A DNA stretch of 64,000 bases from positions 226,001-290,000 of the forward strand of contig JAOTOM010004681.1 in the NCBI GenBank assembly GCA_034440615.1, in the 5' to 3' direction. The notes below the pieces were generated by a model. That model was not told the origin of the DNA and did no database searches. It saw nothing but the letters and a program-made list of their open reading frames with translations. The stretch comes from Ashinkailepas kermadecensis (taxonomy: Eukaryota; Arthropoda; Thecostraca; Neolepadidae). Of this stretch, positions 1-64,000 are shown piece by piece; within the stretch, counting starts at the first letter, position 1; the number at the start of each line of letters is the position of its first letter. The translations under genes and the position numbers were made by a program.

Positions 1-889
1 AGGGTGAGAGTTTTCATATAAGTCCCGAGCTTCGCGAAAAGTAACTTTTTGCAAGTGCTTGATGGAGATAATTTCTTTTTCTTTCGAGTAGCTAGGACAG
101 GAGCGGTTGAACGAAGTATGGGGGGTCCTGTCCTCTGCCACAGTTCACACAGAAGGGTATCTCGGTGGTACACTGCTCGTCTGTATGGTCGGCGGAAGCA
201 CACTTGCCACACACTGGGCGGTTGCGACAAAATTGGTTTGTGTGGCCATATCTTTGGCACTTAAAGCAGCGCATGGGATTAGGGAGAAAAAGTCGCACCT
301 TGACCCGGATGTAACCCACCCGAATCTCAGAAGGCAACTCGGTTGAGTTGAAAGTTAAGACAACATTGTTCGTGGTAATCAGATCGGCACCTCGTCTAGT
401 CCTCATTTTTCTCGCTCCTACCACGCCAAACTCAGACAGCCCATCCACTATTTCGTCCTCCGATACGTCCTTCAGGTCGTAACAATTTATGATTCCGCGC
501 GATGTATTTTTGGTTTGATGTGGTTCAACCTTAATTTGGATAGTTTCATCGATTTTCCTCCCACCGTTTCGCACACCATACACGAACTCAGAGCTCGTCA
601 GCGCCCTCTCCGCTTCCTGTGCCACCGCAAACTCTACCTCCAACGCTCCATCCTTCAGCTTCTCACAACGTACAATTCTACCAAGTCTGTCACATCCATC
701 ACGTCTCTGGAAAGGTGACAGCGACACAAGATTCCTTGTCAGTCCTCGGATGATGAGGATACGAGGGGCATTGGGGGCAATGGTTCTGCTGCTCTCCGGG
801 TTGGGCATTCTTCCACCGGTGGTGCGTGGAAGAAAGGTCTGGCCCCTACTAGAGGGACCAGGAGGGTTTTTTCGGTTAGAGGATGCCAT
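1..889 (-). pseudogene. Gag-like ORF1 with zinc knuckles, frameshifted
   Basis: This nucleic-acid-binding ORF1 protein of a LINE would coat the element RNA. The best start is the ATG at 887-889, beginning MASSNRK, because copy 2 has a matching ATG at the aligned site. A basic, proline-rich N-terminus is followed by an RRM-like stretch (for example NCYDLKDVSEDEIVDGL) and then CCHC knuckles: CFKC, GHT, FC, and CGKC, DHT, QC. The third knuckle, CVNCG, breaks near position 125. Reading on in the neighbouring frame restores the missing knuckle residues and stays open to the left edge, so this is one indel in an otherwise preserved gene. The family call is firm; the clade (I/Jockey group) is an inference from knuckle layout and neighbours. 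Confidence 0.8.
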
Positions 890-904
890 GGAGTGTGCTT
901 GTTT

Positions 905-1555
905 TCGACTCCTCGGGCGCCCCACCACACAGGGGCCCAACAGGGGGACGCCTGGGCCCCGCGAACGGGAGGACGCCAGGCGCCCGAGGAGTTATACGGG
1001 GCAGGCGGCGCCTTCGCCCGGTCGGGAGAGAGAGACTCACCACCCCGACCGGGACCCAGCGCCGCCCACCACTTGACCCCAGCCGGCCGGGCCGGTAGAC
1101 ACTGGGGAGAACCCCAGGCCCCCGGCCCGAGGCGACCAGCCACTTGGCCCGCGTGAGGCCCCACGGGCCCGCCCGCCCCTCCGGGATATTAGGACCAAAG
1201 AGGCGTGTTGATCCCCCGTCACAACTTGCACCGTGCGACGGGGGACCTCAACCTCCAGGACTCCGTCAACCCCGGGGGGCGGGCCGAGGGGGCGCGGCTA
1301 CCCCGGTAAAACTGAGCTGGTGGGCAGAACCGGGGAAGTTGTCCTACCTGCTCATGATAGGGAGAGTTGGTGTTGCAGGGCCAGGTGAGGGACATGGATG
1401 TTGAGATGAGATGGGCATTGGAATGGGAGCGTAGGGATGGAAGAACGAGTGAGGCACTCCTAGTCTGACCCCTCGCCGGCTCACCGATGGACTGGGATTC
1501 CGGGTCCTTAGGGCACTCAATCCCCCCCACCACGTAAAGGTGGTGCCTCGTCGGG
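905..1555 (-). promoter_or_regulatory. Structured GC-rich 5' UTR of the Gag-bearing LINE, copy 1
   Basis: The leader contains several perfect inverted repeats. A 13-bp stem joins 909-921 to 979-991. A second stem pairs CCCCCGTC with GACGGGGG around 1211-1242. A CACCAC/GTGGTG hairpin lies at the very 5' end. The same arrangement occurs at 2262-2922 and, in part, at 16606-17207. It probably carries the internal promoter and RNA structures used in packaging or translation, which is inferred and not seen. Confidence 0.55.
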
Positions 1556-2922
1556 GGTCGCCCACATGTCTCTCGGTTTCGACAATGCTGCGACGTGTGA
1601 CCAAAACGGGAGCACCGGAAACACCTCATTGGGTTGGGTACAAATACGCGGACCTTCACGCGGACATACCCGACGAATAATAAACTCCGGAAGATCTGTC
1701 ATGCGAAAAGTCAGGATGATGTTGTTTGTTGGCTGTAATTCTTTCCCTTTTCTAACTGAAATTCTTCGGGCCTCTACTACTCCCCACTCTGTTAGGCCAT
1801 CCACAATGTCGGCATCCGAAACATCTCGCAAGTCGTAGCAGTTAATAACTCCTTTGGAGTAATTTTTGGTGTTGTGTGGAAGAATCTCGATGCGTACGGT
1901 GACTGTTCGCCTGCTGGTTTCATGTCGTTTAGTGTACGTTATTTCTGTTGCGTCCATCGCCCTCCTTGCATCCTCAGCAGTTTTAAATTCAACTTCAAGC
2001 GAACCGTCTCTGAGCTTTTCGCACCTTAGAACCGATCCCAGCTTGTCACAAGCTTCCTTCCTTTGGAACGGGGTAAGCACTGAAAGTTTCACATTTTCGT
2101 CCAGTGATTTTAAGATCATAATACGAGGTGCAGGAAGACCAGATGTGAGGCCGGGCCCTCCATGCACTACATTCAGAGTCCTAAGTCGGGTTGTCTGTCC
2201 CCTACTGGAGGGGGCAGGTGGGTTGTTTTTTTGTGTTGGAAGTTGCCATATAAGTTTCTTGGTTTCTACTCCTCGGGCGCCCCACCACAAAGGGGCCCTA
2301 TGGGGGGACGCCTGGGCCCCGCGGACGGGAGGACGCCAGGCGCCCGAGGAGCTATACGGGGCAGGCGGCGCCTTCGCCCGGCCGGGAGAGAGAGACTCAC
2401 CACCCCGACCAGGATCCAGCGCCGCCCACCCCTTGACCCAGCCGGCCGGGCCGGCAGACACTGGAACGAATCCCAGGTCCCCGGCCCGAGGCGACCGGCC
2501 ACTTGGCCCGCGTGAGGCCCCGCGGGCCCGCCCGCCCCTCCCGGATATCGGGACCAAAGAGGTGTGTTGGTCCCCCGTCACAACTAGCACCGTGCGACGG
2601 GGGACCTCAACCTCCAGGACTCCGTCAACCCCGGGAGGCGGGCCGAGGGGGCGCGGCTACCCCGATAAAACTGAGCTGGAGGGCAGGACCGGGGAAGTTG
2701 TCCTACCTGCTCATGATTGGGAGAGTTGGTGTTGCAGAGCTAGTGGAAGGACATGGATGTTGAGATGAGATGGGCATTGGAATGGGAGCGTATGGATGGA
2801 AGGACGAGTGAGGCACTCCTAGTCTGGCCCCTCGCCGGCTCACCGATGGATTGGGAATCCGGGTCCTTAGGGCACTCAATCCCCCCCACCACGAAAAGGT
2901 GGTGCCTCGTCGGGGGGTTGCA
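1556..2922 (-). mobile_element. Non-LTR retrotransposon with Gag, copy 2 (5' part)
   Basis: This is a second, older member of the same LINE family in the same orientation. Its 5' end lies near 2922 and has the same C-rich start and hairpin. The leader at 2262-2922 aligns with copy 1 almost throughout. The Gag gene is cut off at about 1560 exactly where the 5' end of copy 1 begins. Loss of the 3' side is unusual for LINEs, which normally lose their 5' side, so interruption by copy 1 is the simplest explanation. Confidence 0.65.
1561..2249 (-). pseudogene. Gag-like ORF1, copy 2, with two frameshifts
   Basis: The ORF1 product is related to that of copy 1 (shared motifs include INCYDL, DGL and LPNP/VPNP MRCF). 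The start ATG is at 2247-2249. An indel in the A-run just downstream (about 2226-2232) throws the N-terminus out of frame, and a second indel near 1660 separates the RRM-like part from the zinc knuckle CFRC, GHT, HC. The second knuckle is lost at the junction with copy 1. The gene is not functional as it stands. Confidence 0.75.
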
Positions 2923-3739
2923 CAGTGGAGGGAAATCTAGCTATTTTTTTTTTTTTTGCACATAATTTTGAATTGTGTAGCAAAAGTTGGATACTCAGTC
3001 CACTATCTAACCCAAATCTGTTCTTTTTCAGTACAAAATGTGCTGGTTGACATCAACTAAGTTTTCTATGTACCTAACACAGTGTTTTTCTTCTTCTTTT
3101 TTCCTTTAGCTTTTTATCAGCATAAGAATAGCATGGGTTATTGGGGGGCCCAAATCAACATTGGGGGGCCAAGATCAGCATTGGGGGGCCATGGCCCCCG
3201 CAAAAGGATACAAATCGACGCCCCTGGTCTCAGAACATGACCTGACCTGACCTGGGTCATTCATCAATAGTTGCGATGAATACACCGATGCGAGTCGGGA
3301 TGCTCCTAGCTTTCTTTGTGTCTTGTTTCATGCCAGTTATCACGATAAGGTGTTTTGCTATGCTACTCTAAACCCGCATAGGTCAACATTTTTTCCTTTT
3401 TTTAGCAATTGACCTGACCTGTGACGTCACCGGTTGACCTGAAACCTTGATATAAGGCATCCCTGAATTTCTCACAAGAAGAGCAACACGCTCGTTTTTG
3501 TTTGGTGGGTCTAGCTCAATTAGAAGTGAAGCGGTGGTGGATAGTCGACCCACGATCCCTCTGTGGAGGCGTCATTGCAGATGACCAAAAACATCAAATT
3601 TTCTAATTAAAAAGCACCAAACTAAACTTACTCATTTTTGGGAAATAAAACCATGGCTGAGTTCGCAAAGGTCAAAAACATGGAAAAAAACTTCAGGCCT
3701 CCCAAAATTTTTACTTTGGCTGTTTTCACCACACCCTAG
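2923..3739. other. No supportable gene; short GGGGGGCC and GACCT repeats
   Basis: The stretch holds a poly(T) run (about 2942-2957), three imperfect 20-bp units beginning ATTGGGGGGCC (about 3148-3205), and scattered GACCT pentamers near 3238-3260 and 3412-3450. A polypyrimidine tract and acceptor CCCTAG immediately precede 3740 and belong to the next gene. No upstream exon of that gene could be recognised. Confidence 0.5.
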
Positions 3740-5073
3740 TGGGCATAAGTGAGCCGAACAAACTTTCGGCGATATCCACTGATGGACAGTACCACCATAA
3801 TGGTGTGCCAACCCGGTACCTGGCACTGCTGGCAGCATCGCAGAAGGACTATGCAGCACGCTCCGTGGCAGTATGCGTTCCCTGCATTTGGGATGGTGCC
3901 CATCTCCTGAATCTGGCTGACGCCAGTGCTCGCAAGGAGGACAGATGTGTGTGGGTGAATGCAACTGTGGAGCAGATAACCCGCATCGCCAAGCGGTTCA
4001 CCACAGGCAAGGCATATGAGGTCTTTATCCAGGCGGAAGAAGACCTCGGCCTGGCGCATCGCGCCCTGCCTCTATGGTCTGCTACCAGATTCGCACCCCA
4101 CGCTGCGAAAGTGCTCAAATCCTTCACTGAGAACGTGCCTGCCACAACTGCTGCAATGGAAGAGCGAGTAGAGGAGCTGAGCGAGTCAGCCAAGAAGGAG
4201 GATCGCCTGACTGCCAGATAAATAGAAACAGACCTTAGCATCATGCAAGGTGAGCATGTCAGGTCCTTTCCCCATGAGTTTATCGTCACGCTCATTTTCG
4301 GTTACGACTTAGACTCAAATGTAGTCACCGCGCATTTGACCTTTTATACCATGTCATGCTTGCCACATTGCATGTATTCCATACGATGCATACACTGAAT
4401 TGTATGGCCTTATTTATGCGTTTAGAAAGATAAAAGCATGGGAAGAACATATTGCACTAAGGAAGAGTCCAAAGCTTCGTGGGTGTGCAGTGCATATCAA
4501 AATATTTTTATTTTGCGAAGGTGAACTCTTGAGCTCTGGGTGCTCTTGAAGGTGCATTGATTAAAAGTAGTGGACTGAGATACATAAAGTTGTGCCCTTC
4601 GATTTAGAGCATTCCTTTTGTTGTCAAGCTGCTTGCATGGATTATATGCTATTTGACCTAAATGACCTGCGACATGGTAGTTGAAAATAACACTTTCTGT
4701 CGACAGTAATATCCATCGCTGTGGCAGGTACACGATTCCGGGTGCGCGTGGCGGCCATGCTGGATCTGTACACGGCGCTGGCGGCAACAAGCGCGGCACT
4801 TCAGGACCTCCAGCAGCTTCCTTGGGAGAGACAAGAGAAGCACGCGGCGTTGTTGGAAGACCTACGACTCAAGAGAAGTGCCCTGTCTGCTCCGCGACGG
4901 CGCGAAGAGCACCTTGATGCTGCCGCGATCCAAGAAGTTTTGTATCAGGATGACCTGGAGACGCGATGGCCAACCCTCTCGAAACATAGGGAAGACATCT
5001 CCCAGAGTCAGGTACATAATTCACCATTCAGGCTTGAGTGCTGTGCTGTTTGTGGTGGACACAATATATATGT

Positions 5074-5205
5074 ATCTATATATATATATATATATATATG
5101 TGGATCGATCATAATGACGATATTGATATGATAGCAATGAAGCGTACTCAACTATAGATATAAGCCAGTACTTTCATAGTTGAGTTCGTTTCATTGCTAT
5201 TATAT

Positions 5206-5281
<76 letters not shown>

Positions 5282-5456
5282 GAATACGCAGGCAGGACTG
5301 ATTCGTGTAAGCAGGTTGTGTTGAAAGATATTGCATATCTTGTTTTTATGAGTCTTTTCAAGCGGTCGTAGAGTCGTTCTTTCCGTTTCATTTAGCTTAT
5401 TTATTAGCTGTCCATAGTTTGATGTTGACATATATATATATATATATATATATATC

Positions 5457-5497
<41 letters not shown>

Positions 5498-5500
5498 TCT
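5074..5500. repeat. TA microsatellite cluster in an intron
   Basis: Three TA tracts lie in the second intron of the hAT-like pseudogene, at about 5074-5098, 5208-5279 and 5430-5492. The central tract directly abuts the distal arm of a long hairpin (5120-5211). They are simple repeats with no coding meaning, although some frames through them are open. Confidence 0.9.
5120..5211 (+). ncRNA. Long intronic hairpin, pre-miRNA-like or palindromic element
   Basis: Arms 5120-5155 and 5176-5211 pair over 36 positions around a 20-nt loop. Thirty-three pairs are Watson-Crick, two are G-U if the plus strand is transcribed, and one is U-U. The size and pairing resemble a microRNA precursor, but a small palindromic transposon remnant is equally possible because a TA microsatellite adjoins it. 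Expression cannot be judged from the sequence. Confidence 0.35.
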
Positions 5501-6426
5501 TACATGGTAAAATGTTAGTATTGGTATGTTTGACTTTAAATTTCACGATAAATGAGGTCGGAGCAGCAACCAATTCTGTTTTACCAGTTAAGCCACACTT
5601 ACTTGTTTTCCTTGGACCATTTTTCATGTCTCTTCAAGTGGTTTTCCCTCAAGTGGTTGTCCTATACCGGTTAGTCTATTGTGATTTTGTTGGTTCATTA
5701 TTTTATATCCGGTAGCTACAGTGGCATAAGCAAAAATTCCATTTTTTACATGCCCGCGAGATCTCGGACTTCGCCAGAGTTTTGGAGACGCAGTGTGCGA
5801 GCCGGGAGACCGGCACGGACGCCAGGGGCTCCACAAAGGGATGCCACGACCTCAAGCTGCTAGAGAATATGCAGTTGATTCGTAGGGCCTCGGATCTCCA
5901 GCGCATCCAAGCGTCACCAACATCAAGCGTGACAGAGGAAATCCTCGTAGCAGTAAGCCGACTTCATAAAGAGAGGCTCATTCCCAACCTGTTACCAGGT
6001 GAGTCTGTCAGGGCCACCTACCATGCTCTTCAACGCATCACCGCCAGTGCCAACCAGCAGCTCTACGTGGATCTGAGGGGCATGGCGGAAGGGGGTAAGA
6101 CGATGGCACCGTATCTGGACCTCGTTGCCCGGCTATGACTCATATCCCCAGCGGAAAGTGTGGTAGAGAGCATGGGCAGCTGCGTGAAGAACGTTTTTGG
6201 ACTTCATCGGTCGCTACAGCACACCAACGCGGAGAAAGAGTTGATTATTCGTTGGAATGGTCCGGAGGTGCCCCACGCGGAGCCTATAATCGAGCGTGTA
6301 GCGAGGAGTGGAGCGCAGTTACCTAGGTTTGTGAGAGGTTCAATCGGACAGAAAGTGGCGGGGACGGTGATCGCTCGTCATAAGAAGGAAAAGTCCACCC
6401 AAAGTTACATCTTCGGGAAGAAGTGA

Positions 6427-7229
6427 AAAAAACATCGTCTGGAATGCCGTGAGGCTAGGCATTAGGTTACGGGCATTGAGCCAGTAGACAGTCTCTCACA
6501 AAGGTCGGACATTTATTGTGTTTTGCCTACCTGTTTCTGGTTGATTTAAGCTCCCTGAGTTCAGAGTACGCCAATCGGATCGTCCGGAGGCATCGAAGTC
6601 TTTTTGTTCGGATAACGCCATAATGCAGGCAACTAGCTAGTTGTAAAGCAAACGTAATATTCCCCATTTAGGTATATGCTCCCCGCTCGCTGGTTCCATA
6701 GACAAATGACAAAATAGGAGAATTTCTGTGAATAGTGACTTAGACCAAATATTGACCAGCGCGACTCTCGTGAAAACTACGGCATATCCCACATTGTAGG
6801 TATGAATATGAACTGTGGTCACTCTCAGCTAGTCCAGTAGCCCTAAGCCTATAGCGGAGGCCAATTGCACCGGCCACTCGCCAAAGTGGCTGGTGCGAGC
6901 ATTATCACAATCGTGGGCGTCTTGATATTTATCAAATTGGTGTGTGTAGGTATGGAGGCCTGTTTGCTGTCGGTTGTTCGGGGTAGGATACTAGAATATC
7001 CATTTTCCACCCAGTGATGTGCGGCTGGTAACCGCCGCGACATACTAGTGATTAATCGGGCAGCTATGCTTCAAGTTTTAAGTATGCTATCTGGCCTCAA
7101 ATTGAAGGCAGTTGGGTGGTTGTCTTTGTTATGTTTTGATATGTTCGATTGTGTCCTGGTTGTGCGGAGCAGTGGTGATCACTCGCGTGCGTCTGTACAC
7201 ACCGGCTCGTACTGGGCAACTCTGTATTT
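6427..7229. other. No supportable gene
   Basis: I see only short open frames without recognisable motifs and no repeat of note. The region lies between the hAT-like pseudogene and LINE A copy 1. It may include the 3' untranslated and terminal part of the hAT-like element, but no inverted repeat was identified. Confidence 0.4.
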
Positions 7230-7375
7230 GGTATGATTGATTGATTATTGGGGTTTTAGGGTGCGTCAACCCCAGTGGGTTATATTGCACCCATAACAAA
7301 CTTGCTTAATTATACATCAGATTGCCACATATGAAGAGCGCTTAACAGAGCATATCCATGGAAGCTAATTATCAG

Positions 7376-8377
7376 CTAGGAAGGTGTGTATATTATTTCA
7401 AATCCTATATCTGCAAGGAAGCTCAAAACCGCTCTGTTGTGTATAAATCGGGAATCGTCTCCCAACAAGTCGTCCAACTTCAAAGTACTAGCATCATATC
7501 CGAAGTGACGTCTACGTTCTTCCGTATATGCTGGACACGCCACCAGCACATGGTGCACGGTTAGCGCGGCATTACACCTCATACATTTCGGCCTTTCTTG
7601 CCCACACAATAAATATCTATGTGTGGCTAGCGTGTGGCCAATTCTGAGTCGACAGATGGCCACCTCGTCCCTTCTAGTTTGGCTGAAGGACGAGGGCCAC
7701 AGCGCTAGATGTGGTTTGATTTGCTTCAATTTGTTGAACTCCATTTGGTCCCATCTGCCCTGCCACTGTCCGAGAATAAATGTTGAGATAATTGGGTATT
7801 GGTAACTGGCTGGAAGTGGGAGCACGCGTCTATTTGGTGCTTGTGCTGCTCGCCTTGCAGCCTGATCGGCCAGCTCGTTACCACGTATTCCGACATGTGC
7901 TGGGATCCAGCAAAGTGTTACTTGTTTTCCCATGTTTTGTATCGAAGTAAGTTGCGATAAAATGTCTCGTACAATGACATGTTGCTGGTTAAAACTACGC
8001 AAGGCCAAAAGGCTGCTCAGAGAATCAGTCAAAATAACATGAGTTTCCTCGTCGTCGACTTCGATGTATGAAAGGGTTTTGCTGATGGCTATCAACTCGG
8101 CAGTAAAGACCGTGGCGTGTGGCGGCAGGGAAAAAGATATTGTGGTCAATCCCCTCACGAAAGCACTACCCACGCCTGTGTCTGTCTTTGAACCATCTGT
8201 GTATGCAACGATGTAACCATGATATGTTGAAGAAATATGCTCTAAGGTACGTGATAGTAGTTCCTCTTTTGTCACATCTTGTTTTCTCTCGACAGCGAGG
8301 GAAATGTCAATGAAGGGGGAGACCAGTTCCCACGGGGGAGTAGTTATTTGTTCATACTGCCTAATTCCACGCATTCG
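7376..8377 (-). pseudogene. RNase H and C-terminal zinc domain of LINE A copy 1
   Basis: This is the C-terminal part of a LINE polyprotein. RNase H removes the RNA strand during reverse transcription. The catalytic signature is complete: YTDGSK, then TAELIAI, then LTDSLSSLL, then IPAHVGIRGNELAD. A CxRC, HH, C zinc-like segment (CMRCNAALTVHHVLVAC) follows, as in I-group elements. The frame is open for about 330 residues, and then the gene is cut by LINE B. The remaining upstream piece at 10770-10943 supplies only the end of the reverse transcriptase region. Near-identity with copy 2 points to recent activity. Confidence 0.85.
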
Positions 8378-10764
8378 GTGTGGTGGTGGTGAATTGCTGT
8401 TTAGGGGCACGTCGACAGCAAGGTCATTTTGTGCCCATAACAATGGTTAGAGAAAAACTAAAACGGTATGTCCTTCAAATAATCATTAGTGGAGATAAAA
8501 TCTTGGTTCATCAAGGACGATATATCACATCAAAGTTTGCGTGTCGAAGATAAGTAATGATGTTACCGGACGTCACGACATCCGAGTCGTCACTCAGAAG
8601 CATACGTAAGGAGTCGTTGCTCGCTCTTCCAAAGTATTGACGTCGTAAAGGTTCCAGTGTTGAACAGGCTACAATTACATTGTATGCAGTAAGCAGGGCA
8701 GAACAGCGTGGGCACAAGGGTCGGTCATCTCCAGACAGTAAGTATCTGTGTGTGGCTAGGGTATGTCCTATTCTTAGACGGCAGAGCGTAATTTCATCCC
8801 ATCGTTCGACCCGATACGATGATCTCCACAGCCCTAGTGTCGGCTTCAGGATCTTTAGTTTATTACATTTCGAACTCCAGGCTTGTTGCCATTCTGATCG
8901 AATATACGATGATATATATGGGTAGAAATCTCCGGGGGGAGCAGTAACGAAACGACGCGGCCGCCGTTGATAGCTGCCTTCGCAGCCATGTCGGCAGCTT
9001 CATTCCCAGCTAGTCCAACATGACTGGGGATCCAGCAGAAAGCAATTGTCTTGCCCATTCCGTCTAGTAATTCTACAACTCGTAGAATTTTGCGGACAAG
9101 TATGTTGTCCTGGTTGAAGGATTGCATTGCTAAAAGGCTGCTCAGCGAGTCTGTGAATATAACGTGCTTTGGTGTCTGATCAATTTGAACAAAACGAACA
9201 GCTTTCAAAATGGCATACAATTCAGCAGTAAAAATCGACGCATGCTTTGGTAGACAGAAAGAGCCAGAACCGGAACGACTGACATAGGAGCAGCCCACGC
9301 CAGACATCGACTTGGAGCCGTCGGTATAAGTCCGGGAGAAGTCATGGTATTCGTGTATTTTCTTAAGAGACATCATTCGGACCTCTGCTGTACTCATATC
9401 GCATTTTTTTTTAGCATGACAAGGCAATATCGATTTGTGGTGGGGAAATCTGCCATGGAGGAGTAGTCGAAACAGCAATACGTGTCACACAACCGGGTCG
9501 GATGCTGCAGTTACGCAGCGTCGAGGCAATGCGCCAGCAGAACGGCATGATGCGCTGACTGCAAGACGACTGGCGTGGCATCGATGATCCCTGAAATATC
9601 CATGGATATGCTGGATGCTCTGGGTTTTGGGCTACCTTGCATGCATATCGAGCTGCCAATATCCTGCGTCGCAGCGCAAGGGGAGGTTCATCCACCTCTA
9701 CCATAACACTGTCTGATGGTGAAGTGCGGAAAGCTCCAGTGGCAATCCGGAGGGCTGTGTTATGGATGACATCAAGTCGGCGCTTGGAGGTATCACATGC
9801 TCCGTCATAGATAAAACACCCATAGTCAAGTTTAGAACGTATAAGGGATCGGTACATGAGAAGCAAGATTGATCTGTCAGCCCCATATGAACATCTAGAG
9901 ACGGTACTCATTACCTGGAGACCTTTTGTACATTTGTTGGTAAGCTCAGTTATGTGGGTTTTGTATGTAATATGGTGGTCCATCCACACACCAAGAAACT
10001 TGACTGCCGGTCTGAATGGTATGCGGTGGCCGTTCATACTTATCATTGGGTTTGCGCAACGGCGTTTGCGGCAGAAAAGGACAGCGGTAGTCTTTGAAGT
10101 GGATATTGTGAAACCAGTTTTATCGCACCACTCCATCAATTTCGTAACAGTTAATTGGAGCTGCCTTTGTACCGTCCGCACCGTACGAGATGAGAACCAC
10201 ACTGTAAAATCATCTACGAATAATGCCCGTCCTACCGATGTTGGTAATCTATTGCCAACATCGTTTATAGCAATGGCGAACAAAGTCACACTTAATACAC
10301 TTCCCTGCGGAACGCCATCAATCTGCTGAAAAGTGTCAGAGAGGAAGCCATCTATTCTAACGCGAAAAGTCCTGTCACTTAAGAAATTCGTCAAGAAAAA
10401 TCCCATCGGACCTCTTATGCCAATGCGGTGCAGCTTCATGATGATACCGTGCCGCCATGCGGTATCATAGGCACCATCGACATAAAAAATATGGCTGCGG
10501 TATGACATTGTTTCATAAAGCTCAAGCGTACAACGGAGTCAAGAGCTAAAATGTGATCAAATGTGCTACGGTGTTTGCGGAAGCCACTCTGTATGGAGGT
10601 GAGTAATCGGTTGCGTTCCAAAAACCACATAAGTCGTAGGTTCACCATTTTTTCAAACACTTTGCAGAGCGAACAGGTAAGTGAAATGGGTCGATAGTGA
10701 AGTGGGTCCTTGCCGGTTTTGTTCGGTTTGCAGATGGGGACGATAAGCGCCCTCCGCCATGCCG
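8378..10764 (-). mobile_element. LINE B inserted in LINE A copy 1
   Basis: This 2.39-kb 5'-truncated LINE lies between ATTCG duplications. Its 3' end has the stem GGGCAC (8405-8410) with GTGCCC (8431-8436), a compensated variant of the LINE A stem. It breaks LINE A at a point that is continuous in LINE A copy 2 (around 23880), which gives the insertion order. Its 5' boundary falls inside the reverse transcriptase domain. Confidence 0.8.
8511..10764 (-). pseudogene. Reverse transcriptase and RNase H of LINE B
   Basis: The polyprotein synthesises cDNA at the nicked target. Starting from the 5' side (10764) one sees RALIVPI, YRPISL, then GFRKHRSTFDHI, GVPQGSVLSVTLF and the active site LFVDDF. 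The RNase H part has YTDGSK, TAELYAI, FTDSLSSLL and IPSHVGLAGNEAAD, and the C-terminal zinc region follows at 8511-8717. The reading frame is broken at about 10500 (finger region), near 9430 (between the reverse transcriptase and RNase H) and near 8855. Endonuclease and Gag are absent through 5' truncation. Confidence 0.8.
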
Positions 10765-10949
10765 ATTCGAAGTCTCATTTGTCTAAGGAGCGTCCTCATT
10801 CTAACACAGTAAGACGTTCCTCTCCTAATGTGGTCACAAAGGACCGCATGCATGTGACGGGAGAACACCGCTGGATATGTTGGGTGTGTCGGAAACTGTC
10901 GTATTTTGCACGCGTATTGGAGACCGAGCATTTCACGCCTCATGGTATG

Positions 10950-11236
10950 CGGTCGGGCAGAGGTCAGGCTCGGGTCACAAACACGAGCGCCTATAGCTCG
11001 AGGCAAGTTAGAGATGCCAATGGACGGAGCAGATCCCAACACATTCTCCCAAGACATTTACAAGTTACAGGTTTTAAAATGTCTTAAAATTCAGAAAATT
11101 AATGCCAAAATAACATATTAAAATCACAGTCATACGCCGATACAACCTGTACGCGTTCCACGGACAGTACACGCGCTTGCATCTGCAGCATTTTGGCGCA
11201 TGTTGGCACATTCACGCAATATCTCACATCAGTGAG
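10950..11236. other. No supportable gene before the first pogo-like element
   Basis: This short segment lies between the 5' end of LINE A copy 1 and the TA target site of the pogo-like element. If that element is removed, it would continue directly into the sequence at 14660. I see no motif. Confidence 0.4.
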
Positions 11237-11684
11237 TAGGGTAGGGTGGGGTAAAATGAACAGTGGGTGAAAATGAACATATCCTGTAAAAAAGTGGTTT
11301 ATGTATAATTGGTTCATGATACAGTCTAGAATGATACAGTATTAATTTTAGTACGATAGACGGGCCGCCCGAAACCGTCATGAAAGCTCCTATTCACATT
11401 TGGAATTTTGAGCAACTTCAATATTTGTGTCGTACCCATCAACGATCGAAAAAGTGACCCCTGAAAAGTGATTGTTACGGCCTGTGGTATAACCGAAAAT
11501 CGAAATGTTCTTAGCTGAAAAGGTGAACAAAGAATGTAGTTACACATTCAACTTGTTTTCGACGTCCTACTTCAAAACGCTACTTTAAAAAATATACATA
11601 TAAAAATGGGGGTAAAATGAACATACCCTACGAAATCCATGGGGTAAAATGAACACACCACCAGACATGGGACTTGGAAAATTT

Positions 11685-12170
11685 TCCGACTCGAGTCTGA
11701 GTCTGAGTCAGGCTCAACCTCTTTGAGTCCACGAGTCCGAGTCCGAGAAGTGTGGAAAAGTGGACTCGAGTCCGAGTCCATGAGTCCGACTCATGAGTCC
11801 GAGTCCAGACTCATACAGGTTATTTAAAGATCCTACTGTCCTACCCCCTTGTTACCTACTATATGTAAGCTGGTAGCAGCTATAAATTACTTTTCATCAA
11901 TATTTTGTCTGTAATGTGCAAATTGTGAGCAATTTTTCTCAATTTACATATCTGGACTCAAGTCTGGACTCAAATCTGGTCAGAATTTCTGGACTCGAGT
12001 CCGAGTCCAGGTCAGAGTATCTGGACTCGAGTCCGAGTCTGAGTCAGACTCAAACTCTTCAAGTCCATGAGTCCGAGTCAGTACGCCTTGGTATAGCGGA
12101 CTCGAGTCCGAGTCCATAAGTCCGCCAAAACCACTGAGTCCGGACTCATGAGTCCGAGTCCGGACTCAAT
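11685..12170. repeat. Dense GAGTCC/GGACTC hexamer-like repeats inside the pogo element
   Basis: Two blocks (about 11686-11815 and 11950-12170) are built from GAGTCC, GAGTCT and CGAGTC variants on both strands, giving many short palindromes such as GGACTCGAGTCC. The blocks lie in the 5' leader before the transposase and are conserved in the second copy at 49966-50450. They could be expanded regulatory or binding sites; nothing shows this directly. Confidence 0.8.
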
Positions 12171-12260
12171 GCCCATGTCTACACACCACATATCAGTCCA
12201 AAACCAATGCTAAAGGTGAACTTTAACATTTCAACATTCTTTCACAGGTTGATGCTAACG

Positions 12261-14159
12261 ATGCCTCGGACTTACGATAAGACAACATCCAAGACCTACA
12301 CGGACGAGGATCTTCGGGTTGGCTTGGAGACGATCGCCAAGGGAAAAACCGTGTATGCGGCTGCTCAAGCCACTGGTGTGCCACTCTCCACACTACGACG
12401 CCATGCCCTCAACCTGAACCAAACGGATCGGATTGGCTCCGGTCGTAGTACCATCGTCCCGCCAGAAGACGAAACGAGGATTGTCCAGGTGCTCGTGTAC
12501 TTGTCCAGGCTCGCGCACCCTCTCGACACGAGCGATCTCAAGACGCTTGTTCAAGGGTACGTTAACCACCTCGGACTTGAGACCGGGTGGGTCGACAACC
12601 GTCCGGGGGATGACTGGGTTAGGCTGTTCAAGAAGCGCCACGCCGCGGTCCTCTCCACGCGGAAGGCGGAGCTGCTCACCGTCTCCCGTGCCAAGTCACT
12701 AACCCCGGCCGTCATCGATGCGTTCTTCCAGCTGCTTCGATCTGAGATGGAAGAACTCAAGCTCACGGACAAGCCAGCAAACGTGTACAACTTGGATGAG
12801 AGCGGGCTCTCAGCCGACCCACGTGGGAAGCACGTGTTTGTCGAGAAGTCTGGGCGAGACGCCTACTTGAAGAGTCAGGGGGCTGGCAAGGCGATGTACT
12901 CCGTCCTGTTCTGCTGCAATGCCGAAGGGCGCTTCCTACCGCCGTTCGTGGTCTACAAAGCGCTGCGGGCACCTTACGACACGTGGACCCAGGGCGGCCC
13001 TCCCGGGACGACCTACACGACTACCCCCTCTGGATGGATGGAGAGCGGCGTGTTCGAGGAGTGGTTCTGTACCATCTTCCTCGAAGATGCGAAGAAGCAG
13101 CACGCGGGGGAGCCCATCATTCTGCTCTTTGATGGGCACGGGAGCCATATGACGTACAAGACCGCGTCTCTGGCCAGGGAGAACAACGTAACCATCATCT
13201 GTCTGCCACCTCACACCAGCCACGCCCTCCAGCCCCTGGACGTGGCTGTGTTCAAGCCTCTGAAGGCGAAGTGGCGTGAGGTCTTGAAGATGTGGGCCCG
13301 TGAGTCCCGGCTCACAAACGTGGACAAGACCACCTTCCCTCACTTGCTGTCCAAACTCTGGACCAAGTTGGATCCGCAGCTCGCCGTGTCCGGCTTCCGT
13401 GGTGCTGGGATCGTTCCCCTGGACCCAGCGAAGATGAGCTCCCGCATGGTTGGCGGGGACGGATTTTCCAAGAGAACTGGAGTCTCGTCACCAGTCAAAG
13501 CCCTGAAGGAAGCTGTTCTGAACGTCATCTCGCCGTCACAATCCGAAGGCACGAAAACGGCCCTGGCCAACAAGGCAAAGCGGCGCTCCAGAGTTCAAGC
13601 GAAGGTTGGTGAAGTTCTGACCGCTGAAGCATCCCTCCGTCGGCTCGAGCAAGAGGAAGAACAGTGCGGCAAGAAGGCTGCCGCGATGAGGCAGCCGAAG
13701 AAGAAGAAGAGGAAACTCGTCTTCGATGAGGAGGAGGAGGAGGACGACCCCCCTCTGCCTCCCGAAGAACCGTTCCCACCACCAGACTCCTCGGATGAAG
13801 AGACCAACACCGACAACAAACGGAACGAGAAGCGCAGACACAACGAGAAGCACCTCGACAAAGTCGACTACAAGGACATCAAGACCTCCGACTTCGTCGT
13901 GATCCAGCTCAAGCACAAGACGTTCCTCGCTCAAGTGGCTGGCATCGAGACCAACTCAACTGAGAGCACTCGGGCTGTCCATGTCAGCTACCTGAGGAAG
14001 CTGCCTGGTGCGCAGACTCGCCGCTTCACGTTCCCGGAGGTCCCCGACCTGTCAGTGGTCTATCCACACGAGATCCTCGGAGTCGTCCGAAACGTTCAGA
14101 TGGATCGGCGGGGATCCATCTTCCAAGTCGTGGAGTACGACTGCTCGGAACTGTCATAG
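12261..14159 (+). CDS. pogo-like DDD transposase, copy 1
   Basis: This enzyme cuts and pastes its element at TA sites in the nucleus. The preferred start is the ATG at 12261 (MPRTYDKTT), because an acceptor TTCTTTCACAG lies just upstream at about 12247, so the first 18 in-frame residues may be intronic or untranslated. In order, numbering from an upstream ATG at 12207: Psq-type helix-turn-helix (about 35-70), CENP-B-like helix domain (about 90-150), then the DDE_1 catalytic core with YNLDESG (D197), LLFDGHGSH (D309) and LQPLDVAVF (D345), spaced 111 and 35. A KKKKRK nuclear localisation motif (498-503), an acidic proline stretch, and a small beta-rich C-terminal domain (FLAQV, RRFTFPE, YPHE) follow. 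No disabling change is seen. Confidence 0.93.
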   Translation: MPRTYDKTTSKTYTDEDLRVGLETIAKGKTVYAAAQATGVPLSTLRRHALNLNQTDRIGSGRSTIVPPEDETRIVQVLVYLSRLAHPLDTSDLKTLVQGYVNHLGLETGWVDNRPGDDWVRLFKKRHAAVLSTRKAELLTVSRAKSLTPAVIDAFFQLLRSEMEELKLTDKPANVYNLDESGLSADPRGKHVFVEKSGRDAYLKSQGAGKAMYSVLFCCNAEGRFLPPFVVYKALRAPYDTWTQGGPPGTTYTTTPSGWMESGVFEEWFCTIFLEDAKKQHAGEPIILLFDGHGSHMTYKTASLARENNVTIICLPPHTSHALQPLDVAVFKPLKAKWREVLKMWARESRLTNVDKTTFPHLLSKLWTKLDPQLAVSGFRGAGIVPLDPAKMSSRMVGGDGFSKRTGVSSPVKALKEAVLNVISPSQSEGTKTALANKAKRRSRVQAKVGEVLTAEASLRRLEQEEEQCGKKAAAMRQPKKKKRKLVFDEEEEEDDPPLPPEEPFPPPDSSDEETNTDNKRNEKRRHNEKHLDKVDYKDIKTSDFVVIQLKHKTFLAQVAGIETNSTESTRAVHVSYLRKLPGAQTRRFTFPEVPDLSVVYPHEILGVVRNVQMDRRGSIFQVVEYDCSELS

Positions 14160-14659
14160 GGCCAATGCTCAACAGTGTTTTGATCCATGGTATTATACGA
14201 GTACGATGGTTTGTTGATACCCGTTCAAACGTTGATGCTGCACGTTCCGAATTCAGCAGCACCTTCGAATGCTGAGTGAACATCCAAGAAGTGTTTGTTG
14301 ATAAAACAGCATTTGCCACCGCAGTGTGTCTCTTTTAACATTTTTAAAACTTCAAAGTGTGTTCCTTTTCCCCCATGCTCCCCGCGCTCGTAAATGTGTC
14401 CACTTCTGCACAAATCAAACTATAAACATGCATGTTCATTTTACCCCACCCATGGGGTAAAATGAACATATCAATTATTTAAAAAAAATAGTAATCTCCC
14501 GCAGACTATGAACTAGTTTAAGCGTAACAGAGTACATGGTTATAGTCACTAATGCTGTAATGTCATGCTGAGAATACATTTGTAACGATTCCGTCGAAAA
14601 CAAAAACACCCTAAACACTGAAAGGCCCAAACATGTTCATTTTACCCCACCCTACCCTA

Positions 14660-16600
14660 TCGATAGGCTTCATGCCTTGTGGTACCAGACGTGGTATCCG
14701 CGATCTGAGTATTTTCGGTGCGACTTCTGCACCGTCGCTCTGGCTCAGTAACGCTGTAGCGGCTATCGTCGCTGGCGACGCCGGCGTTGCATCTTGCCCA
14801 GCGTCCCGTGTCGTCACCTCGTGTCGACTGCGTCGGGTCTGATCTGTTTGCATCGACGCGTCGTTCATCTCAGGCTGTTCCAGGCTGCCAGTCCTGGTGT
14901 TACTCGCGTCTGCCGTCCTCGGGTGTGTTGTACGTGGCGAGCGTCCAGTCGTCCTTGACGACGTCACGACGCTCCCCATCACCGCACGGCTTCTCGCGCC
15001 TGTGGCGTGACCTGCTGTTGCCTCCCGCCGCTGTGGTTATGGTTCTGCACTGATAGTGCGGGTACAGGGTGTGAATCTCGCAGGACTATCGCTGAAGTTC
15101 TCGCACAGCCGCGCCGCTTGCCTGAGCGCCGGCCGGCTGTAGCAGAAGCCCTGGTACCCTGCAACCGCGCGTCGATGTTGTTCATCTTCGCTGATGTCGC
15201 CGTTATCTCCTGCGACTCATCTGTGCTACGTGCAACAGTTTTGTTTTCGTCCGATACAGGTGACATCTGGCGGCCCGGTGTGGAATAAGCGCCGCCCCGA
15301 CTCCCGCCGCTGGCGCTGCGCGCGGGCTGGGCGCGGCTCCTCCGGTGGCGGGCTAACTTCCCCTGGTGGCAGTTAGCCCACCAGGGGCAGTTAGCGGTTT
15401 GTCCACAAACCGCTGTCTAAACGTTCGTCGTGGGTGTGTGATACACTATCTAACCAAGCCTTTCTCTACTGGATCTGTGTACATGGGATTCACGGCAAAG
15501 GATAATTCAGAGCGTTTGAATATATTTGAAGGGACTTCCAAAGAAATATAATTATTGCTGCCCTTGCGCGTGCCCGGACAGAGGTGTTCTAGATTTTCAA
15601 CACACTCAGTTACTTGGAATTGGTTATGGTCGTATCAATGATAGAGTGGATATTTCAGATGTTAGTAAAACGCACCTGGGAAATCGCTTATCTCTCACCG
15701 CAATTGTACACAGCGCAGTCTCTCAGGAACTGCCCATAGTTTTATGATTTTGAATATGATGCCAAATTGTTATTTGTGGCGGCTCATTTTTCGTTTCTCA
15801 CCACTTGAAAAATCATAGTTTAGCCCATAGTTTTGCTCCCAAGAAAAAAAACAATGTTTCGCGCGCTTATTGTGAGACCTTGACCGTAACTGTTGCCATC
15901 AGGCAAAATAAAACGCACAATAAGTTTACCGCAATTGAAATCCGCATGTTAAATTTTGCCGAAGCTCGACCAGTCCAAAATTAGTTTATGTGAATTGATG
16001 CAGCCATTTGCCAATAAACATTCAGTCCGTATTCGTCTCTTTCATGTGTGGAGGGGCAAAAAGGCAACTTGTTATAACTAGGGTGGCGAGTCATGTGCAC
16101 AACAATTTCTTAACGTGTACAACAATAAACTGGAGCCAGAATGACCGATCGTATTTAGCTGGGCACGACATTCCATATACAACAATAAACTGGAGCCAGA
16201 ATGACCGAACGGATTTAGTTGGGCACGACATTCCATATACAACAATAAACTGGAGCCAGAATGACCGAGCGGATTTAGCTGGGCACGACATTCCATATGT
16301 TGCTAGTTTTTGTTATAGTCGATAAGATGGGGCCTGGCGAAGGCTCTTTGTCATAATCAATTTAACGTGTTTTTTTAACTGCTAGTGGGCCGGGTATATT
16401 GGTCTGAATTAATGCATGGTTTATCTTTCGTGTGTACGGTCCTTCATGGTTGCAGGGCAACCAAAGAGCAGCAACGAATTTTTATTCGAAGGCAAAGTGC
16501 CACATGCTCATATTGCTCATTTACCTCCTTGTACTCTTTTTGGGTAGGACACCACGCACGATTGCTTCGGTTTGGTCGGCGACCAACTTGATGGTTTTTT
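14660..16600. other. No confident gene; GC-rich segment, then unique DNA
   Basis: From 14660 to about 15400 the DNA is GC-rich, and a minus-strand frame is open through 15266-14660 in two overlapping pieces without recognisable domains. It could be part of an old retroelement ORF1, but nothing proves it. From 15400 to 16118 I see only short frames. The three 60-bp repeats at 16119-16298 are described separately. Confidence 0.35.
16119..16298. repeat. Three tandem 60-bp repeats
   Basis: Three head-to-tail copies of exactly 60 bp begin at 16119, 16179 and 16239 and differ from one another at only a few positions. Because 60 is a multiple of three the array is open in several frames, which does not indicate coding. 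Confidence 0.95.
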
Positions 16601-16605
16601 TACCC

Positions 16606-17207
16606 CTGCGCCTGGGCCCCGCGGACGGGAGGACGCCAGGCGCCCGAGGAGTTATACGGGGCAGGCGGCACCTTCGCCTGGCCAGGAGAGAGAGACTCAC
16701 CACCCCGACCGGGATCCAGCGCCGCCTACCCCTTGACCCCAGCCGGCCGAGCCGGCAGGCACTGAGAAGAACCCCAGGCCCCGGCCCGAGGCGACCAGCC
16801 ACTTGGCCCGCGTGAGGCCCCACGGGTCCGCCCGCCCCTCCGGAATATCGGGACCAAAGAGGTGTGTTGGTCCCCCGTCACAACCAGCACCGTGCGACGG
16901 GGGACCTCAACCTCCAGGACTCCGTCAACCCCGAGGGACGGGCCGAGGGGGCGCGGCTACCCCGATAAAACTGAGCTGGAGGGCAGGACCGGGGAAGTTG
17001 TCCTACCTGCTCATGATAGGGGGAGTTGGTGTTGCAGGGCCAGGTGAAAGACATGGATGTTGAGATGAGATGGGCATTGGAATGGGTGCGTATGGATGGA
17101 AGGACGAGTGAGGCACTCTTAGTCTCACCCCTCGCCGGTAAGATGGTCGCCGGGTCATTGGGGCACGCAATCCCCCCCACCACGGAAAGGTGGTGCCTCG
17201 TCGGGGG
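16606..17207 (-). repeat. Isolated 5' UTR module of the Gag-bearing LINE (copy 3)
   Basis: This is the same GC-rich leader as at 905-1555 and 2262-2922, from the 5' hairpin near 17207 down to 16606, with no Gag sequence after it. On the minus strand it ends with a short A7 tract (plus-strand T run about 16596-16602). A prematurely polyadenylated, retroposed 5' UTR transcript would look like this, as would a SINE-like derivative of the LINE. Confidence 0.7.
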
Positions 17208-17296
17208 TTCTGGAAAACCCGAGGTGCAGTGTTCGATTCCCCGCGGTGACCCCTTTCATTCCAAGGTGAGAAGCAGGTGACGCCATATGGTCTGAA
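17208..17296 (+). repeat. 3' part of a tRNA-derived SINE
   Basis: A box-B-like TGTTCGATTCCCC is followed by a tail that includes GACGCCATATG. The same tail follows the tRNA-like SINE at 48797-48940, so this is a 5'-truncated member of that family. The box A region is missing. Confidence 0.5.
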
Positions 17297-18059
17297 TTGT
17301 TCAATGCGTCTCCAAGCGGAATACAACAAAGGAAAAGCAGAGGCAATCCGTCTGAGAAAACTAAACATTGTGCACAACAAATTGAGGTATTTCGAATTAA
17401 CAAACTGTAGGGGAGACCGGTGTAAAAGACCCAGGGTAGGTAAAACGCCCATGGCCTCTAAAAAAGAAATCCTTCATCCGATTGTTTGGTAGCAGTAATT
17501 TCGTAGCAGAACATCCTTTCTTCTGCTGCCGACTAAAGTTTCGCGAGCCAGGAACGGTTGCTCTGCGTTTTAGGTGAGTTTTCATATATTTGCCGGTTTT
17601 CTTAGATCGTAGCGGGCTATTTACGGCAATGTACATGCTTAACTAAATATGTGGGAGTAATTTTGTAAGTATTTTTAGTTAAACTCGTCTGTTTTCTGCG
17701 ATAAAACATCATGACACAATGCGCCACAATTGTCAAACTTCAGAAATCCGCGCGCAAAAATAATGTTGCCATTCTGCAGGAAGCCACGTCCCCATGTCGT
17801 GTAAGACATGGGGACATGTAAGACATGCCCCGCTAGGCGTGTTATACGCAACCAGGGGCGTCTTACCTGAATTATGGTCACCTGATCCCAGAATATGTAT
17901 AGGGGCATATATGTATCTGCCTCCCTAAATATTTAACAGCGAAACAAGACTTTTAAAATCTCAACAATAGGTATTTTCAAATTCAATGCTGACCTTGATA
18001 ACTGACTTCCTAAATCCCTGATTCCCGCTTTCCTAATCCTGGCATGCCTATTTCAGAAT

Positions 18060-18330
18060 ATGCCGAGAAAAAGTACAAGCAAGAGGGGTCAATATGGGCA
18101 AGCAAATCTCAGGAAGGCACGCGAGGACATCCGCAGTGGACGATCGGTTCGAAGTACGGCAAAACGCTGGGGCGTGCCGCCGAAAACGCTGATGAATCAC
18201 CGAGACGGGAAAGTAAGAATGCCTGGAAAAGTTGAACTGGGAAGATTTCACTGCGAATTCAGTGCGGAACAAGAAGATATTCTCGTTGAAAAGATTCGGG
18301 ACATGGAAAAGTGCCTGTTTGGCCTAACTG
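18060..18330 (+). pseudogene. pogo-like transposase, N-terminal fragment
   Basis: The DNA-binding end of a pogo-like transposase starts at ATG 18060, just after the acceptor CTATTTCAG. Residues about 16-50 form a Psq-type helix-turn-helix (RSVRSTAKRWGVPPKTL), followed by the start of the second helical domain ending MEKCLFGLT. Homology stops exactly at the GATT tail of LINE A copy 2 and resumes at about 24935 with [10 protein letters not shown]. The two pieces were one gene before the LINE arrived. Confidence 0.75.
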
Positions 18331-18466
18331 ATTGATTATTGGGGTTTTAGGGTGCGTCAACCCCAGTGGGTTATATTGCACCCATAACAAACTTGCTTAA
18401 TTATACATCAGATTGCCACATATGAAGAGCGCTTAACAGAGCATATCCATGGAAGCTAATTATCAG

Positions 18467-19295
18467 CTAGGAAGGTGTGTATATTACTTCAAATCCTATA
18501 TCTGCAAGGAAGCTCAAAACCGCTCTGTTGTGTATAAATCGGGAATCGTCTCCCAACAAGTCGTCCAACTTCAAAGTACTAGCATCATATCCGAAGTGAC
18601 GTCTACGTTCTTCCGTATATGCTGGACACGCCACCAGCAAATGGTGCACGGTTAGCGCGGCATTACACCTCATACATTTCGGCCTTTCTTGCCCACACAA
18701 TAAATATCTATGTGTGGCTAGCGTGTGGCCAATTCTGAGTCGACAGATGGCCACCTCGTCCCTTCTAGTTTGGCTGAAGGACGAGGGCCACAGCGCTAGA
18801 TGTGGTTTGATTTGCTTCAATTTGTTAAACTCCATTTGGTCCCATCTGCCCTGCCACTGTCCGAGAATAAATGTTGAGATAATTGGGTAGTGGTCACTGG
18901 CTGGAAGTGGGAGCACGCGTCTATTTGGTGCTTGTGCTGCTCGCCTTGCAGCCTGATCGGCCAGCTCGTTACCACGTATTCCGACATGTGCTGGGATCCA
19001 GCAAAGTGTTACTTGTTTTCCCATGTTTTGTATCGAAGTAAGTTGCGATAAAATGTCTCGTACAATGACATGTTGCTGGTTAAAACTACGCAAGGCCAAA
19101 AGGCTGCTCAGAGAATCAGTCAAAATAACATGAGTTTCCTCGTCGTCGACTTCGATGTATGAAAGGGTTTTGCTGATGGCTATCAACTCGGCAGTAAAGA
19201 CCGTGGCGTGTGGCGGCAGGGAAAAAGATCTTGTGGTCAATCCCCTCACGAAAGCACTACCCACGCCTGTGTCTGTCTTTGAACCGTCTGTGTAT
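18467..19295 (-). pseudogene. RNase H region of LINE A copy 2
   Basis: This is the C-terminal RNase H plus zinc segment, with TAELIAI, LTDSLSSLL and IPAHVGIRGNELAD intact and the final residues EVIYTPS. The first catalytic strand (YTDGS) is split off by the hAT-like insertion and continues at 23704. The protein sequence differs from copy 1 by only a few residues. Confidence 0.85.
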
Positions 19296-19930
19296 TATGG
19301 TGTATTGTCGAATAACTGTTTATTTTTATGTGCTGTGTTACTATGAATTTATTGGTCCCTGGCATGTCTAGACTCAGAAAATACCATTTTAAAAAATCTG
19401 GATAAAAAACCCAGCCTGCGCCGAGCGTGGCAAGTTTGACCCCTTACAGTGACGCCCGGCGTTGAAGTCTCCTCGTTAGTTACGCGCACACTAACACCAG
19501 GCGGCGGCTCGAGCCGCGCCGCCGCGCCCAAGGACAGGTGTGTTTTAGCGTCTGTTAACCAGTGGTGGATCCAGAAGGGGGGCCATGGGACCATGTCCCT
19601 TCCCTTGGGCCCTGAAAAAGGGGACCTTGGGCTCCGAAAAATGGTCCCTTGGGCTTCGAAAAAATGGGCCCATTTTGTCCCCAGGGGGCTTTCTTGGCTC
19701 CAAAAGAGCCATTTTTACTCAATATATTGAGGAAATTCACTAATTTTGAAGGGGCCCTTCTAAGTTACAGGGGGCCCAAAAACCAAAGGAGGGGCCCAAA
19801 AGGCTTTCGCTCCCTACTTGCGCAAATCCCGGATCCGCCACTGCTGTTAACGCGACACCCCAGAACGAATTTCTCCTATTTAACGACAGACATACCTTTG
19901 ATTTATATATCTTCGTTCGTTTTGCACAAT
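19296..19930. repeat. Left long terminal inverted repeat of the hAT-like element
   Basis: This arm is the reverse complement of about 23090-23703. It contains several GGGCCC and GGGACC-rich blocks and a long GC-rich stretch (about 19455-19560). Weak similarity appears to continue inward to about 19980, facing the coding end of exon 2 in the other arm. Confidence 0.85.
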
Positions 19931-20565
19931 TCGTTTTGCATCGCACATGGAAGCTACCGGACCTGTGGGAGGCGGCTGATGGGGTACCCCTGCCCGTAGG
20001 AAGAGGTTATGCAAATAGAGGGCCTTCCCTCGGCCGGTAGCGCTCGCGCCCTGTTTGTTTGCTCAGTGGACCGGCGCAGCGCCGCCTGAACCCTCGGGTC
20101 TTTTCTCGGCTGGATTACCCTTGGCGTTTCGATATTTTCGTCCCTCGTTCAGTGTGTGTCCGACTACTGAGGCGTCAAGCAGCGGCATCCATTTCCCTAG
20201 CATCTCACCGCAGGTCATGTCAGTAAAACGGGAGGGCCTACGTTATGGTTAAGGGTGCGCGAACACCCCCCCCCCCAGAACCTTTTCAGTGTCATAACAT
20301 TGTAAAGCTAATATCCTACGAATGCTAAGGAGATTGAAGTTCATATTAACTTTAACCTTGGTAAATCATTGAACAAAGCAAATGTCATGTCCTCAATTTT
20401 ACCTGACTTTTGTCCCGGAATTGGGAATTTGGTCACGTGTAGAAAAGCTTTTCGGAAACTCACACACATGCCACCTTTCTTAAGATTTAATTTTCCACTC
20501 GCAGCCGATCAGCACTCGCATTAACATTTTGCCTCTTTCCTTCACAGGCCAACATCACAACGGAA

Positions 20566-23107
20566 ATGTCTCTTCGCAGTAAGACCAAGCACTTCTCTCT
20601 CGGGACGCCCAAGAACCTGCCCGAAAATCAGTTGCCCACCAATAAAGATGTTGTCAACTGCATCAGGCTCATGCACTCCGTGCCTGGAAAATTTCAAAGG
20701 GAGATGAGCACCATTTTTAAGCCAGTCGCCGAGATGGTCATCGCCATGTGGAGCAGCGAGGGTATTCCTGTTACTAAAGATTCGGCAGTTTATCGAAAAG
20801 TCGCGGATTGTTACAAAAAATTCCAGGCACTGAACAAAACAAGAACGCAAAATCGGAATGTGAAAAACGTAAAGTCGAAGAAAAACGAAAAGTATTTCGA
20901 AAAACTATTCGACATTGCTATGTGCAAGTGCCGAAGTGAACGCTCTTGCAAGTGTCCCTACGAAAACCGGGTGCCACAGATTGAAGTGAAATTCTTGCGC
21001 GATCAGAGGGGCTCCCGGAAAATTTTCCTTGGCATGCCGGACCGTCAGGAGATGAGACTACGGCAGGTCGCCGCCGACCGCAGACGCCAACGGCTGCAAC
21101 AGCATGATCTGGATACGCTGTCACCGAGAGCCTCCGACAGCGAGCCCGGGCCGTCTGGCCTTCAAAACCCCGAGGCAGGCAGCTCATCGGCCACCAGCAG
21201 CGCTGACCCAGCTGACACTGGCGGCTCTGATATGGAGTGGAATGAGGAGGACGATACCCAACCCGAGACCGGCGAGCGAAATTTTGAAAGGCTCACCAAC
21301 ACGGCTCTGGCCGCCGACCGTTGCGGCGTCTCCAACCGCGCTGTGTGCGCCATTATAAACGGCTTCCAACAAGACATCGGGCGGATTTCGGAAACCAGCA
21401 CAAAATTGATAGTAGACCCCATGAAAATGTACCGGGAAAGGGAGCGTGTGAGAAATATGGCGGCCTCGGCGAGCGCCGAGCAGCACGGCGACATAAAAGC
21501 ACTATATTTTGATGGCCGCAAAGACGAAACATTCACCGGCAAATCGACCACAATGAAAGAAGAACATGTGGCGGTGGTGGTGGAGCCTGGCTCAAAGTAC
21601 CTCACACACTTCACTCCGGAAAGTGGACGAGCCATCCACCAAGTGAGGAAACTGACTGACATCGCCATTGACAACGCCGCCGACGTCAGAGTGCTCGGCT
21701 GCGACGGCACCGCCGTTAACACCGGCAGGGATGGCGGCGCGTGCCGGCTCTTTGAGCTGAGCCAAGACTCGCCTCGTGCCGTCCACTGGTTCGTCTGCCA
21801 GCTCCACGCGAATGAGCTGCTCCTGCGGGCGGTGTTCACCGAACTGGACGGCTCAACCACCGGGCCCAAGTCCTTCTCGGGACCGCTGGGTCGGGCCGCC
21901 AGTGGCGACGTCCACCGCCTAGAAGTGGCGTCGTTCCGCGCTGTGGCGGGGCCACTGCCAGACCTCCCGGACCAGCTGGTGGCTGACCTCAGCACGGACC
22001 AGCAGCTTCTCTACCGACTCGCCAGAGGGGTGGATGCCGGCAAACTTCTGGACGGCAGCGACGCGCATCGCCAGATCGGACCTGTTAATCACGCCAGGTA
22101 CGTACGAGCCGTTGTCAACAACCGAAAGTGTCTAAACTGAAATTCAGACACTTAAGCGCGCTAGTCAATTCATGTCAATGGAACGGGGAAGGTGGTGGGG
22201 TCATGTCCCAATTATTTCAGTTCTCAAGTATATTAGCTTTATAATATTTGATACTACAATTTTAGATGAGAAGTGTCTTTATAAGACAAGAGTGGCCCAA
22301 TGAGCCAATGTTCATTTGTCATTCTACATCAACATTAGTTTTCTGTCCGTTTGCCTACGTTTTTTTATTATAAATTTTATATAGCTTGTCTAACGCTGCC
22401 TTGGCGGCTATCGCAGGTGGCTCACACTGGCCGCGCGACTGCTGCGCGTCTACATCGGGTCAGCGTCACCGACGGCCGAGTTGACCCAGCTGGTCGCATT
22501 CCTGATGGGTCATTACATCACTATGTGGTTCTACATCAGGGCCAACAGCACCTGCACTAGCGGCACCTTGAACAGCATGCGGAGCGTGGAGCTCCGACGG
22601 ATGCTGCCCACTCGGCTGCAGGACATTATCAGGCCAGTGATGCAGCGGAACGCCTACTGGGTACATCCGGAGGCTGTTCTGCTGGCGATGGTGGCGGACT
22701 CTGACGCTGCGGTGCGCGCCCGGGCCGTGGGTGTGATCCAACGGTGTCGGCAGCAACCGCAAGAGGGAGTCAGACCGTTCAAGCTGCCGACCATCAACTT
22801 CGCCGCCACCCACTACACGGAGCTGCTTGACTGGGAGAAGGAGCTGATCACCGAGCCGCCGCTGACAACCGACCTCACGGACGTCGAGCTACAGGGCATC
22901 TGCAGCCAGCCACTCCAAGTCGCCTCCTTCCCCGTCCACACTGTGGCGGTGGAGCGGGCGGTGAAGGTGGTGACCGAGGCAGCCGGCGCGGTGATGGGCG
23001 AGGAACGCAGGCATGGCTGGATCAGCAGCCGGCTCGCGCACCGCCGGCAGCTGCCAAGCATCCACAGCAAACAATCTTTCGTGAAATCTCTGGCTGAAGA
23101 TGTATAA
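20566..23107 (+). CDS. hAT-like transposase, two coding exons, intact
   Basis: This probable transposase has coding exons 20566-22097 and 22417-23107, which splice in frame through a GT/AG intron of 319 bp to give 740 residues. An acceptor CCTTCACAG at about 20547 suggests a further 5' non-coding exon. Visible features are a basic N-terminus with a CxCRxxxxCxC cluster (about 120-130), an acidic low-complexity stretch (185-235), then an RNase H-like core: YFDGRKD (D316), LGCDGTAVNTG (D380) and WFVCQLHANE (C411, H414, E417). HARW spans the splice junction, and a helical C-terminus follows. The D, D, CxxH order is hAT-like. Many invertebrate genomes carry unannotated relatives, from memory. No stop or frameshift is seen. 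Confidence 0.8.
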
Positions 23108-23703
23108 ATAAACGGTATGTCTGTCGTTGAATAGCAGAAATTCGTTCTGGGGTGTCGTGTTAACAGCAGTGGCGGATCCGGATTTGCTCAAGTAGGGAGC
23201 GAAAGACTTTTGGGCCCCCCTTTGGTTGTTGGGCCCCCTGTAACTTAGAAGGGCCCCCTTCAAAATTAGTGAATTTCTACAATATTTTGAGTAAAAATGG
23301 CTCTTTTGGAGCCAAGAAAGGCCCCTGGGGACAAAATGGGCCCATTTTTTCGAAGCCCAAGGGACCATTTTTCGGAGCCCAAGGTCCCCTTTTTCAGGGC
23401 CCAAGGGAGGGGACATGGTCCCATGGCCCCCCTTCTGGATCCACCACTGGTTAACAGACGCTAAAACACACCTGCCCTTGGGCGCGGCGGCGCGGCTCGA
23501 GCCGCCGCCTGGTGTTAGTGTGCGCGTAACTAACGAGGAGACTTCAACGCCGGACGTCACTGTAAGGGATCAAACTTGCCACGCTCGGCGCAGGCTGGGT
23601 TTTTTATCCAGATTTTTTTTAAATTACATTTTCTGGCTCCAGACATGACAGGGACCAATAATATCATAGTAACACATCGAGTTTTTCCGGATGATACACC
23701 CTA
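23090..23703. repeat. Right long terminal inverted repeat of the hAT-like element
   Basis: This arm pairs with about 19296-19930. It starts inside the last codons of the transposase, so the stop codon and probable 3' UTR lie within the repeat. Confidence 0.85.
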
Positions 23704-24934
23704 CTGTGTATGCAACGATGTAACCATGATATGTTGAAGAAATATGCTCTAAGGTACGTGATAGTAGTTCCTCTTTTGTCACATCTTGTTTTCTCTCGAC
23801 AGCGAGGGAAATGTCAATGAAGGGGGAGACCAGTTCCCACGGGGGAGTAGTTATTTGTTCATACTGCCTAATTCCACGCATTCGAAGTCTCATTTGTCTA
23901 AGGAGCGTCCTCATTCTAACACAGTAAGACGTTCCTCTCCTAATGTGGTCACAAAGGACCGCATGCATGTGACGGGAGAACACCGCTGGATATGTTGGGT
24001 GTGTCGGAAACTGTCGTATTTTGCACGCGTATCGGAGACCGAGCATTTCACGCCTCATGGATAATGGCGGTTCGTGAGCATCCGCTAGCACGCTGGCCGT
24101 TGGGGATGTACGAAATGCTCCAGTAATTATTCTCACCGCAGCGTGGTGCACTGGGTCTAACATTCGCTTAGTGGTGGTACACGCCCCGTCGTATATAAAA
24201 CATGCATAGTCAAGCTTAGAACGAATGAGATTACGGTAGAGCAGGTGCAAAATCTTTCTGTCAGCACCGTATGACATACGGGAGACACACTTCAATATTG
24301 CCATTGCTTTAAAACACTTGTCACGGAGCGCTTTTATATGATCTCTGTATGAAAGACGGTGGTCAAACTGCACTCCAAGAAAACGAGCCATTTGTACTGA
24401 CGGAACGTCTTGTCCGTACAGCTTCAGAGTCATGTCCGGACAATTACCTCGGCGTCGGCAGAAATTAATTGCTACCGTTTTTGCTATGGAAAACCTGAGA
24501 CCATTCTGATGTCCCCATTTTTCGAGTCGAGAAATTGTAAGTTGCAGCTGTCGTTCCATGAGAGGAGTTGACGAGCTGCAAGACCAGATCGCAAAATCGT
24601 CAGCGAAGAGAGATCTTCCGATTGACGAGGGAAGTGAGTTGGCAATGTCATTTATAAGAAGCGAGAAGAGGGAAGTGCTCAGTACACTGCCTTGAGGGAC
24701 TCCCTCAACCTGCTGGAGCCAATCCGACGTCTGATCGCCCACTCGCACACAAAATTGTCGGTCAGTCATAAAGTTTTTTACAAACACACCCAGAGATCCA
24801 CGGATTCCACACTGATGGAGCTTCTGCAAGATCCCATGTCTCCAGGCGGTATCAAAAGCACTTTCAATGTCGAAAAACACTGCTCCTAGATGTTTCTTGT
24901 TCGCAAAAGCCAAACGAATCTCAGTATCGAGCAC
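23704..24934 (-). pseudogene. Reverse transcriptase part of LINE A copy 2
   Basis: This C-terminal two thirds of the LINE reverse transcriptase runs from [11 protein letters not shown] through [26 protein letters not shown] and the active site LFADDFAIW to the thumb (SKLDYACFIYDGA). It then passes into the linker and the first RNase H strand, IVAYT. The frame is continuous across this region. The N-terminal fingers and endonuclease are missing through 5' truncation. Confidence 0.85.
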
Positions 24935-26037
24935 GATCGACACTCGCAGAATTGATTTTGGACTCGCGGAGAAACTTGGCATCCCTCACCGCTTCTCCAA
25001 GTACACACAGATGACAGGGAAAGAGTGGCTTCGGGGTTTCCTGAAACGCCACCCTGACTTGGGTATCAGAAAGCCGGAGCCAACGAGCCTGGCGCGCGCG
25101 ATTGGGTTCAACCGCTCCCAAGTTCAACCGCTCCCCTTGTACAGGGCTTCTTCGTCCTGTAGGACAGTTTGTACCGCCGGCGATGATATTTCCACGAATT
25201 CGCATGAACGAGTCACTCATGAATGGTGCGCCACCAGGAGCCATCGGCATGTGTACCAAATCGGGATGGACGGACGAAGAGTGTTTTATCAAGTGGCTTT
25301 ACCTTTTCATTTCGACCGTGCGGCCATCAAAACAGCACAGGCATCTGCTCATCTTGGACGGGCATTTCAGCCACAAGACCATCGCCGCAGTGGACCTGGC
25401 AGGAGACCACGGAGTTGACCTTATCACACTTCCTCCTCACTCGACCCACAAGCTCCAAACTCTCGACGTATCGTGGTTCAAGCCCCTCAAAGCAGCATAC
25501 AGCGTGGCAGCGGACAACTGGATGAGGGCACACCCAGGCAGAAGGATATCCGAGTACGAACTGAGTCAAATCTTCTCAACGGCGTACCTAAAGTGTGCCA
25601 CGGCAGAGAAGATCGTTGGGGGTTTTCACGCAAGTGGAATCTGGCCATTTGACGACAAGAAGTTCACCGATGAGGACTATGCCGCAGCCTTTTTGACTGA
25701 TGAACCGGAGCCTGAACATAGCATGGTGGACCCCGCGGAGCCAGACCTCGTAGAAGGTGGACCTGAGACACAGGGTCCTATGATCCAGTGTGATCCAACA
25801 GAAGATGCCAGGGCACCTTCAACCAGTCTCACGGATGAGACTTTGTCCGACCTATCTCCTGCTGAGCCCATACCTGACCCGTCTTCTGCTGAGTCCAGAC
25901 CAGGCCGTTCTCGTGTTTACGCTCGGCCTGACCCATCTTCTGCTGAGACAGGACCTGGCCCATCTAGTGTCGAGGCTGCACCCGGTCCATCTTCTGAATC
26001 TCGACCCGGATCATCTCATGTGAGTCAGATATTAGAT
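24935..26037 (+). pseudogene. pogo-like transposase, C-terminal fragment with internal deletion
   Basis: This continuation of the gene begun at 18060 carries the CENP-B-like end ([21 protein letters not shown], broken by a frameshift), then the catalytic region with [32 protein letters not shown] and VGGFHASGIWPFD. The segment that should hold the first catalytic aspartate (YNxDE) is absent. Homology jumps at about 25110-25135, where a short CAAGTTCAACCGCTCCC duplication marks the joint. A proline-serine-rich tail of SAESRPG-like repeats (25850-26030) runs into the LINE C tail. Confidence 0.7.
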
Positions 26038-27349
26038 GTTAGTTAGTTAGTTATTGGAGTTTAGGGGCGCATCGACTGCGTCGGTCATTCAGCGCCCATA
26101 ACATCGTCAGTGAAACAGTGGAATGCAAGCAACATCGTCAGGCAAACGGTGAAATGGAAGTCGCATCATCAAACAGTGAAAGCAAGCGGAAATCAGTCAG
26201 AATGGCACGTCATGGGGTAAAATGCATTGTGAAATACGAAGTATCTACGATCTCCCTGGATAAACAACATCAAACCGCACTTGCGAGAGAAAGTCGAACA
26301 ACCGTCCAGTATGAATCACGCGTGACCCATCACCCAGAAGACCCGCCATCGTCAGCGCGGAAAACTCTCGTCCAAAGAATCGTCGTCGTTGCGCTGAGAA
26401 TAGGGGGCACACCAGAAGAACGTGCTTCACTGTCAGTGGGCTATCACAGCGAGTACACGTCGGCCTGTCCTCGTTTCGCAGCAGGTGACCGTGGGTAGCA
26501 TATGTGTGGCCTATTCTCATCCTGGCGAAAACCACCTCCTCCTTCGGGGAAGCTCTAGATGATGATTCCCAACACCCAAGAGTTGGCTTGATGGCTCTTA
26601 AATTGTTTCCGCCGGTCGAGTCCCAAAATTGTTGCCACTTGTCCTGGAAGAATGTATTTATTGTCTGGCTGAAGTGTGTCGCGGGAAGAGGAAGCGAATG
26701 GGAGTACTGTCTCCGCGCAGCACGTTTTGCTGCTTGGTCAGCCAGCTCATTCCCCCGTATTCCAACATGGCTTGGTATCCAGCAGAGGGTTACATTTTTC
26801 CCGGCTCGCTTAAGCATGGTTATACGCAATAACACATCCTGCACGGCAGGGTCATGAGGATAAAAATGTTTCAGCGCTAGAAGGCTACTCAGATAATCCG
26901 AGAGTATCACGTGATCGACGTCTTTCCTTATCTCGATGAAACACATGGCCTTCGTGATGGCCAGAAGCTCAGCCGTGTAAACGGTTGCGTGAGGAGGCAG
27001 GGTGAACGATCGGATCGTGGCACCACTCACAAAGGCACACGCCACGCCATCATCAGTCTTCGAACCGTCGGTGTAGGTGAGAGTGCATGAGTAACAGGCG
27101 TGAACGTGTTCAAGAGCCTTCATTCGAAACATTTCGGGGTAATCTCATCCTTACGTGTGTCCGACAGTGTCGTGTCCACCGTAGGCTGAATCAGTTCCCA
27201 TGGGGGAACGGGCAGCGGCTCAATCCTTCCAATGCTGCGCATTTGGATACCGCTCCCCTCTGCCAGCTCTCGCAACTTCACGCAGAAAGGAGGTAGTACG
27301 TTGCCACGTCCGCCACAGAACAGCGCAAGCGTACGGTGGGCAAACAAGA
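26038..27349 (-). mobile_element. LINE C, 5'-truncated
   Basis: The 3' end has a TTAG-repeat tail and the stem GGGCGC (26065-26070)/GCGCCC (26092-26097). The element lies in the end of the pogo-like transposase gene. Its 5' side is cut at about 27349 by LINE A copy 3, and no continuation was found beyond that copy. Confidence 0.75.
26245..27340 (-). pseudogene. RNase H region of LINE C
   Basis: Beginning upstream with VPPWELIQPTVD, the linker to RNase H is followed by YTDGSK, TAELLAI, LSDYLSSLLAL and IPSHVGIRGNELAD, then the zinc-like CTRCDSPLTVKHVLLVC. The third catalytic aspartate is kept (LSDY), although the following Ser is replaced. A frameshift near 27125 separates the linker from RNase H. 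The sequence is clearly distinct from LINE A, so this is a separate family. Confidence 0.8.
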
Positions 27350-28109
27350 TGATTATTGGGGTTTTAGGGTGCGGCAACCACAGTAGGTTATATTGCACCC
27401 ATAACAAGCTTGCTTAATCACCGTCACATAGAAGAGCGCTTAATAGAACATACTAGGAAGGTGTGTATATTACTTCAAATCCTATCTCCACTAGGAAGCA
27501 CAAAACTGCTCTGTTTTGTATAAATCGGGAATCATTTCCCAATAAGTCGTCCAACTTCAGAGTATTAGCATCATATCCGAAGTGACGCCTACGTTCTTCC
27601 GTATATGCTGCGCACGCCACCAGCACATGGTGCACAGTCATCGCGGCATTACACCTCACACATTTCGGCCTTTCTTCCCCGCACAATAAATACCTATGAG
27701 TGGCTAGGGTGTGTCCAATTCTGAGTCGACAGATGGCCACCTCGTCCCTTCTCGTTTGGCTGAAGGACTAGGGCCACAGCGCTAGGTGTGGTTTGATTTG
27801 CTTTAATTTGTTGAATTCCACTTGATCCCATCTGCCCTGCCATTGTCCAATAATAAATGATGAGATGATTGGGTAGTGGTCACTGGCTGGAAGTGGGAGC
27901 ACGCGTCTAGTTGGCGCTTGTGCTGCACGCTTTGCAGCCTGATCGACCAGCTCGTTTGCACGTATTCCGACATGTTCTGGGATCCAGCAAAGTGTTACAT
28001 GCTTTCCCATGTGATGTATCAAAGTAAGTTGCGATAAAATGTCTCGTACAATGAAATGTTGCTGGTTAAAACTGCGCAAAGCCAAAAGACTGCTCAGTAG
28101 ATTAGTCCA
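27350..28109 (-). mobile_element. LINE A copy 3, 5'-truncated
   Basis: This short diverged LINE A copy has the 3' stem GGGTGC (27367-27372)/GCACCC (27395-27400). It carries only the end of RNase H (IPEHVGIRANELVD and the final zinc segment). One in-frame TAG near 27770 replaces a serine codon of copies 1 and 2. The 5' end is near 28109. Confidence 0.8.
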
Positions 28110-28480
28110 CGCATGCATGGTGATTCCAAAATGTTGGAAATGTGGTGCTCCTCAAGGCTGTCCCTGTTCTACTCATCTAGCTGACTATTTGTGCCCAATT
28201 ATAGGTTAATCAGAACAAATCTTAAGGTCGCAACTGTTTGCGACTTTGGTACCACGCTTCCCAGCGCTGGACTACGTACGAACTACGAAGTCCTGTCTTT
28301 CATCGTTTCTCCTCGCTTCATAGCATTCTTTCTAACCAATAATGTCCGTGGTGGATTGGTGTTATCTCTGCCAATAAGACCCCAATCTCATTTGTACCAT
28401 ACCGTTATATTTATAACCGAGAGAACAATAAGCAAAAGTGTCTGCTGTGCTGTGATAATACCCACACTTCTTTGTTGCAG
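28110..28480. other. Likely leader or intron of the hAT-like gene
   Basis: No gene is seen. An acceptor CTTCTTTGTTGCAG ends at 28480, so at least part of this stretch is probably intron of the following transposase gene. No terminal inverted repeat was recognised. Confidence 0.35.
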
Positions 28481-30520
28481 ATAGTCTGTGGTATCGGCAG
28501 TCTGCAATTCGTATTGCGTGGGTTGTGCCTGCATTGGGTTTGCATGGCTGGTATCATGGCGCCTGCTAAAACAAGAAGGTCTCCGTCAGTTTGGCTGATC
28601 GGGCAGACTGAGAAAGAAATATTGGTATCAGGGCTCCCAACAAACGGAGCTGTGCTTAAAAATTTCATATATCACCACCAAGAGATGAAGCACACAGTCA
28701 TGGACAGCGCAGCGCTCACAATCGACGCCACTCTGGCAATCTGGGAGAAAGCTCGCATTCCTGCGCAGCGTAAGGATAACTGCATGCGCAAGCTTCGCAA
28801 GCTCTTTGAGGACTATCGCGACTTGAGAAAGCGCCGGTTATTTGGGGGCGACAGTAGCAAGTCCAAGATTATGCTGTTCAAGAGCGATCTCGACGACCTC
28901 TTCGACGTGTCGCAGAAGGATGCTGTGACTACCATGTCCAATGAAGAGGACAAGCAGTTCCTCAGCATGCAGCAGCAAGACCCAGTATGTCTGGGATGGA
29001 CAAGTGTCTGGCGGAAGTGGAGAACCGTAAGCGCACTAAGATTGAGCGAGAGGCCGCGCACAAGGCAACATGTGCGGAGAATGTCAGAGAGACTAACCTT
29101 GTCGTTCCCTCCACCTCTGTCATCACTGAGGACAAAGGAAGTGCGTCATCTGACGAGACTGATGACGATGATGCCGGAAAGGATGACGTCTTCCAACCTC
29201 CTTCTACATCAGCGTGGAGGACCAAAGGTATGGAGACGAGGTCAGATTCGAAGATGCGGACCGTAGTAACGAAAGCTGTGGCTGCCTCGCTGGACCGAGT
29301 GAACCTGGCAGACCGTGGAGCTATGTTCGTTGTTGGCGCTGTTACACAGGCACTCGGCTACGACCTGGATGACGTGGCGCTCTCTAGGAGCACGATCCGA
29401 CGTGCCCGGATTGCCACCAGGGAAGAAGAGGCTGCAGCTGAGCAGGAATGTTTCACTCCGGATGGCCCGCTACTCCTCCACTGGGACAGCAAATTGCTGC
29501 CAGATATCGACGGCAGCAGCAAGAAGATTGATCGGGTAGCCATCCTTGTGACGGGTGGTAAGCCGGAACAGCTGCTAGCTGTCCCGAAGATCGGTCGCGG
29601 CACAGGACAGCAGCAGTGTGATGTCTGTCTCTGCGCGCTGGAGGACTGGCGGCTGAAACCAATGGTCCAGGGCATGGTCATCGACACCGCAAGTGCAAAC
29701 ACCGGACTGAAGGCGGGTGCTGGCCCGCTCCTCGAAAAGGCGTTGGATAGAGATATGATTTGCATTGGCTGTCGTCACCACGTGTTCGAGGTGATGTTGT
29801 CTGCTGTGTGCGCCGCCTGCCTGGGGCCGACATCGGGCCCTGAGATGAAGCTGTTCAAGCAGTTCCAGGAGGACTGGGCCGTCATCGATCAATGTAACTT
29901 TCAGCCAGCAGACGACGAGCTCTTTGTTGGCATGATGGAAGGCCTCCGACAGCAGATGCTGCCCTTCTTCGCGGAAGCGATGAAGCATAAGAGTACGAGA
30001 GAAGATTATGATGAGCTTCTCCAGCTAAGCCACCTTTTCCTAGGTGGATCCTCTGACACTGACGTGAGCTTCAGGGCTCCAGGCGCTATGCATAACGCCA
30101 GATGGATGGCGAAGGCCACATACTCACTGAAGATGTTCCTCTTCAGGGGGCAGACCAAGCTGACGAAGAAGCAGACAACTGGACTGACGAAGGTCAGCCT
30201 CTTCGTTTCGCTGGTGTACGCGCGCTACTGGCACGAGGCCGCAATGCCAGAGAAAGCGCCCCTCAACGACCTGCAACTTCTCGCGCTTTCTACACGAGTA
30301 CCCAGATTCCGAAGTGCGGAAGGCGGCGATAGACGCGTTCTCCCGCCATCTGTGGTCGTTTTCGGAGCATCTCGTGCTACTGGCACTATTCGACGACCGG
30401 GTCGACGACTGCACGTCGACCCGGTAATGTTTGTTTCACGTCGACTATGTGTAATGTTTGTTTCAGATGTACAGGCACTTCAAAGTCTTCGTCAAGGTCG
30501 TCACGGATGGCATGGCATAG
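28481..30520 (+). pseudogene. hAT-like transposase, second family, frameshifted
   Basis: The exon begins after the acceptor at 28480, with a likely start at ATG 28544. An N-terminal helical domain (IWEKARIPAQRKDNCMRKL, DLDDLFDVSQKDA, SNEEDKQFL) matches the fragment at 57728. The catalytic part shows LLLHWDSKLLPD, VIDTASANTGLKAG and CIGCRHHVFEV, again an acidic, acidic, CxHH order, with HNARWMAK downstream. Two frameshifts are evident: near 28985, between the N-terminal domain and the acidic linker, and near 30285, after which EYPDSEVRKAA and RHLWSFSEHLVLLALFD continue in another frame. A donor at 30424 and acceptor at 30466 may define a tiny last intron, but its phase does not fit cleanly. 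Confidence 0.7.
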
Positions 30521-31760
30521 AGTGTATTAAAGAACGGGTACATTCAAGTTTAGTAGATTCTCAGATGTAGTATCTCTTTGCCTTGGTGACGTCTTCCGCT
30601 AGAAAATGTGATATTCTACTAGAATGTAGTGGACATCTGGCGGATTATAAAATCATATAGCAGAATATTCCAAGTCTAGCAGTTTCCTGGCAATTGATAT
30701 AGTGCTGCAAACGCAGCAGAAACTTCACGTGCTTGATTTGAAAAGTTGATGTATTTGAAAAGTTGACCGCTTTGGGGCTAGGTGCACGTGGATTTCCTTT
30801 TCGTTTCGTGCTTATTGTGTGATTAAGAAAGGTAGCTCGTCTCCAGGTACGTACACACCTGCTGACATGCATGTATCCAATATTTGATACTGTATTGTCA
30901 AGGGCAGTCGCTTCTTTGATGAAACGCTCTAAGCGCAAGCGTTCTGCTTATGCAAAATAGGATTGACCGATAATAGACGGTGGTCCTACGGATCTACGGA
31001 AGATCTCGTATAGTACATGGTGTAATGCGTTTAACTGTATGGCATGTACATGGAACGATATTACAGATTAGTTGGCAGAACGGTATGGTACTGTTATCCG
31101 AATACCAGAATGGCACGGGACTTGGAACATGACCAATGTTTCATGACGGGAATATGACTGATGTTGGATTTTGAAAATGTCTGAATCCGACCCTGCCTAC
31201 CTTGGGCTTAGGGGCACTGGGAGATGTCCCCTTCGGACATGATGGTGACTATAGGAGTTGAAGACGGCGCTCCTGTGAATGGGAAGTGGCATCCTCCAGG
31301 CCGCTCGATTGCACCCTTTTCTCAATCAGTGTCGGCCCTCCTTAGAGGCGGGGTTCAGCTGGCTAAAATCGACTCACTTTGGACTGATTTGGCGCCCATA
31401 CCATGCGACATCGATACCCATAGATATTTTGGAGCCTTCTAGTGAATTTCTAAATGGTCCGTGGTGAAATCAAAATGTATAAATCTAACTACTTGGCGGA
31501 GAGGACCAGCAGGTCGCTGTGAAATACGGCGATCCCGAGATCATGAAAGGCATGCCAGTCGTCATTACAACAAACCACCGTACCGGCAAGAACCAAAGCT
31601 ATCAAAGACAAAGAAGCCATAGACACACGATGCACCAAGAGCTTCACGAGCTTCATCGAGCATCACCTACAGGCGTCAGAGTCATGGAAGACGATGGACC
31701 GTTTGCTGTGGAACGGCAGTGGTTCGTAGTGGAGACCCGACCGTAAATGTTCATTTAGTC
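30521..31760. other. No supportable gene
   Basis: I see no recognisable protein motif, clear inverted repeat or tandem array. It probably includes the 3' end of the hAT-like element, whose boundary I could not place. Confidence 0.4.
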
Positions 31761-33167
31761 AGTTATTTGGGTTTTAGGGCGCCTCGACTATTGAGGCCAT
31801 TTTGCGCCCATAACTCACGGTGTTATCAGAGCGCGTTTCAGCGTGGCATCAGGATTCACGTAGTGCATAGCACTCTATCTGGCCCTATTGTGTCACATAA
31901 CTTGCATGCACTGTATATCAGCGAGGGGTATATATTGCTGTGAACGACACTTTAAACAAGAAATCCATCAATCGCCCCGACTGGACAATGTACGAGTTAT
32001 CGGATAGAATATCGTTAAGGGAAGCCACCTGGTCAGACCCAAAATGGCGTCCACGCTCGTCAGTGTAACGAGGACACGAGATTAGAACATGGCGAACTGT
32101 TAATGGTGCACGACATTTTGAGCACAAAGGTTTGTCGCCATCACACAACAAATAACCGTAGGTGGCATAAGTATGCCCTATGCGGAGGCGGCAGAGTGTA
32201 ACCTCTTCTTGTCTATGTTTACGACATGACGAGCCCCATGGTCTCCGACGTTGCTTGACGGTTCGTAGTTTGTTTGTCGCCGTCGCGTCCCACACTGCTT
32301 GCCACTTGTCTAGGAGGAACATGGAAACCTCTCGATAATGGTCCGTGGCAGGGAGTGGCGGTGATAGAGTGCACGGTGCATTCGCTGCTTGTTTCGCCGC
32401 AGCATCCGCCAACTCGTTTCCGGAAATACCAACGTGGCTAGGAGGCCAACATATAATCACCCGTCGTCCTAAGCGTTGCAGAATGATGAGACGGCTCAGA
32501 ATATCCCGCAAAAGTGGGTTTGAGGGATAAAACGTCTTCAGGGCCATAAGACTACTAAAAGAATCGGTGAATATAGCATTTCGATCACCATCCGACACCT
32601 CGATATTACACAGAGCTTTCGTAATGGCGCCAAGTTCCGACGAGTACACCGATGCATACGTCGGGAGATAAAATGAGCGGGTGACAGATCCGCAAACAAA
32701 AGCGCTGCCCACACCGTCCTCTGTTCGACAGCCGTCAGTATATGTTGCCACCCATTCTTGGTATGCTTTTAATACGTTGGAGAGCCAGTGCGCGAAATTC
32801 TGCTGGAGGGACATCGGATTTTCTTATTTTCGTGAGAGTTACATCCACCTCCGGTGCGATCAACTTCCATGGAGGGGTCTCCATGTCCTGGACTCTACAA
32901 ATTCCTCGAAGTTTAACCAGACGTTCTCGCAAAAGCCTTCGAATTCGCACACCAAACGGGGCGACATTCACATTTCGCTCCACTGAAAAAGGGTCGATAG
33001 CCGACGCGAAAAGACATGCGAGAAAGCCGGATTGTTAGGAAACTGGCGAAGCTTGCGGGCTTATCGCATTCCCAACCTTTCTCTGCGCAAATTGAGAGGT
33101 GGCTCATGTGCTTCGGCTAAAAGGCTCACGGTGGGCGTTGTACGAAATGCTCCTGTCGCGATAACTG
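31761..33167 (-). mobile_element. LINE D, 5'-truncated
   Basis: The 3' stem is GGGCGC (31777-31782) with GCGCCC (31804-31809). The element extends to about 33167, where homology to the reverse transcriptase thumb (ATGAFRTTPTVSLLAEAHEPP) stops. A 10-bp sequence at the 3' boundary (31757-31766) is the reverse complement of one at the 5' boundary (33161-33170), in place of a direct duplication. Confidence 0.75.
31918..33165 (-). pseudogene. RNase H and thumb of LINE D
   Basis: From 5' to 3': end of the reverse transcriptase thumb, the linker PPWKLIAPEVDVT, then RNase H with YTDGCRTEDG, SSELGAI, FTDSFSSLMAL and PPSHVGISGNELAD, then CSKCRAPLTVRHVLISC. The usual IPSH is PPSH here. Frameshifts lie near 33000 and 32800. 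It is closest to LINE E among the copies in this window. Confidence 0.8.
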
Positions 33168-34339
33168 ACTACTAATTTATCATGCTGTCTGTAGGTGCTA
33201 TTACAGGTCTCATGCAGAAGTACACTGTCCAGCAACAGCCAAAATCCCAGGAGGCATCCTGGCGCTGATTGAGCGGCACAGTCATGAGCCAATCCACCTT
33301 GATGCAGAGGTGAGTGGCTTTCATTCACTCAAACCCACCCAGATACACTGGGAGTCAAGCATCTCGGTTCCTACACATTATGCAACACATTAAGGAAAAT
33401 AGTTATGATTTACAATAACTCCCCAATTACTGGCCAGGTGGCAAAGGTCCGAGCGATGTGGAGAGCTCATGGAAAGCAGAACATGCGAGGAAGGGAAGGT
33501 TAAATAAATGCGCTGGTCTTCTACAACTTGTGTGCTGATTTACGGTGGCTTGCCACGCTGTGCCTGTGCCATGAAGGATACAATTGCCTTCATAAGATTC
33601 CTTCCAAAGGGATGTCATCAATATGCGATCACCCACCGTCAGCCTGTTGAGCGCAGCCGTCGTATGGTGTGTTTTTCAGTGCTCACCCACGCTTTCGCTG
33701 TGCTCGGTCCCATGCTGCACCACAGTGATACACACATGTATGCATACATACACAGATACATATAGGGATACAGATACACCTATACCAGAATGAAACGCTA
33801 CAACGAAGAACCTACGCTCACGCCATATATATTATGCCCTCGTTTCCCATAGCACAGCAGGTCATGCAAAGCGTGTTGTGTGGCAGGGCACGCAAAATAG
33901 CACAAGAAACAAAGTATTAGCGTGCAGTCAGATTGCCCTCATATACCAAAATGATAGCACGGGTGTGCATACATGTGTTTCCCAAACAGAGCTTTCCATT
34001 TTGCTTTTCACTTTTCCCAGTTGTTGGTCCACTGATGTCCTCCATGTCAGAGATCCAGCTCGTGCATGACAGCGGGAGTTTGGACCGATAACGTAATCGG
34101 AATGCTGCCCTTTCAACTTTTGGGTCTGATAGCTAGGGGCTCAGTCAATACTTCAGTCAGGTATCACTGTGAACGCAGTACGGCGTATGGCACTGCCTCG
34201 ACGAGTGGTCCGGATACAGAGTGCGGTCGCAGGGTACACAGAGTAATATCACATCAGGCTAATTCTTCATATTCCGCTGAAGACTGCCCAACGTCGACAG
34301 TGGCTCCATTAACAATGGCTTACCATCAGCAATTGAACG
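33168..34339. other. Mostly unassigned; one exon-like segment
   Basis: Apart from the exon-like piece at 33207-33309, nothing is recognised. The stretch precedes the pogo-like pseudogene and may contain its leader. Confidence 0.35.
33207..33309 (+). other. Orphan exon-like segment
   Basis: An acceptor TATTACAG and donor GAG-GTGAGT flank 103 bp that is open in one frame, including PATAKIPGGILALIERH and EPIHLDAE. The product is not recognised. It could be an exon of a host gene or of a transposon gene, or chance. Confidence 0.3.
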
Positions 34340-35887
34340 GGAATAGTTTTTTTTACAAGCCTCATTGCTTCAAATGTCAAGCGATTTGCCAAGCAGTACC
34401 TCGACAGGCTTGGTGTGACAAGCAAACGGTGGTATGACAATCTGCCGGGAGACAAATGGGTCAAGGCATTCTGCCAACAGAATGGACTGACAAAGCGGAT
34501 GGTGACAAACATCAGCCGAAAGCGGGCAGCTGTCGATCACAAAACAATTGAGGCATACATTACCGAGCTCGCCGACAGTCTCGCTGGGGTTCCCGCTGAG
34601 AATCTGATCAACTATGACGAAACGGGACTCACAGATGATCCTGGCAGGCGAAAATGTATCGTTCGTCGTGGAAGCCGCTACCTCTGAAACCGTGGCAAAC
34701 CACAGCAAGGTGACGACCAGTGTGATGTTTGCAGGAACTGCCAGCGGCCATCTGCTCCCACCGTTTGTCGTGTACAAGGCCAAGAACATGTACCTGGAGT
34801 GGACGACAGGAGGCCCTCGAGGCGCCCGCTACGCGTTTTCAAAGAGTGGGTGGTTTGATGAAACGTCATTTGAAGATTGGTTCATGAACATCTGCCTGCC
34901 GTATCTACATCGAAAGCAAGTACCAAAAGCTATCATCGGAGACAACTTGTCGAGCCACATCAGTGAGAAGGTGGTCCAAAAGTGCAACGAGAACAACGTA
35001 AGGTTCATATGTCTCCCACCGAACTCGACACACCTAACACAACCACTTGACGTCGCCTTCTTCTCGTCGCTCAAGAAGAAATGGAAGAAGGTTATCGGAG
35101 ACTGGAAGGCGACGCCGTCTGGGAAAAAGTACGACACCCTGCCGAAGAATATGTTCCCGGCGCGCCTGAAGGAGTTGATCTCCGTCCTGAACACTGACAA
35201 TCTCAAGTCGGGATTCAAGATCTGCGGGATTCATCCTCTCGACAAAACACCGGTCCTGGAAAAGCTCCCGAAAAAGCGCTCTGATGACGGCGACGCCGCA
35301 ATCGATGCCGTTATCGTCGACCATCTCCAAGCTCTCCGTGGCTCAAAGAACACAGCTGGACCGTCCCGTCGCCGCAGGACGAAACCGAACGTCCTGCCCG
35401 GCAGGTCGGTGCGCATCAGCTCATCCGATTCTGGTGACAGCGAGGCTGAGGATCTTCCCGAATCGTCGCCGTCCGAGGAGGACGAAGGCAGTTGCGAACA
35501 GAAGAAAGCGAGGACGGAAGGGAAAGAGGAGGATCAAAGAGATGACGGGTCGACCGAAAGCGACCAGGAGCAGGGATGTGACAGTTCGCCCTTGGGGATC
35601 AACTGGAGCCGTGTCGCCCAGGGAGATTTCGTCATCGTCAAGTTGGTGGGGAAGAAGGGGACAAAGCTGTTCCTTGCACAAGTTGTCGCCACAGACCCCC
35701 CCCAAGCGTGTTATTCCTCAAGAAGCAGCCGAGGTTCACGTTTGTGTTTCCCGCAACGGAAGACGTCAGTCTCATCGAACGCGATCAGGTGCTCCGCCAA
35801 GTCAAGAAGATCACACCCGACCGCCGGGGACTGATATGGACCGTCGACTTCGACATCGATGCGGAGACGCTTCCAGCGACTGTCTGA
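34340..35887 (+). pseudogene. pogo-like transposase, third family, frameshifted
   Basis: This diverged relative of the 12261 transposase begins within the CENP-B-like domain (VKRFAKQYLDRLG, RWYDNLPGDKWVKAF), then shows NYDETGLTDDPG, IIGDNLSSHIS and LTQPLDVAFFSSLKKKW as the three aspartate motifs. An acidic, lysine-rich linker (35400-35560) follows, and a C-terminal domain with GDFVIVKLVG, LFLAQV, RFTFVFPA and DRRGLIW resembles the C-terminus of the other pogo-like proteins here. Frame breaks lie near 34670 and 35700. The N-terminal helix-turn-helix was not found. The downstream GGCTAAAG motif recurs, including an inverted pair at 36159-36166 and 36186-36193, and may be subterminal binding sites. 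Confidence 0.75.
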
Positions 35888-36361
35888 ATGGCACTGGCAT
35901 TATTGTGACTGTGCGGTTCAGTCGTCACTGGGCATACTTGTGATGGCGTGATTGAGTTGATTTGTGTGCAGATAAGTTTCAACTTTCATGTGCCCAACTG
36001 TTGATCTATGCTCATTGTGGCTGTTTGGCTGTGATAAACGTGTTCTGAAGGTTTAAAAAATGGTTAGGAACCTTCTAATTGTTTTTTTTTAACTACCGCG
36101 GTGGCTAAAGTTAGAACCGGACGTCTTATTCACTGGCCAACGTGAAAAAGTGGAAGGTGGCTAAAGATCGGAAACCCAGTCCAAACTTTAGCCAGCCACA
36201 ATTTTTTTTAAAATTGACCCCTCCCATTTCGGGGGGAGGGGGTTCTTGGCAACTTTCAAAGCTCACGAACCAGCAATGTTTTTGACACCATTGACATTGT
36301 TCTATGTTGGATAGCAAAAAAGTTATTCAAGTTTGAAGCTGCAAAATGGCTAAAGTTTTAC
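35888..36361. other. 3' region of the third pogo-like element
   Basis: No gene is seen. Repeated GGCTAAAG motifs (about 36102, 36159, 36186 reversed and 36345) are the only structure. A clean terminal inverted repeat was not identified. Confidence 0.4.
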
Positions 36362-36467
36362 GGTACATCTGCCATACGAACTTTTGCGCATTCGTACATT
36401 TGCTTACGTACATTTGCCTACGTACATCTGCAATACGTACATTTGTCCATTCGTGCGTTTGTCCTAG
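36362..36467. repeat. Seven 14-16-bp imperfect repeats (CGTACATTTGC type)
   Basis: Units starting near 36362, 36377, 36393, 36407, 36421, 36436 and 36452 share a CGTACATTTG core. The last unit is the target site of the SINE that follows. Confidence 0.75.
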
Positions 36468-36625
36468 TTAGTTATTGGTTTTACGACACGTCGACCGTTG
36501 AGTCATGTAGCGTCGCCAATCTCTCACGCCGATTGGTCGCGGGCGAAGAGTAGCGACAGGTGAGACTCGAACCCACAACCTTTCAATTGTGAGACTAGCA
36601 TCTTACCCCTAGACCACTCGTCCCC
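36468..36625 (-). mobile_element. tRNA-derived SINE with LINE-like 3' end and perfect target duplication
   Basis: This 158-bp minus-strand element is flanked by a 16-bp perfect duplication (36452-36467 and 36626-36641). Its 5' part is tRNA-like: box A TGGTCTAGGGG (complement of 36606-36616) and box B GGTTCGAGTCT (complement of 36563-36573), the internal promoter of RNA polymerase III. A perfect 5-bp stem CACAA/TTGTG resembles an anticodon arm but overlaps the T arm, so the tRNA fold is degenerate. The 3' part has the LINE-type stem CGACAC (36484-36489)/GCGTCG (36510-36515) and a TTAG tail. Confidence 0.88.
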
Positions 36626-36641
36626 CGTGCGTTTGTCCTAG

Positions 36642-37092
36642 AATCACGCCAGCCAGCTTCTGTTATAATCCTCCGCCAGTGGTGGAACCCTAATGCTATC
36701 AATGGAGTGATGCTTCTAATGCTCCAGGACTTGGAATGACAGTTCCGTCCAATTGTGTGCCCTGTCAACGGCGCTTATTCGGAATTCGAATGCAATAGGC
36801 ACGCCATATGGTAGGACACTTGGGATATTTAGGATATTTTGATTGCTACAAGCTCGGCAATACAACGATACCTTATTGCCATTATGTTCCTATATAGCGA
36901 AAACCACATGTACCCAACTTGCATAATATAACATAATACTCACTTTAATCTGTACATGTAAGCACATAATTTCTGTATTTGTGTGCATAAATATATAAAT
37001 ACATCAGTGCGCTACTGTCAGCACATAAATATTGGTACACAGAAGTACCATAAGCTACTTCTATGCTTCAGATTATTGGGCTTCTATCGCCA
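36642..37092. other. No supportable gene
   Basis: This is AT-rich unique sequence without motifs. Confidence 0.4.
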
Positions 37093-37150
37093 GTTAGTTA
37101 CTTCTTAGGGTTTTGGGCGCATCAACTGCATTGGTTATACAGCGCCAATA
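37093..37150 (-). repeat. LINE/SINE 3' terminus fragment
   Basis: A TTAG-type tail and a GGCGC (37116-37120)/GCGCC (37142-37146) stem match the 3' ends of the LINEs in this window. Nothing upstream of it could be assigned to RNase H, so it is an isolated terminus or the end of an unrecognised SINE. Confidence 0.55.
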
Positions 37151-37524
37151 AGTCAAATTCGGGCCTGTGCCTATGAGATTGAAAATGTGTGTGAGAAATT
37201 ATAAAATAGAATAGCTCATGATAGAAAGTGTGGACGTGCATGATAAATGAAGTCACGGCGTATTGCGATCCCGCAAGGACGTCTGAAGGGATTGCAAATA
37301 GTTCGCTCACCATTACAAGTCCACGATTACTAACCATTCTCAATCAGTGTTCAAGCACAATATCGATTGGTTTGCATTAAGGATGCCGATGGTATATTTC
37401 CATCTTGGTTCCGTGACTATGTTTCACTTGGTACGTGTACCTGGGCTCTGACGGTAAGGGTTGGGCCGGGGTGTTCGAGTCGCAAATGCTCGGGTTCTTT
37501 AACTGAAACTTCATTTCGGTTCAG

Positions 37525-37776
37525 ATGCGGCGCGTGTCGGTCGCACTCAGCCAAGACGCCCTCGCCAACGACCGCCAAGGCACGAACCGGGTAGTGTTCG
37601 ACCGCGTGGCTCGCGGGGAAGCCGGCGCAACAGTCAGCTTTAATTCCGCGAGGCAAATGATGAACAGGGAAAGAATGGTTGTTGTTGAACTTGTTTGCCG
37701 CGTGGCTCGCGGGGAAGCAGGCGCATCAGTCAGCTTTAATTCCGCGAGGCAAATGATGAACAGGGAAAGAGTTTAA
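37525..37776 (+). other. Exon-like open frame with an in-frame 96-bp duplication
   Basis: Following an acceptor-like TTCGGTTCAG, an 84-residue frame contains two copies of a 32-residue unit (RVARGEAGA, SVSFNSARQMMNRER) from a tandem duplication of period 96 (37602 and 37698). The product is not recognised. The duplication keeps frame, which is suggestive but also expected one time in three. Confidence 0.35.
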
Positions 37777-38178
37777 ACCTGTTTCTTATGAATACTCACT
37801 TCGGACGTATAGTGCACTGGCATCCACAAGGAACCCCCAAGGTAGACAGCATGCCGCCTCTGTCGAGCGTTGTGTCCTTGCTCACCTCGTTGGGCGCGCA
37901 TAAAGCGGTACAGTAATACTTTTTTGCATTGAAACAGCTTGTTTATTTGTTTATTGTTTATTGTCCAGTCTCCAACAGCATATTGTGCCCTTTTCAGAAG
38001 CCATTAGCTAGAAAGCAATACTTGCAATGAACGAAGCTTGTAAATCATCCCTTATGTTATCTACGCAAAACGTTATTTGTTACGCTGTTCGGTAAGCCTT
38101 GTTCAGGAACGGTTGCAATGCTATATTTAATTCCATATTTGTTACGGCGTGTTCACGATGTCAATTCAGTTTGCCGCC
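37777..38178. other. No supportable gene before the minisatellite
   Basis: No gene motifs are seen. Confidence 0.4.
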
Positions 38179-39426
38179 GGCTTCACGGTACCCGCTGTGG
38201 TGACGGGCGCCATGGCGCATCCCGGCGGCTTCACGGTACCCGCTGTGGTGACGGGCGCCATACCACATCCCGCCGGCTTCACGGTACCCGCTGTGGTGAC
38301 GGGCGCCATGGCGCATCCCGCCGGCTTCACGGTACCCGCTGTGGTGACGGGCGCCATACCACATCCCGCCGGCTTCACGGTACCCGCTGTGGTGACGGGC
38401 GCCATGGCGCATCCCGGCGGCTTCACGGTACCCGCTGTGGTGACGGGCGCCATACCACATCCCGCCGGCTTCACGGTACCCGCTGTGGTGACGGGCGCCA
38501 TGGCGCATCCCGGCGGCTTCACGGTACCCGCTGTGGTGACGGGCGCCATACCACATCCCGCCGGCTTCACGGTACCCGCTGTGGTGACGGGCGCCATGGC
38601 GCATCCCGGCGGCTTCACGGTACCCGCTGTGGTGACGGGCGCCATACCACATCCCGCCGGCTTCACGGTACCCGCTGTGGTGACGGGCGCCATGGCGCAT
38701 CCCGCCGGCTTCACGGTACCCGCTGTGGTGACGGGCGCCATACCACATCCCGCCGGCTTCACGGTACCCGCTGTGGTGACGGGCGCCATGGCGCATCCCG
38801 CCGGCTTCACGGTACCCGCTGTGGTGACGGGCGCCATACCACATCCCGCCGGCTTCACGGTACCCGCTGTGGTGACGGGCGCCATACCACATCCCGCCGG
38901 CTTCACGGTACCCGCTGTGGTGACGGGCGCCATACCACATCCCGCCGGCTTCACGGTACCCGCTGTGGTGACGGGCGCCATGGCGCATCCCGCCGGCTTC
39001 ACGGTACCCGCTGTGGTGACGGGCGCCATACCACATCCCGCCGGCTTCACGGTACCCGCTGTGGTGACGGGCGCCATACCACATCCCGCCGGCTTCACGG
39101 TACCCGCTGTGGTGACGGGCGCCATACCACATCCCGCCGGCTTCACGGTACCCGCTGTGGTGACGGGCGCCATACCACATCCCGCCGGCTTCACGGTACC
39201 CGCTGTGATGACGGGCGCCATACCACATCCCGCCGGCTTCACGGTACCCGCTGTGGTGACAGGCGCCATACCACATCCCGCCGGCTTCACGGTACCCGCT
39301 GTGGTGACGGGCGCCATACCACATCCCGCCGGCTTCACGGTACCCGCTGTGGTGACGGGCGCCATACCACATCCCGCCGGCTTCACGGTACCCGCTGTGG
39401 TGACGGGCGCCATGGCGCATCCCGGC
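38179..39426. repeat. 48-bp minisatellite, 26 copies
   Basis: Twenty-six head-to-tail units of exactly 48 bp are almost identical except at two places: ATGGCG versus ATACCA, and GGC versus GCC at the unit end. The two unit types alternate regularly through the first 14 units, giving a 96-bp higher-order period. They then give way to mostly ATACCA units, with ATGGCG units at positions 17 and 26. Each unit contains a KpnI-type GGTACC and a GGCGCC palindrome. The array is open in two plus and two minus frames because 48 is divisible by three. One plus frame would encode repeats of GFTVPAVVTGAIPHPA. No evidence favours coding. Confidence 0.97.
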
Positions 39427-40440
39427 GGCCGTGCCGTGGCCGACGCCACCTTCAGGGTGGTGCCTCGCATTTTTGCCCACCTCCTAGTGGTATTCTGAGA
39501 GGTCGCGGGCTGCATGCTGCCGGGCTTTTTCATCCTGATGTCGTCGAGAACTCGTGTGCTCTACAACGCAGTGCTGGGCCAAGTAGCTGCAGAATCCCAG
39601 CGCCTGCCACGCTAATCACCGACTGGGAGCGTGCGCTGCAAGGCGCGGCGATCGCGAGATGACATGACACCAACACGAAGGGATGCTGGTTTCATTATGT
39701 TCAGGCCGTGCTGAGAAAGGTACGAAAAACTAGACATGTCTGGCCTAACACAATACATGTTGTGCAGTTTTCCTTTCGATTCTCGGCTGTTGCTCATGGT
39801 CTTGCTCCGTCATATCTTACCGAGATTAATCACTCGGAAATAGCAACGTTTTTGGTGGCACTCGAAATATCAATGATATCCTATTTCTTACATTACGTCC
39901 CCCCCCCCCCCCCACTGTTTACTCTGTATATTCTAACGACATTCTCCACGAAGAGAAATATTTAGAATCACTCTTTTATCAACTGTGCTGGATTTGGTCC
40001 CACAAAAAAGCACCAGACAAGACACGTGACATAAAAAGCATCTGATATCTATGATGCACCGCGGTCAAGTACTATATTACCCATTGGCGCAATCAGTGTT
40101 GAAACATACCGACATGAAAACAAAGTTGGTTTCGCAAGCCCTACACCTAAAGAAATGCACCTTTCGCGAATATGCATCTCATTAAAAACAATCCATTGGT
40201 CAACGCAATAAGGACATAAGAAACTAATGCGATGCCGACAGAGTAGACTCCACGTTGGATGATCGCTCAGTTTGTGTTGAACGTCGGTGGTGTGTATGTG
40301 TGGGTGTTGTGTTGGTCTACTTGTCGACATTCGTGCGTGAGTGTTCAGTGGGGAATGGAGTGCAGATAGTGCCGGTGATGACGATGTATGCGCGTTAACA
40401 TTCCATTCAGGGTGGATTGTGTGGGACTGGCGTGAGCAAA
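39427..40440. other. No supportable gene; poly(C) run
   Basis: This is unique sequence with a 16-base C run at about 39899. No motif is recognised. Confidence 0.4.
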
Positions 40441-40455
40441 CGTCAGAATGAAGTG

Positions 40456-40470
40456 TGTGTATGCGTGTGC

Positions 40471-40521
<51 letters not shown>

Positions 40522-40525
40522 GCGT
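40456..40525. repeat. GT microsatellite
   Basis: An interrupted GT dinucleotide tract with GC variants. Confidence 0.95.
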
Positions 40526-40760
40526 GTTTGTTGAGGGCAGGTTTATGGTTGTTGATTTCTATGGACTCGACAATTTTCAGTTCCGCTACATCTTCGCATG
40601 TTCGAAGGGTGTTGACGCGAAAGTATTGTGGTGTAATCGTGTCATGGGGGTGGCTGCTGCAGGTGTAGTCGCCTAGAGGAGGATTCTGCGTTTTGTCGAT
40701 TGTGTCTTTGAGGTGTTCGTTGAACCATTGTTTGACGCCGCGTCGAGCTTCCACAATATA
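40526..40760 (-). pseudogene. Possible GIY-YIG end of a Penelope-like retroelement
   Basis: A minus-strand frame reads ARRGVKQWFNEHLKD, then a variable stretch, then ELKIVESIEINNHKPALNK. The spacing from RFNEHL-like to a final EAL-I-KP-LN resembles the C-terminal half of the GIY-YIG endonuclease found in Penelope-like elements. The GIY-YIG strands themselves are not visible and no reverse transcriptase is nearby, so this is a remnant at best. Confidence 0.35.
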
Positions 40761-41018
40761 TGGTGTTCTTGGTGTCGTGTGGGCTGATGAAGCATGTCAT
40801 GTCATAGACATACAATCACCCTTAATGGAATGTCAACGCGCATACATCGGCATCACCGACACTATCTGCACTCCCTTCCCCACTGAACACGCACGAATGG
40901 AAAAAAATAAAAACAAAAAACACCCCCACAAAAAAACAACAACCTACAAAAACAACAAAAAAATTAATTTAACCAAGTGTCTTCTTGTTCTGGCTCCTGT
41001 TTTTTTTTTTACCTTTTA

Positions 41019-41526
41019 TAGTGGGGGCGCTTAGCCCAAATATTCAAAAGAATTGAGCATTTTGTGATACAAGCACCAAATTTGGCACAAATGTACATTA
41101 ATATGTTGCGAACATTTTCAGATATTGGGCCACTTGAAATTCTCTCTTTATGTCCGCCATATTGGATTTCAAAATGGCCGCCACTTGAAATCTACATTTG
41201 CTATTATCTCTGGACATAATGCAGCTATTGACTTGATTCTGGTATCTAAATGTATGTTTTTGGGGGCAAGGAATCCAATGGTACCAATTTCAACTTAATA
41301 TTATCTATCACAGTGTGTTATATAATTTTATTTGGAAATTATCTAGGCAAATATTGGATTCAACACAATACTTTGAAAAGAATGTCTCAGTTCTGTAAAT
41401 GTCTTAGGTATAATACTGACATGCTACATGGTCTGGTATTTGAGGCTAGGTGTACTGGTATCTGAGGCTAGGTATATACCGGTACTGAAGATACGTGTAC
41501 ATAAACAGTGTCATGTTAACAAGTTC
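41019..41526. repeat. Left terminal inverted repeat of the Academ-like element
   Basis: This is the reverse complement of 47080-47577. The inner boundary falls at AACAAGTTCA. The first 17 bp differ from the other tip at two positions. Confidence 0.93.
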
Positions 41527-42445
41527 AAGTGCTGGCTAAACCACTTGTCTGGTGGGCACGACAGAGGCAGGTTGTCTAATAGCCAACCTGGTCTTACTTT
41601 TTTGGGGTTTATCTGAAATTCTTACTATAAGGCTTTAAATTAGAAATGTTTTATATAAAGTAGTATTTTGAGTGAAGTGTGTATTCCACACTGACAGTTT
41701 TGATGGAGGCCATTCACATTAAAAGACAAAAGCCAGAATTGAACAGAGACAATGGATATTTTATTCCTCCAGCCTATGATGAACTTTTAAGAATATAACA
41801 ACTCACAACCTATTACCTATAATGATTACTGTTAGAAGCCTATTACCTATGTTTACTGTTAGAAGCCTATTGCCTATTACCTATGTTTACTGCTAGGAGC
41901 CCACTACCTTTTAATTACCTTTTAATTATCTCCTATTATTTACTGAACATTATTATGTGATGACACCTTTTACTCAACAGTTATCAGTGACATTAATTAT
42001 TCTATAAAAATGTATATAATCTGTTACATGTATCATTTACCTCATAGGCTTGAAGAAGGTGATAGCATATTCACCGAAACGTTGCCAGTTTAATAAACAT
42101 AAGAAGTTGAAAAATCCATAAAATGTTGTCATTATAGTTTTGACATGTTCTGAATTTAACACGAAGGCTGTAATTAACAGAACGGGGTATGTCTGGAAAA
42201 TGTACTGTCCAACCTAATAAGAGTTTAGACTGATTTATATTTAAATCTTGGCTGTGTAAATATTGTAAGAATTTATGAATTCAAATGTTTTGTAAATATT
42301 CAATAAATTGGGGAATATTTTTTAACTAAAGAATCTCATGTGATTTTATTTCTCTTCTTGCCTCCGGTATGGGTGAAAATTTAATTCCGGCATAATCTTA
42401 ACATTATATCATTGTATCGTTGCAGATTCAGAAGACAGTTCCACC

Positions 42446-45400
42446 ATGTCCAAGAGCTTCAGACTAGCTGATGTTGAGCGAGCTTCACCATCAACATCAC
42501 AGCACCTCACCACAACTGACTGGAAGTTATGCCTTATATGTCAAGAGGACAAGACGGAGACACTGACCAAACCTGACCAATCAAAGAGAAAAGACATTGG
42601 GAGTGGGTACAGTTCACTCGCAGAGAACTTGGTCAAATTCAGTGAACTTGGAGAGCTTCCAGGATCATTTCACCTGGAAAGACTCGATGATGGTCATGGC
42701 ATTGAAGCTGCGATGGTTGCACACGGTGCAAAATATCATCAGACATGCAGGCTCCAGTACAACAATACCAAACTGCAGAGAGCACAAAAGAGAGCACTCA
42801 AGAAAGAATGTGAGAGCGATGAGGAACAAGCTGCATGCAAACGCACCAGGTTACATTCACGCTCATCGAGTACAGAGAAGAAGGTCCCAGAAAATTGTTT
42901 CTTCTGTGAACAACCTGCTGGGGCTGACAGTCTTCGGAAAGCTGCAACATTCCAAATGGACGAACGGGTGCGTGCCTGTGCAAGCCTTCTTGGTGATACA
43001 GAACTGCTGGGCCGTCTCAGTGGTGGGGACATGATAGCGTTGGACGCCCAGTATCACCCACGGTGCTTGATAGGACTTTACAATCGCACAAGAAAGGCCC
43101 AGTCAACAGGATCACAGGACACAAAACAAGAGCGAGCAATGTCGGCAGTTGTCTTCGCTGAACTCGTCCTCTACATTGAAGAAACCAGACAAGATGAGGA
43201 GACGGCACCAGTATTCAGATTGGCTGACCTTGTCCAGCTCTATCAGTCCAGAATGGAACAGCTAGGAGTCCAGCTCGACACGAGAGTCCACTCCACACGA
43301 CTGAAACAGAGACTGTTGGCTCAGTTTCCTGACATGCGGGCACACACCAAGGGGAGAGACATCCTGATGGCATTTGAAGAAGATGTCGGTGCTGCTCTTG
43401 CCACAGCCTGCGAGCTGGACAGTGATAGTGATGCAGTCCATCTTGCCCATGCTGCACAGATTGTTCGCCGTCACATGTTTGGAGAAGCCAAGCCCTTCAC
43501 AGGATTCCCTGAAGTATGTCAAGAAGAATCTGTGCCACCGTTGCTGCTTGCCCTAGTCAGTATGATCCTAGAGGGACCCAGCATCAAGGAACAGATGGCA
43601 GACACTAACCCTGCAGCAATTGCCACAGCTCAGATACTGAAGTTCAACAGCATCAAACACAAGCGAACACGTGGCACCACATCATCCACCAGTGTCAGGC
43701 ACAGTGTTGCACAGGAGACCCCACTTCCAATATACATAGGGATGATGCTGCATGCTCATACACGCAAGAAGGAATTGGTCGACAGACTGTCACACCTTGG
43801 CCTGAGCATCTCCTATGATAGAGTGCTCCAGCTCTCAGCACAGATGGGCAACAGTGTCTGCCAACAGTTTCACATAGAACGAGTGGTCTGCCCTCCGAAG
43901 ATGCGTGGCAAAGTGTTTACAACTGCCGCTGTAGACAATATAGATCACAACCCCAGTGCAACAACATCAAAGGACTCCTTCCATGGTACCGCTATCTCCC
44001 TCATACAACATCCTTCTTACACTGGTGAAGGAGTGGATCGGAGTATCGTCATTGTTGGAGGATCTGGGGATGCACGGTCCAAGACAGTCGCCCCCTTGCC
44101 GCACTACTACACTGATGTACCCCCTGTCACTAGCAGCATCAAGAAGTCACCTGTCCCAGCTGCTAAAGTGGCGTCATTGACCAGAGGAGACTTCAAACAG
44201 CAGACTGATGAAGAATACCAATGGCTAGGCAATGCAAAGCGAGTCCTGGAAGACAACACTGGTACAGTGGACAATGACAACACATCTTGGGCTGCATTTC
44301 ATGCCAGCCGACAGCCACCAGATGCTCGAGTCATCTGCCCCACGTCGCTGCTTCCACTCTTCCTGGAGAGTGCCCACACAGTGGCCATGATCCGGCACTC
44401 AATGGACGTCGTGAAGAATGCTGTGGAACACCTGAATCCTGGACAGACACCAGTGGTCACCTTTGATCAGCCACTGTTTGCTTTGGCCAAGCAGATACAG
44501 TGGAAGTGGCCAGAGAGCTATGGTGAAGACCAGATAGTGGTGATGTTTGGTGGCCTCCACATAGAGATGGCGGCACTGAGGACACTGGGGGACTGGCTGA
44601 AAGGGAGTGGTTGGGTGCAAGCACTTGTGCAAGCCGAGATTGCGACAGCAGGGACAGCAGACTCATTCCTGCGAGCATCCCATGTCTTGCGCACAAGAAG
44701 AGCACATCAAGTGACTGCAGCAGCACTGTACATCCTGCAACACCGTGCCTACAACCACTACTGTCTGGGAGAAACCAGGGATGCAGAGGACCTTCCGGAG
44801 TTTGAAGACTGGTGTTGCCAGAGAGGAGAAGACATCCCCCAGTTTCAATACTGGGCAACCGTGCTGGAACTAGAACTGTTGGTTCTAGTGTATGTGCGTT
44901 CTCTCAGGCAGGGATCGTTAATGATGTACCTCGATGCTCTGACAGAGCTGGTCCCCTGGTTCCATGCACTGGATCACACCCACTATGCTAGGTGGATACC
45001 AGTGCACCTGAAGGACATGGCCGAACTCACCATCAAACACCCAGATGTAGCCAGGAAATTCAGGGAAAGCCACTTCACCGTTCAGAAAACACAGAGGGTG
45101 TTCTCTTCAATCCCGATTGACCAGGCACATGAGCAGAATAATGCCTGCATCAAAGGAGACGGTGGAGCAGTTGGGCTCACTGACAACCCTAGTGCCCTAC
45201 GTCGCTGGATGGTTGCGGGACCAGAAGTTGCCAGGGTGATCGAAGAATTCCAGGATGGGAACCAACACTGGAGACGGCAAACAGCAGACACACGTCATCA
45301 TGATCAGACGCCAAGTGTACAGGCCTCATTTGTGAAAGATGTTCGCTCTCTCGTCGGTGTCATAGAGGAGATGGGCAACCCATTCGAGGAGGAGAGTCAG

Positions 45401-47041
45401 GATGTAGTCAAACTGGACACAAAGGAGATCGCAGATCCTGCTGCTGTGGAGACCGTGATGAATGCCAAGAGGATTGGCCAAGAGCAGTTCGAGGCTTTCA
45501 CCAGAGAGTGTCTGTTGGACAGAACAAAGGCAGTGGACCAACCCATTCCTCGTAACAAGCTGAAGGTGTTCAGCACTTCCACTCCAAGAAGCCAGAGCAA
45601 AGGTCAGCAACAGCTCGCCTCCATCAAGAATGACCGTGAACTCTTCGCACGCCTGTACATTGGCTGCCAGACGAGGGATGGAAACCTTGAGGAGTTCTTT
45701 CGTCACGAGAATCAGGCATGTCCTCCTGCATTGTCTGATGGTGGAAGCCTCTGCACTGGTACCAAGAGTGATCTCCTCACATGCTTGGAAGAAGTCTCCG
45801 ACGCAAAGACAGAGACTCCTGTCACGACCTGTATTGTGCTTGATGGAGCAGCCATCGTCCAGATGCTGAAGCCGGCTGCATCAAAGACCTTTGAAGAGTA
45901 TGCACAACAGATCTTCATCCCATATATGTCCACGAAGCTGCAAACAGTGTCACGCCTGGATCTGGTCTGGGATACTTACCTTGCTGATTCACTGAAAGGT
46001 AGTACACGTGCAAAGCGGGGACAAGGTGTGCGGAGACGTGTGGTGGCTGCCGCAGCCATACCAGGAAACTGGCAGAACTTCCTACGAGTGGACAGCAACA
46101 AGACCGAGCTGTTCAGGTTCCTCTCAGCAGCTCTCATGGAATGGTTTGACCAGGAGGACAAGCAACTCGTCATTACTGATGGAGAGGCAGTGCTCAGCAA
46201 GCCACTACTGCCAGATCTGACCTCACTCGCCCCATGTAACCATGAAGAAGCTGACAGTCGGATGTTGCTGCATGCATCTCACGCAGCCCAGCATGGACAC
46301 CATGCAATACTCATCCGGACTGTAGACACCGATGTTGTGGTGCTGGCAGTGTCCCTGGCACAGGAGTTGCAACCAGAAGACAAACTGTGGCTGGCATTCG
46401 GAACAGGCCAGAGTTTCCGATACCTAGCAGCACACGAAATAGCAGCTGGATTGGGACGAGAGAAGGCTCGTGCACTGCCAATGTTCCACGCTCTAACTGG
46501 ATGCGACACTGTGTCTAGTTTTCATAGACATGGCAAGAAGACTGCGTGGGCAGTCTGGACGGTACTGCCAGAACTCACTGAGGCGCTGCTGCTGCTGTCC
46601 TCTGCACCTCGTGACATACCAGACGATGCAATGCGCATCATCGAGAGGTTCGTGATCCTGTTGTATGATCGAACCAGCAAATGCACAGACATTGACAAGG
46701 CCAGGAGGAAACTCTTCGCAAGGAAGAACAATGTGCAGCTCATCCCTCCAACGAAGGCAGCTCTGGAGGAACATGTCAAGAGGGCAGTGTATCAAGGTGG
46801 ACATGTGTGGGGTCAGATACTGCTGCCAGCACCAGAGCTCCCTCCACCAACCAACTGGGGTTGGTCAAGGACTGGAGAAGGACAGTACACACCTTACTGG
46901 ACCAGGCTAACTGAGGCAGCTCACAGCTGCATTGAGCTGGTTTCTTGCAAGTGCAAGAAAGGGTGTGTGAGGCGCTGCAAGTGCAAAAAGGCTGCCCTTC
47001 AGTGCACAGCCCTCTGTGTGTGTGAAGGGGACTGCACATGA
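42446..47041 (+). CDS. 1531-residue transposase-like protein with FEN/XPG-like nuclease
   Basis: One uninterrupted frame starts at ATG 42446, 20 bp after a splice acceptor, so an upstream non-coding exon is likely. In order: two zinc-binding modules of CxxC, HxxC form (C29, C32, H98, C101 and C151, C154, H204, C207); a central region with acidic candidates D497/D500 (AAVDNIDH), D674 (TFDQPLF), E707 (GGLHIEMA) and E896 (IDQAHEQNN) that could be an RNase H-fold transposase core; and a FEN/PIN-like nuclease with D1133 (IVLDGAAI), E1267/E1268/D1270 (HEEADSR), D1294/D1296 (VDTDVVVL) and D1354 (TGCDTVS), the classic spacing of 5'-nucleases. A CXC-like cysteine cluster (1501-1530) ends it. The nuclease assignment is well supported by motif order; the transposase core is inference. 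Confidence 0.85.
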   Translation: MSKSFRLADVERASPSTSQHLTTTDWKLCLICQEDKTETLTKPDQSKRKDIGSGYSSLAENLVKFSELGELPGSFHLERLDDGHGIEAAMVAHGAKYHQTCRLQYNNTKLQRAQKRALKKECESDEEQAACKRTRLHSRSSSTEKKVPENCFFCEQPAGADSLRKAATFQMDERVRACASLLGDTELLGRLSGGDMIALDAQYHPRCLIGLYNRTRKAQSTGSQDTKQERAMSAVVFAELVLYIEETRQDEETAPVFRLADLVQLYQSRMEQLGVQLDTRVHSTRLKQRLLAQFPDMRAHTKGRDILMAFEEDVGAALATACELDSDSDAVHLAHAAQIVRRHMFGEAKPFTGFPEVCQEESVPPLLLALVSMILEGPSIKEQMADTNPAAIATAQILKFNSIKHKRTRGTTSSTSVRHSVAQETPLPIYIGMMLHAHTRKKELVDRLSHLGLSISYDRVLQLSAQMGNSVCQQFHIERVVCPPKMRGKVFTTAAVDNIDHNPSATTSKDSFHGTAISLIQHPSYTGEGVDRSIVIVGGSGDARSKTVAPLPHYYTDVPPVTSSIKKSPVPAAKVASLTRGDFKQQTDEEYQWLGNAKRVLEDNTGTVDNDNTSWAAFHASRQPPDARVICPTSLLPLFLESAHTVAMIRHSMDVVKNAVEHLNPGQTPVVTFDQPLFALAKQIQWKWPESYGEDQIVVMFGGLHIEMAALRTLGDWLKGSGWVQALVQAEIATAGTADSFLRASHVLRTRRAHQVTAAALYILQHRAYNHYCLGETRDAEDLPEFEDWCCQRGEDIPQFQYWATVLELELLVLVYVRSLRQGSLMMYLDALTELVPWFHALDHTHYARWIPVHLKDMAELTIKHPDVARKFRESHFTVQKTQRVFSSIPIDQAHEQNNACIKGDGGAVGLTDNPSALRRWMVAGPEVARVIEEFQDGNQHWRRQTADTRHHDQTPSVQASFVKDVRSLVGVIEEMGNPFEEESQDVVKLDTKEIADPAAVETVMNAKRIGQEQFEAFTRECLLDRTKAVDQPIPRNKLKVFSTSTPRSQSKGQQQLASIKNDRELFARLYIGCQTRDGNLEEFFRHENQACPPALSDGGSLCTGTKSDLLTCLEEVSDAKTETPVTTCIVLDGAAIVQMLKPAASKTFEEYAQQIFIPYMSTKLQTVSRLDLVWDTYLADSLKGSTRAKRGQGVRRRVVAAAAIPGNWQNFLRVDSNKTELFRFLSAALMEWFDQEDKQLVITDGEAVLSKPLLPDLTSLAPCNHEEADSRMLLHASHAAQHGHHAILIRTVDTDVVVLAVSLAQELQPEDKLWLAFGTGQSFRYLAAHEIAAGLGREKARALPMFHALTGCDTVSSFHRHGKKTAWAVWTVLPELTEALLLLSSAPRDIPDDAMRIIERFVILLYDRTSKCTDIDKARRKLFARKNNVQLIPPTKAALEEHVKRAVYQGGHVWGQILLPAPELPPPTNWGWSRTGEGQYTPYWTRLTEAAHSCIELVSCKCKKGCVRRCKCKKAALQCTALCVCEGDCT

Positions 47042-47079
47042 CGATGAGTCAACAACATACATGTACTTGTGGCAATGCT

Positions 47080-47577
47080 GAACTTGTTAACATGACACTG
47101 TTTATGTACACGTATCTTCAGTACCGGTATATACCTAGCCTCAGATACCAGTACACCTAGCCTCAAATACTAGACCATGTAGCATGTCAGTATTATACCT
47201 AAGACATTTACAGAACTGAGACATTCTTTTCAAAGTATTGTGTTGAATCCAATATTTGCCTAGATAATTTCCAAATAAAATTATATAACACACTGTGATA
47301 GATAATATTAAGTTGAAATTGGTACCATTGGATTCCTTGCCCCCAAAAACATACATTTAGATACCAGAATCAAGTCAATAGCTGCATTACGTCCAGAGAT
47401 AATAGCAAATGTAGATTTCAAGTGGCGGCCATTTTGAAATCCAATATGGCGGACATAAAGACAGAATTTCAAGTGGCCCAATATCTGAAAATGTTCGCAA
47501 CATATTAATGTACATTTGTGCCAAATTTGGTGCTTGTATCACAAAATGCACAACAGGTTTGCTAAGCCGCCCCACTA
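47080..47577. repeat. Right terminal inverted repeat of the Academ-like element
   Basis: This is the partner of 41019-41526. It begins 38 bp after the stop codon of the transposase-like gene. Confidence 0.93.
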
Positions 47578-47580
47578 TTA

Positions 47581-47668
47581 TCGTGTTGGCCAATGGATTG
47601 TTTTTTAAGGGGGGGAATGTTCGCATCCGGAACATTTCGTTGGGGGGGGGGGCCCCAAAAAAAACCCA

Positions 47669-47705
<37 letters not shown>

Positions 47706-47763
47706 CCCGCAAAACCCCCCCCCCCCCCCGGGGGGGGGGGAAAAAAAAACCCAAAAAAAAAAC

Positions 47764-47811
<48 letters not shown>

Positions 47812-48505
47812 AAAGGAGAAAAAAAAAAACCACAAAAATTGTCTCCCCTTAAAAAGTGACGTCACTAGGGACGTTAATGTGGCCATGACTGACATGTTTT
47901 TGTCTCGGAGGTGTCCATTTTAGGGAAGATTTGAAAATTAAAAATTATTTGGAATCGGAAAATGAAGACGAACTCGACCATGGCGCCAAATTGTTTTCGT
48001 GCTCAAAAACCAACATATCTTTTTCTCAACGTCTCAACAGCAACACAGGTGCTGTTGAGACATACGGTAGGACGAAGTGCGCAGGTGAATTCTTCCCGGA
48101 CTGACCACATCGCCGCTAAATCGTCCACATCATTTCTCCATATACAAACGTGGCAGCATTCCAATCAACTTGCCTGAGCGAGAACACTGACCGTACACCC
48201 AGCCACGGTCACGGATAGCCACTCAGTCGAAAAACACCCACAACTTGCGTGAGCAAGACCACTAACCGTACACCCAACCACGGTCACGGAGAGAGAAGTC
48301 CACGGTAGCGCACCACTCAGTCGAAAAACATCCACAAGGCACACGTAACGGCACGAGAAGCTGCAGGGAAACTCGCAGAAAATGGCGACACACCAGACAC
48401 AATCATGTAGTGCAGAGACACTCGCCCGGTTCAGACTGCAATGCCAGGCCTTCCATCGCTTGGTAGAAATAGATCAGAGGTGGAATCCAGCAGAAAAAGC
48501 GACGG
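47581..48505. other. Homopolymer-rich block, then unassigned DNA
   Basis: From 47640 to 47830 the sequence is a chain of long G, C, T and A runs, including an A run of more than 40, unlike any other part of the window. It may be a consensus error or a collapsed low-complexity tract. From 47860 to 48505 no gene is seen. Confidence 0.6.
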
Positions 48506-48550
48506 TTAGTTATTTGGGCTTTAGGGCGCTTCGACCAGAATTGATCATTC
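48506..48550 (-). repeat. Degraded LINE/SINE 3' terminus
   Basis: A GTTAGTTATTTGGG tail and GGGCGC (48524-48529) match the LINE 3' ends, but the opposite stem arm is decayed. No coding part adjoins it. Confidence 0.45.
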
Positions 48551-48796
48551 GCAACGGCTGGTTCAGCGTAATGACAGGCACATTACATCACGGGTACATT
48601 GCGACCATACACAATGAGGCACAGGAACAGTGTGGCAGTGCAAAGATGTAAAACAGTCTGTGGCCATCATATGCGACGCTCTGCTCAGGTCCATTCAGAT
48701 GGCGACCGTGTTCTTCGTGGAAAACAACTTCCCGGTAGCCGGCGGGCGGCCGGAGCGCGCATGCGCAAATTCCCCGGCAGGCGTTGCGCAATATCA

Positions 48797-48940
48797 GGGG
48801 CCGGTTAGCTCAGTGGTTAAGATGAGTGTCTGGCACGCCAGAGGTACGGGTTTCGATTCCCCGCAATGCCCGCCCTCCCTGCCAGCGTCAGAGGCGGGCG
48901 ACGCCATATGACAATATTGTCACAACCACCACCAGGGGCC
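48797..48940 (+). mobile_element. tRNA-derived SINE (plus strand)
   Basis: A tRNA-like head carries box A TTAGCTCAGTGG (from about 48804) and box B GGGTTTCGATTCC with one extra T, with a TCTGG/CCAGA anticodon-type stem between. The body contains GGCGGGCGACGCCATATG and a CACAACCACCACC tail. The same GACGCCATATG tail occurs at 17280-17296. It is probably transcribed by RNA polymerase III if active. The extra base in box B suggests decay, or a family-specific variant. Confidence 0.8.
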
Positions 48941-49219
48941 GGTTACAGGGCTGCGCCCGTAACCGATGTAGGTTGAGAAACCCAAGCATGTTTCAGCTGT
49001 CAGCTGATGGGTCATGTGGCCAAGATGTCATTCTTCAGGAAAACTTGACCCCTTCTGCCTGTGCACTAAACATGACGAAATGTTTGTTATTTGTTTGTTT
49101 GTTATTTGGGCTTTAGGGCGCGTCGACAACTATGGTCATATTGCGCCCATAACTAAGGTGATATGATATCTAAGATCTAAGTGGTGCTACTGTGCTATAT
49201 ATTTTACATGTATTGCATA

Positions 49220-49515
49220 TCAGTGTGGAGAATATATTACCGAGAACGACACGTCAGAAAGGAAGTCGATCAATTGTCCTCGTTGAACATTGCTAGAGTT
49301 GTCAGACAGAATATCATTAAGTGAGTCTACCTGTGTAGATCCAAAGTGACGTCTACGCTCTTCAGCATTAAGTGGGCACGAGATAAAAACATGGCGAACT
49401 GTCAGTGGTGCACGACATCTTGTGCACCGAGGTTTCTCGCCACCGCACAACAGATAACCGTGAGTGGCATAAGTATGCCCAATGCGGAGGCGGCACAATG
49501 TAAGCTCTTCTTGTC
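49220..49515 (-). pseudogene. C-terminal RNase H/zinc end of LINE E
   Basis: The frame reads LCRLRIGHTYATHGYLLCGG, then CTRCRAPLTVRHVFISC and a final SVIYSPH. Its upstream continuation is at 52945, beyond the pogo-like element inserted at a TA. Confidence 0.8.
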
Positions 49516-49517
49516 TA

Positions 49518-52500
49518 GGGTAGGGTGGGGTAAAATGAACAGTGGGTGAAAATGAACATATCCTGTAAAAAAGTGGTTTATGTATAATTGGTTCATGATA
49601 CAGTCTAGAATGATACAGTATTAATTTTAGTACGATAGACGGGCCGCCCGAAACCGTCATGAAAGCTCCTATTCACATTTGGAATTTTGAGCAACTTCAA
49701 TATTTGTGTCGTACCCATCAACGATCGAAAAAAGTGACCCCTGAAAAGTGATTGTTACGGCCTGTGGTATAACCGAAAATCGAAATGTTCTTAGCTGAAA
49801 AGGTGAACAAAGAATGTAGTTACACATTCAACTTGTTTTCGACGTCCTACTTCAAAACGTTACTTTAAAAAATATAGATATAAAAATGGGGGTAAAATGA
49901 ACATACCCTACGAAATCCACGGGGTAAAATGAACACACCACCAGACATGGGACTTGGAAAATTTTCCGACTCGAGTCTGAGTCTGAGTCAGGCTCAACCT
50001 CTTTGAGTCCATGAGTCCGAGTCCGAGAAGTGTGGAAAAGTGGACTCGAGTCCGAGTCCATGAGTCCGGACTCATGAGTCCGAGTCCAGACTCATACAGG
50101 TTATTTAAAGATCCTACTGTCCTACCCCCTTGTTACCTACTATATGTAAGCTGGTAGCAGCTATAAATTACTTTTCATCAATATTTTGTCTGTAATGTGC
50201 AAATTATGAGCAATTTTTCTCAATTTACATATCTGGACTCAAGTCTGGACTCAAATCTGGTCAGAATTTCTGGACTCGAGTCCGAGTCCAGGTCAGAGTA
50301 TCTGGACTCGAGTCCGAGTCTGAGTCAGACTCAAACTCTTCAAGTCCATGAGTCCGAGTCAGTACGCCTTGGTATAGCGGACTCGAGTCCGAGTCCATGA
50401 GTCCGCCAAAACCACTGAGTCCGGACTCATGAGTCCGAGTCCGGACTCAATGCCCATGTCTGCACACCACATATCAGTCCAAAACCAATGCTAAAGGTGA
50501 ACTTTAACATTTCAACATTCTTTCACAGGTTGATGCTAACGATGCCTCGGACTTACGATAAGACAACATCCAAGACCTACACGGACGAGGATCTTCGGGT
50601 TAGCTTGGAGACGATCGCCAAGGGAAAAACCGTGTATGCGGCTGCTCAAGCCACTGGTGTGCCACTCTCCACACTACGACGCCATGCCCTCAACCTGAAC
50701 CAAACGGATCGGATTGGCTCCGGTCGTAGTACCATCGTCCCGCCAGAAGACGAAACGAGGATTGTCCAGGTGCTCGTGTACTTGTCCAGGCTCGCGCACC
50801 CTCTCGACACGAGCGATCTCAAGACGCTTGTTCAAGGGTACGTTAACCACCTCGGACTTGAGACCGGGTGGGTCGACAACCGTCCGGGGGATGACTGGGT
50901 TAGGCTGTTCAAGAAGCGCCACGCCGCGGTCCTCTCCACGCGGAAGGCGGAGCTGCTCACCGTCTCCCGTGCCAAGTCACTAACCCCGGCCGTCATCGAT
51001 GCGTTCTTCCAGCTGCTTCGATCTGAGATGGAAGAACTCAAGCTCACGGACAAGCCAGCAAACGTGTACAACTTGGATGAGAGCGGGCTCTCAACCGACC
51101 CACGTGGGAAGCACGTGTTTGTCGAGAAGTCTGGGCGAGACGCCTACTTGAAGAGTCAGGGGGCCGGCAAGGCGATGTACTCCGTCCTGTTCTGCTGCAA
51201 TGCCGAAGGGCGCTTCCTACCGCCGTTCGTGGTCTACAAAGCGCTGCGGGCACCTTACGACACGTGGACCCAGGGCGGCCCTCCCGGGACGACCTACACG
51301 ACTACCCCCTCTGGATGGATGGAGAGCGGCGTGTTCGAGGAGTGGTTCTGTACCATCTTCCTCGAAGATGCGAAGAAGCAGCACGCGGGGGAGCCCATCA
51401 TTCTGCTCTTTGATGGGCACGGGAGCCATATGACGTACAAGACCGCGTCTCTGGCCAGGGAGAACAACGTCACCATCATCTGTCTGCCACCTCACACCAG
51501 CCACGCCCTCCAGCCCCTGGACGTGGCTGTGTTCAAGCCTCTGAAGGCGAAGTGGCGTGAGGTCTTGAAGATGTGGGCCCGTGAGTCCCGGCTCACAAAC
51601 GTGGACAAGACCACCTTCCCTCACTTGCTGTCCAAACTCTGGACCAAGTTGGATCCGCAGCTCGCCGTGTCCGGCTTCCGTGGTGCTGGGATCGTTCCCC
51701 TGGACCCAGCGAAGGTGAGCTCCCGCATGGTTGGCGGCGACGGATTTTCCAAGAGAACTGGAGTCTCGTCACCAGTCAAAGCCCTGAAGGAAGCTGTTCT
51801 GAACGTCATCTCGCCGTCACAATCCGAAGGCACGAAAACGGCCCTGGCCAACAAGGCAAAGCGGCGCTCCAGAGTTCAAGCGAAGGTTGGTGAAGTTCTG
51901 ACCGCTGAAGCATCCCTCCGTCGGCTCGAGCAAGAGGAAGAACAGCGCGGCAAGAAGGCTGCCGCGATGAGGCAGCCGAAGAAGAAGAAGAGGAAACTCG
52001 TCTTCGATGAGGAGGAGGAGGAGGACGACCCCCCTCTGCCTCCCGAAGAACCGTTCCCACCACCAGACTCCTCGGATGAAGAGACCAACACCGACAACAA
52101 ACGGAACGAGAAGCGCAGACACAACGAGAAGCACCTCGACAAAGTCGACTACAAGGACATCAAGACCTCCGACTTCGTCGTGATCCAGCTCAAGCACAAG
52201 ACGTTCCTCGCTCAAGTGGCTGGCATCGAGACCAACTCAACTGAGAGCACTCGGGCTGTCCATGTCAGCTACCTGAGGAAGCTGCCTGGTGCGCAGACTC
52301 GCCGCTTCACGTTCCCGGAGGTCCCCGACCTGTCAGTGGTCTATCCACACGAGATCCTCGGAGTCGTCCGAAACGTTCAGATGGATCGGCGGGGATCCAC
52401 CTTCCAAGTCGTGGAGTACGACTGCTCGGAACTGTCATAGGGCCAATGCTCAACAGTGTTTTGATCCATGGTATTATACGAGTACGATGGTTTGTTGATA

Positions 52501-52942
52501 CCCGTTCAAACGTTGATGCTGCACGTTCCGAATTCAGCAGCACCTTCGAATGCTGAGTGAACATCCAAGAAGTGTTTGTTGATAAAACAGCATTTGCCAC
52601 CGCAGTGTGTCTCTTTTTAACATTTTTTAAAACTTCAAAGTGTGTTCCTTTTCCCCCATGCTCCCCCGCGCTCGTAAATGTGTCCACTTCTGCACAAATC
52701 AAACGATAAACATGTATGTTCATTTTACCCCACCCATGGGGTAAAATGAACATATCAATTATTTTTAAAAAAATAGTAATCTCCCGCAGACTATGAACTA
52801 GTTTAAGCGTAACAGAGTACATGGTTATAGTCACTAATGCTGTAATGTCATGCTGAGAATACATTTGTAACGATTCCGTCGAAAACAAAAACACCCTAAA
52901 CACTGAAAGGCCCAAACATGTTCATTTTACCCCACCCTACCC
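49518..52942 (+). mobile_element. pogo/Tigger-like DNA transposon, copy 2, apparently intact
   Basis: This 3425-bp copy of the 11239-14657 element has the same 24-bp inverted repeats and a TA duplication (49516-49517, 52943-52944). The subterminal GGGTAAAATGAACA sites and right-hand palindrome (52717-52752) are retained. Differences from copy 1 are scattered single bases and 1-bp indels in homopolymers. It sits inside the RNase H gene of LINE E, and excision would restore that frame. Confidence 0.93.
50542..52440 (+). CDS. pogo-like DDD transposase, copy 2
   Basis: The protein has the same length and domain order as copy 1 (start MPRTYDKTT), with all three catalytic aspartates (NLDESG, LFDGHGSH, QPLDVAVF) present. 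Numbering from the upstream ATG at 50488, only five residues differ from copy 1: Ser for Gly at 39, Thr for Ala at 203, Val for Met at 410, Arg for Cys at 487 and Thr for Ile at 638. With two open, nearly identical copies the family was probably mobile recently. Confidence 0.93.
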   Translation: MPRTYDKTTSKTYTDEDLRVSLETIAKGKTVYAAAQATGVPLSTLRRHALNLNQTDRIGSGRSTIVPPEDETRIVQVLVYLSRLAHPLDTSDLKTLVQGYVNHLGLETGWVDNRPGDDWVRLFKKRHAAVLSTRKAELLTVSRAKSLTPAVIDAFFQLLRSEMEELKLTDKPANVYNLDESGLSTDPRGKHVFVEKSGRDAYLKSQGAGKAMYSVLFCCNAEGRFLPPFVVYKALRAPYDTWTQGGPPGTTYTTTPSGWMESGVFEEWFCTIFLEDAKKQHAGEPIILLFDGHGSHMTYKTASLARENNVTIICLPPHTSHALQPLDVAVFKPLKAKWREVLKMWARESRLTNVDKTTFPHLLSKLWTKLDPQLAVSGFRGAGIVPLDPAKVSSRMVGGDGFSKRTGVSSPVKALKEAVLNVISPSQSEGTKTALANKAKRRSRVQAKVGEVLTAEASLRRLEQEEEQRGKKAAAMRQPKKKKRKLVFDEEEEEDDPPLPPEEPFPPPDSSDEETNTDNKRNEKRRHNEKHLDKVDYKDIKTSDFVVIQLKHKTFLAQVAGIETNSTESTRAVHVSYLRKLPGAQTRRFTFPEVPDLSVVYPHEILGVVRNVQMDRRGSTFQVVEYDCSELS

Positions 52943-52944
52943 TA

Positions 52945-54087
52945 TGCTTAAGACAGGACGAGCTCCATTGTTTCAGGCGCTGTTTAATGGCTCTAAGTTT
53001 GTTCGCCTGTGTCGCGTCCCAAATTGCCTGCCACTTGTCTAGGAGGAAAATGGAGATATCTCGGAAATGGTCAGTGGCAGGGAGTGGCAATGACCTGGTG
53101 CACGGGGCACACGCTGCCCGCTTCGCCGCAGCATCCGCCAACTCAGTTCCAGAAATTCCCACATGGCTAGGGAGCCAACACAGGACCACACGCCGTCCCA
53201 AGCGGTGAATAGCAGTAAGACGGTTCAAAATATCACGTAAAAGGGGGTTAGATGGGTAAAATGTGTTCAGAGCCAACAGGCTGCTCAGTGTTAATATAAC
53301 GTGTCGATTACCTTCCGACACCTCTATATAACACAGAGCTTTCAGAATGGCGACAAGTTCTGATGAGTACACGGATGATTACGTCGGGAGGGAAAACGAT
53401 CGGACGGCGGATCCACAAACAAATGCACTGCCCACACCATCATCCGTTCGAGACCCATCCGTATAGGTTGCAACCGATTCCTGGAACGATGCGATGTGTT
53501 CGAGGGCAAGCGCCCGGAACTCTCCTGGAGCCACATCAGCTTTTCTTGTTTTCGCAAGCAACACATCCACATCCGGTACTATCAACTCCCATGGGGGTGT
53601 CTCCATGTCCTGTGCCCTCAAGATTCCTTTGAGTTTTACTCGGCTTTCTTGGAGGAGCTTTCGAATGCGTACACCAAACGGGGCGACATTGCAATGGCGT
53701 TACCCTGGAAAAATGTACTGTAGTCGTCGTGAAAAAACGTACCAGTAGGTAGGGTGGTCAGGGAACTGCCGAAGCTTGCAGGCGTATCGCATTCCGAGTC
53801 ATTCTCTGCGCAGACATAGCGGTGGCTCATGTGCTTCTGCTAAAAGGCTCATGATGGGTGAGGTGCGAAATGCTCCGGTTGCAATGCGGATGGCGGTGTG
53901 GTGGATAGTATCGAGTTTACGTTTGTTTGTTGCAGCGGTACCGTCATAGATAAAACAGGCGTAGTCGAGTTTTGAGCGTACCAGCGAAAGGTACAGCAGC
54001 ATAAGCGTTTCCCGATCTGCACCATACGTGGTACGAGCTACACATTTCAAAATGTTCAGTGCGCTAAAACACTTTTCCCGTAAACTT
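52945..54087 (-). pseudogene. RNase H and thumb of LINE E
   Basis: From 5' to 3': REKCFSALN, thumb motif SKLDYACFIYDGT, GAFRTSP, AEAHEPPLCLRRE, linker PPWELIVPDVDVL, then RNase H YTDGSRTDDG, SSELVAI, a damaged third strand (LTLSSLLAL, aspartate lost) and LPSHVGISGTELAD. Several frameshifts are present. The loss of the third catalytic aspartate region is an additional defect. Confidence 0.8.
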
Positions 54088-55625
54088 TTTTTTTTTTTTT
54101 TCCCCCTAAATCTTTAGCTGAGGCAAAGTGCCATCTGCTAGAGATTGCTACGTTAAAGAAGGAGTTACGTTAATCCGGCTTATGTGACATCCGGTTATAC
54201 CAACCAGTCAAGAAAGGAGAGACGCCGTGAAACAAGAAATATGGCGTAGAGACGAAACACGCATGTCATACAGGTACATATACATACATACAGACACTCA
54301 TGACAATGGAAGGACATTTGGAGGGTGGGCAGCATCGTAACCTCCGGAGAGGCTCCACTGCCCACCTGCGACCTGAAAAGCGAAGCGGAGGCCCGACGCC
54401 CAGGGCGAGTCGTGGACGTCGGGCCCGACCTTGTGTGTGTAAGTGTATGTTTTAAGTTAAAGCCTGGAAACCCCTAAAAAGGGGAAAACCAGGCTGCTTG
54501 GAAAACCCGAGGGTAAAAAACCAAGCGCAATTTAAAAGGAAGTCCGTCCGTAGTAGCCAAATTGGATCGGATCCTGTCTACCTAGTGTGAGATAACCTAT
54601 ATGGACGTGTTTTGCGACGACGGAGAAGAAGAGATGTGGAGCGGAGTCATACAGCCAGTACGGAGTGTGGCGCGTGTCGGATATCTTTTATCAGGCTAGC
54701 TTGGAAAAGGAAAATGCGACGGAGGCTTTATATCAGTTCGGAGAGTTTGGTGTCCTGGAGGAAGCGAAAGAGTAAATCAAGTAGTTCTGGGTGGTCATTC
54801 CCGAGGAGAGCTTGAAGCGAAAGTTGTGAGTGGATATTGGCGACATATTGCATGATATAGCGACGGTGAAGAGCATATGCTGGACAGTCAAGTAAGAAAT
54901 GAGTGACAGTAAGGCGAACATGACATGTGGTACAAAGTGGAAGGCGGTGAGGTCTATGAAAAAGAAAATTGTGTGTCAAATCGGTGTGGCCCAGGCGAAG
55001 TCTGGTGAGAACCACCTCGTTCAGACGGGTGTGCTGGTTGGAGGAGGGCCAGCTGGAAAGTGTGGGCTTGATGGTGTGTAGGTGTGTGGTGTTGTGTGAC
55101 CAGCAGGCCTGAATATACTTTTTGAACAGATGATTTGTGAGGGATAAAAGATCTCCGGGGGGTACTGGGGCTCCGTTGTTATCGGGGGAGGTCAATCGCC
55201 GCGCGGGCGAGACCATCAACCCGTTCATTTCCCGGGATGCCCCTATGTCCAGGGATCCAGAGCAGTGTGAGTGGAAGGTGTGCGTGGTTGGCATTGTAGA
55301 GGTGTCGGATGGCGTGGAGCGTGGGGTGTGTGGTGTTGTGTATTGAGGCGAGGGCGTCCACGGAGGATCGTGAGTCAGTGCATATTGTAGTAGGGGTAGT
55401 AATGCGTTGCACAATGATGTGTTGTAGGCAAGTGAGTATGGCGACTAGTTCTGCTGTGTAAACCGAATGGTGAAGTGTTAATTTGGTTTGACCAGTGTCG
55501 GGCCCACCGCACCAGGCGGCTCCCGTACCATTGCTGGTACGTGAGCCGTCCGTGTAGAAGAAGGTGTGTTGTGGGTGGGCCTCTTGATATTCAAAAAATC
55601 TAATTTGGACTTCGATGGGGGTGAG
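54088..55625 (-). mobile_element. LINE F inserted in LINE E
   Basis: This 1538-bp 5'-truncated LINE has a poly(A) tail (plus-strand T run 54088-54102) and a perfect 10-bp duplication CCGTAAACTT (54078-54087 and 55626-55635). Removing it and one duplication rejoins the LINE E codons in frame as TSLREKCF. Unlike the other LINEs here it uses poly(A) and lacks the shared GGGCGC-type 3' stem, so it belongs to another clade. Confidence 0.92.
54728..55620 (-). pseudogene. RNase H region of LINE F
   Basis: From 5' to 3': FFYTDGSRTSNGTGAAW, YTAELVAI, CTDSRSSVDAL and IPGHRGIPGNERVD, then a C-terminal zinc-like CTTCHVRLTVTHFLLDC. The RNase H motifs are complete, but one frameshift near 55200 separates RNase H from the zinc segment. 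A 3' UTR of about 620 bp follows to the poly(A). The sequence is distant from the other LINEs in the window. Confidence 0.8.
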
Positions 55626-57372
55626 CCGTAAACTTGTGAGGTGGTGCCTGTATGTAAGGCGTCGGTCAAATTATATTCCTAAGAACCGCGCCACCGGCTG
55701 AACCGGTACATTCCTTCCATAGAGTTTGAGTACCATGTCCTGATAAGATCGGCGACGACTAAAATGAATGGCGACAGTCTTGGTTGTTGAAAATTAAAAC
55801 CCGTTGTTATTTGCCCACTTTTCCAGGCACGAGATTGCTAATTGTAATTGTCTTTGCATTAGTGGCGTTCGCGATGCACCGTACCAAATGGCAAAGTCAT
55901 CCACGAACAGCGTACGTCCCATGTTGCAAGGGATGACGTCACCAATATCGTCGATCATGATGCCGAAAAGGGGTACACTGAGGACGCTTCCCTGTGGGAC
56001 GCCGTTTTCCTGGATAAACCATTGGGAGAGGTGGTTGCTAATTCGTATGCGAAATCGTCGCTCTTTCAGGAAGTTCTGCAGAAATGCACCCATATGTCCG
56101 CGAATTCCTTTGTTTAAAAGTTTAAGTAGAATTCCGTGGCGCGAAGTTGTGTCGTATGCCTTTTCAATGTCAAATAAAACAGCACCTAGGTGGTGCTTTT
56201 TCCGGAAAGAAATTCTCACCTCTGTGTCCAGGGACACTATGTGGTCAATGGTGATACGATTTTTACGAAAGCCGCATTGATAATTTGCAAGGTCATGATG
56301 TGTTTCGAAAAACCATAAAAGACGAACATTTACCATCTTCTCAAGTAATTTGCATCAGGCAGACGTCAAGGAGATCGGGCGATAGCTCAAAGGATCAGTG
56401 CCACTTTTTCCAGGCTTCAGTAGGGGGATAACCGTAGCTTCCCTCCACGATGGAGGGAATAGCTCAAGCTCCCATAAATGGTTAAATGTACTCAAAAGCA
56501 ATGTGATCACCTCCGACGGCAGATGTCTCAGGAAGTCGTTATGTACCTCATCCGGGCCCTCAGCGACGCTCCGAAGTGATGAAATGGCAGATATTAGTTC
56601 TGATTGGGTAAACGGTCGGTTGTATGAATGATATTGCGGCGTAGAGAAGTCAACCAAGGTCCTTTCACAGCGGGCTTTGTAACAAGCGAAGCTTGGATCT
56701 GTGGTTCCGATTCGGCTTCTCTGAGAAAGTGCTGTTCCGATTTCGTTGGCCACATCCATTGGGTGAGATACCTCCCGATCGCCAATCACTAGCGCAGGCA
56801 GAGGTGTCGTGCTGAACTGACCCGATATTCTGTTAATTCTGGACCATATTAAAGATTGAGGTGTGCAACGATTCAACGAATTGACATATTCGCGTCAGGA
56901 GGTTCATTTTGCCGCTTGAATCGAGCGGCGCGCGAAAGCCCGAGCACGTTTGAATTCAATTAAGTTCGAGGTGGTGCTGTTGCGATTAAATGCTTTAAAA
57001 GCGCGTCATCTAGCTCCAATAGCATCCCGGCACTCTTGTGTCCACCATGGGACTGGGGTACGCCGAGGAGAACCTTTGTCTTTGGGTCTTTGGGGTACAC
57101 TCAGTTGTACATTCTAGAAGAAGCAATGTAAATGTCTCTATTGAAACTGGTGGTCTATCGTAATGAGCACAGAAGGCTAGCTGTAGTCGCTCTTCAAATA
57201 TCTTCCAGTCAGCCTTCTTCAAATTCCATCGCTGTGGGCGCTGTCCCAGAGTAGGACTGCCCTGATAATGTAGCCAAATGGGGAAGTGGTGACTTCCTAA
57301 TGGGTCTTGGTCCACCGACCATTCAAAACTGTTAATCAGCTGTGGGCTGGCAAGGCTAAGGTCCAACAACAA
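55626..57372 (-). pseudogene. Reverse transcriptase and endonuclease remnant of LINE E
   Basis: Starting at the 5' side one sees the end of an apurinic-type endonuclease domain (SLASPQLINSFEWSVDQDPLGSHHFP, the conserved SDH-like strand changed to GSHH). Then come the pre-RT region ending LLKPGKSGTDPLSYRPISL, GFRKNRITIDHI, LFDIEKAYDTTSRHG, GVPQGSVLSVPLF and the active site LFVDDFAIW. Breaks occur near 56880-57010, 56345 and 55790. The endonuclease start and Gag are missing. Confidence 0.82.
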
Positions 57373-57428
57373 CAGTGCTATTTTCAGTTAATAGTATGTT
57401 ATTAACATACTATTACTATTCAGTTAAT

Positions 57429-57810
57429 AGTTATTAACTATAAAAAAACGTTTTCTCTCTGTGTAGGCTCAATGATACGCAATTTGGACTAGGTTGTTAG
57501 GGTTAATCTTTTCTTTTTCCTTCTTATTTTCAGGTCATGGCAACCAGTACTCGTTCGAGCCCCGAGTGTTGGCTTCTCGGGAAGCCTGTTGACTCCCTGT
57601 CATGTGTCCGTCGTGTGTCGTGTTTATTAACTATAAAAACGTTTTCTCTCTGTGTAGGCTCAATGATACACAATTTGGACAAGGTTGTTAGGGTTAATCT
57701 TTTCTTTTTTCTTCTTATTTTCAGGTCATGGCAGCTAGTACTCGTTCGAGCCCCGAGTGTTGGCTTCTCGGGAAGACTGTTGATTCCCTGTCATGTGTCC
57801 GTCTTCCAAG
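57429..57810 (+). repeat. 191-bp tandem duplication of intron end plus first coding exon
   Basis: Two copies of period 191 contain a polypyrimidine tract, the acceptor TTATTTTCAG and an ATG (57537 and 57728). The second copy leads into the hAT-like frame; the first is interrupted after about 20 codons. Confidence 0.85.
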
Positions 57811-58586
57811 TACGCGGGATGTGCTGTCGTTGTACCTGTTCCATCAAGTCGCGGAAAAGAAGACCGTCTCGGAAGGCCTGAACTTGGCATGTGGCAAGGT
57901 GCTCACTGTATGGAAGAGGGCCAGGATCCCGACACAGCGGTTGGATGCTTGCGTCAGGAAACTTCGAGTAATCCATGACGAATTCCAAGCGCTCAAGAAA
58001 CACCGGACTCGTGGGCGAGAGTCGGACCGTGTCAAGGAGAAGATGTTCCTGGATGACCTTCAGGATCTCTTCGATGTTGCCACAAGCGATGCCCTGCAGA
58101 CCATTACCAACGAAGAAGACAAGGAGTTCCTCAAGATGCAGCGTGAGGACGTCTTCTCGTGCAGCATTGCAGGGATCGACGCGAAGAAATCTGGAGTCGA
58201 GGCCAGGCGTGGTAAGATAAAGGAGCAAGAAGCTGCTCTCCAGCGGAGATACGACGGACGAGAGGCCAAAGTTCAAGGGGCCTTCAGTTTCAGCTCCACA
58301 TCGTCGGAGGAGTCACAGGCTGAAGACGACTACCGACCTTCATCTTCAGCCTGTACATCTGGTCCTCCCGCGAAGAGGCACAAGAACATCTTCAAATCTC
58401 CTGAAGTCGTCGGCGCCTTGGATCGAGTCAATCTCCCAGATCGTGGTGCGGCGTTCGTCGCTGGCGCTGTTGCACAGGCCCTGGGCCACGATCTTTCTGA
58501 TCTGACGTTTTCCCGAAGTTCCATACGGCGGGCGCGTCGTCACACACGCCAAATCCAAGACGAAGAAGCGCGGAAGAACTTTCAAG
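57728..58586 (+). pseudogene. hAT-like transposase, N-terminal half (relative of 28544)
   Basis: This is the same family as the gene at 28544: VWKRARIPTQRLDACVRKL, FLDDLQDLFDVATSDA and ITNEEDKEFL, then LDRVNLPDRGAAFVAGAVAQALGHDLSDL and RSSIRRARR. The frame is clean through the N-terminal domain and linker. Homology ends at about 58586, just before the expected HWD catalytic strand, and AT-rich sequence with repeated ATTATTATAAA follows. It is a 3'-truncated copy without catalytic residues. Its intact linker is useful for locating the frameshift at 28985 in the other copy. Confidence 0.75.
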
Positions 58587-58649
58587 CAGCTGTAGCCATT
58601 ATTATAAAAAAAATGCAGTCACCGGCTGTCTTTTTTTCATCGGTTTGAC

Positions 58650-59391
58650 GCCATCCATTATTATAAACCTCCCAGTAAAAAAAATCGCAGCAACGAAAAG
58701 AAGACATGGAAATGCAGACACCGACTGCGTTTTGGATATTATAAACCTTAACTGCGGCAGTCTTTGCGCAGAAAATTGCGTCACGTTTGTAAAATAACTC
58801 GGACTCGTGTCGTGAAAAAGAAGCAAGTCAGCCGTGTCACCTTCTCCATTGCCAGCCGCATGCTACCGTATGGATAGCGTATGCGAATCATGGCTTAAAC
58901 ACAGGCTTAACAAGATCGGGTTGGGGCAAGAATGGAAATGACTCAAAACTGGGACCACTTTTGCAGCTTATTCCACTACAAATAAACACAACATATTTTA
59001 AGCATTCTAATACAGCCTAGATAGTGTAAAAAATTACAAGAGCTATACAATGAAGGAGACTAGAATTAGTGAGTTTCTGCATTGTAGGAGCAAAATACAC
59101 AATGTGGTGTGCCCTAGACAAAAATAAAGCAATGTTCCCTTCACTAGGGTGGCATTTGTCCCACATTCAGTCAATATGATATTTTAGTTCATGCATAGCT
59201 TACATTCCACGAAAAATATTCACTTTTTTGTAAGAGTTAGGTTATGTTGTGTTCAAAAAGTGGTGACAGCCAGCAACTAACTGCCAAATGAACCTGAGGT
59301 AGGTAAGTGGCATTTAAGCTTGACATAAACTACATATTTTCTGAGCATTGCCAGGAAATATAAGTTCAACAAGCCATGCTATAGGGTAGGG
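58650..59391. other. No supportable gene
   Basis: This is AT-rich unique DNA between the truncated hAT-like gene and the pogo-like terminal repeat. Confidence 0.4.
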
Positions 59392-59393
59392 TC

Positions 59394-61930
59394 GGCTAAA
59401 ATGAGTATAGTTTTACCTTTCCAGTGTAATATCTTCCAAACCAAAAAAGATATAAATACTGGGTTAATGGGATGTTGACATTACGTTTTCTGACTACGAT
59501 GTCCAGTGTGGCACATTTTTATTGGTCAACTGGTGTTCTTTGGCAAGCATGTCTTCCGAGAAAAGTCGACTATACTCATTTTTTGCACTTTCGCAAAAAA
59601 TGAGTATGGTGATTTCGACAGCCAATTGTGCCCAATCCACTGGATTTGCGACACTGAAATTCACGCCAAAAATGTGTGTTTTAAAAATGGGTTATGGGTG
59701 TTTTAAAAAATACAATTATAAAAAAAATGAGACTAGCCATTTCCTGATAATTCCAAGTTTAACAAGGGCGTAGTTATGGCTGATGTAGGAACGGAAAAGA
59801 CACGGTTCGGAATTCCCTGCATAACACTAGTTGAGGTCACTGACTTCGCAGACGATGCAATTATCAAAACAAAATATGAGACAGCTGTTTCCTGGTAATT
59901 ACACTTTATTAAAGACACAATATTGGCTGAGGTCGGAACAAATAAACACAATGGTCGAACGGAAAAATACAACAGTTGGGAATGCCCTGCAAACTACTAG
60001 TTGAGATCACGGACGTCGCCGACGATCTCGAACACGGAGGCGTGGCGGTCTGGCGTCACCTCTACCTTTCCGAGAACCTCGTGCGGATAGACAATCGACT
60101 TGTCATCTTTCTCTGGGAAGTAGAACTTCTTGTCCGAGTCCGGCAGCTTCTTCAAGAACAGGACATGCACCGTCCTGGTAGTCGCCGTGGAGTTCGTCTG
60201 GATTTCGTTAACCTGGGCGAGGAGCTTCTTCTTGTCCAGCTTGATAATGACGAATTCGGAGTTTTTTTATCTCCTGATATGGTACAGTTTGAAGTGCCTC
60301 CTTTTTCGGCGGCGGTGGTGCCTCTGGCTCCGAATCACTATCCGGGAACGGCTCGACGATCTCGTCCTCGTCGCTAGTCTCGATAATTTTTCGCTTCACG
60401 GAGGGCTTCTTGATCTTGTGTGCCAATGGCAGCTCCTTCCGCTTATCGGTGCGCTTCATCGCCTCCAGCTCGAGCCTCTGAAGAGAAGTTTCGGCCGTCA
60501 GAACCTCGCCGCTCTTGTTCTGAACGCGGCTGCGGCGCTTTGTTTTGTTGGCGAGGGCCGCCTTTGTCTCATCCGACTGTTCCGGGCTGAGGATACTGAG
60601 CACGGCTTCCTTGAGTGCCTTGCCTGGGGACGAGATGTCATCGCGTGCCGTGTTTCAGGCTCCGACCATCCGGCTGCGGACCTTCTCCGCGTTGACGGGG
60701 TAGAGGCCCGATCTGCGGAAGCCGGCCACGGCGTGGGCCGAATCCAGTTCCTTCCACAGCTGGGAGATGAGCATCGGGAACACTGATTTGTCAACGGCGA
60801 CGAGTCGTGACTCGCGCTGCCACCGCTTCAGGATTGCAGCCCAGGCAACCTTGACCGGCTTGAACACCGCGACGTCGAGGGGTTGGATGGCGTGGCTGGT
60901 GTGTGGTGGCAGACACACCACTGTGATGTTGTTTTCCTTCGCAAGCGCCGCTGTCCGATATGTCGTGCGAGCCGTGCCCGTCGTAGACGAGCACCGTGGG
61001 CTCGCCACCGTGCGTCTGGATGATCTGTGGGACAAAGATGGTCTGGAACCAGCTCTCGAAGATGTCGCCCTCCATCCAGCCGGACGGTGTGGTTCCATAG
61101 GCCGTTCCCGGCGGGCCGCCATGCATCCACGTGTCAAACGGCTCATGCTTGGCTTTGTACACAACGAAGGGGGGAAAGTAGTTTCCGGTGGCGTTCACGC
61201 AGAAGAGGACGCTATACATCGCTTTCCCGCCGCTGGCCGTCTTGAGGTAGGTGTCACATGATTTACTGGATACGATGACCTTTTTCGAGCGCGGGTCAGT
61301 CGAAAGCCCGGTCTCATCGAGGTTGTAGATGTTGCCCGGCTTGGCCTCCAGGCCTAGGTCGATGATCACCTCATTGTACATTGTGAAGAAGGCGTCAACC
61401 ACTTCCTCTGTGAGAGACTTTGCACGGGCGATTGTGAGAATCTCGGGCTTGCGCGACGCAAGGATGCCGGCGTGGCGGGCCTTGAAACGTGACAGCCAGT
61501 CCTTCCCGGGCCGGTTGTCATTCCACTGCGTCTCCCGGCCGAGGTTGTTCAGGTATTGCTGGATCAGGTCACAGATGTCGCTGGAGTCGAGTGGGAACGC
61601 TTGGCGGGCGAGATAAGCAATCACTTCGACCAATTTTTGCTCCTCGGCCGTCGTCAGTACTGCCGGCCGCCCTGAGCCAGTGGAGCCGGTGACATTGATG
61701 CCATTGATGTGACGGCGGAGTGTCTCGTACGGTACGCTGTTGTCCTTGGCCGCCTTGTAGATGCTGGCTCCATCCGTCACCAGCTTCTTCCCTTTGTCCA
61801 GGTCTTCCACCGAGTATTTAGGCATGGTGCCGGGTGTCACCTCAGAAAAAGCGGTACAAAAATGTGTGTATTTTTGACAAGTACAGAAGTTTGTTTGCAA
61901 CACAATCACTGGAGATTGTCATTACACTGG
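59394..61930 (-). mobile_element. Fourth pogo-like element, one end found
   Basis: The 3' end (left on the plus strand) begins after TA 59392-59393 with GGGTAGGGTCGGCTAAAATGAG, close to the repeat of the 11239 element. A perfect 14-bp-arm palindrome (59573-59586 with 59593-59606) whose arms resemble the inner repeat motif lies about 180 bp inside, mirroring the palindrome about 190 bp inside the 3' end of the 11239 element. No matching 5' repeat was found beyond 61825, so the right end is lost or diverged. Confidence 0.75.
59997..61825 (-). pseudogene. pogo-like transposase, fourth copy, frameshifted
   Basis: This relative of the 12261 transposase starts at ATG 61823-61825 (MPKYSVEDLDKGK). 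It has the helix-turn-helix (IYKAAKDNSVPYETLRRH), CENP-B-like domain (RPGKDWLSRFKARHAGIL), then YNLDETGLS, LVYDGHGSH and IQPLDVAVFKPVK as catalytic motifs. A frameshift just after GHGSH (about 60965), a stop or indel near 60655, and another break near 60250 disable it. The C-terminus (NSTATTRTVHVLFLKKLP, FYFPEK, YPHEVLG) matches the C-terminal domain of the intact copies. Confidence 0.85.
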
Positions 61931-62500
61931 AGCAGTCGACATCGGAAATATCTCAGAAACGTTTTCGGGGACTACATGAATGTAGTGTGTTTTTGGTTGT
62001 GGTGCTGTGGATGCACGGTGAGTCAGGGGTTCCGGTTGGCTCGGCGCGGCGCCGGCGGCGGCCACGCGAGGGTGGCGTGATGGTGCGTCACGACCACGCA
62101 GGGGGCCACCGGAGCCGCCGGCTGACGAAACTGCTTGACTCACCCGAGGCGATGAGAGGGCCCCCGGCGCGGCCGGGGGACAGTCTGACTGGGGCACGAT
62201 CAGTGAATACACGTCCTGGCATGACCGGAATTGTCATTTATTATCATCCTCAAAACCATTTAATATGTCACTGAAATATTTATACCATGCCTATTTCCCA
62301 GCATATAGAAGCCATGAAATTGCATTAAAAATCAAGCATCTTCAGCATGCTCTTGGCCTTACCATCTTGATCTGCTGTGGCCTGCTCAGCCTCAGCCCCA
62401 TGTCAAGTAAGTAGTAAGGAGATAAAGTAGCGTGAAGACTAGTAAGTGGCAAGGTGGTGCTCAACCAGGTTGTCAAGCTTGTTTCTGTGTAATTATTTTT
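61931..62500. other. No supportable gene; GC-rich patch
   Basis: A GC-rich patch (62030-62190) contains GGCGCGGCGCCGGCGG-type sequence. No motif is recognised. Confidence 0.4.
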
Positions 62501-62763
62501 GCCGTGTCGCCGGTCCTGGTGTTGTACTGCCGTGTCGCCGGTCCTGGTGTTGTGCTGTCGTGTCACCGGACCTGGCGGTTTTGTGCTGTTGTGCCGCGTC
62601 ACAGCCGCCGGTCCTGGTGTTGTGCTGTCGTGTCGCCGGTCCTGGTGTTGTGCTGTCGTGTCGCCGGTCCTGGTGTTGTGCTGCCGTGTCGCCGGTCCTG
62701 GTGTTGTGCTGTCGTGTCGCCGGTCCTGGTGTTGTGCTGTCGTGTCGCCGGTCCTGGTGTTGT
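62501..62763. repeat. 28-bp minisatellite, about nine copies
   Basis: Units of GTGTCGCCGGTCCTGGTGTT plus eight bases repeat about nine times. One diverged unit (about 62565-62590) is followed by a 13-bp insertion. It is open in several frames without coding meaning. Confidence 0.93.
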
Positions 62764-63533
62764 TCAAATTTGACGACACCTTGCAGAAAGAAAAATATTT
62801 TTTTCTATCGACTGGCGTCAACCCCACGTTTCTAGTTCATTTTATTTCCGAGATATAGTCGAATCTTTTGGAACACCTGGATTTGACCTTAGACGACCTC
62901 TGGTGACCTTAATTTTGACCTGAGCTGAAAAATGACAGGAATAAATTTGAAAGTGCTTGGCGCGAGCTATCTGACGGTATTTTTATTTTTTTCCTACGTC
63001 CTATAGAAAGGGATATAAGCAGGGGGGTAAAATTTACCCCCCCTGCAGGGCGCGTTCGGCGAAATAACCCTGCAGGGCGCGGGTTAAAATCACAACACTT
63101 CTAAGGCTCACAAACCATGGTAACCATTCACAGTGTTGGTAAGTTTAACACAGAATAGTGTAAAATACATGCAATGAAGACCTACTGTGCATGACCAGAT
63201 GGTTATTGACAGTTTCTATGCCAAAGTATGGACACAAACTGCACCAAAGTCATGCATTTGTAAACATTCAAGTCATCATACTGGCTATATATATATTTTT
63301 TTTTTACTATCATGGTGACCGACCTCAACCTAATTTTTATACCAAAGATAGCCTAGCTGTTTAGCTTTGCAATGTTGAACATGTCATGTCTATCTGTATT
63401 AGTTGGTGCTATTCTTGATAAACCAAAGGGGAAGGGCCAACTTTTGCCCCCCAGCTGCTCATAGGCGGCTGATAGGCCCAGGATCTGAATGGTTAACTTC
63501 AAAATGCCTTACCCATGTGCATTTGCTTTTCAG
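62764..63533. other. No supportable gene; palindromic GGGGGGTAAA and CCTGCAGG motifs
   Basis: Around 63024-63075 there is a near-perfect palindrome centred on AAATTT flanked by G and C runs, followed by two copies of CCCTGCAGGGCGCG. The remainder is unique sequence and probably intron upstream of the 63534 exon. Confidence 0.4.
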
Positions 63534-63731
63534 CTTGACAAGGACTTTGAAAACTACATGCAGTACAAGCTGATGGGTCCATCTGTCAAGCTGCTGCTGA
63601 AGAAAGGCACAGTTCCTCATAAATTCAACTGCCAAAGAGGACGCGAGGTGGAACAACAGCGCCAGTCATCTGTGTCACGAGCAAGGAGAAAGCTTGTACA
63701 TGAAATAATGAATAGCGTCGATGGCATTCAG
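63534..63731 (+). CDS. Exon resembling the C-terminal part of a THAP-type zinc finger
   Basis: An acceptor TTGCTTTTCAG and donor CAG-GTGAGG frame exactly 198 bp (66 codons) open throughout. It begins LDKDFENYMQYKLMG, then VKLLLKKGTVPHKF, which resembles the end of a THAP domain (a bulky F, then L-K-AVP-F), followed by a basic glutamine-rich linker. The upstream C2CH part would be in another exon and is not visible. It could be a host THAP gene or a P-element-type transposase. Partial gene; no start or stop in the window. Confidence 0.45.
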
Positions 63732-63799
63732 GTGAGGATTTGTTGTGCAAAGGGTGGAGGTGAAAGGGGAAGTTATGGATGTGTGTCCATTAATAACCC

Positions 63800-63832
63800 C
63801 CCCCCCCACACACACACACACACACACACACA
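63800..63832. repeat. C run and CA microsatellite
   Basis: A poly(C) run followed by a CA dinucleotide tract, in the presumed intron after the THAP-like exon. Confidence 0.9.
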
Positions 63833-64000
63833 CGATTCCCCTATGAAGTACTATATTGAAATACTTGAAGCATGCAAATGCTCAAATGAGGGTGCAAAAA
63901 TGCTAATCACTTGATTATTTAGTTTAGAGGCAAAATATAGAAATGGGGCAACATGCCACATTTGAAATTCATACAGCATGATAAAACCAAAGGTGGGAAA

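Follow-up and report, generated by a model that had tools for sequence, protein, structure and literature searches.

Structure of the element

The window analysed here is a stretch of 64,000 nt from Ashinkailepas kermadecensis (GCA_034440615.1, contig JAOTOM010004681.1, positions 226,001-290,000 of the forward strand). It contains a DNA transposon with a single long reading frame, and the following features were recognised (window coordinates).

41016..41018, no strand: left target-site duplication, TTA
41019..47577, forward: DNA transposon, 6559 bp, with near-identical copies that have the same end bases and different flanks
41019..41035, forward: 5' tip block, 17 bp
41036..41057, forward: long (22-bp) spacer of the 5' end; tip to inner repeat start, 39 nt
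41053..41527, forward: left inverted-repeat arm (repeat finder); inner repeat proper from 41058
42420..42425, forward: TTGCAG, candidate 3' splice acceptor ahead of the ATG, picked by eye
42446..47041, forward: single open reading frame, 1531 aa (ATG 42446, stop 47041)
42530..42748, forward: CxxC/HxxC module 1, residues 29-101; C29, C32, H98 and C101 conserved with family B
42896..43066, forward: CxxC/HxxC module 2, residues 151-207; C151, C154, H204 and C207 conserved with family B
43883..45325, forward: presumed DDE transposase region, residues 480-960; candidate D500, D674 and E896
45833..46645, forward: FEN/XPG-like nuclease domain (putative), residues 1130-1400
46946..47038, forward: CXC-like C-terminal cysteine cluster, residues 1501-1531
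47079..47553, forward: right inverted-repeat arm (repeat finder); inner repeat proper up to 47548
47274..47279, forward: AATAAA in the right arm, candidate polyadenylation signal, picked by eye
47549..47560, forward: short (12-bp) spacer of the 3' end; tip to inner repeat start, 29 nt
47561..47577, forward: 3' tip block, 17 bp
47578..47580, no strand: right target-site duplication, TTA

The terminal sequences are TAGTGGGG from 41019 and CCCCACTA up to 47577, flanked on both sides by TTA, and the tips of the window family read TAGTG...CACTA (5' TAGTG, 3' CACTA). The inverted-repeat arms (41053-41527 and 47079-47553, 475 nt) are 99% complementary, and a second terminal inverted pair of 18 nt (41018-41035 and 47561-47578) is 89% complementary. 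An earlier note, made from the sequence alone, had described a 6.56-kb transposon with defined ends, a TTA duplication, inverted repeats and one intact frame; this was confirmed by the frame, the repeats and the sibling copies.

Copies and target-site duplications

It was found that the window family comprises six copies on six contigs of its own 908-Mb genome, five of them lying elsewhere than the window copy. Four of these aligned with the window copy in a single piece at 99.57-99.80% identity, and C1424 aligned in two pieces at 99.70 and 98.96%; the pairwise K2P divergence within the family was 0.2-0.66%. Both tips were present in five of the six copies, and all five were flanked by an exact 3-bp duplication, different in each case (TTA in the window, CAA in C4582, AGG in C4306, CTA in C3054 and GTA in C1424). 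The sixth copy, C2634, had lost its left tip. The empty-site check was also positive: the joined flanks of C3054 form a tandem-repeat unit, and an uninterrupted unit adjoining the insertion serves as its empty site (23-mer match with at most 1 mismatch; 0 of 1000 shuffled flanks).

Four related families (B, C, D and E) were found in the same genome. Across the five families, 3-bp duplications were observed at 23 of the 23 insertions readable on both sides, which divide into 5 of the window family, 8 of family C and its short derivatives, 2 of B, 4 of E and 4 of D. The count took in 8 of 9 family C/short loci (L014 was left out, its tips being unmatched by the search patterns), 2 of 4 merged loci of family B (C4133 and C4685 show one tip each) and 4 of 7 family E contigs with ends (the left tip of C3194 is damaged, and for C4184 and C2262 the reading did not cover both ends). 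The copies, their identical termini and the duplications identify the element as a DNA transposon with terminal inverted repeats. The frame is intact only in the window copy and is broken in the other five of six; one unbroken frame does not prove that the family is active today.

The inverted repeats were also checked against a segmental inversion or assembly artefact, with the frame as a host gene, and the result favoured the transposon. The right flank of the window copy does enter homopolymer-rich sequence, a point in favour of this reading; but it is refuted by the copies, with six contigs, five different duplications and the uninterrupted repeat unit beside one insertion, and its probability is regarded as negligible.

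The encoded protein and its nuclease-like domain

Judging from its codon substitutions, the frame is under purifying selection, with a dN/dS of 0.18 against family C over 1281 codons and regional values against family C pieces of 0.16 for the nuclease and 0.19 for the transposase region. The two CxxC/HxxC modules and the C-terminal cysteine cluster noticed earlier are present and conserved with family B, including the nine cysteines of the cluster (1501-1530). Residues 480-960 are presumed to be a DDE transposase region, in which D500 and E896 are conserved in B and C, and D674 is conserved with B. The whole protein had no match in Pfam up to E 1 and the window protein none among PDB sequences; in the Pfam and PDB searches as a whole, the hits to PHD_NSD, tRNA_edit, HAT_Syf1, preSET_CXC and TCR in Pfam, and to HflX and glycoprotein H in PDB, were below threshold. 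For the cysteine cluster, a weak match to Pfam TCR (E 0.33) was obtained with the relative L060 alone and none with the window piece.

The acidic motifs of the C-terminal domain lie where the earlier note had placed them (D1133, E1268, D1270, D1294, D1296 and D1354). D1176, in LVWDTY, is a further acidic motif that was missing from its list. All seven positions (7/7) are kept in the window, B and C, and the lysine motif K1364 K1365 is conserved in B and C. Family D (L060) has an acidic residue at each of the seven, and the family E residue opposite E1268 depends on the alignment, being alanine in one and aspartate in another.

Neither the Pfam XPG model nor a PDB FEN sequence was matched in the Pfam and PDB searches, and the window nuclease domain alone gave no significant match to FEN1 (P 0.28). 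By hhalign, a five-family query profile of six rows (window, B, C, E and D twice) matched a target profile of nine rows of FEN1/EXO1/GEN1 with P 1e-4, which is the third of three profile comparisons and is to be read as such. It had an insert-free score of 36.2, and none of 300 column shuffles exceeded 24.0. The first comparison, with near relatives only (Neff 1.5), was not significant at P 0.23, with P values of 0.71 and 0.22 for the reversed controls. In the second, the five families were set against archaeal FEN1s together with two host exons; the P value was 0.015, but the insert-free score of 26.1 hardly exceeded the best of 100 shuffles (26.0), and the outcome was not convincing. A clear result came only with the third, to which human FEN1, EXO1 and GEN1 had been added. 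A window-first profile gave P 0.0013, and one of the window, B and C only P 0.023. In the third comparison, the aligned span corresponds to Pfu FEN1 68-257 and runs through the acidic motifs and the H3TH, which we take to be the equivalents of human FEN1 D86, E158/E160, D179/D181, D233 and H3TH. A fold model from the single sequence, without an alignment, had a pLDDT of 34. A scan of viral and prokaryotic contigs and phage records with the nuclease domain returned no relatives, and a host FEN1 exon used as bait found no match in the same viral and prokaryotic contig collections. At the level of five families, the profile comparisons support a FEN/XPG-like C-terminal domain.

Such a domain could have lost the ability to cut DNA, its FEN-like fold having decayed or taken on another role. 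In the window family the H3TH-like motif is RHGKKTA rather than GIG, and this and the uncertain acidic position in family E point in that direction; but the seven acidic positions kept in the window, B and C, the nuclease dN/dS of 0.16 and the acidic residues at each position of family D make a loss of cutting unlikely.

Relation to Academ transposons

The AcademX lineage of the Academ superfamily reportedly goes back to Kapitonov and Jurka in 2010 and Kojima in 2020, and its nuclease is of the XPG type. Transposons of the CACTA/EnSpm (CMC) group have 3-bp duplications, 5' CACTA...TAGTG 3' tips and a CMC transposase. The available passages of PMC10045372 give target duplications of 3 or 4 bp for AcademX, and a helicase with 9-10 bp duplications for AcademH; the duplication length seems to be tied to the encoded helicase or nuclease. 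Because of this description, the present element fits the nuclease-bearing lineage: its duplications were 3 bp at 23/23 readable insertions of five families, and a nuclease was recognised at the family-profile level (P 1e-4; 0/300 shuffles), the window alone giving P 0.28. As far as can be told from sequence, we hold with good confidence that it is a DNA transposon of the AcademX kind (nuclease-bearing Academ), autonomous and active until recently. The Academ-type assignment proposed earlier was thus borne out in part, through the nuclease and the 3-bp duplications. AcademH was rejected, the whole protein having no Pfam match up to E 1 and the duplications being 3 bp.

The TAGTG...CACTA tips together with 3-bp duplications recall CACTA/EnSpm, but the order of the tips is reversed (5' TAGTG, 3' CACTA), families D and E and one end of C retain just TAGT/ACTA, and Pfam gave no match. 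An element of this group is highly improbable, and it was rejected for the reversed tips and for having no CMC transposase match in Pfam. A separate superfamily, sister to Academ and with the same nuclease fusion, would suit a window protein that matches neither Pfam nor PDB sequences, and the available literature passages on Academ do not mention unequal ends; nevertheless, the nuclease and 3-bp duplication given for AcademX in those of PMC10045372 argue against it, and we consider it unlikely.

Unequal ends in five related families

It was observed that the end upstream of the gene is longer than the other, from tip to inner repeat, by exactly 10 bp in 5/5 families, with one deviating copy (L017); the spacers are 22 bp (long, 5' end) and 12 bp (short, 3' end). 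The tip-to-inner-repeat distances were 39/29 in the window family (5/5 copies with both tips), 34/24 in B, 32/22 in C, 33/23 in E (measured at 5 long and 5 short ends) and 43/33 in D (measured at 4 long and 3 short ends). In family D, a long-type end was paired with a short-type end in 36/36 elements with both ends typed, where typing was by sequence rather than by measured length and the short-type list comprised 40 scored of 81 candidates. Outside this pair count stand C2282 (one untyped end) and, without a partner, 7 ends that were typed and 17 13-mer places that were not. L017, a short derivative of family C with a 3-bp duplication, departs from the pattern, its ends measuring 28/24 and not 34/24. 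For L022 no second end was found by script; by eye it is of the long type (34). The 5' spacers of the window, B and C have 12-15 of 22 bases in common, whereas for D and E only 4-9 of 22 bases of the 22-bp spacer agree with the other families. Because the window, B and C share spacer bases, only about three lineages can be regarded as independent. A spacer difference of 10 bp is about one helical turn. The unequal ends do not appear in the earlier sequence-only note.

The asymmetry is probably a functional pairing signal. That it is instead an inherited accident without function is a serious, if somewhat improbable, possibility: all five families are related, so one inherited event could suffice, copies with internal deletions inherit their ends, and L017 still has its 3-bp duplication with ends of 28/24. 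On the other hand, the size and orientation of the difference were kept in all five families, and the spacers of D and E have diverged to 4-9 shared bases. The asymmetry is similar to the 12/23 spacing of V(D)J recombination and the 9/21 spacing of the P element, and it predicts the pairing of unlike ends. With a little less than even confidence, we suggest that nuclease-bearing Academ transposons follow an unlike-ends rule (22-bp with 12-bp) that evolved apart from those two, and that the FEN fusion and this geometry make up a distinct mode of end pairing and cutting.

In the mechanism that we propose, the tip and inner-repeat sites would be bound by the zinc modules near the N terminus, by the cysteine cluster or by both, and the transposase would pair a 5' end that has the long spacer with a 3' end that has the short one, by a 12/22-type rule. 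It would then nick the 3' strands and join them 3 bp apart in the target, and the covalently attached FEN domain would remove the second strand or 5' flaps at the ends. In other transposases, second-strand or flap work is done by hairpins, second cuts or host enzymes. That the site of action of the nuclease is the non-transferred 5' strand or flap, and not some other place, is put forward tentatively; no evidence was found for the earlier proposal that it opens hairpins of the inverted repeats.

Why some recombinases insist on unlike ends has long been asked, mostly with RAG and the P element as the examples. With one more case it could be tested whether a spacing difference of one turn is a general solution, and here the spacing can be read in the DNA of five families of one genome, with an intact copy in hand. 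The FEN fusion would also give the transposase a structure-specific nuclease of its own, so that what becomes of the non-transferred strand could be studied directly.

Comparison with known systems

To our knowledge, the P element and V(D)J systems are without a nuclease fusion. With FEN1, EXO1, GEN1 and XPG the C-terminal domain shares the acidic positions, D-x-D, GxD and an H3TH-like motif, in the same order and over a similar length; it differs in its low identity (15-23%), below the sensitivity of Pfam and PDB searches, and in being fused to a transposase. AcademX, set beside the element by description and not by transposase kinship, is likewise a DNA transposon that carries a nuclease and duplicates 3 bp of its target, but the 22/12-bp unequal spacing does not occur in the available literature passages on it. 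AcademH, of the same superfamily by report, differs in having a helicase instead of a nuclease and duplications of 9-10 bp (available passages of PMC10045372). KolobokE, KolobokP and KolobokD are also transposons with an accessory nuclease, but of the PD-D/ExK, His-Me finger and DEDDh types and not FEN-like (available passages of PMC9587614). In the available passages of PMC7776569, the 9/21 bp spacing of the P element is likened to the 12/23 RSS. The Drosophila P element and the V(D)J signals differ from the present element in their tips, and the P element, according to the same paper, in its 8-bp duplications; like it, they have two ends with spacings about one helical turn apart (9/21 and 12/23).

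The element and its sibling copies

The 6.56-kb transposon described in the earlier note was found in the sequence with all of its features, namely the TAGTGGGG...CCCCACTA tips, a TTA duplication, inverted repeats of ~500 bp and a 1531-residue frame. The inverted-repeat arms were 475 nt long with 99% complementarity, and a separate terminal pair preceded them. In the assembly containing the window (907,663,968 bases in 4689 contigs), six copies of this window family were observed, one on each of six contigs, with pairwise divergences of 0.2–0.66% (K2P). The window copy showed four differences from the majority of copies, none inside the frame, and it was the only one with an unbroken frame. 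Both tips were kept in five of the six, the left tip of the copy on contig C2634 being lost, and all five two-tipped copies carried exact 3-bp duplications, each different (TTA, CAA, AGG, CTA and GTA). The search for further copies with the same termini and duplications was positive: five existed besides the window copy, and each of the four two-tipped ones was flanked by a 3-bp duplication. A sequence serving as an empty site, also called for, was present at contig C3054. The insertion there lay within a tandem array, and its two flanks, when joined through a single CTA, recurred uninterrupted in the downstream flank; none of 1000 shuffled flanks gave a match. The window element is a real transposon.

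Several further transposons, recognised by their DDE_1 frames, were observed within the window.

Other features of the window (window positions)
12138–14156: 673-aa frame, Pfam DDE_1, similar to the frame at 50419–52437
34608–35831: another DDE_1 frame
38031–39659 and 38164–39560: long open frames on both strands with repeated units (FTVPAVVTGA...), probably a minisatellite and not a gene
50419–52437: 673-aa frame, Pfam DDE_1, similar to the frame at 12138–14156

Related families in the same genome

By protein search, four related families were found, with at least the members given here, since the best candidates alone were scored. Family C (contigs C2203, C4388, C935 and C3908) showed mostly 65–79% identity per matched piece, with one short piece at 52%. 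Family B showed 45–54% identity (C4133, C2068, C4028, C4685, C851, C4151, C4660 and a C4023 fragment), and the longer pieces of its members were mostly 92–97% identical to the family B bait. Compared with the window domain, identity was lower in family D (25–31%) and in family E (25%).

All seven family B loci printed (L033, L035, L037, L044, L047, L048 and L031) had an insertion of 102–114 nt at residue ~590, starting with GTAAAT, ending with CAACAG and containing in-frame stops; no such insertion was present in the window copy or in the family C loci L014 and L015. This GT-AG insertion looks like a spliceosomal intron, which would represent intron gain or loss within a transposon gene. In family C, loci L015–L022 were short or internally deleted derivatives of 0.8–4.2 kb with family C tips. 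Among the paired family D elements, 19 of 37 were 3.4–4.1 kb long (e.g. C3861:154552–158273), seemingly too short for a full transposase ahead of the nuclease, although the search reported open frames reaching 894 aa at the nuclease match; these elements may carry the nuclease and yet depend on a full-length partner. Three family D loci (L061, L062 and L063) shared a stop at the same place of the C-terminal cysteine cluster, which suggests descent from one copy already broken.

Unequal ends conserved across five families

In all 23 insertions with both tips and flanks readable (window family 5, B 2, C with short derivatives 8, E 4, D 4), 3-bp duplications were found. The tips started with TAGT in all families except for single altered copies (e.g. 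the right tips of C4598 and L017, and those at a few places in family D).

The two ends of the window element were unequal. Between the 17-bp tip block and the inner inverted repeat lay 22 nt at the 5' end (long end) and 12 nt at the 3' end (short end), giving tip-to-repeat distances of 39 and 29 in all five two-tipped copies. The same 10-bp difference was observed in B (34/24), C (32/22), E (33/23) and D (43/33), while tip and repeat sequences differed from those of the window element, least so in C. The split into 17+22 and 17+12 fits all five families, although it is the 10-bp difference that can be measured robustly. Ten base pairs correspond to about one turn of DNA. The measured ends were concordant in family E (5/5 long, 5/5 short) and family D (4/4 long, 3/3 short), and the longer end lay upstream of the gene in all five families (family C being judged on L015 and L016).

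Each of the eight derivatives L015–L022 had one end of each tip type. With both tips present, a spacing of 34/24 was obtained by script in six and in L022 with the second end (34) read by eye, making seven of eight; L017 (28/24) was a real exception. In family D, ends were typed by sequence, and 40 long-type and 40 short-type places (the best 40 of 81) were searched for facing pairs within 15 kb. The 37 pairs obtained, which are non-independent as copies within one family, comprised 36 long with short, one long with untyped and none of like ends. In D and E, the 22-bp spacer matched those of the other families at only 4–9 of 22 bases, whereas the spacers of window, B and C had 12–15 in common, suggesting that about three independent lineages carry the difference.

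The FEN/XPG-like domain and protein architecture

Pfam and PDB searches of the C-terminal domain, with single sequences and two alignments, gave no matches; its single-sequence fold model, with a pLDDT of 34, yielded no usable fold, and two earlier, poorer profile comparisons with FEN were unconvincing. The motifs were plainer in the diverged families (VLDG, VVFDGY...K...R, GDAD, DTD and GCDTTS..GIGKG in family E). By hhalign, a six-row profile of five families aligned to a reference profile (FEN1 from four archaea, the human proteins FEN1, EXO1 and GEN1, and two exons of the host) with P of 1e-4, spanning Pfu FEN1 residues 68–257 through every motif. The insert-free score was 36.2, compared with at most 24.0 in 300 column shuffles. 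P was 0.0013 with the window sequence first, 3.3e-4 for D and E only, 0.023 for window, B and C, and 0.37 for the transposase region as negative control. The residue of family E opposite E1268 was Ala in one alignment and Asp in another. FEN/XPG homology is therefore supported for the aligned families, so the proposed FEN-like nuclease domain has support at family level, but not from the window sequence alone (P of 0.28).

Conserved in the window protein were two CxxC...HxxC modules, D500, E896 and nine C-terminal cysteines, and D674 was conserved with B. From position and the acidic residues D500, E896 and D674, we infer that residues 480–960 are a DDE transposase. With family C pieces combined into a mosaic for comparison, dN/dS was 0.18 over 1281 of 1531 codons (62 of the N-terminal 240), with 0.16 for the nuclease and 0.19 for the transposase region, implying that both have been under purifying selection. 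Since the frames of the family C copies in this comparison are broken, the values are upper bounds. In the comparison with family B, synonymous sites were saturated in most regions.

Proposed mechanism and comparison with known systems

Most likely, a transposase multimer would recognise each end in two parts, tip and inner repeat, and would pair one long-type with one short-type end before cutting. Insertion would then occur with a 3-bp stagger, and the fused FEN domain would afterwards process the 5' strand or flap. Nothing was found in support of the hairpin-opening role suggested earlier for the nuclease. In the part of a report on Academ considered here (PMC10045372), lineages with helicase (AcademH) and nuclease (AcademX) differ in duplication length, seemingly in connection with their enzymes. 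This would fit a nuclease that takes part in the transposition reaction itself. The window element shares the nuclease and 3-bp duplications of the AcademX description, which makes the Academ-type assignment a probable one, by description. It is a new family with one intact copy, the nuclease fusion itself being already known.

The part worth following is the conserved one-turn difference between the ends. Titles and abstract openings on Academ, nuclease or flap-endonuclease transposases and end spacers mentioned no unequal-end rule for Academ, which may nevertheless be in print. P element ends have spacings of 9 and 21 bp, and a review likens these to the V(D)J recombination signals with their 12/23 spacing (PMC7776569); the corresponding spacings of the window element are 22 and 12 bp.
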